Positions 1 to 64,000 of a stretch of DNA of 64,000 bases are shown here, in pieces. Within the stretch, counting starts at the first letter, position 1, and each line of letters starts with the position of its first letter. The DNA comes from Tilletia caries (taxonomy: Eukaryota; Basidiomycota; Exobasidiomycetes; Tilletiales; Tilletiaceae), in assembly GCA_032718865.1 (NCBI GenBank), contig JALUTQ010000030.1, forward strand, positions 930,001 to 994,000. The letters run 5' to 3'. Under the pieces are notes generated by a model. It saw only the letters and a list, made by a program, of their open reading frames with translations, was not told the DNA's origin and did no database searches. The position numbers and the translations under genes are program-made.

Positions 1-1407
1 GCTGGGATCCGGATCGCAGACCGTGTGCATCGCTCTGCCGGCTGGCTCGCCGTGTACCAAGGGTGACCAATGCGGCTCAGGTGTGTGCGACTCGGCCAGC
101 TCGAAGTGCGCGGTCGTCGGGGGCGGGATCGAAGTGCTATTGGAATCAAGATTGCAGTACCAGCGGATGCCAGACGAGCAACTGCAAGTGCGCACCGGCA
201 TCCACTACGACGATGGCTGAGTCTTCTACCTCTTCGACCACGAGCACGTCGATGAGCACCATCACAAGTATGACGGAGTCAAGTTCGACAACGAGCAGCA
301 GTGCGGATACAAGCGTGTCATCTGCAACCACCACCACCACGGCTGACACTCCGAGCGCTACATCTACGTCCACCTCGACCACCACCACTTCTTCTCCTAC
401 GTCGAGCGGTACATCTTCGAGCACCACCACATCTTCCTCGCCCACAAGCACGTCGACTTCGACCACAACGGCTTCAAGCACTTCGACTTCCACTTCGATC
501 CACTACGTCAAAGCCTGCGACCACTTCGATGGCCACGTCCAGCACAACTACGTCTACTTCGACGCCCACTGCGGCTTCTACCACAACGGCATCAAGCACT
601 TCGTCGAAGCCGTCTAGCACCAGTGCGAGCTCGTCATCGTCGACATCGAGCAAGTCAAGTACGACGACTGCGAGCAGCAGTGCGACGTTGAATGTCTTCG
701 TCCACGTCTTCGTCCGCATCTTCGTCCAGCTCGACGGGGAAAAGTAGCACCAGCACCACCGGTGCTCCGACAACGAAATCCAGCACGACTTCAAGTACCC
801 TCTCAGCCACGTCAAGCACTTCGAAGTCGACGAGCACGTCCAAGTCAACCAGCACGACTTCGACGGCCACTTCTCGGTCGAGCACGACGACCAAGCCTAG
901 TGCGACTTTGACTAGTACTACCACGTCCAAATTGGTGTCTACGAGCAAGAGTATCACTACTACATTGTCGAGCACCTCCAAGTCGACTAATACACCGGTC
1001 ACGAGCAGCAAGCCCGCCAGCACGACCACTTCTTCCACCACCTCAAGCAAGTCGACGCTCGACGAGGCACCGCTCCTGTCTCGTCTACCACGAACCGAGC
1101 GACGATGACGACTAGCAAGTCGAGCACACTCACCTCTAGCCCCACATCTACGACGAAGACGACGACGACCAGCACAAAGACAACGACGACAGCAGCACCC
1201 CTTCCCCTCGGCGCGCTCTGCTCGACAAACATCTCCTGCCAGTCGGGGCTATACTGCCGTGCCAAGCTGAACCCGGACGGCACGCGGGCGTCGCAGGCGT
1301 ATTGCGACGTGAAGAAGGCGAGTGGGGTGAGTTGCTATCAGAATTTGGGCTGTGTGAGTGGGACTTGTCTTATTGCGAAGGGGGACATGAAGGGGGTGTG
1401 CAAGTGA
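1..1407 (+). pseudogene. Ser/Thr-rich cysteine-capped cell-wall/secreted-type protein, 5' partial, frame broken
   Basis: The window opens inside a coding stretch that encodes a small cysteine-rich motif (C-x5-C-x4-C type, CTKGDQCGSGVCDSASSKC), a second one (KCYWNQDCSTSGCQTSNCKC), then about 280 codons of almost pure Ser/Thr. It ends with a cysteine-rich tail (CSTNISCQSGLYC ... CLIAKGDMKGVC) and a TGA at 1405-1407. Such Ser/Thr stalks with small Cys modules are typical of heavily O-glycosylated fungal wall or secreted proteins; no family is recognised. The reading frame changes at about 120 (a G5 run), 500, 690 and 1060-1090, always keeping the Ser/Thr composition. The gene is therefore either decayed or carries indel errors in low-complexity sequence. 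The start lies outside the window. Confidence 0.55.
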
Positions 1408-1454
1408 ATTACACCGCCAACCTTTTTAAATGGTCTAGGGAGGGTGGCGAGCCT

Positions 1455-1558
1455 GAGAGGGTCTGAAGACTGTCAGGGAGCGGTGTCTGAAGTCTCCTAG
1501 ACCCCTTTTTCAAAAGGGTTTCTATAGTATTTTGCGAAAATTATCTTCAGACCCTCTC
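1455..1558. repeat. Short inverted-repeat element (MITE-like)
   Basis: GAGAGGGTCTGAAGA at 1455-1469 is repeated exactly in reverse complement at 1544-1558, enclosing about 75 bp that includes a second CCCCTTTTT/CAAAAGGG hairpin. No target-site duplication was recognised, so its status as a mobile element is a guess. Confidence 0.4.
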
Positions 1559-1811
1559 CAAGAGGGTCATGAGAGTGTCCTGCACATGGGAAGGTCCTCA
1601 AAGCTTCCAAGGCGGAGGATCGTGGGACTCTCCTAAGCAAATGAGGATCCTAATATGGTCCAGATGAAGACCCACAGGGACCACTCAATTCTAAGAAGCC
1701 CCAGAACGGCGCGATTCACCTGCTGCCGCGTCGTGGAGATGTTGAGTGTGTTGTGGGTAGTGCAGTACATATTGTCGCAGTGGGAGTTACAGCATTGTGA
1801 GAAAGTCACGA

Positions 1812-1866
1812 TAGCGCAGTGGTTAGAGGGTCTGATGCGAGAATGGAAGGTCTCGTGTTCGATCCC
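1812..1866 (+). pseudogene. tRNA-like sequence with A and B boxes (tRNA pseudogene or SINE head)
   Basis: TAGCGCAGTGGTTAGAG (1812-1828) fits the pol III A box. GTTCGATCC (1857-1865) fits the B box. The distance between T8 and G53 equivalents is exactly 45 nt, as in a real class I tRNA. The 27-31/39-43 stem is mostly pairable, but position 33 is G rather than T and the 7-bp acceptor stem (GTCACGA against TCCAGTC) does not pair. It is therefore not a working tRNA. An A/T-rich stretch follows, as in tRNA-derived SINEs. Confidence 0.45.
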
Positions 1867-2058
1867 CGATCCAGTCAAGAAATATTTATTTAAACAATTT
1901 TTGTCACGTATGACCACCTCCCAGGATATTTCGGGTCAGGGGGTCTCAGTCGCGGGCAGGAGTGGCTACATGGAGGGTCCATCTGTGAGACCCTCTCACG
2001 ACATTTATGTGAAGGGTCCCCAGGCCCTTACGATAGGTCGGCGGTGTACATATAGATA

Positions 2059-2169
2059 CTTGGGCCCAATGGTGGTGGAACGTTGTTCCCCAGTTTTGCT
2101 GCACGAAAAAGCCCTCTCTGTCGAGAGGGCCTGCAAGCTCAATGAAAATTGCTAGCTCAATGAAAAATC
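2059..2169 (+). repeat. Left terminal inverted repeat of the pogo-type element
   Basis: 111 bp, identical in reverse complement to 3994-4104. Confidence 0.95.
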
Positions 2170-2241
2170 GCGTCGCGTCGCTACCTTCTCCATGATGCTC
2201 TCATCTTTCCTCTGCAATACACTCAGATTATTTTTGATCCG

Positions 2242-3981
2242 ATGCCGCTCAGCTACGCGGAACTGGAAGAGAAGGTGCTGACCGCGCTCGAGGAGGCGCA
2301 GGCGGAGCCGCGCGGCAAGCCAAACATCACAACAATCGCCAAAAAGCATGGAGTCGATGCACAGCGTCTGCGTCGCCGTTTCCACGGCAAAGAGAGCAAA
2401 TCCACGCGCCCGCCCACAAACCGCAAGCTGACCGACGCGCAAGAAGAGGCCATCTTGACCTGGATTGCCGTCCTGGACAAGCTCGAGCTATCCGCTCGAC
2501 CTGCGCTGATCCGCGCGTCAGCCAATCAGCTGCTCTTCGAGGCGCACACATCTTCAAGCACGCGAGCGCCAACCGTTGGCGACAAATGGGTGACCAATTT
2601 TTCTTGCCAGGCATCCCGAACTCGCCCTCGTTAAGCAAAAATCCCAGGAGCTGCTGCGGATGAGCCACGATCGCGCTACGTGCGCGCAGTTCTTTCAGAA
2701 GCTCAAGGACGTCGTCGCCAAGCACGGAATTGTCGCAGAAGACATCTGGAACATGGATGAAATCGGATTTCGGATTGGCATTGGGGGGTCACAGTGGATT
2801 GTCACGCTCTGCCACTCGCATGAGGCACGCGTCGCCAGCAGCACCAGTCGCGAGTCGGTGACTTGCATCGAGGCCGTGAGCGTTGGCGGTAATCACATAT
2901 CTCCGATGGTCATTGTCGCCGGCAGCCAGCACTCAGAGGCCTGGGCCAAAAACGACTTGCCCAGCGACACTCTCATTGGCGTCTCAGACTCGGGCTATTC
3001 GGACGATATCCTGGCGCTCCAGTGGATCAAGCATTTTGCAGCAGCAAGTGAGAAGCTTGTTCGCGGCAAGATGCGGTTGTTAATCTTCGACGGACACGGC
3101 TCCCATTGCACGCGCGAATTTTTGCAGGTGTGCACGACCAACAACATTATCCCGTTCACGCTCCCGCCACATTCCTCTCATTTTTCTCCAACCTCTAGAT
3201 GTTTCTGTCCTTTTCGGCGTACAAGCACTGGCACAAGGAAGCGGTCGATGCCGCTACGAGGACAGGCTGCAGCGATTTCAACAAGACGGAATTTTTAGCA
3301 GCACTCAACTCCATTCGCCGCAAGACGCTCAAGCCCAACACCATCAAGGCCGGCTTTCGCAAGACCGGAATCCATCCATTCTGCCCCGCGGTTGTGCTCG
3401 ACACTTTCACCGAGGAGGAAGAGCCTCTTGTTGTCCCGTCTTCGCCGCCCACCACATCTCTCGAGGCTCCGACCACTCCCCGCACAATCCGATCGCTCAA
3501 GCGCACGGCGTCGACACTGGAGGAGCTCACGGAGCAGCTCTCACCTTCGGTGCATCGTCAAGTACAAGTCTTTGTCCGTGGTTCATTGGTGCAAGCCCAG
3601 GCCGGAAACTTGGCGGTCACTGCCCTCGCTCAGAACACGGCTGCTCAGCAAGAACGCGACAAGCGCAAGGAGCGTCAGCGAAAAGTCACACAATCTGGAG
3701 GTGTACTCAGTATCGGTCTAGCACGGGCCATCTGCGAGGACAAGCTTGTTGAGGAGGAACGTCGTGCAGCTCGACGAGAATGGATGCTGGAGAAGAAGGA
3801 CATTCGAAAGCGCCTGACGGATGGATGGAACAAAGTCCACGCGCAGCTGCGACGAGTAGTCAAAAAGCAACGAGTAGCAAATGAGGCGGTGCCAGATGAG
3901 GAATCAGACGTCGACCACGATCAGGAGGCTTTTTTGGACGACGATCTGCTCTTTGAGGATGTCTTTGGCCCAAGAGAGTAG
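2242..3981 (+). pseudogene. pogo/jerky-type DDD transposase, three apparent +1 frameshifts
   Basis: The ATG at 2242 opens a Psq/CENP-B type N-terminus (ITTIAKKHGVDAQRLRRRF, then LTDAQEEAILTWI and a second HTH). It is followed by the DDE_1 superfamily core: MDEIGF (first Asp, codon 2755), IFDGHGSH (second Asp), a PPHSSH segment, and LQPLDVSVF with the third Asp, as usual for pogo-like DDD enzymes. A basic/acidic tail ends at TAG 3979-3981. The frame shifts at the T5 run 2598-2602, the T5 run 3181-3185 and a C doublet near 3209. One surplus base in each place would account for the breaks. About 580 codons once aligned, normal for the family. As written no full-length protein can be made. Confidence 0.85.
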
Positions 3982-3993
3982 ACCCATGCAATA

Positions 3994-4104
3994 GATTTTT
4001 CATTGAGCTAGCAATTTTCATTGAGCTTGCAGGCCCTCTCGACAGAGAGGGCTTTTTCGTGCAGCAAAACTGGGGAACAACGTTCCACCACCATTGGGCC
4101 CAAG
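3994..4104 (-). repeat. Right terminal inverted repeat of the pogo-type element
   Basis: 111 bp, the exact reverse complement of 2059-2169; the TA at 4105-4106 completes the target duplication. Confidence 0.95.
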
Positions 4105-4303
4105 TATGTCATTGGAAAGGGATTATGTATTGCACGTCACTGGTCACCGAAATGGACGAGGATCCGGTGGAATTTTGCCTTCACCGCCGCTGAGGGCCGA
4201 ATTGAATCCTTCTTGTACGGCGTGCGCTGCTCACCGCTCTCGATGCTGCGGCCAAGGCGACCGAAGTGAGTGCAGAGTCAGTGAGTGAAGGGCGAGCGGT
4301 AGT

Positions 4304-4326
4304 GATCGATCGATCGATCGATCGAT
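4304..4326. repeat. GATC tandem microsatellite
   Basis: Uninterrupted run of the self-complementary tetranucleotide GATC, about five and a half copies, upstream of the wc-1 leader. Confidence 0.9.
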
Positions 4327-4395
4327 GAGACGAGGTTGTGGAGGGTCAGGCGGTCAGGGTTCATACTTCATAATTGATTTGGTGGGTTTAAGATG

Positions 4396-5793
4396 TGTGG
4401 GGCACTGGAGCAGTGTTAGAGTCTGCAAGTGGGGTCCCTGCGTCTGAGCCAGGGTCCTGCGTCCGGCGGCGTTTGCATTTCGGCGGTGTGTGCGTGCGTG
4501 CCGACGTGGTGCCGGGTGCCCGCTCGCAGTCAGCTCACCTTGTTGGTGAAGGGCTCAAGGACGAGGTGCTGAGTGCTGAGTGCTGAGTACCAAGCAGCAA
4601 GCAAGCAGCAAGCAAGCAAGAACTCTTCAAGGTTGCCGATATCGCTCGACCGCTTCTCTCTCTCGCACACGCTCAACAAAGCACAGCGTAGCATCAACCA
4701 AGGTGAGCAGCATCCGGGCCCCGGGGTCGGCGGTCGGCGGTCGGCTGTGGCGGGCTGGAGGTGCGGACGACAGAGGCGCTTTGCTTATCATCTCCTTCTC
4801 TTCTCTTCTCTTCACTTCTCTTCACTTTACAGACGAAGGACACTCCTTCACTCTCCACCCGCGTCTCTCTGCAGCCGATACTCGCTCTGCAACCCCAACA
4901 AGCCAAGTGAACTCGCCACCACACACATCCGCACGTCAACCTCGCAAAACACGGATCTGAAGACGAATCGAAGAAGAGACTGAATTACTATTCGCAGCCG
5001 ATATCGCTCTGCAACGCATTCACTCTCTCTCTCTCTCTCTCTCTCTCTGTCTTCTCCGGATCTCCCTACGGCACTCCCTCCCTTCGCGCCTCTCTGCGCA
5101 ACTTTCCACGACTTTCCTTCCTTTACCTCTTCACACAGGAGCTCCCATCCAACCGCGAATCAACATCGGAACAGTATAGTAGATCATCAACCATTTACTC
5201 GCCCGCTCTTTCACCAGAAAGACCTTCCGTAAGTTCGATCGCCATTCGCATTCGCATTCGCAGTTGCAATCCGATAGATTGGCACTGAACTCTCATCCCT
5301 TTTCTTTCTTACCACACCAGGATTCGCTAAGGTCGCACTTCCTACCCTCCTCTTCCTTCCCACCCGGCTGCGTTGCTCAGCCTTACATCCACAGACCTCT
5401 CTCCCCTGTCGATCCTCACAACACCGAGTTTGTGAACCAACAACACCCACGAAGTCCGTATCCGATCCTACCACCCTCACCCTCATCACCCACGTCGCCG
5501 CTTGCGACTCCTCATCTTTGATCTCGACCAACGCCACTACTCTGCCACCGGTCTCGCTCTTTAACAAAACTTCGATCGACGCAGGCTTGACTTCGGTACC
5601 CCCACTCTCCCCTTCGACAACCCTTGTCGAACGCTCTTTCAGCAACAACACTAGCGTCGTCTCTCGTCGACCCTCACTACACTCACGAACACCCTCGGCT
5701 GCCTCTGTCTTTTTGGCCGCCCAGTCGTTCTACAGTAACAACAACAACAACAACAACCAGGACAAAGCGGAAGAAAATTGCGACTCGAACACG
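4396..5793 (+). promoter_or_regulatory. ATG-free promoter/leader region of wc-1 with two candidate 5'UTR introns
   Basis: No ATG was found on the + strand between the one at about 4393 and position 5794, which is unusual for nearly 1.4 kb and fits a long transcribed leader. Two good introns can be drawn: 4703-4832 (GTGAGC...TTTACAG) and 5229-5320 (GTAAGT...CACACCAG). A CT microsatellite lies at about 5023-5048 and pyrimidine-rich tracts surround it. The transcription start was not identified. The frame immediately upstream of 5794 is open from about 5436 but has no ATG. Confidence 0.55.
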
Positions 5794-8700
5794 ATGTCGC
5801 CCACTTTTGACTTTAACGCTTTTATCAACTCGGCCAGTCCCCCCATGTCCCCCGCTGCTCAACTTCTGCACGCTCAGAATGGAGTAGTAGGAGTAGGAGT
5901 AGGAACAGGAGGAGTCGGTGCTGGCCCCGTTATCAGCATCGTCCATGCTCAAACACCTAGCTTCGACCATGCACAGGGGGCAAACGGTGCCGATGGTGAC
6001 CATGACGGGCCCACCAAGGAGGCTGGAAGCCTTCTGCCTGCCTGGGCCACGGTCTCCGAAATGACTGCTGCGACTGCGGGTCCCAGTGCTCAGCGGTCCC
6101 AGGTGGGACCTCAACAGGTAATCATCCGACCCAGTGGTGCCGGTCGCCAGACCTCGATCGACGCTATGCTCTTCACAAATGAGACCGAACCGATGCTGCC
6201 CACCGGTCAACAGGAACAACAACAGCAGCAGCAGCAGCAGCAACGGGAAGGCGCTGCCGCTACCACTTTCTATCACGGTTCTTCTGCAGGCATCAGTGAT
6301 ATCGACATGATCCAGGCACTCGGCATGGGCCCTCACCATGCCAACGGCCAGATGGACATGTCGTCCCAGCAGCACTGGACCAACATTCTCCAACAGCAGC
6401 AACAGCAGCTTGGGCCCGGGCCCGGTCCTGGTCCCGCTCAGGTTCAGGTTGGAGTTCAGGGGTTCGCCGGCCCACCGCCGATGACGGCCCCTTTGCCTCA
6501 ACATCAGCATGAGTCGCATCCGTCGATGCATCCGATGCCGCAGCATTTCCAGCAACAGCAACAACAACAAGCGCAGCAACCGCAACAGCAGATGCCCTAC
6601 CCGGGCTCGATCCCTTCGTACTACTCAAGCGGAGCGATCGGGATGGCACCTACACCCCGACCAGTGGAAGCCTATCCTGTCGTTGTTGAACAGCAGCCAG
6701 CACAGCAAGTCGAGGTGCTGAACGAAGCTCAGCTCCAGGCCAGACGGGCCTACCGTGCGCAAATCGCCGAGCACCATTCCAAATTCTTGCACCACCCGGG
6801 CCCGGATCCCGAGACGAACGCGGAGGGGGAGCAGCGGGAGAGTAAGAAGCAGAGGATCTCGTCGGTTTCCTCCTCAGTTGCTGCAGTTGCTGCTGCTCCG
6901 GCTCCGGGTCCTCGGTCGCCGACGATGTCGTCGAGTAGGAATCGAGGGAAGGGCAGGAAGGGCGGCGGTGGGAGTAGTACTACTAGCAAGTTCTCGGTTA
7001 GCAAGGTGCTGCCTTCGGGTAAGACGACTTCTTCCGGCTTTCACAACAACCACTCGCAGAATGGCTCGTCTTCCAATGCGGCGGTGGCTGCTGCTGCTGC
7101 GGCTGCGGCTGCAGAGGCGGCTGAGACCGCTGCTGCTCGGGAGAGTGTGGCTGCGCGGGTGATGAGTTGGGCTGCGGGCACGGGTGGGCCTGCTGATGGC
7201 TCGGGCGGATCGGGGGAGGAGTCTACGACGACATCCTCCAAAAAGAAGGCCGGCCCTGCTGTTTCTGGGAACGGCGATAGTAGTGCTGGTCCTGCGACGG
7301 CTACCGCTAATGCTGCCGCAGGCCCAGCTCCTAAGAAGCAGAGGAGCCACTCGAACGGGGGCACTCGCGGTGTGGGTGCCAGTGGGGGTGTGCACAGGCT
7401 GAGTCTGCAGGAACGTCGTCGATTGAGTCGACTTGCTTCGGAAGCGACTGGTTCGGACTCCGGCGGGTCGGGTGGGTCGAACTCGAACTCGAACTCGAAC
7501 CCGGCGAAGGACGGCAATGGCAAGGGGAACGGGAGCGGTACTACTAGTCGGAGTGGGAGTTTTCCGTCCCAGAGTCAGAGTGAGGCCAGTGGAAAGGGGG
7601 TCACGACGACGAAGGAGTTGCCGGAGGGTGGGGTTGTGGCTGGTGGTCCGTCTGCGGCTGACGCTACTGCTGCTGCTGCGGCAGCGGCGGGCGGAGGAGA
7701 CCAGTCAGTACCCGCCAAAGGTCGTCTGATGCCCGAACGGACGAAACGGGCGTTGGCGGCGGGTCAGGCTGCTGCGAACGCCGCAGCGGAACAAGACTCG
7801 CATTCGTCCAACTACAACGGTTCCAAATCCAAGTCGCCCTCCTCGGGCGATGAAGGGAGCAAGTCGGTGGCGAGCGCTACTGGCTCTTCGGCCCGGGCTG
7901 TGCGGGAGAGTTCGGGTGAAGGTGCGGCGACGGATACGGATCCGGTCTTCCATGGGCCCTATCACGAGATTGCGCTCACGGCCAATGGGAAAGATGGGCC
8001 GAAGCATGTCCGGAACTCGTACTCGTCCTCCGGCTTCGACATACTCGGCGCCCTGACGAAAGTGGCGGCGAGGAAGAACCCGCGGATCCAGTTGGGTCCC
8101 ATCGATCTCTCGTGTGCTTTTACGGTCTCGGATGCGCTCAAGCCTGATCAGCCGTTGATCTATGTGTCGGACACGTTTACCAGGCTGACGGGATACCAGC
8201 CTGCGGACGTGTTGGGGAAGAACTGTCGGTTCTTGCAGGCTCCCGATGGGAGTATGGTCAAAGGTGCCGAGCGACTCAACACGGACGGCCGTGCGGTTGC
8301 ACACATGAAGAAGCACATGGACCGGACGCGGGAATGTCAGGCGAGTCTGATCAACTACAAGAAGAACGGGAAGGCGTTTATCAACCTGGTCACGATTGTT
8401 CCCATCCCCTGGGGCGACTCGAACGTGATCCAGTACTTTGTCGGCTTTCAGGTCGACTTGGTCGAGCAGCCTGGTGCGATCTTGGAGAAGGATGCGAATG
8501 GGCAGTATGTGGTGAATTATACTACTGCGGGCGGGGCTCCTCGGCGGAGTGTGATCCCTGCCCCGCTTGCGCCCGTCGTTCCGGACCCGATTAAGGAGGC
8601 CCTGGAGGAGAAGGCCCGGCAGGTGAACGGGGCGCACAAGCTCGCTGAGATCGTGACGAACGGCCAGTCGGATGTGCGTCCCTGGGCCCGGCTGCTGCTG

Positions 8701-11064
8701 GACAACGCACAGGACCTGATCTACGTGCTCAGTCTGAAGGGCATCTTCCTCTACGTCTCGCCCTCGGTCGAGCGCATACTGGGCTACAAGGCCGAGGAGC
8801 TCATCGGGCGCTCGATCTCGGAGTTCTGTCATCCTTCGGACGTCGTGCCCGTCTTTAGGGAGCTCAAGGATTCGACGAGTAATGCGAGCATTGCGGCGGC
8901 GGCGCGGAAGTCGGCGAAGGCTCTGGGTGGGTATAAGGCGTTGACGAAGGGTGGGGCTGGACAGTCGGGCCCGCAGGTGAATCTGTTGTTTCGGATGCGA
9001 CACCGGAGTCTGGGCCACCAGTGGATCGAGTCTGTGGGCAAACTCCATCTGGAACAGGGCAAAGGTCGCAAAGTCGTCATTTCCTCCGGCCGGGCTCGGA
9101 CGGTGTATAATCTGAGCTGGGACCAGGTGCGTCGGACGACGGACGACCGCGAGCCTGCGTTCTGGTCCAAGGTCTCCCTTGACGGCCTCGTGCTGAGTTC
9201 GACGAGCCGGACGGCCGCTGTGCTCGGGTGCACTCCGGGTATGCTGCAGGGGCAGCACCTGATGGAGATGTGTAATGGGGAGGCGGGGCCTGCGATCGTG
9301 CAGGCGCTTAGGGGCCGGTCGGTGTCTATGGTTGCGCATATGCTGCATGACACGGTCGGGCAGGGGGAGCCGGTTCCTGTGATTTCGACGTTCTATCCGT
9401 CGGTTGAGCAGGCGCTTGCGTTTGGGGGGCAGGATGCGGGGTCGTCGGATGAACTTCCGGTGCCGGTAGTGGCGGATGCGGTCAATGGGGACGATGCCAG
9501 CAAGAGACATGCTGCCGCCAACAAGACGGCCGCGGGCCCGTTCGGAGACTCGACGGCGTCTGTGTTTGTGCACATCCGTCGGGCGACGAGCGAGATGCCG
9601 CTCGAGGCGAACATAGCCTACCTGGACGACTTGCAGATGCTGAAGATGCAGGCCCAGCTTGCTCCGGGGAGCTTGCAGACGTTGCCCTCGCTCAAGGCGG
9701 CGATGAACCAGCAACAACAGCCGAGCAAGCCGATCTTGGCTGCTTCGGACATCCTGGCTGATCCGGCTGCTGTGGCTGCTGCGACGGCGGCTGCGGCGGC
9801 TGACCTTGGTGGGACTGGGTCGGTGTTCACCGAGTTGAGCACGTACCGGAGTAGTTCGTGGGTGTTTGAGCTGCATCAGCTTAAGATTATGAATAAGAGG
9901 TTGAGGGAGGAGGTCAAGATTGCTCAGCGGCAGGGTCGGCTTGGGTTGGGTGGTGTTGGTGCTGGTAATGCGGCGGCGGCGGTGGTGGTGCCGTCGGTAT
10001 CAGTACCAGTACCAGTAGTAGCATCCACTCCGGCGGCGGCGGCGGTGGTACTCAGCACGCCTGCTCCGACCAGTCAGCAGATGCTGGCGCATCAACACCA
10101 GGTGGCGGCCCAGGCTCAGGCGATGATGCACAACCCTTCGCACATGAGCAGCATTGTTGGCTCGTTGAACGGGAGCAGTTCGTACATGGGCGTTCCTATG
10201 GCGCTGGAGCCTTCCAACTCGTCCACGGCCGGTGGCAATGGTGGTGGGTTCCCTACGGCGCAGAGTCCGACGTCGTCGATTGTCCTGCCTGCTGGTGGGA
10301 TGACCATGTCTGGGCGTGCGAATGCGTTGGCTGCTGCGGGTCTGCGGCGGCCGGGGATCATTCCTATGCAACAGCCGAGTATGCACTCGCAGCCGCAGCA
10401 GCAGATGCTGCCGCATGGTGTGTCGTCTTTTACGTCGTCTAGCCAGATGGTCTCGTTCCAGCAACAACAGCAACCACAGCAGTGGATGTACTCGATGCCG
10501 ATGGGCATGCACCCGCTGGCTCGCGAGGGATCGATGGGAGTGCCGATGGACACACCTTCGTCCACTGGTGGTCCGGGAAGTATCTCATCGGCAAGCTTGT
10601 TCGACGTCTACTCCCAACAGAACGGCGGCGGCGGCGGCGGCGGCCACCATCATCACCAACACCTGCATCCGCACCGACCGAGCATGCCTGGCCACTCCGG
10701 CAGCGATTTCTCTGGCTTCAATGCGTCGGGGGAGACGACCACGTCGGCGACCTCCGTTGAACTCAGCTCGAACGGCGAGGACAGCGGCCCTGGTAGCCGG
10801 AGTAACTCATCGGCCCAGATTCACCGACCTGGCTCGTCCTCGGCCGAGGAGTCGATGAAGGAGCACAAGCGGCGGGTGGACGCTTCTACTGCTGTGCTTT
10901 TAAAGGCGGCTGCTGCTGCTGCGGCTCAGCAACAGCAGCATCTGCATCATGCGCAGCAGCAGCGCCTGTTCCCGAATGGTGGGATCGGTGACCTTGTCGC
11001 TGGTCGGAAACGATCGGCTGCTGGGGATGTGTTGCCACTTGGCCAGAACCCGGCGTCTCATTGA
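5794..11064 (+). CDS. wc-1: White-collar-1-type blue-light photoreceptor/transcription regulator
   Basis: Single open exon of 1756 aa from the first in-frame ATG (context ACGATGT). Long Gln/Ala/Gly/Ser-rich, low-complexity N-terminal half. A LOV domain follows at about residues 766-885 with GKNCRFLQ, the flavin-adduct cysteine being residue 811. A second PAS (DNAQDLIYVLS, about 970) and a third PAS-like segment (about 1122 onward) come next, then a short charged helix near 1354 (MNKRLREEVKIAQR) and a Gln/Ser/His-rich tail with a basic KEHKRR patch. WC-1 senses blue light through FAD and, with WC-2, activates light-responsive genes in the nucleus. No GATA zinc finger is present after the PAS domains, which agrees with basidiomycete WC-1 proteins and differs from Neurospora. 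A further N-terminal extension by an upstream spliced exon cannot be excluded. Confidence 0.92.
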   Translation: MSPTFDFNAFINSASPPMSPAAQLLHAQNGVVGVGVGTGGVGAGPVISIVHAQTPSFDHAQGANGADGDHDGPTKEAGSLLPAWATVSEMTAATAGPSAQRSQVGPQQVIIRPSGAGRQTSIDAMLFTNETEPMLPTGQQEQQQQQQQQQREGAAATTFYHGSSAGISDIDMIQALGMGPHHANGQMDMSSQQHWTNILQQQQQQLGPGPGPGPAQVQVGVQGFAGPPPMTAPLPQHQHESHPSMHPMPQHFQQQQQQQAQQPQQQMPYPGSIPSYYSSGAIGMAPTPRPVEAYPVVVEQQPAQQVEVLNEAQLQARRAYRAQIAEHHSKFLHHPGPDPETNAEGEQRESKKQRISSVSSSVAAVAAAPAPGPRSPTMSSSRNRGKGRKGGGGSSTTSKFSVSKVLPSGKTTSSGFHNNHSQNGSSSNAAVAAAAAAAAAEAAETAAARESVAARVMSWAAGTGGPADGSGGSGEESTTTSSKKKAGPAVSGNGDSSAGPATATANAAAGPAPKKQRSHSNGGTRGVGASGGVHRLSLQERRRLSRLASEATGSDSGGSGGSNSNSNSNPAKDGNGKGNGSGTTSRSGSFPSQSQSEASGKGVTTTKELPEGGVVAGGPSAADATAAAAAAAGGGDQSVPAKGRLMPERTKRALAAGQAAANAAAEQDSHSSNYNGSKSKSPSSGDEGSKSVASATGSSARAVRESSGEGAATDTDPVFHGPYHEIALTANGKDGPKHVRNSYSSSGFDILGALTKVAARKNPRIQLGPIDLSCAFTVSDALKPDQPLIYVSDTFTRLTGYQPADVLGKNCRFLQAPDGSMVKGAERLNTDGRAVAHMKKHMDRTRECQASLINYKKNGKAFINLVTIVPIPWGDSNVIQYFVGFQVDLVEQPGAILEKDANGQYVVNYTTAGGAPRRSVIPAPLAPVVPDPIKEALEEKARQVNGAHKLAEIVTNGQSDVRPWARLLLDNAQDLIYVLSLKGIFLYVSPSVERILGYKAEELIGRSISEFCHPSDVVPVFRELKDSTSNASIAAAARKSAKALGGYKALTKGGAGQSGPQVNLLFRMRHRSLGHQWIESVGKLHLEQGKGRKVVISSGRARTVYNLSWDQVRRTTDDREPAFWSKVSLDGLVLSSTSRTAAVLGCTPGMLQGQHLMEMCNGEAGPAIVQALRGRSVSMVAHMLHDTVGQGEPVPVISTFYPSVEQALAFGGQDAGSSDELPVPVVADAVNGDDASKRHAAANKTAAGPFGDSTASVFVHIRRATSEMPLEANIAYLDDLQMLKMQAQLAPGSLQTLPSLKAAMNQQQQPSKPILAASDILADPAAVAAATAAAAADLGGTGSVFTELSTYRSSSWVFELHQLKIMNKRLREEVKIAQRQGRLGLGGVGAGNAAAAVVVPSVSVPVPVVASTPAAAAVVLSTPAPTSQQMLAHQHQVAAQAQAMMHNPSHMSSIVGSLNGSSSYMGVPMALEPSNSSTAGGNGGGFPTAQSPTSSIVLPAGGMTMSGRANALAAAGLRRPGIIPMQQPSMHSQPQQQMLPHGVSSFTSSSQMVSFQQQQQPQQWMYSMPMGMHPLAREGSMGVPMDTPSSTGGPGSISSASLFDVYSQQNGGGGGGGHHHHQHLHPHRPSMPGHSGSDFSGFNASGETTTSATSVELSSNGEDSGPGSRSNSSAQIHRPGSSSAEESMKEHKRRVDASTAVLLKAAAAAAAQQQQHLHHAQQQRLFPNGGIGDLVAGRKRSAAGDVLPLGQNPASH

Positions 11065-12254
11065 GTCGGATACGCTGTTTCACTTGGTCTCTGTCTTGGT
11101 GAGTGTGTTTCTTCGATTGGCTGCCGCCTTTATTCCATTGACCAGTCGCTGATCATTTATCGTTTTCGTTCCTGCTGTTTCAAACAGTGATCCACTGGTT
11201 TCCCGACTCCATCTCGATCTTTGAAATGTGTCAAGACTCTATTCGAACCGGCCTTTTTTCTCCTGCGATACCCGGACTTTGCACGCAGTCGGGCGACATC
11301 GTTCCTCCTTCGTCCAGACTTCCCTTGTTTTTGTTCGCCCTCAACGCCTCAACCCAGAACCCCCCCCCCCCATCCCCCCAAAACCAGCGAGGCATCCAAG
11401 GCAACAACTTTACCGATCAACACCACTCTTTTCTGTTGCGAGTATGGCCAGCCCACGGCTCTGGTCGGGAAAACTCGAGAAAGAAAAATAAAATCAACGG
11501 GACCGACACGTTCCCTTGCTTGCTTCTTACTCTAGACGGGCGACAAGGGGGAGGCACGGACCTCCCCTTCTTCGAACCCCGAACCTCCCCTCCTCTCCAA
11601 CACTTTATAATGGGTTGACTGCCGCATACGAGCACGACAAGGTTATCTTTTCCTTCGCGGGGGGCGCGTTCTCTTCGTTTACTTCTCCCTCTTCATCCTG
11701 CGACACACACACACGAAACGAGAATGAAGGACCTCAAGAAACACGAAGGTTCGAAGGGGGGAAGGGGAACCGCTGCGTCTATTTCCCTTCACACAAACAC
11801 ACAAAAGATTTCCTGAAGGAAATGCCACTTTTTCCTCCGGTTCTCTTTTCCGCATTTCGCCTTTCTTCTCCCTCTCCGCTCGCCTCCTCTCTATGTGGAA
11901 CCCTACTTCCTTACTACGATGATGAGGCTCCTGGTCTTTATTCCCTCTCTCTATGTCGCGAAACATTTACCAATAGGCTTCCCGTACCCTTTTCTTTCTT
12001 CGCGCCCGTTCCTTCCCTTCTTGCTGTGGCACATGCTTACCCTTTTCTCTATGTGCCTCACATCTTTGTTCCCTTCTCCGGGGTCTTCTGTCTGTGCCAT
12101 AGCAATCTCGAAAGTTTCGATTCTTTTCTTTGAACAGGAGGTGTGTTGCGAGTGCGTGTATCGATCCCTTGAAAAGTTACGTTGCAGTTGCGTTGCGACG
12201 CGCCGACGAGCGAACAAAAATGTACATCTCGACAACGACGGGGTGCAACTGCGA
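11065..12254. other. 3' intergenic region between wc-1 and the convergent gene
   Basis: About 1.2 kb with no convincing gene. It presumably holds the 3' UTRs of both convergent genes. It contains a poly-C run (about 11360-11371 followed by ATCCCCCC) and long C/T-rich stretches; open frames here are pyrimidine-rich and not gene-like. Confidence 0.6.
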
Positions 12255-14731
12255 TCATGGCTCAGCAGCATCCGTAGCTTGTTCACATTCTGCCTTCCAC
12301 CTCTCCAGAGGCGTAGGAGCAAACGCCATTCGACTCCGTCCCGAACGTTGCGCAGGAGGGGACCGGTTCTCCTCTGAACGGCTGTTTGGTGATGCGAGCC
12401 GAGGACGTTTGTTCGATCCACCATCATGTCCACGTTGATCGCCCAGGCCAGCTCCACTGCCACAATGTCCCTTGTCTCCTCCAAGCCGCAACGACGGCAG
12501 CTTGAACGTAGAGCTGAGCCGAATTGTGGCCCCGCTGGCGCTGCCTGTGTCGTTCTTTCTCGCGACTGACCGAACGTTTTGGGATCGGTTGGCGTCCATG
12601 CTTAAATCGTCCGAATTCAGCTGGGAGAGAATCTGGCGAGCTGGCGAGAAAGAGGGAGAGGAAAGCCTGGACGCCCGCGAGCCGCCCCTTCCACTTCCTC
12701 TTCCTCCGCTTGCGGCTGGCAGCTGTCGAGGCAAGCGATTGCCTGAACCGACCCAGAGAGTCGACCACGAAGCTACATCATCTTCCTCATCCCCTTCCTC
12801 GTCTGAGCTCGTTCCTTTGCTGTGGTGGTAGAGACCTGAGGCTGGTGAACGTTTGTGCCCCGCTCCAGCAGTGCCGCCTGGCTGGGAACGTCGGTCCTGT
12901 CTGTGGTCTGCCTGTCGCAACTGCGTCGGAGTTCTGACAGCGATTGCTGATGGGCCTGGTTGTGTCGGCTGTGCCTGGCGAGTACCTGTGATGTCTGATC
13001 GGCAGGCATCAGGTCGTCTGCTTCTCAAGCATCCTAGCTAGCACTGTATCATCCGCACTCACTGCGACCATACTTCGCCGCCAAGGACGGCCACATCGAT
13101 GCCATCTGACTCGAGGTGTCGACAGGTGTAAATAGCTTCATGTTCCGAGTCTGCACCGGCTCTGGACGCGGACTCGAGCTCGGTACCATGGTGCTCGAAG
13201 ATGATGCCCAGTGCTCTTGAATTTCGCCATCCTGATCTCTCAAGAAGCCTTCTCGATCGACATCGCCTTCCCTGAATGCAAACTGCGATAAGGATGACAA
13301 TGTCGAGCTACCGATGGAAGGGACTGATGAAGGCGTGCCGCGTGCCGAGACTGTGTCGCGAGCGTGTTTGCTGGGCCCGTTGAGAGGTGCTGCCTTCAAA
13401 CTAGGCAAAGTGTCGGCGGGGACGGGCTCGAATGCCAGCCGACCTGCTAAGGGACCAGCACGGTGCGTTCGTACCCACGCAGGCTGAAGTGGAGGTCGAA
13501 TCCCGGTCAACGAGGAAACCGGCGATAGCTGCTGCGAGGGCGAGAAATCCGAAGAGGCGGCGGCAATTGGGTGGAGTGGATAAAGGGCATGCAGCGGGAC
13601 TCCGTCCGATCCCTTCGAGACGCTCGTTGGCAGATTCGCATTCCATCTGTCAGAGTCTTGTACATTGTATGCGAACGGTGAGCCTTCTCCGTCATTGTTC
13701 TCCGTGTCCGCATCGCGCAAAATTAAGCTGTTGAACCGTCCATGATTTGTGTCATACGTTTCTTGAGGATGTTGAGCGCTAACTGCGGCTGTATGCGCTT
13801 CGTTATTCAGTTTCCCACTTATACGCTGCGTGGGGACTGAGACCGATGCCGGACCTGAGATCTCGATCGTCGCAGGAAGCGCTCCTGGTCGGCAGCTGCT
13901 GCTTGCAGGAGTCACAGCTGTCGTTGCAGCAAGCTGTTGACGAGGCGCGTGAGAATACGGATGCATATAAGCTGGCGCTTGAGGCATCCGACTCGGTGCT
14001 CGTAGCCCGACCGGAGATGATGCAAGCAGACGTTCGTTGTCTTTACGCTGTGCATTCGCCGTGTTCACACCTGTCAAGGATGAACGGTCCCTCGGAATCT
14101 GATTTTGCGGGGCGCCTGCTGCCTTTGAAGCTGGCGCATGCGAAACCGGTTCAGTGCCAGACTTTTTCGCAGCGGCTTTCCTCAGTTGCGCATTCCGTGT
14201 CGCCTTGGTGCTGCGCACAAGAGAAAATAGAGCCCTGTGTCAATTCTGACCCGCATGTATGCATGTACTTCTACCATATCACTCACAAAGGGTTGTCGCT
14301 GAACGTGATTCCGGACTCGTCCACTGCGCTGATGTCTAGAGCTTGCTGTGCCTGTAGAAAAAGAGGGGGATGTAGAAGGAAGAATGGGAAAAGGTCGGGA
14401 CCATAACAGGTGCGGAAGAAGGGAAAGTAATGAGGCATGAGGCATGAGGAATCGAGTGGTGGAGAAGGAAGTTGAGAAGATGTGATTAGCTCCCACAAGC
14501 CCTTTACTCGCAATGTTAGTCTGCCGGGGCATCAGAGAGTGGTGCTCAAGAGAGGCATCAGCGATCCAAAGCATGAAACGGAAGACCTGCTCTTACCAGT
14601 TCAGTTTCGTTGTGCGACGATAAATGCAGTGTGTGGGCTCCATGCTCGCCACTCTCTGAGTCCGAGTCGTCAAGGCCCTCGTCTTCCCGCATGCACGTTG
14701 CCCACTCGTCGCTGTCTTGCGATTGTGGCAT
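12255..14731 (-). CDS. Serine-rich, largely disordered protein of unknown function (4 exons, 692 aa)
   Basis: Four exons fit with matching phases: 14731-14597, 14351-14287, 14210-13063 and 12985-12255. The ATG at 14731 sits in a good context (TCAACATGC). Introns have GTAAGA/GTGAGT donors and pyrimidine-rich CAG acceptors: 245, 76 and 77 nt. The product starts with an acidic segment (EDEGLDDSDSESGEH), continues through Ser/Pro/Ala-rich sequence, and ends in a basic Ser/Arg-rich region (NKRPRLASPNSRSEENR) with a short helix-like tail. No catalytic motif, transmembrane segment or signal peptide is visible. Acidic and basic low-complexity blocks would fit a nuclear regulatory protein, but that is inference. 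It is convergent with wc-1. Confidence 0.6.
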
Positions 14732-15641
14732 GTTGAGAGGGTGGTTTTGGCCTGCGCGGCGTGCTGGTTGACTGGATCGGATGGTGGTTGATACGTTCGG
14801 CAGATATGGAACATTTCACCCCCATCAACACTTCATCCATGGCGCATGACTATATATACTCACTACTCACTCACCACGTCTTCGTCGTTTCAGGACATGT
14901 ATGCACATACAGCAAGTCACTCCGATGAAAGATTTCCGTGCTTTCCGCAACCCTCCAGTTACTAGTTTGATCCAATGCGCAGCGCTGACGCCTTCTTCTC
15001 TTTCACACATCTTTCCGATAGAGCAGAGTTATCCTGTAGACGTCCGAAACGATGTTTCTCCTTCATCTATCTTTTGCTGGCTAATACTCTGGATAGGACA
15101 TTTCCAGCTCACGTCCCTTTATCCCTGAAGCCCTCTCAGATCGCTATCTGACATCCTCTGTGTTGCTTTACGCAGCCTCGCTTTGATAGCGACAAATCCT
15201 GGAGGGGCGATACTCATGGCGCGGCTCGGGGGCTCTGGTTTTCAAGACGTCAGTCATCGACGAAGTTGACCTGGGTCACGGAGTCCAGGACTACCATAAC
15301 GAAGACAAAACCCGGCGCACAGCTGACTGAAGGAAGGTGTGAAGGTAGAAAATAAAGAGAAGCGATCCTACCCGCCATTTGTGCTCAGCCGCTAAGTATA
15401 AAAGCCGTCCGTCTCGAGGGTGTTGGAAAAAGTGTCAGGATCTTGTGCGCCTCAAAGCTCAAAGAGCATCAACGTTCGGTGCGTAACACTTGTATCGCAT
15501 TCACACGCTCCGCAGAACAAGATGCTCGGAGAAGATGAGAGATTTATTGACAAGAAGAAGATGAGTTGTCAAGTAAAGCATTCGAGGAATGTGCTATAAG
15601 TTGGAGAGGATCGTGAGAATGTGGATTTGGGTCAGTCAGGT
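14732..15641. other. Intergenic region upstream of the 692-aa gene
   Basis: No gene is recognised. A TATATATA stretch near 14850 lies about 120 nt upstream of the ATG at 14731 and could serve as its promoter element. Nothing else stands out. Confidence 0.45.
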
Positions 15642-16515
15642 CTTGGCCGCACTCCACTTCTCCTCATGGAGGGTCTCCCACATGAGCTTGGCAAAGGCGG
15701 TCTGGAAGTCGTCGTATGCGTCCTGGGAGGGGAAGCGGAGGAGCCAGGAGTACGTGTTGAAGGAGTTCTCGCTGTTCTTGGACTTGGTGGAGGAGGCGGG
15801 GATGGGCTGGAAGAAGTTCCATACGGCGGAGAGCTGGTCGTTGGAGAAGTTCATGTTCATGTCTACGTCTACGCGTTGGCTGACCCAGCGCTTGTCGGCG
15901 GATGCGATGCTGAGCCAGTCTGTGTCAAACGATGAGGTGTCAGTTACAGCGCAGTCAGAGGAAAGAGAGAGAGAGAGTGTGGATACGCACAGAGGAATAT
16001 GCCAGTTTCCTTGACGACGACCCCGACAGCGGTGTCCTGCTTCTTGAACATCTGAGTCTCGGCGTCGTACAGGTAGAGGTCCGCAGTGGCGGTAACGGCC
16101 GGTTCTTCGAGTACGACAGTGGCTGGCTCAGGCTGTGCGGGTGCTGGGCTGGGTTTCTTCGATTGCGCAGCAGCATTCGAATTGGAGACGACGAGGGGGC
16201 GCATCTGTGCGGCGCGAGCGTCCGGGTCGTCCGCCTTCAGGCCGTACTCGTCCTCTTCCTCCTCAACCTCCTTGTCGGCGGGCTGCGAGTCGGGGTTATA
16301 CTGGAGCATAGCCAGGACGTCATCGGAAGCGTTCCCATGCGAGCGCTGGAAGGCGACCTCGAGCGTCTTGCGCGTGATCTCGTCGACCTGTGTGCTGTGG
16401 ATCACAAGCTCGAGGAGGTCTTCGCTGTCGTTATCTTCAGCCGAGTCGCGCCAGACGTAGACGGGCTCGCCGTCATCTTGGATGATGGCTCCGCGGAATC
16501 GGAGGTCGGTATTAC
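15642..16515 (-). pseudogene. Partial duplicate of VID27 (interior of the gene, including its intron)
   Basis: This segment matches the interior of the VID27 gene at 20991-21910, in the same orientation. It covers the end of exon 1 (acidic stretch, EYGLKADDPDA, LYLYDAETQMF), the intron and the start of exon 2 (MNMNFSNDQLSAVW). Both the N-terminal part and the C-terminal propeller are missing, so it cannot make Vid27. The portion 15642-15920 is nearly identical to the parent (one substitution seen before the intron), whereas 15950-16515 has diverged strongly by eye, with substitutions and several small deletions. Confidence 0.85.
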
Positions 16516-17183
16516 ATATGGTGGAGACACGCTTCCCGCGACTATCGGCAAGACCTAAGTAGCGGGCCTGAAGCCTTCCCTGTTCTGTTCTTGGTGCTGA
16601 AGAAGGGTTGAAGGAAGCCTGAGAGTGGAAGATCTGTAAGCATGGATAATCAGATTGCCTGTGGAAGCAGAAGTACGAGATGAAATAGGTGTGATGAGCG
16701 AGGAGCTTTGGACGAACTAAGGAAGATATGTATATGGGAAGGTTAGCGATGAGCGGTGAGCTCAGCGGGACATTTTCGTAGCAATTGGGAAGCGAAAGAA
16801 TGAGCTACGATCGATCTGGTAAATGGTACATAAAGGGACTGCAGAAAGTCGAAAAGCTTCGTAATTTCCCACATCCTTCGCCTTCACCCTTCGTTCCAAC
16901 CTGCTATGTGCGCACAAGATCTGATCCGGACCGAGCATGCATCACACCCAACGCTATGCATTGAGATGAGGTACCTCTTCGCCAGGTGACACCGTCGAGC
17001 CTTTGAGTTTTGAGGGAGCGAAAGAGTTCGCCCACACTCTACAAAGCCAATCCTAAACGTCGCGTATCAACGTCGCGGCGGTCTTGCGGAGCATGCGGCT
17101 CGGACTGGGCGTTCTTCTTGTCCTCAGCCTTGGCATGGGATCGCATCACCATTCTGATCGCATCCTTGTTATCGAATTGCTCT
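16516..17183. other. Intergenic, no gene seen
   Basis: About 670 bp between the VID27 duplicate and the small minus-strand gene. No conserved motif, repeat or RNA gene was recognised. Confidence 0.5.
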
Positions 17184-17515
17184 TCATGTCGCACCTGCAG
17201 CTGCATTTATGAGGGTACTCTGATCCCCCGGAGCCGGAGCTGAAGACCGGCGTCGATTGGGTTGGACAGCACCAGAGTGTCTGTTGGAGAAGTGGGCTTC
17301 CTCCACACAGTTGCTGCGCCGATCCTTTGGATTGCGGGGTTCCGTAATCGCCACATATGTCACGTACCCAGCAGCCTCTGCTACTGTGGCTCCGAGAAGC
17401 ACTGCAGCCCATACCGGCTTCGTCTTAGCCCAGGCGCTGCTTATGCCAACCTCCCTGCGGGACCCGACGTTGAGCCTGATCGTCTTTGCAGAGTTGATGG
17501 AATCGGCTGCTGGCG

Positions 17516-17953
17516 TCATGCGGGATCTCGACGCGTGTCCGCCGCCGGAGTGGTAGTCGCGACCGAACGACGAAGATTCGTCGGTGAAGTACCGGAGTCG
17601 TGATGCTTAGCCTTTTCGACGGCACGTTTAATCTCATCGTACCCAATGATCGCGACCGCCCCCGCTCCTCCGGCCAAAATGCCTAATTTGTAGATCACCA
17701 GACCGAGTCCCCGATGAGCGAGTGTTGGCGGATGAGCGATGAGCGACTGATGGCGACTCAGCGACTGGCGGCGCTTGAATGATTGGCGGATCGTGAAGTT
17801 CCGGGGCTGCTATCAGCGATGCGGCGAGTTGCGATTATTAACACCAATCTCACACCATTCCGCATTCCACACCGATCCAACGTACTCACCAGGAAGGCAG
17901 TGCGCCGACACGAGCGACAGCAGAATCAAAGCGGCGGGATTGATGATCTTCAT
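17516..17953 (-). CDS. Possible small secreted/membrane protein (about 102 aa), gene model uncertain
   Basis: The ATG at 17953 encodes a clear signal-peptide-like start (MKIINPAALILLSLVSAHCLP), followed by overlapping donor sites (GTGAGT at 17889, GTACGT at 17885). A downstream frame encodes a hydrophobic segment (LVIYKLGILAGGAGAVAIIG) and a charged tail ending at TGA 17516-17518. Splicing 17885 to an acceptor ending at 17757 joins them in frame into 102 aa, but that acceptor lacks a pyrimidine tract. A second hydrophobic open frame (17519-17184, starting ATGACGCC and overlapping the stop) may be an additional exon. The family is not recognised. Confidence 0.35.
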
Positions 17954-19376
17954 CTCCTCTGACCCTGGATGGGCTGGGGTTTTGCGATGGAAGTTTGTCG
18001 AGGCGGGAGAGGCGAGATACGCTTAGCAGATGAAGTGAAGGGCCGAGGGTGGAGCACTGGAGTGTTGTGGAAGGACGAAGGGACGCGAACTCGGAAGGAT
18101 CTGCCTGCGTAGCGCTGATGTTGACGGATGAGTGAAGGAGGGCTCGAAGTGACTTGAACGAAGCGAAGAAGTGAAGAGAAGAGTATGAGCTCAGGAGGAT
18201 CTGCCTATAGAGCGAAGAAAGAGAGAACGGAGTGGGCAAATGGGTGGTGTGAAAAGGGGGAATACAGCCTCCGGTTCTCTTGACCTTCTTATATGGGCTT
18301 CTGTCTCCAAAAGAACGCAGGAAACGTGTACGTGTGCCGCTGGGCGCTGGCACGTTGAGTTTGCTGTCAGTATAAGATGAGAAGGATGGGAGGGGCTGAA
18401 AAGACGGAGGGACGACAGCAGAACGAGCAGAAGGGCGTTAGGTCTACAGGCCTGGACATGACAGCCGGTATGCTCGTTCGGCTGTCGTTATGTAGACGTG
18501 CAAAGCCACGCAGAAGAAGCAGTAACATACCGCTGGCACGTTTCGGTTCGCTGTCAGATGTCAGATTGAGATGAGAAAAGCTGTGCGGGGCTGAAGGGAA
18601 GAAGGGCGTCAGCCGACAAATAAGAAGGGTCTTGGGTCTAAACTCATAGGCCCAGCGTACATATGTATGCAACGGTGTTTGCCAGCACAGACACTATGGC
18701 GTCGGTGTATGCTCCACCATCCAGCGAATCCAAACCCAAGTCGACGTCGTTCTGCACGACACCGCCAGTCATCCCAGCGCAGAGGCCAGCGACCGAGCAG
18801 AGAACCCAAGGCTAACGGTATCGTTTCTGTCCAAAACACGAGTCGGGCTGGTTGTGTTTGTCAGTGGTGTACATGAGAAGCGGAGTTGCTCAGAGGAGGC
18901 ACATTATGAGCCTGTCTGGCGCCAGCGACTTCCTCGGAAAAAATGTGCTGGGGTCGGGTCAAGTCGTTGGCACAGGTGTTGTCGCACAAGTAGTATGTAG
19001 GCCGAAGCGAGCGGCGCCAGGAGCCTCTTCGCATCGGATCATGGACGGGGGTTTCGCATGGAAGGAAATTTCGAGAGTATAAGGGAAAGCGAAGAAAGGT
19101 ATTGAAGCTGGGGGGTATAGGTATCCATCTGACCGCCTCGTTGGGTCGGGTTCGGGTCGGGGTCGGGGTCGGGGTCGGGCGAGGAGGGGTGTTCATTCAT
19201 ATCTGCTGTCGTTCATCAAACGCTGAGAAGGGGTCACTGATGACTGATGTCTGACGCCTGACGTCCTCAGAACCGCTGATCGACGATAGATCTGGCCGAA
19301 AGAGGGAAGAAAGTGAGAGCAAGAAGAAGCGGTCAGGAACAAAACACACAGACCAGAACGGGTGAATGAAAGAAAC
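17954..19376. other. Intergenic, no confident gene; GGGTC-type microsatellite
   Basis: Contains direct repeats such as GGATCTGCCT (18097, 18199) and a GGTCGG-based microsatellite near 19142-19180. No supported gene or RNA was seen. Confidence 0.5.
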
Positions 19377-22178
19377 TCACGAGCGCGACTTCCTCGGCGT
19401 CGACGTCAAACTCTGCCTCGTCGGCCTCTTCAACGCAGTCCTCTTCGCAACCTGCACATCATTCTCCATCGCCACAATAATACTACTATCCCCCGCACCA
19501 GCAGAACCCCTGCCATCATGCGCAGCAAACGCATCCTGCACGATCCTCCCCGCCAACTTCCGAATCTTGTACTCGCCCAGCACCCCGCGCTTGACCTGGT
19601 TGAAGTCCCAGCTGAGCACGTACGAGCCTGTCGAAGTAACGATGCTCGTCTCGTTCGAAGCGTCCGGGTTCGTGTTGAACCGGGCGGGCGTGAACGAGAT
19701 CTCCTCGTCCATGTCGGCGACGTGTTGCGGGCGGAGCTGCATCCGACGCGGGATCGGCTTCGCGTCCGCGGGGAAGGATCGGTCGAAGCCGAGTTTGCCC
19801 GCGTACCGGCCTTCGCCGATCAGGGTGTCGATGAGGAGCAGGTACGTCTTGCAGGTTGCGACTACGTACCGTCCGTCGGCTGTGACGTCGATGCCGCGGA
19901 TGGGATCGCCGATCGAGGGCAGGGCCGTCTTCGCGTTCTTGCCGATGGCGTCGAAGAGGCGGATCTCGCCTTTGTCAGACGCGACGGCGAGGTGGCCCGC
20001 CTCGTCGGTGGTAGCCGCGCTGAACTGCTGCTTGGTCGTGTACTGCTTGTACTGCGAGTCGACCATCTTCAGCCCGCTCAAGCGCGGGTCAATCTTGAAG
20101 ATCGAGTTCGTCCCGTGCCCAATGAGCGTCGGTTCGCTCGTCATCTGCGCAAATTTAGACGTAGGCACCGCGTTCCGGATGCCCACGTCCTCCGAGACCT
20201 TCCACTCTTCGACGACTTTGCCCACCTCGAGGTCCATCTTGAACAAGCTGTTCGGGTTGTCCGGGTTCATCATGATCATCGCCCGATCGTTATCGTGCAA
20301 CATGACTTTCTTCGGCGAGAACATCTTGCCCTTCGGCGTGCCCACCGATCGGATCGAGGTTGCGAACTCGAGCTTCTTCTGGTCGTCCGAGAGCTTGAAG
20401 ACGCCGATCTGGTTGCCGCGCACGACAAAGGAGCGGCCGGACTTGTACCCGACGGCCAGTTCGGAGTTGACCTCCGGTCGGCCTGTACCGGGGATGGCGC
20501 CGGGAGTGCGTGAGGACGAGCCGAGCATGTTCTGCACGAAGGACTCGTCGCCGTCGCCGTCCTCTTCTTCTTCCGACTCCTCCTGCTGTTCCCTCTCCTC
20601 CTCCTCCCGGTTGCGGTCACGCCGAGAACGCCGCCGGACTTCGAGAGACCGATCGACGTCCGCCTCGTCGTCAGAACTGAAAAAGAGAGGCTCCTCCGGA
20701 TCGTCGTCCAGCGTGTAGGCCTTCTCCTTGCGGACGGCCTTCTTCCCTTTCTTGGCTGTGGTCGTCTTCTTTGCCTTGACGGGAGTTTTCTTGGGAGTGG
20801 CTGGGGCTGGGGCTGGGGCAGGAGCAGGAGCAGGGGCGAGAGCAGTGGCCGCCTCAGCAGCCGCCGCTGCCTCGGCTTCGTCCTCATCGTCCTCCTCATC
20901 CTGTTCCTCAAGAGCATCACGTTCCTCCTGGGAGAGCATGTCGACATCCTCCTCATACGCACTGGTCAAGTATCGCTCGTTGTCCTTCTGCTTGGCCGCA
21001 CTCCACTTCTCCTCATGGAGGGTCTCCCACATGAGCTTGGCAAAGGCGGTCTGGAAGTCGTCGTATGCGTCCTGGGAGGGGAAGCGGAGGAGCCAGGAGT
21101 ACGTGTTGAAGGAGTTCTCGCTGTTCTTGGACTTGGTGGAGGAGGCGGGGATGGGCTGGAAGAAGTTCCATACGGCGGAGAGCTGGTCGTTGGAGAAGTT
21201 CATGTTCATGTCTACGTCTACGCGTTGGCTGACCCAGCGTTTGTCGGCGGATGCGATGCTGAGCCAGTCTGTGTCAAAACGAAGAGGTGTCAGTTACAGC
21301 GCAGTCAGAGGAAAGAGAGAGAGAGTGTGTGTATACGCACAAAGGAATTTGCCAGTCTGCTTGACGACGACTCCGACAGCGGTGTCCTGCTTCATGAACA
21401 TCTGAGTCTCAGCGTCGTACAGGTAGAGGTCCGCGGTGGCAGTAACGGCCGGTTCTTCGAGTGCGACGGTGGCTGGTTCAGGCTGCGCAAGTGGTGGGCC
21501 GGGCTTTTTCGATTGCGCAGCCGTCTTGATTGAAGCTGCCTTTGGGTTGGAGACGGCGAGAGCGCGCATCTGTGCGGCGAGAGCATCCGGGTCGTCCGCC
21601 TTCAGGCCGTACTCGTCCTCTTCTTCCTCCTCTTCGTCGTCGGCAGGCTGCGAGTCGGGGTTATACTGAAGCGCAGCAAGGTCGTCGTCAGAGGCCTGCT
21701 CGTGGGAGCGCTGGAAAGTGTGCTCGTATGCGCACTGGAGGAAGATGACGTAGAACATCTTGCGGGTGACTTCGTTGACCTGTGCGCTGTCGATGACGAA
21801 CTCGAGGAGGTCCTCGTCGTCGTCTTCGGCTGGGTCGCGCCAGACGAAGGTGGGCTCGCCGTCATCTTGGGTGGTGGATTCGCGGAAGCGGAGGTCGGTG
21901 TTGATGACGAAGATGCGCTCGTCGTTGTCGCCGTCTTGGTCCTGGCTGTCTTCGGCTGGGGACGCGGGTGTGATGACGAGCTCGTAGGTGTATGGGTCCT
22001 CAGCGGGCGATGCGGAGCGGCGGATGGTAGCAAGCGCGTCTGGGTAGATGCACTCGCGAGAGCCGCGCAGGCTGGACCTGGGGCGCACGAGGTAAAGAGC
22101 GCCGGTGGGGAGCTGTATGAGTTCGGATGCGGGTGCTGCTTCCTTTGCGCTGCCGAAGAGACGCGAGACGATGAACAT
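19377..22178 (-). CDS. VID27: Vid27 family protein (2 exons, 909 aa)
   Basis: Exon 1 is 22178-21341 and exon 2 is 21268-19377. The 72-nt intron (GTGCGT...GACACAG, branch-like CTGAC) joins in phase to give FLYWLSIAS. The start MFIVSRLFGSAKE...LIQLPTGALYLVRPR matches the conserved N-terminus of Vid27 proteins. An acidic Glu/Asp stretch (about residues 200-225) and a second acidic plus Ala-Pro repeat region (about 365-410) separate the N-terminal part from the C-terminal Vid27 domain, a beta-propeller-like region with VGYKSGRSFVVRGNQIGVF and GHLAVASDKGEIRLFD. It ends KRPTRQSLTSTPRKSRS. In yeast Vid27 is cytoplasmic and linked to vacuole import and degradation of fructose-1,6-bisphosphatase; its exact role is unclear. 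It is divergent from GCN1. Confidence 0.92.
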
Positions 22179-23229
22179 CTTTTTCGCTGTCGAGGTCGAG
22201 GTCGAGGTCGAGGTCGAGGTCGAGGTCGAGTAGCTCGAGAAAGGCGAGGAGCGCGATGGGTGATGACGATGATCCATGCACAAAAAGTTTTGATATTTTG
22301 ACAAACTAGCCCACTTTCTGAAAATACACAGCATCTATTACTGTTGGCATCTTTTTCCATTCATTCATTACTGACTGACTGACTGCGTGAGCTGACTGAC
22401 TGTCGCCTGGCCTCTGCAGTTTGCACGCTGCACGCTGGCTGATGGCCGGGGACTGCAGCTGATGCTGGCCATAGTGAGTGGGCAGTGGAGCCAGCCAGGG
22501 TACCTGCGTACTCAGAGACAGCCGGTCTGGAGCCATTCGAAGTCCGTTCCATGATGACTGAGGGTGCAGTTGCTTCTGAAGCGTAGACGATGGGGTGGAG
22601 CAGGAGCGTAGGTGTTCTCCGGCAGCGAGGATGAGCGAGTACATAATGTGGCATGAGAGGGTAGGTAAGAGGGAGTGAGGAAGAGAGTGTAAGGTTGGAA
22701 GGAGTGCAAAGGCGGGGGATGGGGAGAGTGCGCGGATGGGAAGGAGTAGGAAACGGCAGGCGAGCCGGGAGGCAGGACAGAGCAGCGTTCTTCAACCCGG
22801 GTGGAGAGAGGATTGAGAGTATGAATGCCTGAAGAAAGAGAAATGCTTGGGATGAAGGAGAGAGAGGAAGAGAGATGGAGGAGCGGGAGCAGGAGCAGGA
22901 GCTGGAGAGAAGAGACTGGTCAGAAGGGGGAAAGGTCAGCACGTCAGAGGAGGGAGAGGTCAGCAAATTCCATGCTGGTACGTTGCAGAGCGTGTGGGTA
23001 TGTTGGTCGTTGAGCATGGGAGGGAGGCAGACACTGTCTGTCAGCTGCGACTGTGCGAGTGGGAGGGAGGGAGAGTGAGTGAGTGGATACCGCGCTGGTA
23101 CCGACTGAGCTGTGCTGTGCTGTGAGGTGGGAGATACGGCCGAGAGGAGCATCGCACTCACTCCCTCTCTCCCCAGAAGATCTTCGCCCTCGCTGACTGT
23201 CACACACTTGAGCCCATCCTGAGTGCAGC
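22179..23229. promoter_or_regulatory. Shared divergent promoter region of VID27 and GCN1
   Basis: About 1.05 kb between two divergent start codons. A GAGGTC hexamer is repeated about six times at 22192-22230, just 5' of the VID27 ATG. A TGAC/GACT tetranucleotide run lies at about 22370-22386. Purine-rich (AG) stretches lie at 22805-22960 on the GCN1 side. No specific factor site is claimed. Confidence 0.5.
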
Positions 23230-26200
23230 ATGCAGCAGAAGAAGCTCGTTGCCGGCTGGGTCGCGTCCTCAGCAGCAGGCGCGCGCCACAATCCACACAG
23301 ACACTCCGACAGCGACAGCGACACAGACCGCACCCACACCGACGACGGCGAGGACCGTGCCAGCGACGGCGACGGCGAGCACAGCACTGCCAACGACGCC
23401 ATCCCCAACATCGACACCGCTTTGCTGGAGAACGACTGGGACGCATTCCTCAGCACCCACCTCCAGCCGCGCATCTTCGCACCCGCAGCACACACCCGCA
23501 TCGCATTCCTCCACCGCGCAGCTCGCCAGCCAGCCTTCCTCATCGACCACCTCCACCACCACAGCCAGCTCGCCGAGATACACGCACTCCTCCGCACCTC
23601 CATCAGCCGCATACACGACCGCACATCCCGCCTCGCCATCCTCGCCCTCGTCCGCGCTCTCCTCTTCGCTCCAGCCACAACAGAAGCGGAGAAGGAGAAA
23701 CGCCTGCTCACCAACATACACGACCTCGTACTCGAGGCAAACCGCTCCGCCAACCTCGCACCCCTCCCCACGCGCGCAGCGCTGCTCGACTGGCTCATCT
23801 TCCACCTCACCTTCCTCACCGAACTCACAGCACCGGAGAGCAAACCTACGCGTGAACAGGTCCTTGATCCCACCTGGCCTCAGCAGGACGCTCTTCGATC
23901 GTCCAAGGCGTTGGTGCCGCTCCTCAATGCCATCGCAGTCGTGATCGACAGTATCAGCGCAGCGGTTGCCTCTTCTACTTCTGCTCCCACTGCGAATGCT
24001 CCTACTACAGCAGCAGCGGCTGCCGCCGCTGCTGCTGCTGCTGCATTCACCGCCTCAGGAGGCTCCTCCGCATCCTCCACCACCAAGGCTGCCAAGTTCA
24101 AGCGGAAACACGCAGCCGTCGTACAAGGCGCACTCGTCATCCTCCGCAGGCAGCTCCGATTGGTCAGTCTCTTCCCTTCCTCTCTTTTCTTCATCACGTC
24201 TCGCTTGCTGACTTCATTCATGGATAACAGGCCTACCGACACCTCCCTACCATCCTCGACGTCGTCCTCCCGACGTCTCCCTCAGCATCCACGCCATCCT
24301 CGACTAAGCACGCCCCCCTCATCGGCACCCTCCTCTCCGTCCTCCTCCGTCTCCGCGCCTTCTCAGAACCAGTCAAGGGTTCCGCAACCGGCCTCGGACG
24401 CGTCCTCTTGGAGAGACATAAACACGCGATCATCGCGTTCTATGCGGAGCATGTTCTTGGGGCCGCAGGAGCTTTGAAGGGAGGCGCGCTCCTCCCTCCT
24501 CAGGTGCGCGAGGCTTTCACCGACTATTTTTCTGCTCTCGCTCCTTCGGGGGAAGAGAAGGGAGCCACGCGGGGTCTTGTTGACCCTGCCACGGATATTC
24601 AGGAACATCTCCTGCCCGCGTTCAACAAGAATATCTCCAAAGCGCCCGAATCGAGTCTACCCCTCCTCCTCGCCTTCCTCACCGCCCTTCCGCCACGACA
24701 GACCCTTGTCGACGAAAGTCGTCTTTCGAAGGAAGGCGATTTGTGGGAGGAACAGCTCTGGCCTGCTGTGTTCTCGGCGGCTAAGTCGAGCTCGATTGGG
24801 ACGAGGCAGGCGGCGGTGGATGTCTTTAAGGCGCTCGTCGAGCGACTTCTTCAGGGAGAGCCGCAGGACGCCGTCGTCGCGAGGTTCGTCATGGAGATCC
24901 TGGACGGCCCGCTTCGTGCGGGTCCCGTTGCGCCAGCAGCAGCAGCAACCAAGGGATCCAAGACCCCAGCGCCGGCCAAGAGCGGTGGTGCGACGGCACA
25001 GCCACAAGCAGCAGGCGAAGTCCGCGCAACGCTGTACGCCCTCCTCGCCTCCATCCCCCCCGGCCCCCTCTCCCCACTCATCGCCCGCTCTCTAAGCCCC
25101 TGTCTCACACGCGACGTCAGCGCCGCAGCACCCCTCTCCAACTGGCTCGCGGGACCCGAAAGTCTCGTCCGGGCGTGTTTGGATGCGCTGGTGCCGCACC
25201 TCCGCGCTGCTCTACAGGGGGAAGGGGGGTTGAGCGAGAAGGAGGCGAGCGGGGTTGGGGAGGCTGTTGGGGGTGCGTTGGGGGGGAATGCGCCGGGGGG
25301 GAATGTGGGGAAGGTTAATGCACGGAGGGCGATTTGGGCGAGGGTTGGTGATTTGTTCGTTGCGCCGCCTTCCTCGCCTTCTCCCTCTGCCTCTGCCTCT
25401 TCCACTGTCAGCCCCGCGAAGGAGGATGGAAGTGCGAGTGGCGTGATCCCGGCGTCGAAAGCGCTGAGTGCGTTGGCGGGTGCGCTCGTGCCCTCCCTCG
25501 AGGCGGCGCTTAAGGCGGCCTACACCACCCCCCTGGGCATCCCGCCCGTCGAGGGGTACGTCAGCATTTCCCTTGCCCTCCATCTCGGCCTGCCCAACCC
25601 AGCCAATGCCGACGGCGAGAACGGCGCGGCGGCTCCTCCCCCCTTTGCAAAGCTGTGGACTTCGAGCGAGCTGTTGAAGGGCAAGGTGGGCGAGGGGCTG
25701 CTTTGTGTTGGGGGGAAGACGGGGTTCTTCTTGTTGAACGATAAAGTCTGGCGGAAGGCTGGCGGTGGTAATGCTCCCGGCGGCGCGACGACGACCACCA
25801 CCACAACTCCGTCTTCCTCCGGCGCTGGAGCGGGTGCGCCTGGCTCTGGTGGTGCCGCGGCTCCTACCTCGGCGAAGGACGCAGCGAACCACGCGGCCAG
25901 TACGCGCGCGAGTGTGCTCGTGCAGGAGGAACAGGAACTCTGGCTCCTCCGTGCGTTAGGCGGGGTCCTTCTTCATCCGGAGTCGGTGCGCCAGCTGGGC
26001 TCTACTCTGGAGAAAGGGCACGAGGTGCCTGTGAATCCGGCGGCGCGGGCGGCGTATGGTGCGGGTATTTGTCATCTTACTTTGGATGTTGGTTCGATGT
26101 TCGTCCGGCAGGCTAGTTTGGGGGCGGTGCAGCGCTGGATGCAAGCCCTTTACTCGGCGGGAGCGGGGGTCGTGGTGGGGAGGAACTCGGCTCCGAACGT

Positions 26201-29200
26201 GGTTCGCTCCTTGCTTGCGGCTTCGCTCCGGGAGTGGGTGAGGGCCAAAGAGGCGGAGGTGGAGCGCGAACGGGAGCGGGTTGTCAAAGCGGGCCCGGTT
26301 AAAGTTTCTGCTGCTGGCGATGAGGATGCGGGCAGGGGTAAGACGCCGAAGTCGTTTGGGAGGGATGTGCGTGGGTTGTTACTTACGATCGCATCGGGAG
26401 CGACGGCGGTGGCGCAGGTGCAGAAGAAGAAGACGGTCTCCTTCGAGGAGGACGGCAACACCGGTGTGCCAGACCCGGCTTCCGACATGCCGCCCTCCTC
26501 GAGCAGCGGGGCTGAGGAACCAGCTGTGCTCGCGCAGGATCTGGCACTCCTGGACCTGCTCATCCTGGCGCACGTGTCCGAGCTCGGCGCACCGGCGGAG
26601 ACGGGTGCGGTGTTTGTGGAGCTCTGTCAAAGCTCGGCTGTGGATCCGCATGAGCTTGTGGTGCGGCGGCAGGTGGAGGCGCTTGGTGCTGTTCGGGCTA
26701 CGCTCCAGACAAAAGGTTCGACGAAGGAGGCCGATGGTGCTGGGACTGGGAAGGTCGCGGGCAGTTCGGCGTTGCATGGCGCTGCTATTCGTGCGCTGTC
26801 TACGCTGGCATTCATTGCCCCTGAGCAGGTCATCCCCGCCGTCGTCAAGCAGATCACGACGGAGCTTGTCCAACTGCCGACCCTGTCCGCGCTCACGCAC
26901 GACGACCTAGGGATGTGGTCCACCGAGCCCGGCACGCTCTTTGACGACCCGCTCACCCGGAAGACACAGGAGACGACTGCTGTGGTCGTCAGTACGAATC
27001 GGAAGGACGCGGAGATGGAGAAGTGGGATGCGGAGGTGCGCGCGAGTATTGCGAAGAAGAAGGCGGAGGCTGCTGCTGCTGCTGGGGGTAAAGCGCCGAT
27101 CTTGACGGCTGCGCAGAGGAAGGAGGTGGATGCGCAACTCCGGCTCGAGGCGGATGTCCGCGCGCGCGTGGCTGGCGTCAAAGAAGGGTTGGTGCAGGCG
27201 CTCGAGAGCATCGTCGCGCTCGTCAAGGCGCGCTCGGAGGTGCTTGATGCGCACCTGCCCCAGCTCGTGGATCATCTCCTCCGCGTGCTCCGCATCCCGC
27301 AGGCGAACGAGCTCGCAGGCTTCGAAGTGCGCAAAGCGTTTGATCAGCTCTTGAGCTGTGCCTCGGCCCGGTTGACGGACTATAAGAGGGTGATGGGGAT
27401 GGCGCTGTTGCGCACGGTGGACGAGACACTCGTACCGGAGGACTTCCGCTCGGAGCCGCTCAAGGAGACGGTCCTTCGGGTGCTCTACCGCGTTCGGTTC
27501 CTCAGCGAACAGGCTCCGTTGGATCTGGCGACCGTGGCCTTCCTGGCGCCGCTGATCCACACCATTGTCGAAGTTGGCGGGCTCGGGGTGGGCGAGGAGG
27601 ACGACCAGGACGGGGTGTTTGAGCAGATGCAGCTCGCGTTGGACTTTTTGACGTTCCATTGCGAGGCGTGCGAGGATCCGCGGATGCCGCGTGCGCACTT
27701 TATTGATGACTTTGTTCAAATTACCGCCAAGCATACCCAGCTTTCCAAGGAGGCCGTCTCTGGGCTGCGCTCGCTCGGCGAGGCGATGCGGACGAGCGCG
27801 ACGCCGGAGGAGCTGCAGAAGCTGTTCGGACATCTCTTGTCGGACGCTGTGTATGTGCGCACGGGCTGTCTGCAGGCTCTGCAGCCTCTCGACTTGACCG
27901 ACCTCGACTTCTGTGCGGAGCTCTGGCTGGCCTGCCACGACGAGGACGACGAGAATGTGCGGCTGGCGGAGAAGGCGTGGGAGGAGAACGGGCTGGATGT
28001 GCCTGCGAATTTCCCGGAGAGTCTGGTGCCGTACCTGACGCACCCGCACGCGTACGTGCGTAAAGCGAGTGGGAAGGCCATTGCTGCTGCTGCGGAGATG
28101 CACCCGGAGGAGATCTCGCAGCTGTTGCCCCAGCTCTTTGGGCTCTACCACGAGAAGGCGAAGATGATCAAGCCGGAGTACGACCAGTTTGGGATGGTCA
28201 TTGATGGCACGGCGAACCAGCAGGACCCTTGGCGAGCGCGCGTGGGCATCGCGCTTACGATCAGACACTTGGCGCCGTACCTGAACCCGCTCACGGACGT
28301 CCCGGCCGTGTTTGACTTCTTGGTCTCGGGGCAGGCCGTCGGCGATCGTTCGGATCGGGTGCGTCAGCGGATGCTCGACGCTGGCTCGACCATCATCGAC
28401 CTGCACGGTGCCGAATGTCTGTCGCGCCTGATGACCATGTTCGAGAGCTTCTTCACGAACTCGTCCCAGGTGGAGAGCAGCGACGGCGTGATGGAGGCCG
28501 TTGTGATTCTGTTTGGACGACTGGCGCGTCACTTGGCGCAGACGGATAAGCGGGTCAAGTCCGTCGTGGACAAGTTGCTCGATGCGCTCCGGACGCCGTC
28601 GGAGTTGGTCCAGAGCGCCGTTTCGGAGTGTCTGTCGCCTCTGATTGGAGCCGTGCAGGACGAGGTGCCTACGCTGTTCGAGAAGCTGTTCAGTGATCTC
28701 TTTGATGCTGCCAAGTATGCGGAGCGACGGGGCGCTGCGTATGGACTTGCCGGTATCATCAAGGGCCGTGGCATCGGTAGCATTGCCGAATTTAGAGTGA
28801 TGCAGAAGCTCGCGGATGCTGCCGAGGACAAGAGGAACGTCAATGCTCGTCAAGGCGCCATGTTCGCTTACGAAACTCTCACCGCGACGCTGGAGCGGCT
28901 CTTCGAGCCGTACATTCAGCAGATCCTGCCGCATCTCCTTACCTGCTTCGGCGACTCGTCCCCGGACGTCCGCGAGGCTACGCAGGATGCGGCCAGGGTG
29001 ATCATGAAGACGGTCTCGGGCCACTGTGTCAAGCTCATCTTGCCCTCGCTCCTCGAGGGTCTCCGGGAGAAGCAGTGGCGGACGAAGAAGGGCGCCATCG
29101 AGCTCTTGGGCGCCATGGCGTACTGTGCCCCACGTCAACTCTCGATCTCGCTGCCAACGGTCATCCCCCAGCTCAGCGGCGTGCTCACCGATTCGCACAC

Positions 29201-32200
29201 CCAGGTTCGGAACGCTGCCAATACGAGTTTGAAGCAGTTCGGCTCGGTCATCTCGAACCCGGAGATCAAGAAGCTCGTGGCGACGCTGCTCCAGGCTCTT
29301 ATTGAGCCCAACTCGAAGACGGCACCCGCGCTTGGGGCCGTGTTGAACACGAGCTTCGTGCATTATATCGACTCGTCGTCCCTCGCTCTGTTGGTCCCTA
29401 TTGTTGATCGGGGTCTGCGCGAACGTAGTGCACAAGTGCAGAAGGACGCCGCTCGGATCGTGGGCAACTTGGCTGGTCTGACCGACTCGAAGGACTTTGT
29501 CCCCTACCTGTCTCGACTGGTTCCGCTCGTCCGGATCGTGCTGGTGTCACCTGTACCCGAAGCTCGGGCCGTGTCCGCCAAGGCACTGGGAACGCTCGTC
29601 GAGCGTCTTGGTGAGAATCACTTCATCGACTTGATTCCGTCTCTCTTGCACGTCCTTCGTTCGGACGCGACCAGTGTCGACCGACAGGGTTCTGCGCAGG
29701 GTCTTGCCGAAGTCCTTGCTGGGTTGGGTGTCGAGCGTATGGAAGCACTGCTGCCAGATATCATAAATGGTGCCTCGAGCAACCGCCCTTACGTGCGCGA
29801 AGGTTACATCTCGCTGCTCATCTACCTGCCCGCCACCTTCGGTCATCGCTTCTCTCCTCATCTCGGCCGCATCATCCCTCCCATCCTGGGCGGTATCGCA
29901 GACGATTCGGAGTCGGTCCGAGACGCTTCTATGCGTGCAGGTCGGATGATCATCGCCAACTACTCCATCAAAGCCGTTGATCTGCTTCTGCCAGAGCTTG
30001 AAAAGGGCCTGTTCGACTCGAGCTGGCGCATTCGGATGTCATCCGTCCAGTTGGCTGCCGACCTACTCTTCCGTCTCTCAGGTATCTCTGGCAAGAACCA
30101 AGCGGAGGGAGATGACGAAGACGGTGATGAGGGAGGCGACGTCAACTTTGCAGCCAGTAACACGGTGCAGAAGGCGCTCATCGAAGCTCTCGGTCAGGAG
30201 AGACGCGATCGGATCCTGGCTGCGCTTTTCATCATCCGGCAGGACCCCAACATCCCGGTTCGCCAAGCTGCCATCCATACTTGGAAGGCACTGGTTGCCA
30301 ACACGCATCGTACTGCTCGCGAGATTCTTCCTGTCATGCTGGATATGCTCGTCACCAGCCTTGGTGCTCAAGGCCCGGATCAAAGGTCAGTTCATCCCAG
30401 CTTGTATCACAGACGCAGCCTTCCCATGCTGATCTTGCTTGAGACATCACAGAGAGATCGCAAGCCGCACGATCGCAGAACTTGTGCGCAAGCTTGGCGA
30501 GAAGATCTTGCGCGAGACTATTCCTCTTCTTCGTGTCCGTGGTGCTACAGCAACCGACTCCTCGTTCCGAGTCGGTGTTTGTCTTGCGGTCACCGAGATC
30601 TTGGAGAACGCTACAAGGAGTGAGTGCAATTGTTTCCCTCTGGATTATCTTATCTGAGCGACTGTTGACCCGTTTTTGTTAATAGGCCAACTCGAGGATC
30701 ACGAAGACGCTCTTATCGCCATCATTCGCCACTCGCTTGTGGACGAAGCTGCCGAGGTCCGCGCAGCGGCCGCCGAAGCGTTCGATGCTGCACAAGAGCA
30801 CATTGGCCCTCGCGCTATCGACGAGACAATCCCGACATTGCTCGAGGCGTTGAAGGATCCGACCAGTGCAGGTGCCGAGACCGCGCTCGCGGCTCTGAGA
30901 GAGGTCATGCGCGCTCGCGCTGACGTCGTGTTCCCCGTCCTGCTCCCTACGCTTACTGCTCAACCTTTGACTGCTTTCAATGCCAATGCCTTGGCAGCTC
31001 TTGTTCAGGTTGCTGGGCCCGCTCTGCCAAAGAAGTGAGTTGCTTCCCGGAGCGAAGTCTGAGGCATCTGACCACCACTTGCTGACAATTTGCTGCTCAT
31101 TTTACGCAGACTCAGTGCCATCATCACTGCCCTTGCCAAGTCACTCGAGGACGACAAGCAAACAGATGTCCGCCCCGATGTCGAGGCGGCGGTGCAGACG
31201 ATTCTCTCATCGATCTCGGACACGGACTCGCTGCACCAGCTCATGGTTCTCCTCCTGGGCTGGGTCGGCAATGTGGACCAGCCGAAACGATGTGTCACCG
31301 GATGCCGCGTCTTTGCGACGTTCTGTGCTCACAAGAAGTCTTCGGTCTCGATCTCGGACTACATGGTTGACTGGATTCGCAAGCTTATCTTTTTGTTCGA
31401 GGCATCGAGCGAAGACGTGATTGCTGCGGCTTGGTCCGCCCTTGATGCAAGCTTGAAGACCGTCACCAAGGACGAGATGGAGCAGCTTGTGGTCAGTAGT
31501 AGTCTTTGCCTTGCTGAATCTCGCAGTTGGCCTTGGATCGGAGAGCTGACACTGTGTTTTCTACATCTTCTTCAGGTACCGTTGAGACGAGCAGTCGAGA
31601 ACGTTGGCACGCCCGGTCAGGGTCTACCCGGCTTCTGCCTACCGAAGGGGGCCGCGCCTTTGGTACCTGTGTTCCTCGCTGGCCTGATGAATGGTGAGTT
31701 CGCTGGTTGTCAGATCCTGATCGTGGACGAAAGGCAGGTGAGCTGACTTGCGTATCCTTCATTCAACAGGCACTGCCGAACAACGAGAACAGGGTGCTCT
31801 GGGCTTGTCTGACATCGTCGAGCGGACTTCGGCGGACGCGATCAAGCCCTTCGTGACGACTATTGTTGGTCCGTTGATTCGTGCCTGTGGCGATCGTCAC
31901 ACTCCCCCTGTCAAGGCTGCCATCCTGACAGCACTGACGACCACCCTGCAACACGTGGCTCAGCACTGCCGGCCGTTCTACCCGCAACTGCAAAGGTCGT
32001 TCCAGAAAGCGGTTGCCGATCCAATCAGCGCTACGGTACGGGCGAGAGCCGGCATCGCACTTGGAGTGCTGATGGAGTACCAGCCCCGAGCCGACCCCGT
32101 CATCACGGAGCTGCTCTCTGGCGCTCGAGCTAGCCTTCAAGGCGATCACGCTGCCGACGGTGGTGCGGCAGGAGGGTCAGGAGCGACGATCGAGGCGGTG

Positions 32201-32674
32201 GACTTGGCTGATGCGTCTGCCCATGCACTTGCGCATGTCCTGTCGCACGCTCCAGCGAAGAACGTCGGTGCTCCGTCGCGCGAGGGGCTGCTGCGACTGC
32301 TCGACGACACCTTTGAGCAGGCGGCCGATGTCCGCGAGTCTTTCCGGAAGGCAATTGCAGAGGTCTGCGGCTCCATCGCCCACATGGATGCATCTGTGCT
32401 CCACGACTTTGTGCTCGACCGAGTCCTGGGCTCGACGGACGACGTCCAAGCTCAACTCGCAAGCTACTGCGTATTGGCGATGCTGAACCGCGCGCCTGTG
32501 GAGTTCCACCGCGACATCTCGCCGGAGGTGTCGACAAAACTGGGGATGAAGTTGAACGAGTGGGGTGCTTTGGCTCATGGTGTTGCGCGGCAAGTACGGG
32601 AAGCCAAGTCTCAACTCAAGAGCACAGAGCCATGGTCGGGCGACGAGAAGCTTCTGGCGAGCTTGAGTATATAG
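23230..32674 (+). CDS. GCN1: eIF-2-alpha kinase activator GCN1 (7 exons, about 3002 aa)
   Basis: Exons 23230-24162, 24231-30385, 30453-30619, 30686-31034, 31110-31491, 31576-31693 and 31770-32674 join with consistent phases and GTCAGT/GTGAGT donors. The protein is a long HEAT-repeat array. The conserved core (RRGAAYGLAGIIKGRG near residue 1810, the eEF3-like region QWRTKKGAIELLGAMAYCAP, and SSWRIRMSSVQL near 2240) is unmistakably GCN1. The later REIASRTIAELVRK and SQLEDHEDAL blocks include the Gcn2-binding region. Gcn1 sits on (collided) ribosomes in the cytoplasm and passes the uncharged-tRNA signal to Gcn2, triggering general amino-acid control. At about 3000 aa it is longer than yeast Gcn1 (about 2670), with extra Ala-, Gly- and Ser-rich inserts in the N-terminal third, including a run of about 12 Ala. 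Confidence 0.95.
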
Positions 32675-33392
32675 TCAAGCGGCCGCAGCGGCGCAACCAA
32701 AATCGAAATCTATTCACAACGTCTACGTCCCTATTACCTATATGCTCGCACTACCGTGGATGATTACGCTTCCCTGAGAGCTAAGCGCGTAGGACTGGAT
32801 GGCGGGACTAATAATACCCGCGGACCAGCCATTTCCTTACTGCACTCTTGTTGAAGGTCAGAAGGAAGACCTGCAATCGGACAGGTCGCTTGATGGTATA
32901 GACAGAAGCCTTGAAGAAAACCGAACCCGACGAAGACGCGAGCTCCATTCTCGTCGCGATTGACGAGATAGGAGCGCCTGATAGTTAGGAGGTTTCTTGC
33001 ACACAGACGTCCGCCAAACAGCCTTGCTCTCCTTGTTGCGTTCTGCTAACGTTGTGTTCCACGTGGTCCTGTGTCAATCTCAATCTCTCAATGCCTGTAT
33101 CTCTGATGCAGGGTTGGGTTCAGAGCACTTGTATGTACTCGCACGTCGATGCGGCCCGACCCGGTGCGGCTGGGGCGACGCAGACGCAATGGGGAGGGGG
33201 AGGTGGGTGGGTTCTTTCTCCTATCGCGGAGCGAGCGCAGTCGAGTGAAGTGATGGTCTTCTTCTCGTCTCAGTCGACTCTCTTCGCCCTACTGACTTCA
33301 GAATTCTCTCTTTTCGCTCCCTCCACATCAGCAAGGCTCCGCGTCCCGCTCTCTCCAAGCAAGACTGTCAAGGAGCGAGAAGCACCGGTCCG
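32675..33392. other. Intergenic 3' of GCN1, no gene seen
   Basis: No gene or RNA recognised. It probably holds the GCN1 3' UTR and terminator. Confidence 0.5.
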
Positions 33393-33394
33393 TA

Positions 33395-33951
33395 GGGCCT
33401 GATCAGTATCAAGCCCGCGGGCTTGCGTGCGGGCTTGAGTGAACCGGTTTTTCAAAAATGCAATTTGGCTCGCAAACCCGCGGGCTTGCGCGCTCTGCTC
33501 ACTGAACGCAGGCTCAGTTTTCGGTCAAAACACGGGCTTAGAAAAATTTCCTTTCATGTCACTCCCTTTATCCAGCATTCCCATCACATCTGCCCCCAGA
33601 CGGTGCTCCTCTTTCGTGTGCTGCTTCTTGACAAGGCTTTGCTTCTGTCCGCTTAAGGGCTTTTGAGCAACCATTTCATCGAAACGCGTCGAAACGCGTC
33701 GAAACGCGTGTTGATAGTGGTTGACCTCCAGGTTTGACAGCCATTTCCATGGCAAAAGAATGAGTGCGGGTTTGGGCAAACACGCGTTATTTTGCAGGCT
33801 TGGACTTCGTATGGGCGGGCTTGGAGAATCCAAGCCCGGGCTCAAAAAAAGCAAGCCGGCAAATGTGACTGATCGCAGGCTTAAACGAGCCCGGGCTCAA
33901 CCAACCCCGGGCTTGAATTTACTTAGGGCGGGTTTGATACTGATCAGGCCC
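33395..33951. mobile_element. MITE with 23-bp terminal inverted repeats and TA target duplication
   Basis: Starts GGGCCTGATCAGTATCAAG and ends with its reverse complement (one G/A mismatch in 23 bp), flanked by TA on both sides (33393-33394, 33952-33953). It is 557 bp and non-coding. The interior is filled with AAGCCCGCGGGCTTG-like palindromes and a threefold tandem CGAAACGCGT (about 33680-33710). The size, TA duplication and lack of coding suggest a non-autonomous Tc1/mariner-type element; its ends differ from those of the pogo element at 2059-4104. Confidence 0.8.
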
Positions 33952-34364
33952 TAGAAGAAAGGAAGGTTAAAGAAAATGTACATACGAAGCGCCACATGGT
34001 GAACGCGCCCGGCATGACGCGAGTGTGTCGCGTCAGATGAGATGGAATCGCTGTCGCTCGGCCTCGGCCGCAGTGAGGACGTGACGCGTAATGCCAAGAC
34101 ACATGGCACCGCGTCGCGTCGGGATCGGGAGTGGAAAATCTTCTCATAAGTCGGCCCGACGCGCGTCGGTGCCTCTGACGGACGACCACATCATCAGTCG
34201 TCCTCACTCACGTCCTCACTGCTATCCTCTCATAGGTGCGCAGTCGAGTAGACTATTGATTCAATCCCTTTCTTTCCCTTCCTCCACTCGCTCTTCATCC
34301 TTCGCACTCGCCCACCATCACATCACACTCTTCAATCTCTTACCTTTCAAGCATCGCAAGCGCA

Positions 34365-36165
34365 ATGTCGCAGCGTTCTGCTCCCTCCATCTCTAGCTCG
34401 ACAGGTCGCCAGATGGCGGCCCTTCAAGACGAGGCACGGCTCATCCAGTCGGATGCTGCCGGTGCGGGCGAGGATGTTGGCGATGATGCCGTCATGGCCG
34501 CGGGAGAAGGTGTTCACCCCGAGGACGACAACGACGACGCCGACCAAGCTGCTTCGGCGACCGCCCATCAAGATCAGCAGCCACTCAACTCCTACATCCG
34601 TGGTGGCGAGCGACCCGCGCGTGATGTTCAGCGCGACATCGAACAAGGCATCATGGACTCGCTCACGGACCCTTACCTGCCCTCCAACGCCGGTGATCAG
34701 TCCATCCACTGATACCAACCCTCCCTCAACCTTCCGAAGGTGTACTCGGTCAAAGGCAAGGCCAAGAAGGCTCGGTCATCGTCACACTCTGCTGATTCAG
34801 ACGAGGAGGTTCGACGAATCATCGCGAAGGACCTGGAGGAAGGGCGTCCAATAACGCCAGCGCCCACCAAGATAGAGGACCTGTTCTCCCTTTTCGAGCA
34901 GCTCACCCCAACATCACGCAAGGTCGCCCTCGGTCGGCTGTTGCCTGTCGCGAAGGGGCCAAATCATGCGGAATCGGACAGCGAGACCCCCCCAGGCCCA
35001 GGACAACCCCTATCGACGTCCTGTGGCTATGGCTCCTCCTCCGACATCGACTCCATCATCAAGCAAGCACAAGCTGTCGCCGCAAGGCCTTCCATCCTCC
35101 AAGAAGATTCGACATCAAGCTCCTCTGCTCGGCCGCTCAGACAGCGAGCCTTCACTCATCAGGGGCCGACCCTTCCAGCCCAAGGCGAAGAGCACGGCCA
35201 CGGTCGACCTCCCCTCCCTTGTCGTCATCAACAAGCTGCGTAACTCCATGTACGTACCGCTTTGGCATTTCACCCAAGAAGGGATCGTGGAGGGACGAGC
35301 GCGCGACGCGCACGTCGTACACACGACGACTCCAACCATCGCTCAACTCCTGGACTCGTCCGGTCCCAATGCCCAGCTTGGGCAGCACAAGAAGCAAGAC
35401 CTGGCGATGTCTTACGCTGAGATGTCGTCGGCATTCAAGGCCTTCGACAAGTCCATGGAGAAGGTCGTCGCTGAGGCGAAAGGAGAAGTCAAGGAGTGGC
35501 TTCAGATCGAGAAGGACGCCTGGATGGATATGTGGTCGTCTGTTCGCGATCACCCTCTGATAGGGAAGAGTGGAGGATGGGCGATCCTTGTACGCTACGT
35601 CGACCTGATCCGACACGACTACTACGATGCCCCTTACGGATATCGACTCGACCCTGCCACTTGGCAGTCGGACATCATGGCGCGGGTCAAGATGTTCTTG
35701 GACTTCAACACCATCATCGAGGCGTCATCTTCCTCCTCGGGTGGTCATCAAGCCGGTCACGGCGGCAATCAGCAGGCCTCCTCATCATCGGGCAAGTCCT
35801 CTCAGAAGAAGAGCAAGGCCCAAGGGGGCAAGCAGCCCTTTTCGTCGGGCGCCTCGACTAGTCCCGATGGTCTTGGCGCCTGCTTCGTCTGCGGGTCCCG
35901 GGTTCGGCACAACATCAATGATTGCAACCGAGTCCCCGAAGGTCGAGAGACCGCGCACGCCAAGCGTGACGCCAGCCGCAAGCTTGTCCGGGCCTCGGAT
36001 GGCACAACCATCATCTGCCATCGCTTCAATCTCTCCAACGGATGCATGTCGACCGCTCCAAGCTGCTCGGCCGGAAAACATGAATGTTCCATCTGCGGCA
36101 AGACGGAGCATGGGTGCCAAGGTTGCCCAACCGTCACCAAGCCCTCTCAAGCCTCAGGGCTTTGA
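34365..36165 (+). pseudogene. gag-like ORF of the tyrosine-recombinase retroelement
   Basis: ATG at 34365 (MSQRSAPSISSSTGRQ). The frame is interrupted by TGA at 34710-34712 and resumes directly. It shifts by one at the C7 run near 34986-34992, then runs open to TGA 36163-36165. The C-terminal part has a conserved helical region (VINKLRNSMYVPLWHFT ... AMSYAEMSSAFKAFDKSM), a Ser/Gly/Gln linker, and two zinc-knuckle-like motifs (CFVCGSRVRHNINDC and CSICGKTEHGCQGC). This fits a nucleic-acid-binding Gag of DIRS-like elements. The RT frame overlaps its end by one frame. Confidence 0.7.
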
Positions 36166-36571
36166 GTTGGCTATCAAATTACTTAATCTCGCCCATGCGT
36201 TTCCCACCATGGTGCGAGATTTGGAGGAGGGGTTCTCTTTCGGAATCCCCCCGATCAGGGTCACTACGGTGAACCCAAATCACGCTGAGGCTGAGGAGGA
36301 TTTGGATATCCTTCAGGAGATTGTGGACAGGGAGGTGGACGTGGGTAGAGTCCTGGCTCCCTTGTCATTGGAGGAGGTGGAGGAGAGGTTGGGTTGCTTT
36401 CAGACTTCTCCGCTGGGCTTGGTTCCCAAGCCTGGCGGGAAGTTCAGGATGATTCAAGACTTCTCCTTCCCGAGGAAGGCCGGTCCAGAGGCTGCTGCCT
36501 CGATCAACGCCTACATCGACTCTGATGAGTTCGTGTGTGGCTGGGACGGTTTTACGGCGATGGTCGATCAG

Positions 36572-36831
36572 GTTAGTGTTCAGTTCCTTCCCCAACTTTG
36601 CGTGGTCCTTTGAGACCTCTGCCCTCTCTCTCCACTCCATCACTCTCATCAATCAGTAGCATGGTGTAATCCCTCTGCTTCACGATCAATCAATTTCCGA
36701 GCTCTGGCTTTGCCAACTCGATGTTTGCTCCTCATTCATCATCATCATCTCGTTGGACTCTTGAATCATTGGATCAAATTCATTTGGAACGGTGGGCTGA
36801 TCTGCTCTCTCTCCTTTCTCTCTTTCATCAG
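36572..36831 (+). other. Spliceosomal-type intron inside the retroelement RT
   Basis: GTTAGT donor directly after ATGGTCGATCAG and a pyrimidine-rich TTTCTCTCTTTCATCAG acceptor. Removal keeps the RT frame (MVDQ then IRDSPK). At 260 nt it is longer than almost all host introns in this window. Confidence 0.65.
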
Positions 36832-36849
36832 ATTCGGGATTCCCCGAAG

Positions 36850-37586
36850 TAAGGATGCACACGGAGATCTCCGCGGAGATTATCTCCTTTCCGCTGTCTC
36901 CGCCGCATCTCCGTGCCGTTTTCTCGGAGCTCCGTCTCCTCTCCGCTGTAGCGGCGGAGATGGAGCGGAGCTCCGGCTGCGGAGATGACAGAAATTGGCT
37001 TCAGTCGAAATAGAAAAACTCCCTACCCCGTCAAGATTTTTGTGCTTCTGAAAAAGCATCTCCCTACCCCATCTCCGCGGCATCTACGGCGTAACTCCGC
37101 GTCTCCGCCGATAGGTAAAATATTTGGTCAGAATCACATCTTTGCACAGTTCAAACGTTCCAAAAGCAGTTCAAAGCAGTATAGGAAGTGTCCATAGCGG
37201 CTGATATGCACGAGACAAGGCGTTGGGTGGATTTGTTCTGATTTCAGACCCTGCTGAGCGATCCGAGACCGAACTGAGACTCCATCCCATTAGAGAAACC
37301 CCTTTGAGACCCTGTAGTCTGAAGGGGTCTCGGCAGGGTTTCTTGTCCATCGGCGGAGACGCGGAGTTACGCCGTAGATGCCGCGGAGATGCACATTTTC
37401 AAACTCGACTCCGCAACTCCGCCGTTTCTGGCCTGCTGTGATTCATCTCCCTACCCTGTACATCACGGCGGAAAGGAGATCTCCGCGGAGATTTTGTGCA
37501 GCGGAGATAATCTACGCGGAGATTCTCTCCGGGAGGGGTCACGGAGATAATCTCCGCCAAAACAGCGGAGATGGAGTGCATCCTTA
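36850..37586. mobile_element. Non-autonomous hAT-type MITE inserted in the RT exon
   Basis: Ends TAAGGATGCA / TGCATCCTTA, flanked by an exact 8-bp duplication CCCCGAAG (36842-36849 and 37587-37594), the hallmark of hAT transposons. It is 737 bp, rich in GGAGATCTCCG palindromes, with a perfect 43-bp inverted repeat inside (37070-37112 and 37349-37391). It encodes nothing recognisable. Taking out the element and one duplication copy restores the RT frame. Confidence 0.9.
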
Positions 37587-38674
37587 CCCCGAAGGGATCC
37601 TATGCGGCGATGTCGGACGCGCAGGAGGCGTTCCGGGCGATCAAGACTCACCCCTCTCAGCTTCCGGGGCTGGTCATTGCGTTGCCGAAAGGAGGATTTG
37701 GCATCGATACTCGTCTGCCCTTTGGTCTGGCTTCGGCCACGGGGGTCTGGGGGTCGGTGGCGGACCTCGTCAAGATGCTCATCATCAGCACGATGCCCGC
37801 ACTCCGGGTCATCAAATGGGTAGATGACTTTGTCTTCATCAAACCCCCGGACTCGACCATCACTCTCAAGGACATCCATCAAGCGACCGAGGTGCTGGGT
37901 TTCCCCTGGCACCCGGTGAAGCAGTCGGACTTCGACTCGAAGGTGACCTACCTGGGACCTTCACGCAATGACGGTCAAGCTTCCGGATTCGAAACGGGAA
38001 GCGTTCAGCCTTCGGGCCTCGGCTTTCCTGTCGTCTTCACCTCGGTCCCTCAAGGAAGTGCGGGAGACGTGCGGTGCACTTCAGCATGTGGCCTCCATGG
38101 CCCGGGACCTGGCTCCTTTCCTTGCGGAGTTCTTCACCTTCATGAAGGCTTGGGAGTCTAAGGAGCCTTATCATCGACTTCACGTCCCTGCTCAGGTACA
38201 AGACGAAGCCAAGGTATGGGTGCGTGCCCTCAGGCACGAAATGGTCAGATCTATCGCCATGCCCTCGAAGGAGTTTCCTCACGTCTTGTACGTCGACGCG
38301 TCTACGACCTGGGGCGTCGGGGTTACCTGCGACGATCGATGGGCGGCTTGGATGTTGCTCTCCGGATGGGATGCTGATGGTAGGGGGATTGGATGGGCTG
38401 AAGCGGCTGCCCTGGAGCTTGGCGTCCGACAGGCGGTCGCGATGGGCGCATCGGACTGTGTCCTACGGATCTTCAGTGATAACAAGGGAGTTATCGGGGC
38501 ATTCAGGAAAGGTCGGAGTCGTGGTCGATCGGCCAACTCCATCATGCGCTCGCTCATTGCATTTGCGATGCAGCATCATCTCGACGTTCGGGTCACCTAC
38601 GTGGCTACCGACGTCAACCCGGCCGACGCGCCGTCTCGGGGGGGAGGCTCTGCCTGGCCCTCATCTTCCCGGTT

Positions 38675-40113
38675 TTGACACCCCAGCCCCCCTTCGACCC
38701 TTCCTTCATGCCACACGGAGACATTAAGTGGTACCAGAAGCAACTTCGGGAGGAGGACAAGGCTCGATTTCCTCGTACAAGGCGGCAGGGGGCTGCGTCC
38801 TTGGCAGGTAACAAATCTGGCCGGCATCCAACTCCCACCCATCGAGCCCTGCGAAGGGGCTCACCATCATCAGCATCATCATCATCCTCTTCACAGGCAG
38901 TTCCGCCTCGATCGTCCATCTCCAAATCACTCTCGGCATCTGCCCTGACGAGCCTGGCTCTCGTTGGGCGCTCTCAGCAACTCAAGACTATCAAAACATC
39001 GAAACCCTCATCCTTCGGCAAGAAGCCCCTGGCTCGTGATCGCATCATGACAATCGCTCCCATCAGTGGCGACAATCCTGGACTCAAGACGACATCAGGG
39101 TTCGACTTCGACCCGCAAGGCTGCCACTGGCATGCCGTTCACCAAATCCTCGCGTCCTCGCTCGAGGCATCAACGCGTGCCAATTATGGCGCCGGCATTG
39201 ACCATTTCATCGACTTCTGCAACGAGAGCGGCATCGCTCATCGTCATCGATACCCTGTATCCCAGGGCTTGCTCCTCGCCTTTGTAGCTCACATGAGCGA
39301 CAAGGTACGGGCTTCCACACTCAGCAACTACATCACCGGCATCGCCACCTGGCACCGGACCTGGAATCAACCATTCGAGAGGGGCGAGGCCGTCGGCCTT
39401 GCCCTCAGGGCTTTATCAAAATCAGGGCCTCCCAAGCTGCCTCCTCGCCCGCCGGTCACTCCTGAGGAGCTCATGGCCGCATTCCGCGTGTTGGACGTTG
39501 CCGGAAATGCACATCATGCTGCGGTATGGGCTTGCGCGCTGGTCTCATGGTGGTCCATGTGTCGGTTGGGGGGGAAACAACCACGGCCAACCTCTCTCCT
39601 CAGGCCGATCGCAACGTAATGCGGTCCCACTTTCGAGGTTTCTCGACGGGAGATTCGGGCCACAGGATGGCGGCCTTCTGGCTGCCATGGACGAAGACGA
39701 CGAAGGTCCAAGGACTGGACAAGTTCGTGGCCGACTGCGGTGGGGCTCTCAACCCGGTCTTCGCCCTCCGCCATCATTTTCGACTCTCGCCTCACGTTCC
39801 GGAGCTCGCCGGCATCACTTCACTCTTCGCTTTCAGGGAGCGGGCTGACAAGCCCCTCCTTCCTCTCACAAAGAAGTCTTTTCTCGAGACCTTCAACTCG
39901 GCCCTTTCAGCTGCCGATCGCGGTTCGCATGTGGGGCACTCGTTCCGAATTGGGGGCGCGACCATCCACTGGCGTGCTGGTGTACCCCTGGATACCATCA
40001 AGCTCATGGGGGGTTGGAAGTCCGACTCCGTACTTCAATACCTCCGTCGCCTGGATCTCGGATTGGCCAGCGCGCATGCGCTCACGGCAGCATTCATCGG
40101 GAATCCCTTGTGA
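38675..40113 (+). pseudogene. Tyrosine recombinase of the retroelement, one frameshift
   Basis: MTPQPPFDPSFMPHG opens a Ser-rich linker, then a SAM-like N-terminal domain (SSLEASTRANYGAGIDHFIDFC ... STLSNYITGIATWHR) and the catalytic domain. Motifs: first Arg in SMCRLG, HSFRIGGAT (H-x-x-R), GGWKSDSVLQY with the nucleophilic Tyr. The frame changes at a G7 run (about 39570-39576) right after the first catalytic Arg; otherwise complete, ending at TGA 40111-40113. This enzyme would insert the circular cDNA without a target duplication. It overlaps the end of the RNase H frame by a few bases. Confidence 0.85.
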
Positions 40114-41261
40114 TCCTGACCTTGGTCTCTCTTTCACACCACTCTTGGCGGTTCTCTCCTGCTTCATGACATCTCTGTTCTCCATTCTCATGACCTCTTT
40201 CAGGCGATGATCCATTCCGCTGCAATATCAATCTCTTCAATCACTCTCGCGCGTTTCTCTGCGCGCTTTGACTCATCCTTCCTCATCATTGAAGGCATCG
40301 CTTTCTGAATCAGTGATTTCAGTGATACTTTCCAGCTTGATCCCTGCGTGCATATAAGGACGTCAGCGACCCAATCATTCTTCACCTGGCCGCCGCGGTC
40401 TGCCTCACTGCGCTCAGCATCCCTGCCTTCGGGATCTGAGGGACGGCGGGCCCGGCGGATCATTCTCGGGTCTCAGCTGGCCAGACCTATTTAGGTCTCT
40501 TACTATGCACGTGTATCTTTGGATCCACGTTTCTTCTCTATCAATGAGTCTACACAGAACGTCGCACCGCACGGAGCAAGGCCGAGGCCGATCTTCTCCG
40601 ACTGGGATGTATCGTATGTAAATCGCATTTCGAAGGGCTGGTGGAATGAAGCATGTTAGCGGATGAAGTTACCCTGTCCTTCTCAGATAGCGTCGTGCGG
40701 GCCCATAACGCACCTGTCAGGCAGTGGGGGCCGGCGTCACGCTGTGCCCGAACAAAAAGGTGGGATAGGGTAGCGACGAATGACGATAGGGAGAGGGGAT
40801 GCTGGAAGAAGAGTGAAGTATAGAATTAGACCTTGCTGCCGACATCGATCTTGGAGTCAGAGACTACGCAAAGCGACGCACCTCGCCCTGGCCCTTCCCA
40901 TGGCTGTGCCCAGATGCTTCGCAGCATGAGTCCGCAGTCCATCTTAACGTCCAAACGGAAGAACGATTCCGCGATTTTTCGTACCGTGGCCCGTCGCAGC
41001 ACGATAGATGTTGAGCGAGTTCGAATGCCCATGCTGCAAGTTCGAAGTCATCGTTCATCTGCTATGCTCCACGAATGCGTCCGGAGGCCTGGGCTTGAGG
41101 ACAAACGTAACTTGAAGCTCTCAGCACGTTCTTCTCCCGTCGTGTCTTGTATTTTCACAACGTTCTTTTCTCACTCGTCACTGCGTCACTATACACTGAA
41201 TACTGAATGCGCATCATTTCGAGGATGTAAGAAGAGAAAATGCATCACTGCGACGGAACTA
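40114..41261. other. Presumed 3' part of the retroelement and intergenic DNA
   Basis: No gene seen. The region probably includes the retroelement's 3' terminal sequence, but no repeat of the 34.0-34.4 kb region was recognised. Confidence 0.4.
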
Positions 41262-41898
41262 TCAGATACCGCGAGGCATCCGAGGGAGGTCTGGAATCGC
41301 AGGAATCTCGAAGGGAGGGTGGCCCGACTCCTGCAGAAGTTCAACGAGGGGAGCTCGGCCCAATTGCTGCAGAAGCCCATCGATGTAGTGCCAGGCTCGC
41401 AGCATTTGATCTTTGGCGCCACCGGCCTCGTCGATCAATTGCCTGATACGTTCCTGAGTAGACGCATCTATTTCATACCAATTGTCGAGTCCTAGTTCTC
41501 GCGCCTGTGTCAACGGAGTGTCCAATTTTGCGCGATTCAGAGCTGCTCCACACGCACAGAACGTAATTTAGTCAATATCAGATCAGAAGTAGCTGTCACA
41601 GAGTAGTTGTTTCCTGGGATCATAGACACTCACCGAAGGCATCAAATGATTCCTGGAGCGTTGGAGATGCGCCTGGAATTGTTCCGCGTGTTTCAAACTG
41701 ATAGAGCGCAGCGGCATGTCGGTCAGTCGCGACGAAAAGAGTTCGAAGATCAAGTAGCTTTTCCAATACACTCACCCTGGACGAGTGAGACAGGTCTGCA
41801 GTCGGAGTCTCGGTGAGGTCGGCCACAGGCGCAGAGTTGGCACCTGCGATTGCGACGAGGAGGAAGGGCAGCAGGACGAGGAGGCGAATCTTGAGCAT
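41262..41898 (-). CDS. Small secreted protein (2 exons, 181 aa), unknown function
   Basis: Exon 1 is 41898-41634 and exon 2 is 41542-41262, joined by a 91-nt intron (GTGAGT...GGAGCAG) in phase 1. MLKIRLLVLLPFLLVAIAGA followed by NSAPV is a classic signal peptide with a cleavage-like A-x-S-A. The mature part is helical and charged (LEKLLDLRTLFVATDRHAAALYQFETRG ... LIDEAGGAKDQMLRAWHYIDGLLQQLG) with almost no cysteine, and ends ESGHPPFEIPAIPDLPRMPRGI. No family is recognised. It could be an effector-like or other extracellular protein; that is inference from size and signal only. Confidence 0.65.
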
Positions 41899-43132
41899 GG
41901 TCTTGGCTTGATGCGGTAGTGTGTTGGAAAGAAAAGAGTTGGAGGTCAGGAGCGGTAAGGGCAGTTTATGTACCTTTCACCTTTCATAGGAGAAGAGCCC
42001 TTACGCCCCTGCAAGGCAATCTGTAAGGCTGCTGGTAGTGGGACAGATGAAGGCGGTGTCTGGTCCTTTGCTCTCGACGCCCCGGTCACACTCTGATACC
42101 GAGAAGGATTATCCAGCCGACGCCGCGACGCCATATGTATGTATGTGTAAGACTCTTTTGAGCAGCAATTACCGTCCCTCTCGCTTTAAGAGACAGTGTT
42201 CGGTCGTGTCCGGAGCCGAGCGCAGGATTGCCCATGCTGTCGATCCTAGCGTTTAAGTTCTGCGCGGCCGCCGTCCCGATTACAGACGGGTGGGTCGGTG
42301 GGTCGGTGGGTCACTGTAGCTGGTGTATGCTTCACCGCCTTGAGCTCACTGAGCTCTGACTTAACAGAAACATAACAGACAAACCAGAGAAAACGTTACA
42401 TTACGTCTTCCCAGAACGGAGAGTGATTGCGTGACTTTCCGAATGAAATGAATCGGAGCACATATATAAACGGGTTTTACCACTTACCACTTACCGCTTA
42501 CCTCTTACCAGCAACCATCCGCCAGACACCGGTCGCATCACTGTCGGGAATCGGACCTAATCTACGGCTCATCCTACGGACGTTGATACTTTCGAGGCCG
42601 GCAGTCGACGCGTCTTAGATGACAGCAGGCTCTGTTGAGCAATGGTACACTGATTGATCCTCATTCACCAGCCTCGTCAAGCGGCCAATGATCGTCGCCA
42701 TCGAGCTGGCTGCTGGATGTTTGAAGTAGACTCGCTGTCAGAATTGCGTAAGGTACACGCATGCAGCCAGTACCCAAAAGGATGCTCTTCGGAGCTCACA
42801 CACAACCCAACACCGATTCATCAGTGTTCTGGCGTATGCTCGGATAACTCGGGGCGTTGGACTCTGGGCTTTGGACTCGGGGCGTCGACAAGGAACGACC
42901 AGACACCGACTCTGCTTGAATATCTGTTTTTCGTGTCGTTCCAGGTCGCTTCCCTAGTCTGGTCACACCAGACCGTCGACGCACGTGATGAGAGGACACA
43001 AGATCCCGTGGAGACGGTCTGGCACCACTCGACTCGATTTCATTGGGCACCTCCCTCACTCAGAGCCAAAGTTGTCTACCTCATTTCGTCGCCCATCTCG
43101 CGCTTCCAGAGCAGTGTTGTTAGTTTCGGGTA
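41899..43132. other. Intergenic, no gene seen; simple repeats
   Basis: Contains a GGGTGGGTC repeat at about 42288-42312 and a CCACTTACC/CTTACC repeat near 42478-42510. No supported gene or RNA. Confidence 0.5.
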
Positions 43133-43385
43133 ACGGGCGGGTTCGGACCGGGTAGTGCCGGGTAACGTGGCATTTTACTGTTTTTGTACCCGCCCGATTT
43201 GAAAATCCTCACAGTCACTACCCGCCCGGCCCGCTGCTGGGACAGACACGACTAGGGCCCGACAGCTTCGAGCACTGCAAAATCGTCGTCCGGTTGCCCC
43301 CCGAAATGCCCGGATTGTTTTCTGTGAGAATGCTACCCGCCCGCGCGACTCCGTGTGGCGATTTTACCCGCCCGAAGCCATTATC
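43133..43385. repeat. CCCGCCCG-rich repeat block
   Basis: Several copies of ACCCGCCCG / CGGGCGGGT (near 43134, 43189, 43219, 43331, 43366) in both orientations across 250 bp; possibly a decayed MITE. No clear terminal repeat or target duplication. Confidence 0.4.
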
Positions 43386-43394
43386 CGAACCAGT

Positions 43395-43560
43395 GATCAT
43401 TATGATGCATATATGACAATTTTTTGGGCGATGTCATATATCTGCATTATGACAATCTAATTTTGGGAAGGCGATGTCATATATATGCATTATGCAAATG
43501 TCATTTTTCTGTCATATGAAGTCATAAAATTGTCATATTTCTGTCATATTATGTAAGCAA
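43395..43560. repeat. AT-rich TGTCATA array, left of the hAT transposase
   Basis: AT-rich sequence with repeated TGTCATA/TATGACA heptamers and ATATGCATTATG motifs, sharply different from the surrounding GC-rich DNA. A similar array lies at 50030-50350. Subterminal repeats of this kind are common in hAT elements. Confidence 0.6.
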
Positions 43561-43784
43561 AATTTCCGCCTCTGAGTTGACCGTAATATCGCGTGGCGAC
43601 GCGCGTCTCGCCATGTGGTGAACCGCGAAGCGCGTCAAGCCGCGTTCTCTCTTTCAGGTTGGCGCAGTTTTCACCTCATATCCAGTTCCAGCCATCCAGG
43701 ACAGCTCACTGCTCAACGTTATCGGTCGTCGCTCTCTGCTATCTTTCGCCTTCGGAGCTCCCACCAACCACGTCCACATCCGTC

Positions 43785-46700
43785 ATGACTGAGGCCGTTG
43801 AGGGTCCGCCTCTCGACGCGGAGCTCCTCGCCGTGGACACGATCGCAAGATTCATGTTTACCGATATGAACATCTTTCAGTTCGGCCAGGCCATCGACGC
43901 CATCGACGCCGTCGGGGACGGACTGTCAAGCTCTGCGCGCACCGTCGCCAACCTCTTCAACGAACCCGATACGCAGACAGTTGCGCTGCAAGAACCAGTG
44001 GGTACTCTCATCTCTAACGTTCTTCTACTCACTCCTGATGCCTGTATTGACTGTTGCATCTTCCTCGCCGTTTCTCCCTCCTTTTTTGCAGCCCGTTCTC
44101 ACCCATCCGATGGCACAGGAGCGATTCAAGTACCTGCAAGGCGCCCTCAACTTCGACGACTACCTCCGGAGCTCACAGTCCCAGAGTCAGTCCGGTGGCT
44201 CTGCCGCGGGACCGAGTCAAGCTCAAAGTTCGATCACCGTTTCCCCTCCTCCTCCCAACCAACAACAGGCACAAAACCGACGGAACGCGGTTCAGCAGCA
44301 TCGAACAAGAACATTCCAGTCTCGCGGCGACGTGATCCCCGCTTCTCGGTCCACGAGTCCCGCTGTTCCACCACCGACGCTTCCCAGTACATTACCAGCG
44401 ACCCATGCCAGCAATGCTCGGCCTCGGCAACAGCTCCAAATTCCTGCAAGAGCATCGTCCAGTCGCGCTCAGCTCCAGATTCCCGTTCGTGCATCTCGAT
44501 CTCCAAGCCCACGCCGGTCAGCACTGCCTCGGAGGATGGGGGATTACGTCGTCGAGCCGTCGTCCGACTCTCCCGTCGCGCACTCCAAGCGCAAAGCAAG
44601 CCTCAGCCACGGCAACGCATCAAACACCTCCGGGGACGAAGAAGGTCTGCGCAACCCCAAGCTCAGGAAGGGCTTGACGCTCGAGATCTCTTCTAGCGAC
44701 TCGGACGATCTCCCTTCCCAAGTCCACAAGCGACCCAGAACAGCCAAAGCAGCAGCATCATCCGGCGCATCCGCCACGACGACATCCAAGGCGAAACGTG
44801 CCAATCCGGAGGAGCTTCGACAAATAGCAGCGGCTAGGAAGGTCCCCGAGGACCAGCGGATTGGGCCCCAGGTTTCGGCTGTCCTTGCTCAAAGGCAAGC
44901 ACATCAACCGCAATCCCCCCAGACACCGGAAGCCAGCTCCAGTCTCTCTCCTCGACGCTCTCCTCAACGCCTGGCAGCTCCAGTGTTCAACAACACGGAG
45001 GCAAGCTCGAGCACGGCCGCTATATTCGGAAAGACGGCACCACACTACATCGGCGACATCCCGCTTTCCAAGCCGGCTCGTATGAGCATCCTGAGCGCCT
45101 TGAGCCAGCTTTCGGAGGGGTGGGAAGGGTTCGAATGGGTGCGCTCCTACAGGAGCGGAAAGCGGAACACGGTGAAGGAGCAATGGCGTTGCCTGGCGTG
45201 CACAGGCCTGTACACTTGTTCCAGAGCGGGTCAGAACACGAACCTCAAGACACATCGAACGACTTGCCCTCTGATCAAAGACCAGGACGGACAAATTGTG
45301 CCTCAAGCTCAAGGTGGAGCTGCAGCTCGAAAGCCTTCAGCGCTAACCAGCACCGCATCGTCCACCGTCATAGGATACACAGGTCGAAGCGTGTCGGGGT
45401 GGTTGAATGGCCAGCAAGTGATGCATCCCGACTTGACTAGGCGACTCGGACTCATCGCGGTCGTTAAAAACTCGCTTCCGTTCACTCATCTGAGCTCTCC
45501 CGCTCACAAGGCTCTCATCAAGTCGATCGACGCTCGCGCTACCATTGCGATGGTTTCTCCCTCGACCGTTCGTCGCGACCTCACCACCCTGCACGACGGG
45601 TTGCAAGCCGACATACAGCGCCAGTTACACAACAACGATTCGCTCATGGCCATGTCACAGGATGCGTGGACCAACAAGGGGTTCCAGCATTCCTTCATGG
45701 CCATCACGGGCTCCTACGTCAACAGCCAGTGGGAGTACCGCGAGGTTCTATTGTCGTTCGACGTGGTAAAGGAGAAGCACACCGGCGCGACCTTTAGTGG
45801 ACACGTGCTTCGCACGCTCGCAAATTTCGACCTTGCCGACAAGTGGCTGGGCTCGGTGACGAGCGACTCGACCGGAACAACCATCGTATGATGGATCTAC
45901 TCGAGACCGACGTACACAATGATGGTCTGCAGAAGCGACGTCAAGACCAGGCCAACATCACAAAGAAGGAGAAGGACTTGGCTCGGCTCTCGTGCTCGTC
46001 ATTCCCTCGCGCCAGCATGCGGCACTCTGGTCAATGGACAGCTCAAGAGAACAAGGTGCTCTGCATGAATCACCACATCAACATCGCGGTGCGAGACGGC
46101 TTTGCTCGGTTTGGCGTTCCCATCAAAACCAAGGCTCAGCAGAAGGTGATCAACCTTCGGCCCAAGCCCATCATCACCGTGCAGGACGAGAACGGCAATC
46201 CTGTTCAGGTTGACAGCGACTCATCGGATGACGAGGGCGAAGAACCGGAGAACGAAGAGCCGGAAAATGAAGATGAGGGACTCAGCAGGAGGATGCCTTC
46301 TCTCAAGGACAAAGGCAAAGATAGAGAGAGGGACAGGGAGACGATACCGACCTCGACGACGAAGGCAAAGCGCGCGCCGAAGGATCAAGCATCGGAGGAG
46401 GACACCGAGGAGGAAGACGACACAGATCAAGAGGACTACGAACCTGACATGCAGCCAAGCGACGACGAGCTCCTTTCGGACGACGGCGGCGGTCCGGATG
46501 CAAACGATGTCTTGCTGTTGGACAAGCCGAATCTCCTCGCGCCCAAGAACGCCATCGCGAAGCTCGAGGCGTTCGTCACTGCTGTGCACCGAGGTAGTCA
46601 GCGTCGCGCAGACTTCCGCAAGAGGATGGAGAAGGAGTTCTATCAGAACCGCGAGCTCGCTCAGGCTCCCTTCCCGTCTAAGCCCAACACGACGCGATGG

Positions 46701-47702
46701 AACTCGCACTTTTCAATGATCCGAATGGCGCTACCCATCCGGGAAGCCATCGACGCTCACTGCCGGGCGTACATAGGCAGCGTAGGCAGCCGAAGGCTCA
46801 AGTTCGGTGAATATCTGCTCACGCCGGCGCAATGGAGGCAGCTCGAGCTACTCCAGCCGATCCTGAAGCTGGCTGCTGCAGCTACCAAGGACATGGAGCA
46901 GGCCTCTGGAACGCTTTACATGGTTCTCGACTACCATGCCATTCTCCGCGACGAAATCGAACGGCTCATCGGTGAATCACAGAACTCGGAGGACCTGGAC
47001 TCGGAGTCCAAGGAGGAAGTCAAGAAGTTTCTTGAAGCGGTGGAGGCGAAGCTCGGCAAATATCGCGAACTCGCGTTGAAGAACCGCCTCACTCTGGTCG
47101 CGGCCATCCTTCACCCCCTCCACCGGCTCGACATGTTCGCTATAGCCTTCCCATAGCATGCCGAGGAGGCGGAGAAGGCGTTGAGGGACATGCTGAAGGA
47201 ACTCTTGGGATCTGTCGATGCCGGAAAGGACAAGGAAGCGACGCCGACAACCAAAGCCAAGAGCCCGGAGTGGAAAGAGCCGGACGTCATCGCGGCGGCA
47301 AGAGCAAGGCGCATGCAGCAATCCAGCGACGCCAGGGCTCGGCAGCCGGAACGGAACGAGCCCGACGAAGTGGCGCGATACTTGGACGCTTCCTTTTGTC
47401 CTTGGCGGGAATCAGACGTTTCCCCATATAAATGGTGGAAGGACAACGAGCAAGTCTTTCCCAACCTCGCAAAGCTCGCTCGCATCATCCTCGCCATCCC
47501 CGGAACCTCGTCGTCTGTAGAGAGGGTGTTCTCTCAGGCTGCCCTGGTCAGCACGAACCGACGGGCCAGGCTTTCCGCGAAGTCCATCGCCCAGCTTGTT
47601 TCAACGAAGCACTGGCTTCACCACGGCGCCGACGAGCTGGTCGGCCTCGACCCCGAGGCGCGACGATGTGCGGAGAGTATCGCGCGACTTCCAGACGTGT
47701 AG
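43785..47702 (+). pseudogene. hAT-superfamily transposase with BED-type zinc finger
   Basis: The ATG at 43785 begins a 71-codon exon (MTEAVEGPPLDAELLAVDT) joined by an intron (43998-44091, GTGGGT...TTTTGCAG) to a long exon. It encodes a Ser/Pro-rich region, a BED-like finger (WRCLACTGLYTCSR...LKTHRTTC), hAT core motifs (MSQDAWTNKGFQHSFMAITGSY, SDSTGT, NKVLCMNHHIN), a long acidic insert, and the C-terminal dimerisation region (FPNLAKLARIILAIPGTSSSVERVFSQ). A one-base deletion near 45880 breaks the frame at SDSTGT/NHRM, and a TAG at 47154-47156 interrupts it before the dimerisation domain. It ends at TAG 47700-47702. As written it cannot give a full transposase. Confidence 0.85.
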
Positions 47703-47970
47703 CTTCCTATGTCAGATCATAAATGAGCTCTCTTGAACGCTTGCTTGCACCAGACATCTGCAATTCACTCTTTGACCCATCAATAGCTTAGACCAATGCT
47801 GTGAAGGTGTAAAGGCGTGATAGGAAAGATGATGTGATTGGATTCATAGAGCGAGGCTGGAAGAGGCGCATTTGAGAAGCGACCGTTGATCCTTATCGCT
47901 GGGGAAATGGACCAAGAGTGTAGTCAGAACGGGAAGGGATATGGTAGGTATCAGCAACGAGATTTAGGCC

Positions 47971-49894
47971 TCATTCCTCCAGGGAGCCACGTGTCGACGC
48001 ATTGGATATGGGAGTCTCGGTGAAGAGGGGTCCTTTGAAGAAGGTGGCAAGGTGAGGACGGCGATTGGGGGACATCCGGAGCATCTTGATGACGAGGTCG
48101 GCAGCGTGAGGGTTGATGTGTCGGAGGCGCCATGCTGCTTCGCTGTCGTACGACCTCCAGTCCATGGGAACCTGGAGGTCGGAGGAAGGGTAACGTGCGC
48201 GTGGCAAAACTGAACCACCAGGATGGCCGACGAACTGTAGGATGTCGTGCATGGCACTGATGGGACTGGTGGCGCAGAACAGTGGTTGGCCCAGGTAGAG
48301 CTCGGCAACGACACAGCCGGCTGACCAAACGTCATTCTGGAAGGTCGGGCGCTGACAGCCCAGAAGGGACTCTGGCGCCGTGTATCCTAGCGTGCCGTAA
48401 GTGCGAGTGACCGACGAGGACCCAACTGATGCGGCTGCCGGCTAGACCGAAGTCTCCGATCTTGACGTGGCCTTCATCGGTGAGGAAAATGTTGGATGGC
48501 TTGATGTCGAGATGCACAATGTTCTTGCGGTGGACGTAGGAGAGTGCAACAAGAAGCTGAAGGGCGATGTTCCTGCGAAGACCAGAAGGGAGTTCGCGTG
48601 TCCCTTCCTCTGCAGTGTTGAAAAGGTCTTGAAGAGTACCCCAGTAGACTGGCATGATGAGGTCGATGGCGCCGGGCGAATGGCAGACGTCGAGGAGCTT
48701 TGCGATGCCAGGGTGCCGTCGGAGACGTGATAGCGCCTCGACCTCATAGAGGAGCTGGGTAGATGGTTGTCGCTCGTAATGGAGTCGCTTGCGTGCACGC
48801 GTGTTCCCGCCTAGCATGTCGACGACGCGCATGACCGACGCGTAGCCGCCAGAGCCAAGCTCCTCCTGTCCGCGAGCGCGCACGTATCGGCCAGCGGGGC
48901 GCCACGTCTTGGGAGGTGTCCAAGGATTCGGTGCTTCTGCAGGGCCGGAACTGCGCGATGATCTTGATGGACCGGGCTCTTGATTTGACGAGCTGGAAGC
49001 ATAGGCGAGAGCGAGCGCAGCGGCGCTCAAGGGCTCGGAGGCCTCGCTGGGACGAAACGGGGAGAGGGAGAGACGGTACCGAACTTGATTTGAGCCGAGG
49101 GTAGCGTCGACGTCCGCTGCGGGCCGAGAATGACGAGGAAGGAGGGCTTCGTCAGCGTGGACGAAGTCGGCTGCAATGTAGAAGTTCAAGAACATAGTCA
49201 GCGAGCAGCTGCAAGTACAAGGTAAACGCAGATAGGAAGATACGAGACTGACCTGGAACTGGGAGGCGAAGAGACTCATCGAGCGGCATGGCGTTGGAAT
49301 GCCCTGAGTCTGAGAAGGGAGAGACTGGTTGTCAAAAGGTGTGATGGATGAAACGGGGCCGCGATGGAGAATGAAGACAACTCACCAGCAGCCAATGAAC
49401 GCTGGGCAGAGACACTGCGAAATTCGGAGACCTGTAGAGAGCGATCCAAGTCCTGGTGAACGCGAGCGTCTGAGCCTGAAGCTGCTTGAGGTCAAGGCGG
49501 CTGGGTGTGAGATGCCTGGCTCTGTCGGCCTGAAGTTCGGGAGGGGACTCACCATGGAGCCTGGAGCCGGTAGAGCTGGGAGTCGTGGGACGCGTAGCTT
49601 CAGCCGCAGGGACGAAAGAGAGCTGGTCGTGATGTCCATCGTGAGCTAAAGGAATAACGGAATGCAGCAGCTGAGTCAGGGTAAAGGAAAACCTAGGGAA
49701 ACCGCGAGTCGGGACTCGGAACAGGACTCACCATGGAGCCGGGCACGCGAAAAGGGAAGGACGCGCCCTTGCTGACCGCGTCCGGTCAGCAGCGAACGAT
49801 TGCTGAGGGCGCCGGTGCGGTGGATGCTGCTGGGTATGGTGTACGGAAGGGAAGAAGGTGCGTGAAGCTTGCTGCGGGACATGTTGGGAGCCAT
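47971..49894 (-). pseudogene. Serine/threonine protein kinase (CMGC-like), 5 exons, one apparent +1 frameshift
   Basis: Exons 49894-49732, 49645-49553, 49475-49386, 49303-49253 and 49170-47971; all four introns are phase 1. The N-terminal 150 residues are Ser/Arg-rich. The kinase domain has GSGGYASV (P-loop), RKRL (candidate ATP-binding Lys), YEVEAL (helix C Glu), HLDIKPSN (catalytic Asp; HRD Arg replaced by Leu), IGDFGLA (Mg-binding Asp), GTLGYTAPES (activation loop and APE), NDVWSAG, and NRRPHLATFF. The order and the long insert before the final helices fit CMGC kinases (CDK/MAPK side). One surplus base in GGG (CCC on + at 48421-48423), between DFG and APE, is the only break; ignoring it gives 531 aa. 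Convergent with the hAT transposase. Confidence 0.75.
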
Positions 49895-50029
49895 CTTGAG
49901 CTCCGGAGCGTTTTTCTTCTATCGGGAGAAGGGACGGGGGGATGCCGGAGACACGAAAGATGCCAAAACGCTTGATTTTATACTGAAAATGCGATACACT
50001 CAGTGCCTGAGCCTGACCGCAATTTAGAG

Positions 50030-50350
50030 CTCAGGTCATATAAAATGTCAGATTATGCAAGAATATGACATAATTATGCATGGTCATATGACAGAATTAT
50101 GCGTTTTTCCGGCCCGGCTGTGAACTTTTTGTCAGAATACTGTCATACATAAGACATATGTTCTGCATTGTCATATGACAGAATATGACAGAATTTAGGG
50201 CGATAGATTGTGTCATATTTCTGTCATAAAGCTGTCATATGACAGCCACGGGAGGCATTATGGCCATAAATATGACAATGAGACTTTGTCATAAACCTGT
50301 CATATGACTATGACAATTTTTTTGTCATAATTCGGTCATATGCATAATTG
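50030..50350. repeat. AT-rich TGTCATA array, right of the kinase gene
   Basis: At least a dozen TGTCATA/TATGACA heptamers, many as the palindrome TGTCATATGACA, in an AT-rich island. It resembles the array at 43395-43560, in reverse complement near the outer edges (TGCATATATGAC against TGCATATGAC). Confidence 0.65.
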
Positions 50351-50759
50351 TGACCCGTCCCTTACCCTGTGGGGTCGGAGTATTCCCCAAACTCTATTAC
50401 CGCTAGAAGTTAGAAGTTTACGTTATATTTTTGGTAGCCATGGTTTAGGGCCATGACTCATGAGGTCTTCCTGAGACTTTTTTAGACTCTACAGTAAGTT
50501 TTTTTTTCATCGCCATTTCAGCTGCTTTGCGTCAACCGTTTTCATCCCGTTTTGCCCGTTCGTTAGGGGAATTCGGGCCTTCAGCGCTCCAGCGTTCAGG
50601 GGAGCGTTTCCCCCCCCCCTGATTCTTGTATACTTTTATGTTCCTCTGAGGTCGAGAGAAAGTAGAGACGTGATATGTATATTGACTGACAGGTGATCTG
50701 GCGTATGTCAAAAATCCCGGAGCTCTCGCTGCTGATTTTACTGACGTTTGTCTTTGAGG
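50351..50759. other. Spacer before the satellite
   Basis: No gene seen; includes a poly-T and a poly-C9 run. The first diverged satellite sequence begins near 50760. Confidence 0.5.
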
Positions 50760-53700
50760 ACATGTGTTCGCGCTCGACTTCAGTTTCCGTCAACCTGCCA
50801 CTGACGGATCTCGCTCAATTCTGGCTCGTTCTCTCTCCAACCTTGATAAGTATGATCAGCTAGGCTTTATCTATCGTTTCAATCGATCGTGGAAAAAAAA
50901 TGACATGGATTCACCCTCTATCCGACATCATGGTCGTGGTCGGGCGGAAGAAGTGATCCGAGCTGTCCGATCGTACTAAATAAGGGAGATTACATTTCTT
51001 AGACATGACTACTAATACAGAATGATAGATGAGCGTGTGATTGAGCTGTGTGTGAATCGTGAGACGCATGAGAAGCGTCGTTGTTGAGAAATGGCCGGAT
51101 ATGAGGCGCGCACACAGGGGTACTAAGTACGCGCCGAGTTTGCTCTGATCAATCTCGCTCAATTCGTGCTCAATCTCTTTCAAACCTTCACACGCGTGAT
51201 CAGGAAGAATGTAGCTATCATTTCCGTTGATCCTAAATAAAAAATGACATAGGTTCCCCCTATAATCGGACATCATGGTCGTGGTCGTCCGGAGGAAGTG
51301 ATCGGAGCTGTCCGAGTCTACTAAGTAAGGAAGATTGCATTTCTCAGACCTAGTTACTATTACAGAAAGATAGATGAGCGTGTGATTGAGTAGCGTGTGT
51401 AATGTGAAGCTCGAGCGCAGCGTCGTTGTCGAGTTATGGCGAGATATGGGACTCGCGCTGAGCCGATCTTCCCGCTGACCGAAAACTGACAGTACTCGCT
51501 CAATTCTGGCTCAATCTCTCCCAAACCTTGACATCCATGACCAGGAACACTGTAGCTATCATTTCCATTGATCCTAAATAAAAAATGACATAGGTTCCCC
51601 CTATAATCGGACAACATGGTCGTGGTCGTCCGGAGGAAGTGATCAGACCTGTCCGAGTCTACTAAGTAAGGAAGATTGCATTTCTCAGACCTAGTTACTA
51701 TTACAGAAAGATGCATGATGGTGTGATTGAGTAGCGTGTGTAATGTGAAGCTCGAGCGCAGCGTCGTTGTCGAGTTGTGGCGAGATATGGGACTCGAGCA
51801 GAGCCGATGTTCTCGCGGACTGAAAACTGACAGATCTCGCCCAATTCTCGCTGGATCACTCTCAAACCTTCACACCCGTGTTCAGAAAGACTGTAGCTAT
51901 CATATTCATTGATTCTAATAAGAAAATGGCATAGGTTCCCCCCTGCAGTCGGACAACATGGTCGTGGTCGTCCAGAGGAAGTGATCAGAGCTGTCCGAGT
52001 CTACTAAGTAAGGAAGATTGCATTTCTCACAAATGAATACTACTACAGAAAGATGTGTGATGGTATGAATGAGTTGTGTGTGAAGTGAGAAGCTCGTGAG
52101 AAACGTCGTTGTCGAGTTATGGCGAGATATGGGACTCGCGCTGAGCCGATGTTCCCGCGGACTGAAAACTGACATTTCTCGCTCAATTCTCGCTCAAATT
52201 CGCTCAAACCTTCACATCCATGTTCACGAAGACTGTATCCACTGTTTCCATTGATTCTAATAAAAAAATGACATAGGTTCCCCTATAATCGGACCACATG
52301 GTCGTGGTCGGGCGGAAGAAGTGATCCGAGCTGTCCGATCGTACTAAATAAGGGAGATTACATTTCTTAGACATGACTACTAATACAGAATGATAGATGA
52401 GCGTGTGATTGAGCTGTGTGTGAATCGTGAGACGCATGAGAAGCGTCGTTGTTGAGAAATGGCCGGATATGAGGCGCGCACACAGGGGTACTAAGTACGC
52501 GCCGAGTTTGCTCTGATCAATCTCGCTCAATTCGTGCTCAATCTCTTTCAAACCTTCACACGCGTGATCAGGAAGAATGTAGCTATCATTTCCGTTGATC
52601 CTAAATAAAAAATGACATAGGTTCCCCCTATAATCGGACATCATGGTCGTGGTCGTCCGGAGGAAGTGATCAGACCTGTCCGAGTCTACTAAGTAAGGAA
52701 GATTGCATTTCTCAGACCTAGTTACTATTACAGAAAGATGCATGATGGTGTGATTGAGTAGCGTGTGTAATGTGAAGCTCGAGCGCAGCGTCGTTGTCGA
52801 GTTGTGGCGAGATATGGGACTCGAGCAGAGCCGATGTTCTCGCGGACTGAAAAACTGACAGATCTCGCCCAATTCTCGCTGGATCACTCTCAAACCTTCA
52901 CACCCGTGTTCAGAAAGACTGTAGCTATCATATTCATTGATTCTAATAAGAAAATGGCATAGGTTCCCCCTGCAGTCGGACAACATGGTCGTGGTCGTCC
53001 AGAGGAAGTGATCAGAGCTGTCCGAGTCTACTAAGTAAGGAAGATTGCATTTCTCACAAATGAATACTACTACAGAAAGATGTGTGATGGTATGAATGGG
53101 TTGTGTGTGAAGTGAGAAGCTCGTGAGAAACGTCGTTGTCGAGTTATGGCGAGATATGGGACTCGCGCTGAGCCGATGTTCCCGCGGACTGAAAACTGAC
53201 ATTTCTCGCTCAATTCTCGCTCAAATTCGCTCAAACCTTCACATCCATGTTCACGAAGACTGTATCCACTGTTTCCATTGATTCTAATAAAAAAATGACA
53301 TAGGTTCCCCTATAATCGGACCACATGGTCGTGGTCGGGCGGAAGAAGTGATCCGAGCTGTCCGATCGTACTAAATAAGGGAGATTACATTCCTTAGACA
53401 TGACTACTAATACAGAATGATAGATGAGCGTGTGATTGAGCTGTGTGTGAATCGTGAGACGCATGAGAAGCGTCGTTGTTGAGAAATGACCGGATATGAG
53501 GCGCGCACACAGGGGTACTAAGTACGCGCCGAGTTTGCTCTGATCAATCTCGCTCAATTCGTGCTCAATCTCTTTCAAACCTTCACACGCGTGATCAGGA
53601 AGAATGTAGCTATCATTTCCGTTGATCCTAAATAAAAAATGACATAGGTTCCCCCTATAATCGGACATCATGGTCGTGGTCGTCCGGAGGAAGTGATCGG

Positions 53701-56700
53701 AGCTGTCCGAGTCTACTAAGTAAGGAAGATTGCATTTCTCACAAATGAATACTATTACAGAAAGATGCGTGAGGGTGTGATAGACTAGGGCGTGACGTTG
53801 GAAGCTCGGGAACAGCGTCGTTGTCGAGTTCTGACTCAATATGTGCGTCGCGCGCAGGGGTACTAAGTAGCCGCCGAGTTTGCTCTTATCGATCTCGCTC
53901 AATTCTTCCTCAATCTCTCCCAAACCTTCACACCCGTGATCAGGAAGACTGTAGCTATCATTTACACGCATTGAAATAAAAAAATGACATAGGTTCCCCC
54001 TGCAGTCGGACAACATGGTCGTGGTCGTCCGGAGGAAGTGATCGGAGCTGTCCGAGTCTACTAAGTAAGGAAGATTGCATTTCTCACAAATGAATACTAT
54101 TACAGAAAGATGCGTGAGGGTGTGATAGACTAGGGCGTGACGTTGGAAGCTCGGGAACAGCGTCGTTGTCGAGTTCTGACTCAATATGTGCGTCGCGCGC
54201 AGGGGTACTAAGTAGCCGCCGAGTTTGCTCTTATCGATCTCGCTCAATTCTTCCTCAATCTCTCCCAAACCTTCACACCCGTGATCAGGAAGACTGTAGC
54301 TATCATTTACACGCATTGAAATAAAAATGACATAGGTTCCCCCTGCAGTCGGACAACATGGTCGTGGTCGTCCGGAGGAAGTGATCAGACCTGTCCGAGT
54401 CTACTAAGTAAGGAAGATTGCATTTCTCAGACCTAGTTACTATTACAGAAAGATGCATGATGGTGTGATTGAGTAGCGTGTGTAATGTGAAGCTCGAGCG
54501 CAGCGTCGTTGTCGAGTTGTGGCGAGATATGGAACTCGAGCAGAGCCGATGTTCTCGCGGACTGAAAAACTGACAGATCTCGCCCAATTCTCGCTGGATC
54601 ACTCTCAAACCTTCACACCCGTGTTCAGAAAGACTGTAGCTATCATATTCATTGATTCTAATAAGAAAATGGCATAGGTTCCCCCCTGCAGTCGGACAAC
54701 ATGGTCGTGGTCGTCCAGAGGAAGTGATCAGAGCTGTCCGAGTCTACTAAGTAAGGAAGATTGCATTTCTCACAAATGAATACTACTACAGAAAGATGTG
54801 TGATGGTATGAATGAGTTGTGTGTGAAGTGAGAAGCTCGTGAGAAACGTCGTTGTCGAGTTATGGCGAGATATGGGACTCGCGCTGAGCCGATGTTCCCG
54901 CGGACTGAAAAACTGACAGTACTCGCTCAATTCTGGCTCAATCTCTCCCAAACCTTCACATCCATGTTCACGAAGACTGTATCCACTGTTTCCATTGATT
55001 CTAATAAAAATGACATAGGTTCCCCTATAATCGGACCACATGGTCGTGGTCGGGCGGAAGAAGTGATCCGAGCTGTCCGATCGTACTAAATAAGGGAGAT
55101 TACATTTCTTAGACATGACTACTAATACAGAATGATAGATGAGCGTGTGATTGAGCTGTGTGTGAATCGTGAGACGCATGAGAAGCGTCGTTGTTGAGAA
55201 ATGGCCGGATATGAGGCGCGCACACAGGGGTACTAAGTACGCGCCGAGTTTGCTCTGATCAATCTCGCTCAATTCGTGCTCAATCTCTTTCAAACCTTCA
55301 CACGCGTGATCAGGAAGAATGTAGCTATCATTTCCGTTGATCCTAAATAAAAAATGACATAGGTTCCCCCCTATAATCGGACATCATGGTCGTGGTCGTC
55401 CGGAGGAAGTGATCGGAGCTGTCCGAGTCTACTAAGTAAGGAAGATTGCATTTCTCACAAATGAATACTATTACAGAAAGATGCGTGAGGGTGTGATAGA
55501 CTAGGGCGTGACGTTGGAAGCTCGGGAACAGCGTCGTTGTCGAGTTCTGACTCAATATGTGCGTCGCGCGCAGGGGTACTAAGTAGCCGCCGAGTTTGCT
55601 CTTATCGATCTCGCTCAATTCTTCCTCAATCTCTCCCAAACCTTCACACCCGTGATCAGGAAGACTGTAGCTATCATTTACACGCATTGAAATAAAAAAA
55701 TGACATAGGTTCCCCCTGCAGTCGGACAACATGGTCGTGGTCGTCCGGAGGAAGTGATCAGACCTGTCCGAGTCTACTAAGTAAGGAAGATTGCATTTCT
55801 CAGACCTAGTTACTATTACAGAAAGATGCATGATGGTGTGATTGAGTAGCGTGTGTAATGTGAAGCTCGAGCGCAGCGTCGTTGTCGAGTTGTGGCGAGA
55901 TATGGGACTCGAGCAGAGCCGATGTTCTCGCGGACTGAAAACTGACAGATCTCGCCCAATTCTCGCTGGATCACTCTCAAACCTTCACACCCGTGTTCAG
56001 AAAGACTGTAGCTATCATATTCATTGATTCTAATAAGAAAATGGCATAGGTTCCCCCTGCAGTCGGACAACATGGTCGTGGTCGTCCAGAGGAAGTGATC
56101 AGAGCTGTCCGAGTCTACTAAGTAAGGAAGATTGCATTTCTCACAAATGAATACTACTACAGAAAGATGTGTGATGGTATGAATGAGTTGTGTGTGAAGT
56201 GAGAAGCTCGTGAGAAACGTCGTTGTCGAGTTATGGCGAGATATGGGACTCGCGCTGAGCCGATGTTCCCGCGGACTGAAAACTGACAGTACTCGCTCAA
56301 TTCTGGCTCAATCTCTCCCAAACCTTCACATCCATGTTCACGAAGACTGTATCCACTGTTTCCATTGATTCTAATAAAAAAATGACATAGGTTCCCCTAT
56401 AATCGGACCACATGGTCGTGGTCGGGCGGAAGAAGTGATCCGAGCTGTCCGATCGTACTAAATAAGGGAGATTACATTCCTTAGACATGACTACTAATAC
56501 AGAATGATAGATGAGCGTGTGATTGAGCTGTGTGTGAATCGTGAGACGCATGAGAAGCGTCGTTGTTGAGAAATGACCGGATATGAGGCGCGCACACAGG
56601 GGTACTAAGTACGCGCCGAGTTTGCTCTGATCAATCTCGCTCAATTCGTGCTCAATCTCTTTCAAACCTTCACACGCGTGATCAGGAAGAATGTAGCTAT

Positions 56701-57750
56701 CATTTCCGTTGATCCTAAATAAAAAATGACATAGGTTCCCCCCTATAATCGGACATCATGGTCGTGGTCGTCCGGAGGAAGTGATCGGAGCTGTCCGAGT
56801 CTACTAAGTAAGGAAGATTGCATTTCTCACAAATGAATACTATTACAGAAAGATGCGTGAGGGTGTGATAGACTAGGGCGTGACGTTGGAAGCTCGGGAA
56901 CAGCGTCGTTGTCGAGTTCTGACTCAATATGTGCGTCGCGCGCAGGGGTACTAAGTAGCCGCCGAGTTTGCTCTTATCGATCTCGCTCAATTCTTCCTCA
57001 ATCTCTCCCAAACCTTCACACCCGTGATCAGGAAGACTGTAGCTATCATTTACACGCATTGAAATAAAAAAATGACATAGGTTCCCCCTGCAGTCGGACA
57101 ACATGGTCGTGGTCGTCCGGAGGAAGTGATCAGACCTGTCCGAGTCTACTAAGTAAGGAAGATTGCATTTCTCAGACCTAGTTACTATTACAGAAAGATG
57201 CATGATGGTGTGATTGAGTAGCGTGTGTAATGTGAAGCTCGAGCGCAGCGTCGTTGTCGAGTTGTGGCGAGATATGGGACTCGAGCAGAGCCGATGTTCT
57301 CGCGGACTGAAAACTGACAGATCTCGCCCAATTCTCGCTGGATCACTCTCAAACCTTCACACCCGTGTTCAGAAAGACTGTAGCTATCATATTCATTGAT
57401 TCTAATAAGAAAATGGCATAGGTTCCCCCTGCAGTCGGACAACATGGTCGTGGTCGTCCAGAGGAAGTGATCAGAGCTGTCCGAGTCTACTAAGTAAGGA
57501 AGATTGCATTTCTCAGACCTAGTTACTATTACAGAAAGATAGATGAGCGTGTGATTGAGTAGCGTGTGTAATGTGAAGCTCGAGCGCAGCGTCGTTGTCG
57601 AGTTGTGGCGAGATATGGGACTCGAGCAGAGCCGATGTTCTCGCGGACTGAAAACTGACAGATCTCGCTCAATTCTCGCTCAAATTCGCTCAAACCTTCA
57701 CATCCATGTTCACGAAGACTGTATCTACTGTTTCCTTTGATTCTAATAAA
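50760..57750. repeat. Satellite array: about 20 monomers of about 343 bp with a 1372-bp higher-order repeat
   Basis: The box CATGGTCGTGGTCG recurs at 50929, 51274, 51615, 51958, 52298, 52642, 52984, 53324, 53669, 54014, 54358, 54700, 55039, 55385, 55730, 56071, 56411, 56758, 57102 and 57443. Spacings are 339-347 bp (mean 342.8). Monomers fall into subtypes A (GGGCGGAAGAAG, GCGCGCACACAGG), B, C (CAGACCTG, GAGCAGAGCC), D (CCAGAGG, ACATCCATG) and E (GTGATAGACTAGGGCG). The order is A-B-C-D-A-C-D-A-E-E-C-D-A-E-C-D-A-E-C-D'. From 55039 the four-monomer block A-E-C-D repeats at an exact 1372-bp period with near identity. The first and last monomers are diverged or hybrid, as at array edges. No terminal inverted repeats or plausible genes. 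Confidence 0.95.
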
Positions 57751-57782
57751 TTAAGAAGGTTCATAGAGTGTGACGGAGCAGT
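55039..57782. repeat. Two consecutive 1372-bp higher-order units (A-E-C-D)
   Basis: Monomer starts 55039/56411, 55385/56758, 55730/57102 and 56071/57443 are offset by 1372 (once 1373), and the two blocks are nearly identical by eye until the terminal monomer becomes a C/D hybrid and then decays near 57750. An earlier A-E-(E)-C-D block at 53324-55038 carries one extra E monomer. Confidence 0.9.
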
Positions 57783-58260
57783 GTGCGAAGTGTGAAGCTT
57801 GCGAGCAGCGTCTACATGTGTGCACATGCATGAAATGTGACGGTGTGGATGACAGTAGAGTGTCATGTACGTGTTGATGACTGATGTAGACCATTTGCAA
57901 ATGCATGACATGCGATCCTGTAAATAGCGATCGAGTGTCATGCAGGGTTTTATGTGCATGACAATCGTTCGGGTGTCACCTCAGTAAAAACGAACCCGCC
58001 GTGGCCCGTGTACCCGCTGCTAATCCGCGGTGACTTTGGAGCGGATGAGACTCGCATCCCCAGCGGGTCAGCAGCGGGTCACCCGCTGTGCTTCCGCTTG
58101 GACACAGAATCCACGATGTACAGCGGGTCGCCCGCTCCTAACCCGCTGCCCTCTCACGGCTAACACGCGGTAAACTGACAGACAAAGATGTTCTATTGAC
58201 CCGCGCTGCATCCGCGCCTCACCCGCTGCTAACCCGCTGCTAATACACTTTCGCCTCTCC
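57751..58260. repeat. Decayed satellite edge and ACCCGCTGCTAA repeat cluster
   Basis: A diverged monomer remnant (GTGTGAAGCTTGCGAGCAGCGTC) leads into a GC-rich block with repeated ACCCGCTGCTAA / AGCGGGTCACCCGCT motifs (near 58010, 58060-58085, 58120, 58218-58245). Possibly another MITE; no target duplication recognised. Confidence 0.45.
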
Positions 58261-58291
58261 TTCCAGCCTCTCCCTTAGTGCCCACCCTGCT

Positions 58292-58871
58292 TCATACCCC
58301 TCCCACCCTCCCCTCTCCTCTGCTCCTTCCTCTCATGTTCTTGTCCGGTCGTACTTCTCTCCCCCTCCGCTCCTCCAAATCAGAAGCATCAGAATTCAGA
58401 TACGTACCACTGGATGTCGTCCTCGGCGCCCTTGGTCTTGAGTTGGCGCAGGAAGAAGTAGGCACGGAGAACCGGTGAAGCTGTGGGGCCCGGAAGAGAA
58501 AAAGCAGAGAGAGATCGATCAGCAAGTGGAGTCTGAATGGCTGCGATCAAAGAGAACGAATTCCGATGCAGACTTACCGTAGTTGGTAGTCCGTAAGACC
58601 GTAAGGCGTAACAACGACGGCGAAGGAGACGATGGCAGCGTATGCTCTAGGGATCGAGCTGGGAGAAGTTGGACAGATGAAAGAGAAGGGGCGAGCAAGT
58701 CAGACACAGCCCATCTAGTAACACGGCCTCTGGAATGAAACATACCTCCTTGTCGAACTGTTGTTGTGAGTCCGTGCAAAAAGAGAAAAGAGGTCAGTGA
58801 CAGGTCGATCATGATAGCGCCGGGTGCGCGAAATAGCATACCTGTTTGATCTGCTGCAATCGTGCGGCCAT
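58292..58871 (-). pseudogene. Unrecognised gene relic with very short exons
   Basis: The ATG at 58871 gives MAARLQQIKQ, then a GTATGC donor, a 12-nt exon (FDKE) and an exon encoding a hydrophobic stretch (RAYAAIVSFAVVVTPYGL). A last exon reads SPVLRAYFFLRQLKTKGAEDD. Splice signals are good, but the third exon needs one base less to stay open (CCCTAGAGC) and the next junction does not keep phase. It therefore looks like a decayed small membrane-protein gene. The family is not recognised. Confidence 0.35.
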
Positions 58872-59567
58872 TGTTGCTGATGCTGTGTGCTTGGTGGATG
58901 AGCGATGAACTGAGAGAGAGAGATAATCAATTATCAAGCGAGTCGGGTCAGCCATGGGAAGACAGCATATAACTCACAGTGCCGAGAATAGAGCGTGCGG
59001 GGCGGGACCCGATTACCTGAAGGCAAGCGCGGCTAGAGCGAGCAGACGAGGAAGCAGACGGAAGGGAGAGAAAAGGAGTGATAGAGAACACTGCAGATGG
59101 GGAGAAGAAACAATGAAAGAGAAGCGTGAGCTGCAGAGAGTCAGAATGAGAAGAGGAGAGAGTTTGGCCAGTGATTGGTCAGAAAAGAAGCAGGTCAAGA
59201 GCAGTCAGTGGTCAGCAGAGTGAGAGACGTCAGACGAGTGAGAGAACGCTGTAATGATATGGACTTGTCAATGCTAGTTGGGTAAAGCCTAAAGGTCAGC
59301 AACAATGCGCAGTGACAACGCTGTCACGGTCAGCATAGAAAGAAGGGGACGCAGAAAGCAAAGGCCTGCAGAATTGAGAGACGCGGTATTCAGATAGAAC
59401 GTCAGATGTCAGAACAAGGGCGAAGCGAATCCAGTGGGGAAGATAAAGAGCGGAGTGCCCACCTTGTTCAGCTTTCATAGAGTGAATGGAAGCATGGTTA
59501 GTCAAAGAGCGCACAGCAACCGCTGGCGTCAAACCTCGCAGCGCGAGGCAAGGAGACAATGGTGATA

Positions 59568-59960
59568 CTCACATGATGCCGTCGAGCTGGCATCCATCCG
59601 CGGCAACCCGTCCAACTCGGCTAACTCCATGCCACCGCAGATCATGCCGGCGAAGACCTCGCGGGTGTTGCTGGTGACGAGCGTCTTGCTGTTGTTCATG
59701 TCGGGGGCACCCATATGCTTGAGCTTGCGCAGATTGAGAGCGTTGAGGCGCTTGGGGAATGTCAGGTGGCCGTAGAGAGATGATGAGTTCCGTTGAATCT
59801 CATGCAAATCAACGACGCGCTTCTGGACTCACCATCAACTGACCACCGAGCGAGCAGCCGCCACCAGGGCTGACGCTGGCCTCGAAAACGGTGATGAGCA
59901 AGTCAGGGCGGGCCTTGGTGAGCGAGTAGCAATGCATGCGTAGGCACAGTAAAGCCGGCT
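59568..59960 (-). pseudogene. THI4 (thiamine thiazole synthase) relic, central part lost
   Basis: On the minus strand, an exon ending GTGAGT at about 59826-59831 encodes [14 protein letters not shown] followed by [13 protein letters not shown]. This is the dinucleotide-binding region of Thi4 (compare the family pattern ARPDL...EA...PGGG.WLGGQL). The next exon, about 59790-59570, encodes MGAPDMNN...NTREVFAGMICGGMELAELDG, the conserved C-terminal Thi4 motif. The roughly 150 residues normally between them, including the sulphur-donating catalytic cysteine, are absent, and the Gly-rich start of the domain is frame-damaged. Thi4 makes the thiazole half of thiamine; this copy cannot. Confidence 0.72.
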
Positions 59961-60179
59961 CAGGTCAGCATACAGTCACGCGTGGTATCGAGATGCATGG
60001 AGGGGAATGGGACGTACCAGCATGGAGCACCTGCAGAGCCATCCATGATTGACACTTGACAGCCTGCTGGAGCCTAGAGAAGAAGAAGGAGGAGACTGGA
60101 GATGAACAGAGATCAGGAGGAAGATGAAAAAAGGGGCGAGGAGCAAGACACTCACTCACCTTGGAACTTGGGTGGTTTA

Positions 60180-60810
60180 TGGACTGCAACGAAGAGAAGC
60201 AGAAGTGTTCGCGTGCGTCACAGGTTCTGGATGTTCGAAGCCAGAGGCCAGGACGCACCTCCCGATGGCTCGTGGAAGTGCCGATTGGGGCCACGAGGGA
60301 GTGTGGTGATGAGGATCCTAGCTGCTACTAAGATGTCGAGTCCGAACAGAAGCTCGACGCCTTGGCCCCGGATTGAGAATAGGGAGAGAGGATGGGGTCA
60401 GCCGGCGAACCTGAAACCGAATGGTCAAGGGAGACTGTGACACCGGCGAACATACTGTTGAGAGTGCCTGCTCGTGACAGCCTGGGGGAGCGGGCGAGCA
60501 AGGACCGTTTGCCTGCCTCCGTCCGGACGTGCTTGAGGAGGTTGCCGCGATTGCAGAAGGGCACGATGAAGATCTCGACGCTGCTGTCATGCTCCGTCTA
60601 CTGGCCTGATGCAATGCGCTCGTGGTAGAGAAGGAGCAGGTTGTGCGGGTGGTTGGGGAGCATATTGCACGACGCCAGCTCGTCGGTGGGCTGCTGCCGG
60701 GAAGGGGGGTTCTAGAATGGGTGCTGTCCGCATACGTCTACTCACCTAACCTTCGCGAGCTTCGTTTGTGAGTGAAAGGGGTGATGAGCGTCGGAGGACG
60801 AGGAGGCCAT
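60180..60810 (-). pseudogene. STK16/NAK-like protein kinase relic
   Basis: An ATG at 60810 opens a Ser/His-rich exon (MASSSSDAHHPFHSQTKLAKV, GTGAGT donor). An exon at about 60715-60480 encodes ASCNMLPNHPHNLLLLYHERIASG, an in-frame TAG, then EHDSSVEIFIVPFCNRGNLLKHV. The HPH...L..HE and VEIFIVPFCNRGNL pattern matches the N-lobe of STK16/Env7-type kinases. Further down, HREVRPG may be a degenerate HRD catalytic loop. The P-loop and DFG were not found and the stop breaks the frame, so it is a relic. Confidence 0.42.
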
Positions 60811-61063
60811 GATGAGTCTGCCAAGGATAGAAGCAGTTGTCGCTGGTCAGTGGACAGCTGGGGCTGGTGAAGACGCGCAAGACTTGGTACTCACGGGCCA
60901 CGGCGCGTGCGCAGCGGGTTTACCGCGGGTGGTGAAAATGCGATCTTGGAAGAAAGTGTTGCTCTGGGAGTTGAACTTGACGTCTTTCGTTCAGAGCGGG
61001 TTCGCCGCGGATATGCAGCGGGTAGTTTGTGCGACGAGATTCCATTCTGACTGCTGCTGAAGG

Positions 61064-61100
<37 letters not shown>

Positions 61101-62174
61101 GGGAGTGGAGGCGAGCGCCGCCGCTGCCGGCAGTCAGAGAATGGTCAGTAAATGCGCGAGGAGCGAGGGTGCGAGGGGGGAGACGTAGACCAGAGGGACG
61201 GTGATGGTGGTGGTGGAGTTCTGTAGGCAGTTGAAGGACATGAGGCAGCACGCAGAAGGCAACAGATAGGGGCTCTTCTCAAGCCCCAAACGCCCCAGGT
61301 CCGTGCAAAGGTATCTATCTCATCTTGAAGGTGAAGAACCAACAGATGTCAAGGGAAGAGAAGGGTAGCAGGGGAAGAGAAGCGTAGCAGGGAACACCAA
61401 CAAAATCCATCGCATTGTCGCAGAAATGTCAGATGAGAGCAGAGAGACGCAAGCCTTCAGTTGTAACTTGTACTGCACCACTGGTCGAGCTTACTGTGCC
61501 TGAAAAAGGATGTGAGTGAACCTGAAGCTGGTGATGCTTTGACCTGTGAGCAACTCGAGAGAGGTAAATGAGGTGGTTGTGCACGGTCCTACACACCTCG
61601 AAGGTCGCGAAGGTGAAGAACCAACACTTCGGAGGGGGTCAGAAATGTGAGGTCAAGGACAAGTCGCCTTCGTCCTCAACAAACCGCGTCCCAAACCGGG
61701 ACGTTAGATGGCCCGAATTCAAAACGCGACACGCCCATGTAAAAAAAGTGATGTGTTTACTAACAGAATCTGGGAGCTCACTCAGAGGACGTCGGTCGAC
61801 TTTTAATGATTTGCTTACGGCCGTAAGATTTCCGGCACCCCATAAACCCCATCCGTTCTTCAGAGAATGGTCACAGACATTAGAGTGAGGTCACGTTACC
61901 GGACACAGCGGTCACCAGCTAGAAATACCCGATTTCCTTGAACCTAGGACAGTTATCCTGCGGGGCTCCTATAGGATGTACATGTATCGGCCGAAAGCCT
62001 TGAGCTAGTAGAGCGCAGCGCGTGAGCGCGTCTTCCTTCCTGCCAACCAGCGCGTCTTTCCTCCTGTACATCCATCTCTTCTCTTCTCTCCTTGCAACAC
62101 ACACACCCAAGTTCCCGACTCCCCGACTGGTCTGCTTCATTCAAGTGACAGCTCCCCTCCCTCCCTCCGCCGTG
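60811..62174. other. Intergenic with GA microsatellite
   Basis: A long GA run at about 61067-61097. No supported gene. The last 130 bp, rich in C/T (CTCTTCTCTTCTCTCC), probably form the promoter or leader of the following gene. Confidence 0.45.
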
Positions 62175-64000
62175 ATGGACGTGGATGCACCGTCCACCGC
62201 GCCCTCGGCGGATACGCAGCCTCCGGTTGTCCCGGTTGTCGCGTCTCCTCCGCTTGGCAGTCTCATCTCAGCGCCATCAACGGCAGTGGGTGGACGAGGT
62301 ATCAAGAGGAGACGAGATGGAGTCATATATACCGACAGTAGAAAGCGATTGGCGGTTTTCTGGTGTTTTTGGACAGGAGAAGGGAGGAACTGTGGCCTCC
62401 AGGGCGAAGCAGCTTGGCGTAGGTGTGCCTACACTGTACTCCTGGAAGCAGACGCACGATCAAGGCATCAAGTGAGTTTGGATCACAGCTTGATTCAGTC
62501 CCTGGGCACACAGTCTGATACATCGTCTTTTCTCACACTCGATGCAGCCTTGGATGCACTCCAGCTCCTGACTCAGCTCTGGCTGAAGAGCTTACATCAA
62601 ATCGATCACGTTCTTCTGCCTCTAATCTCGCGATATTTTTGAAGCCACAGGATGCAAACTCTCTCGCCCGGGAACCAGGAGGTAGTCGTAACGTCAGCGG
62701 TGTCCGAAGCAATACACAGGTCGAGCAAGAGAGACAATCCTCGACGGCGTTCGAACGAGCGGACGGACTTGGTCCACAGGTGGAGAGCGAGGAGACATTC
62801 GGGGCGGCTGGTCCTGGTGTATTGCCGCCCGAGCTAGTTGAGCAGCTGCGGATTAGTGGTGCACTGGCTACCGATGCGGAGATTGCGGGGGCGATGGCGA
62901 TCCAGCTGGACGCCGACACAAGACCGGGGGCGCAAACGTTCGTGAACGAGACGATCGATCTTGCGCTCCACCTCAAGCAGAGTACTCTCGCTCCTGGAAC
63001 CAAAGCAAACTGGGACCGGTGTAAGAGCAGCTTTCTCGTAAGTCGATGTGTTGAGCGAGTCCAGTCCCCTTGGCTTGACACTGGCATCTCAGACTACTGA
63101 CTTCTTTGTTCAACTCACTTCTACCCCGGCATCTCTCTCTCTCTCAGACGTTTTTGGCGCTGTCTCAACCGCATTCGCTCGCAGCAACCAGCGCTTGGAG
63201 CGTCGTTTGCAGCCGAGGTCCCTTCTCCGCTATCGATGCAAGCACCAGCAAGAGTGATCTCGAGCCCGAGCGCAAGCGCAGCACCAGCAGCCAACGAAAA
63301 TGCTCCAGCCACAGCGAACGCCCACGCCTGTGATGCGATGGAGGTGCACACCGAAGAGAGCAGCGCGGAGAGTGAGGCGCGGGAGCAGAGCAACGTCGAC
63401 GAGGTTCTGGTGTCTGAGCAAAAGCTCGTCACATACTTGAAGTGAGTGCTGGTTGTTGTCTGTTGTGCGAGCGAGCTGGTATGGTGAGGGCAGATGCATC
63501 CTGCTGTCAATATATCACATTGTTGTGTTGTGCTCGAGTGGCTGACTTGGTATTGTGTCTTTGGGCTTGCATCGTCACCACAGCTGCTTTGTGTTGCACC
63601 GAAACCCACAGATCGGCGACGAGGGCCTGGAGACCCATGTCAAAGCTATCGTCAACCTTTGGGAGACGCAGGTCCTGAAGGGCGCCAACACCTTTCCTCA
63701 CCCGCGCAATGGCGCCCTGCTGAAAGCCTTCAGGAAAGCAGTCCGGCGACACAAGGTTCAGCACTCAGAACTGCTCGGAGAGGACACTTGGAAGCACTCG
63801 CTCAACGACGGGTACACGGAGGATCAGCATCTCGAGATCAGTCAATGGTACCTCAGGCAAATGTCCCAGCAGCCCAGCACCTCCCAGCAGCACAGCACCA
63901 TCGCCTACCCCGCCTCAGCTTCCGACGCCTGCGACACCTCCACTTGGAGAGCTCGATTCGACTTCCTGATGCAGCATGCCATCATGGGAAGGTCGGAAGA
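62175..64000 (+). pseudogene. Crypton-like gene: HTH plus start of a tyrosine recombinase, runs off the window
   Basis: Exons 62175-62471, 62548-63037, 63148-63441 and 63584 to the window end (GTGAGT/GTAAGT donors, phases consistent). MDVDAPSTAPSADTQ, a basic patch (GIKRRRDGVIYTDSRKRLAV), then an HTH-like segment (GGTVASRAKQLGVGVPTLYSWKQ). The second exon has a helical SAM-like stretch (NETIDLALHLKQSTLAPGTKANWDR). The last encodes VKAIVNLWETQV, PHPRNGALLKAFRKAVRRHK and WRARFDFLMQHAIMGRSE, which resembles the region around the first catalytic Arg of fungal Crypton tyrosine recombinases. Two single-base surpluses (T run near 62355; T5 near 63150) break exons 1 and 3. The remaining catalytic motifs would lie beyond 64000. 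Confidence 0.6.

Follow-up and report, generated by a model that had tools for sequence, protein, structure and literature searches.

A tandem array with higher-order structure in Tilletia that is probably part of a non-autonomous, Helitron-like element

Genomic setting of the window

The DNA analysed here (the window) is a stretch of 64 000 nucleotides at C25:930001-994000 of Tilletia, and genome searches were carried out against 38.1 Mb in 40 contigs. Searches with 16 open frames of the window identified the conserved genes GCN1 and VID27 and genes for a PAS-domain protein and a protein kinase, as well as a DDE_1 transposase fragment. Over a stretch of 501 residues, the GCN1-like protein of the window is 100% identical to a protein labelled Tilletia controversa and 90% identical to one of T. 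indica, which identifies the host as a bunt fungus of the genus Tilletia. GC content per kb was 46-48% in the tandem array described below and 52-67% in the remaining window, except for 43% at 50001-51000, the kilobase just before the array. A scan of the window with Rfam at gathering threshold returned no family, and a structured RNA reading was dropped on this basis.

Structure of the tandem array

TRF identified one array at 50800-57750 (plus strand) with a period of 341, 20.3 copies and a score of 7634. An exact 13-nt anchor was found 20 times in the array, head-to-tail with a spacing of 339-346 bp, so that the array of 20 monomers noticed in an earlier reading made from the sequence alone (the sequence-only reading) is real, with array spacing as it had stated apart from an upper value of 347 bp. 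Pairwise identities of 68-100% grouped the monomers into about five subtypes in the identity matrix, in agreement with the subtypes distinguished before. With letters assigned by us from that matrix, their order is A B C D / A C(B-like) D / A E E' C D / A E C D / A E C C-D-hybrid; monomer 'B' is 88-95% like the C monomers, and m6, m10 and m20 look like hybrids in our reading of the matrix.

Anchor spacing and block alignment placed a first A-E-C-D block of 1372 bp at 54930-56301 (plus strand; anchors 55040, 55386, 55731 and 56072) and a second at 56302-57673 (plus strand; anchors 56412, 56758, 57103 and 57444), the last monomer of which is a C/D hybrid. The anchor distances for these last two blocks were exactly 1372 bp for A, E and C, and from D to D 1371 and then 1372 bp. 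Alignment of the two blocks gave 35 differences in 1374 columns, 6 within the first 1216 and 29 in the hybrid last monomer; the signs of unequal exchange that had been pointed out in the sequence-only reading are judged right. The description given there is substantially right, but the strict four-monomer block occurs only about twice in the window and the higher-order repeat is therefore short. Long open frames run through the array on the minus strand; as monomer lengths differ by non-multiples of three, these frames do not represent a repeat protein, and a coding repeat was ruled out.

Genome-wide distribution of the monomer

A 1401-base query taken from the array gave 58 genome matches, forming 37 clusters on 19 contigs at a clustering distance of 5 kb, and four further places brought this to at least 41 clusters on 22 of the 40 contigs, with up to five sites per contig. 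Partial copies are included in these counts, and many sites consist of partial monomers or of one to three monomers. A 30-nt monomer pattern with up to two mismatches gave 292 genome matches (the first 100 of which were listed) against 0 for the control; site and match counts are lower bounds. The genome-wide monomer search that the sequence-only reading had proposed thus found a multi-copy repeat, but a dispersed one, and the fungal host it had named was correct. The 20 loci L009-L028 examined below are the best-scoring matches rather than a random sample; L035, L036, L042 and contig C15 were added later.

Ends of the host element

The flanks of the arrays were common to groups of loci and had sharp limits. 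At the left, five related families of ends were recognised, designated A (TCGGGACCGG), B (TCGTGACAGACC), C (TAGTGACCTGG), D (TTGTGACCCGTCC) and E (TAGTGACCATGG). The base preceding the left end was A in all 20 rows of the ends table, and the end itself began with TC in ten rows (families A and B), with TT in five (family D, the window included) and with TA in five (families C and E). In 14 of the 20 loci, the array had such an end on its upstream side at a distance of 0.14-2.6 kb and in matching orientation; L010, L013, L020 and L021 are copies of another element (see below), L023 had a right end only and L028 neither end. Left ends were also present in the window, C15, L035 and L042. Searching the same sequences in antisense as a control resulted in four matches, all with motif C, which is the shortest motif; family C is backed by the 96% identical flanks of L009 and L017. 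The first 82 bp of the family D left end recur at seven places without the remaining left module, and for five of the seven array-less left-end matches of this family a match to the right module was found 1.3-12 kb away in the correct order and strand.

Right ends were GTAA or GGAA in nine of nine rows, the search patterns themselves having required RAA-type ends, and differ from the canonical CTRR 3' end; T followed directly in six of the nine. The last 11-12 nt of the right end are the reverse complement of a repeat located about 35-45 nt inside the left end: TTACCCAGACTC pairs with GAGTCTGGGTAA in L016, TTCCCCAGACTC with GAGTCTGGGGAA in L014, which differs from L016 at the matching position of both ends, and TTCCCCGAACTC with GAGTTCGGGGAA in L035. 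Right-end hairpins folded in families A, B and D with -5.8 to -6.1 kcal/mol (one sequence per family, no shuffle control), which corresponds to the hairpin found near the 3' end of Helitrons. A gapped right-end pattern gave 152 matches in the genome and its reversed control 0. For 9 of 20 family A and 10 of 20 family B right-end matches, an array lay upstream on the same strand at no more than 13 kb, compared with 0 of 40 on the wrong strand and 0 of 40 on the wrong side, the 13-kb limit having been chosen after the positions were known and the 19 of 40 including two query loci and loci that had already been fetched.

Insertion sites and the copy in the window

The joined flanks of L019 aligned continuously to two paralogous places, one inside L035 and one just upstream of the left end of L024, with 95.9% and 93.8% identity over 194 columns. 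The junction reads ...AAAGTA|TAGTG... and has no target duplication. These paralogous empty sites, which come from one genome, show that this copy was inserted between A and T and that the target was not duplicated, and agree with the ends table in the insertion behaviour expected of a Helitron.

In the window, the left terminal module of a family D element occupies 50348-50799 (plus strand). It starts with TTGTGACCC directly after an A, shares this boundary with C15:15865, C4:1018330 and C4:1188007, and contains, about 35 nt from its start, TTCCCC(A/G)AACTC as the inner inverted repeat. The array starts 452 bp inside this left end of a transposable element found at other loci. A post-array module follows at 57751-57979 (plus strand), which matches six places on C15 as well as C4:1005164 and C4:1186778 and aligns to L035 and L028. 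According to alignment and genome matches, the interior at 57980-61203 is absent from the sister element L035, and the sequence from 57979 to about 61029 resembles pieces of a different dispersed repeat family that is apparently nested here. The right terminal module at 61204-61851 (plus strand) is 85% identical to positions 5081-5696 of L035, and for several other copies the match stops at 61851; identity to L035 was 83% on the left (50346-51424) and 78% after the array (57765-57979). The window copy extends from the left end at 50348 through the array and an apparently nested repeat family to a right module ending at about 61851.

The right module runs into a terminal hairpin in L035 but not in the window, where the usual hairpin has been replaced at the right junction (61844-61874, plus strand) by sequence that is matched elsewhere without the right module and that forms a weak alternative hairpin (-3.9). 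Matches to one set of places end at 61851 and those to another begin at 61844/61845, giving an overlap of 7-8 nt. When the flanks of the window copy were joined and searched against the genome, no match spanned the junction; the left neighbour is a repeat for which 26 other matches reach the join, and the right neighbour matches elsewhere alone. The polarity of the element depends on the convention: the canonical one makes the left end 5', and under the FoHeli/Helitron2 scheme, as given in the available part of PMC5148889, the end with the terminal inverted repeat would be 5'.

A second host element and the search for a mobilising partner

In L010, L013, L020 and L021 (4 of the 20 loci), the array is located inside an unrelated 10.4-kb CACCGCC element with terminal inverted repeats (TIR) and the ends CACCGCCAACGAA. 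Both ends were found in three of the four copies. These have a 13-bp terminal inverted repeat, with mismatches in one case, and 2-bp duplications identified by eye as TA, TA and GA. When a transposase of this element was sought, 10 of the 24 listed open frames, read as intron-less, gave no Pfam domain at E 0.01. As the TIR element bears the array too, the monomer is not confined to the Helitron-like element, and a single type of host element was ruled out.

PF14214 (Helitron_like_N) gave 60 genome matches, among which are pieces of one gene. None was located between the ends of any element for which both ends were seen, which leaves these copies without an autonomous partner among them, and the match nearest any array was about 5 kb away (C34:625725, at a locus outside the fetched set). 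Hand comparison of the 100 listed of the 152 right ends with the Rep matches revealed two cases of a same-strand right end within 12 kb after a Rep match, which is about what chance would give by rough estimate, and a link between right ends and Rep genes was dropped.

Array length, homogenisation and higher-order register

Array length changes between near-identical copies. L016, L019 and L012, with shared flanks that are 98.5-99.7% identical, contain 6, 3 and 10 monomers, respectively, and the four copies of the 10.4-kb element, whose shared tracts of 8-10 kb are 97.6-99.5% identical, contain 4, 4, 2 and 2. Homogenisation is local, the nearest neighbour of a monomer being in its own locus for 18 of 20 monomers in the window, 39 of 41 in C15, 8 of 8 in C10 and 12 of 13 in L009; for arrays of one to three monomers it was mostly at other loci. 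Multimer copies were more alike than adjacent monomers in four arrays, the mean identity being 88 at lag 4 vs 80 at lag 1 in the window (4-mer), 96 at lag 2 vs 75 in L009 (2-mer), 93 at lag 3 vs 82 in L012 (3-mer, with two of 12 anchors excluded as spurious at 45% identity) and 90 at lag 4 vs 85 in C15 (4-mer). The signal was weak in C10, of which eight monomers were read, L014 showed lag 2 with six monomers, and the comparison of lag identities indicated no higher-order unit in L016 and L011.

The longest arrays are found on three contigs. The C4 array comprises 33 monomers, bounded by a left end at 1619558 and, 14 kb away, a right end at 1605485; the reading stopped 2.5 kb short of the right end. 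On C15, a family D left end is followed by 42 anchors up to the contig end, the array covering the contig start to 15.4 kb with a segment homologous to the post-array module interspersed six times. On C10, a 32-nt motif gave 71 genome matches, all 71 on this contig and spread over its first 25.9 kb apart from two gaps of some 0.8 kb (4.5 kb of sequence was read), and no element end was found within the 553 bp beside the array.

Origin of the array

The array is very probably a block of internal tandem repeats in a Helitron-like, non-autonomous element of the rolling-circle type in Tilletia. The element is multi-copy and has sharp shared ends and an array of variable length. It may be moved in trans, by rolling-circle transposition, through a RepHel protein whose gene lies at another place in the genome, in which case the array would be a passenger, copied to new sites along with the element. 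There it could lengthen and be homogenised locally through unequal exchange or replication slippage, and such local turnover would give rise to locus-specific higher-order repeats, with a few arrays reaching satellite size. Some monomers contain an 11-bp sub-repeat detected by TRF, which, as a speculation, might aid slippage.

The sequence-only reading had held the surroundings of the array to fit a centromeric, pericentromeric or subtelomeric site and had named monomers confined to a known transposon family as a finding that would speak against it. The monomers did largely prove to be internal repeats of a transposon, although one without a match to a named family and with the C10 array, the longest, showing no element end in the adjacent 553 bp. 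That array, the position of the C10 and C15 arrays at contig ends, the lower GC content compared with most of the window and the higher-order structure would all fit a genuine chromosomal satellite that was later invaded or picked up by transposons. We consider this improbable, since the monomer is dispersed over the genome with several sites per contig, conserved genes are present in the window, element left ends precede the array in most of the 20 loci and C15 itself starts with the left end of the element; a centromeric satellite would be expected to form a single main locus on each chromosome, in chromatin poor in genes, which is not the distribution seen at the level of contigs, and dispersal and gene content leave the centromere reading unsupported. 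An assembly artefact, with repeats collapsed or expanded, is scarcely credible: two contigs do start inside arrays, but subtypes within arrays are diverged and ordered, and L010 and L013, which are separate element copies, have near-identical four-monomer arrays (100% after rounding).

The four copies of the 10.4-kb element, given their mutual identity of 97.6-99.7% and the TIR and 2-bp duplications in three of them, might indicate that the array is native to a TIR-type DNA transposon and was passed on to the Helitron-like element. This is decidedly improbable, as it concerns only these four loci, the ends in the window and in its close relatives are Helitron-like, and the open frames searched in the 10.4-kb element contained no Pfam domain. 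It is unlikely, too, that the repeat block serves a function in the element, such as stimulating its replication, or is a product of rolling-circle replication. The related ends of the array-bearing families A-E, with the block at a limited distance from the left end, are in favour of such a role, as is the recurrence of central repeats in the HINEs of other organisms described in the accessible parts of PMC7492417 and PMC4067079; against it, both terminal modules of family D are also found without an array (for example in L036), and the array is apparently dispensable. Taking the array as an internal block of the Helitron-like element, we can extend the argument tentatively and with considerable doubt: the family could act as a satellite nursery in a compact fungal genome, in which a seed array would be carried to new sites, would build its own higher-order register at each within about 1% flank divergence and in some cases (C10, 25.9 kb; C15) might have outgrown the element to become a free satellite that marks a chromosome landmark, for example heterochromatin or a centromere.

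Comparison with known elements

The comparisons that follow are with partial texts of the papers cited. Among non-autonomous rolling-circle-type elements, Cg_HINE of the Pacific oyster resembles the Tilletia element in its subterminal inverted repeats, palindrome and central satellite-like repeats, in its dispersed short arrays and in the empty-site analysis (PMC7492417). Its monomers are mostly 140-180 bp and its longest array has 29 monomers (PMC7492417), whereas the Tilletia monomer is about 342 bp, its arrays reach 33 and at least 71 copies with a higher-order repeat specific to the locus, and the target is A|T; the phrase 'higher order' is absent from the available text of PMC7492417. DINE-1 and HINE elements and Helentrons likewise have subterminal inverted repeats, a 3' stem-loop and central repeats (PMC4067079), and the 11-12 nt repeats, hairpin and array found here correspond to these. 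The preferred target of Helentrons is TT (PMC4067079), in contrast to A|T in Tilletia, where the inverted repeats also have a mirrored placement in the orientation chosen here. As the TT target is lacking, the Tilletia element is not classed as a HINE and, as CTRR is lacking, it is not classed as a canonical Helitron; the 3' end of HELPO2 is CTTG (PMC4289320), so the CTRR motif is not universal.

Two of the systems compared are fungal. FoHeli of Fusarium oxysporum (Helitron2 type) has asymmetric terminal inverted repeats of 12-16 bp, one near the terminus (within a hairpin in FoHeli1/2) and the other set back by tens of bp from the opposite end, as in Tilletia, but differs in its terminal sequences and in the target TNAT|A of FoHeli1/2 (PMC5148889). 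The word 'satellite' is absent from the part of PMC5148889 available, where 'tandem' refers to tandems of whole elements. HELPO1.3 of Pleurotus ostreatus, a basidiomycete, has non-autonomous copies and inserts at A|T, and according to a figure legend it contains an internal satellite, the repeat number of which is given (PMC4289320); its copies are mostly 1.5 kb, and the text available describes no long arrays or higher-order repeats. A satellite in a non-autonomous fungal Helitron is thus already known from Pleurotus, going by the part of PMC4289320 available, and the oyster and Drosophila elements work alike; what is new is the scale, the higher-order structure and the second type of host transposon. 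A literature search by title or abstract opening, mostly of papers outside subscription, found no publication on this array in Tilletia.

In human centromeres, diverged monomers of alpha satellite form multimers that are repeated at high identity. The Tilletia array is likewise multimeric, yet it is dispersed, transposon-borne, of kilobase scale and without centromere evidence. This suggests that higher-order satellites, usually a topic of work on animal and plant centromeres, can originate within a transposon, here in a fungal genome of 38 Mb and with no known centromere link. Near-identical copies with unequal array lengths provide datable replicates of early satellite birth, and tandem arrays at fungal contig ends should be checked for transposon ends before they are called centromeric. 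In the available parts of the respective papers, centromeres of a Tilletia relative were predicted from low GC, low gene density and LTRs (PMC10849329), fungal Helitrons and satellites were tallied separately (PMC4522978), and a helitronORF class was named for bunt fungi (PMC9172201).

Right-end hairpins in series and a second carrier of the monomer

A gapped right-end pattern search of the whole genome returned, among the matches listed, a set of four right-end hairpins at C1:945013-951005 that share a strand and belong to one related family, with spacings of 1982, 1976 and 1983 bp. This region looks like a head-to-tail row of entire short elements, and the hairpin series resembles the arrangement expected from rolling-circle concatemers.

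Another element, 10.4 kb long and found at loci L010, L013, L020 and L021, with L029-L032, also bears the monomer of the window array. It has 13-bp terminal inverted repeats along with 2-bp duplications, and a search of 10 of its open frames identified no Pfam domains. The array at locus L018 is truncated by another related element in the opposite orientation, which starts with its own right-end hairpin. Inspection by eye of locus L041 (C10:25800-27300) indicated that the C10 array has its first monomer interrupted by an inserted element of about 500 bp, with inverted ends GGACGGCCTTGTTTCCCCGAA and flanked by a short duplication.

Sequences surrounding the array in the window

The window contains a DDE_1 transposase fragment (2594-3298). 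The left end of the array-carrying element is adjoined by a palindrome-rich dispersed repeat with TCATATGACA motifs (seen at 50121-50347), of which 26 further matches extend to the join when the joined flanks of the element are used as the query. A second dispersed repeat family, lying between the array and the right module (57979-61029), has copies on C9, C28, C3, C30, C5 and other contigs, their similarity to one another being patchy. To the right, a multi-copy sequence running into a gene-like stretch (61844-62250) was found again at C4:975883, C23:186137, C23:186346 and C40:891320, the two C23 copies forming an inverted pair 62 bp apart. At L036, an element copy without the array, a reading frame resembling that of this sequence seems, by eye, to come after the element.
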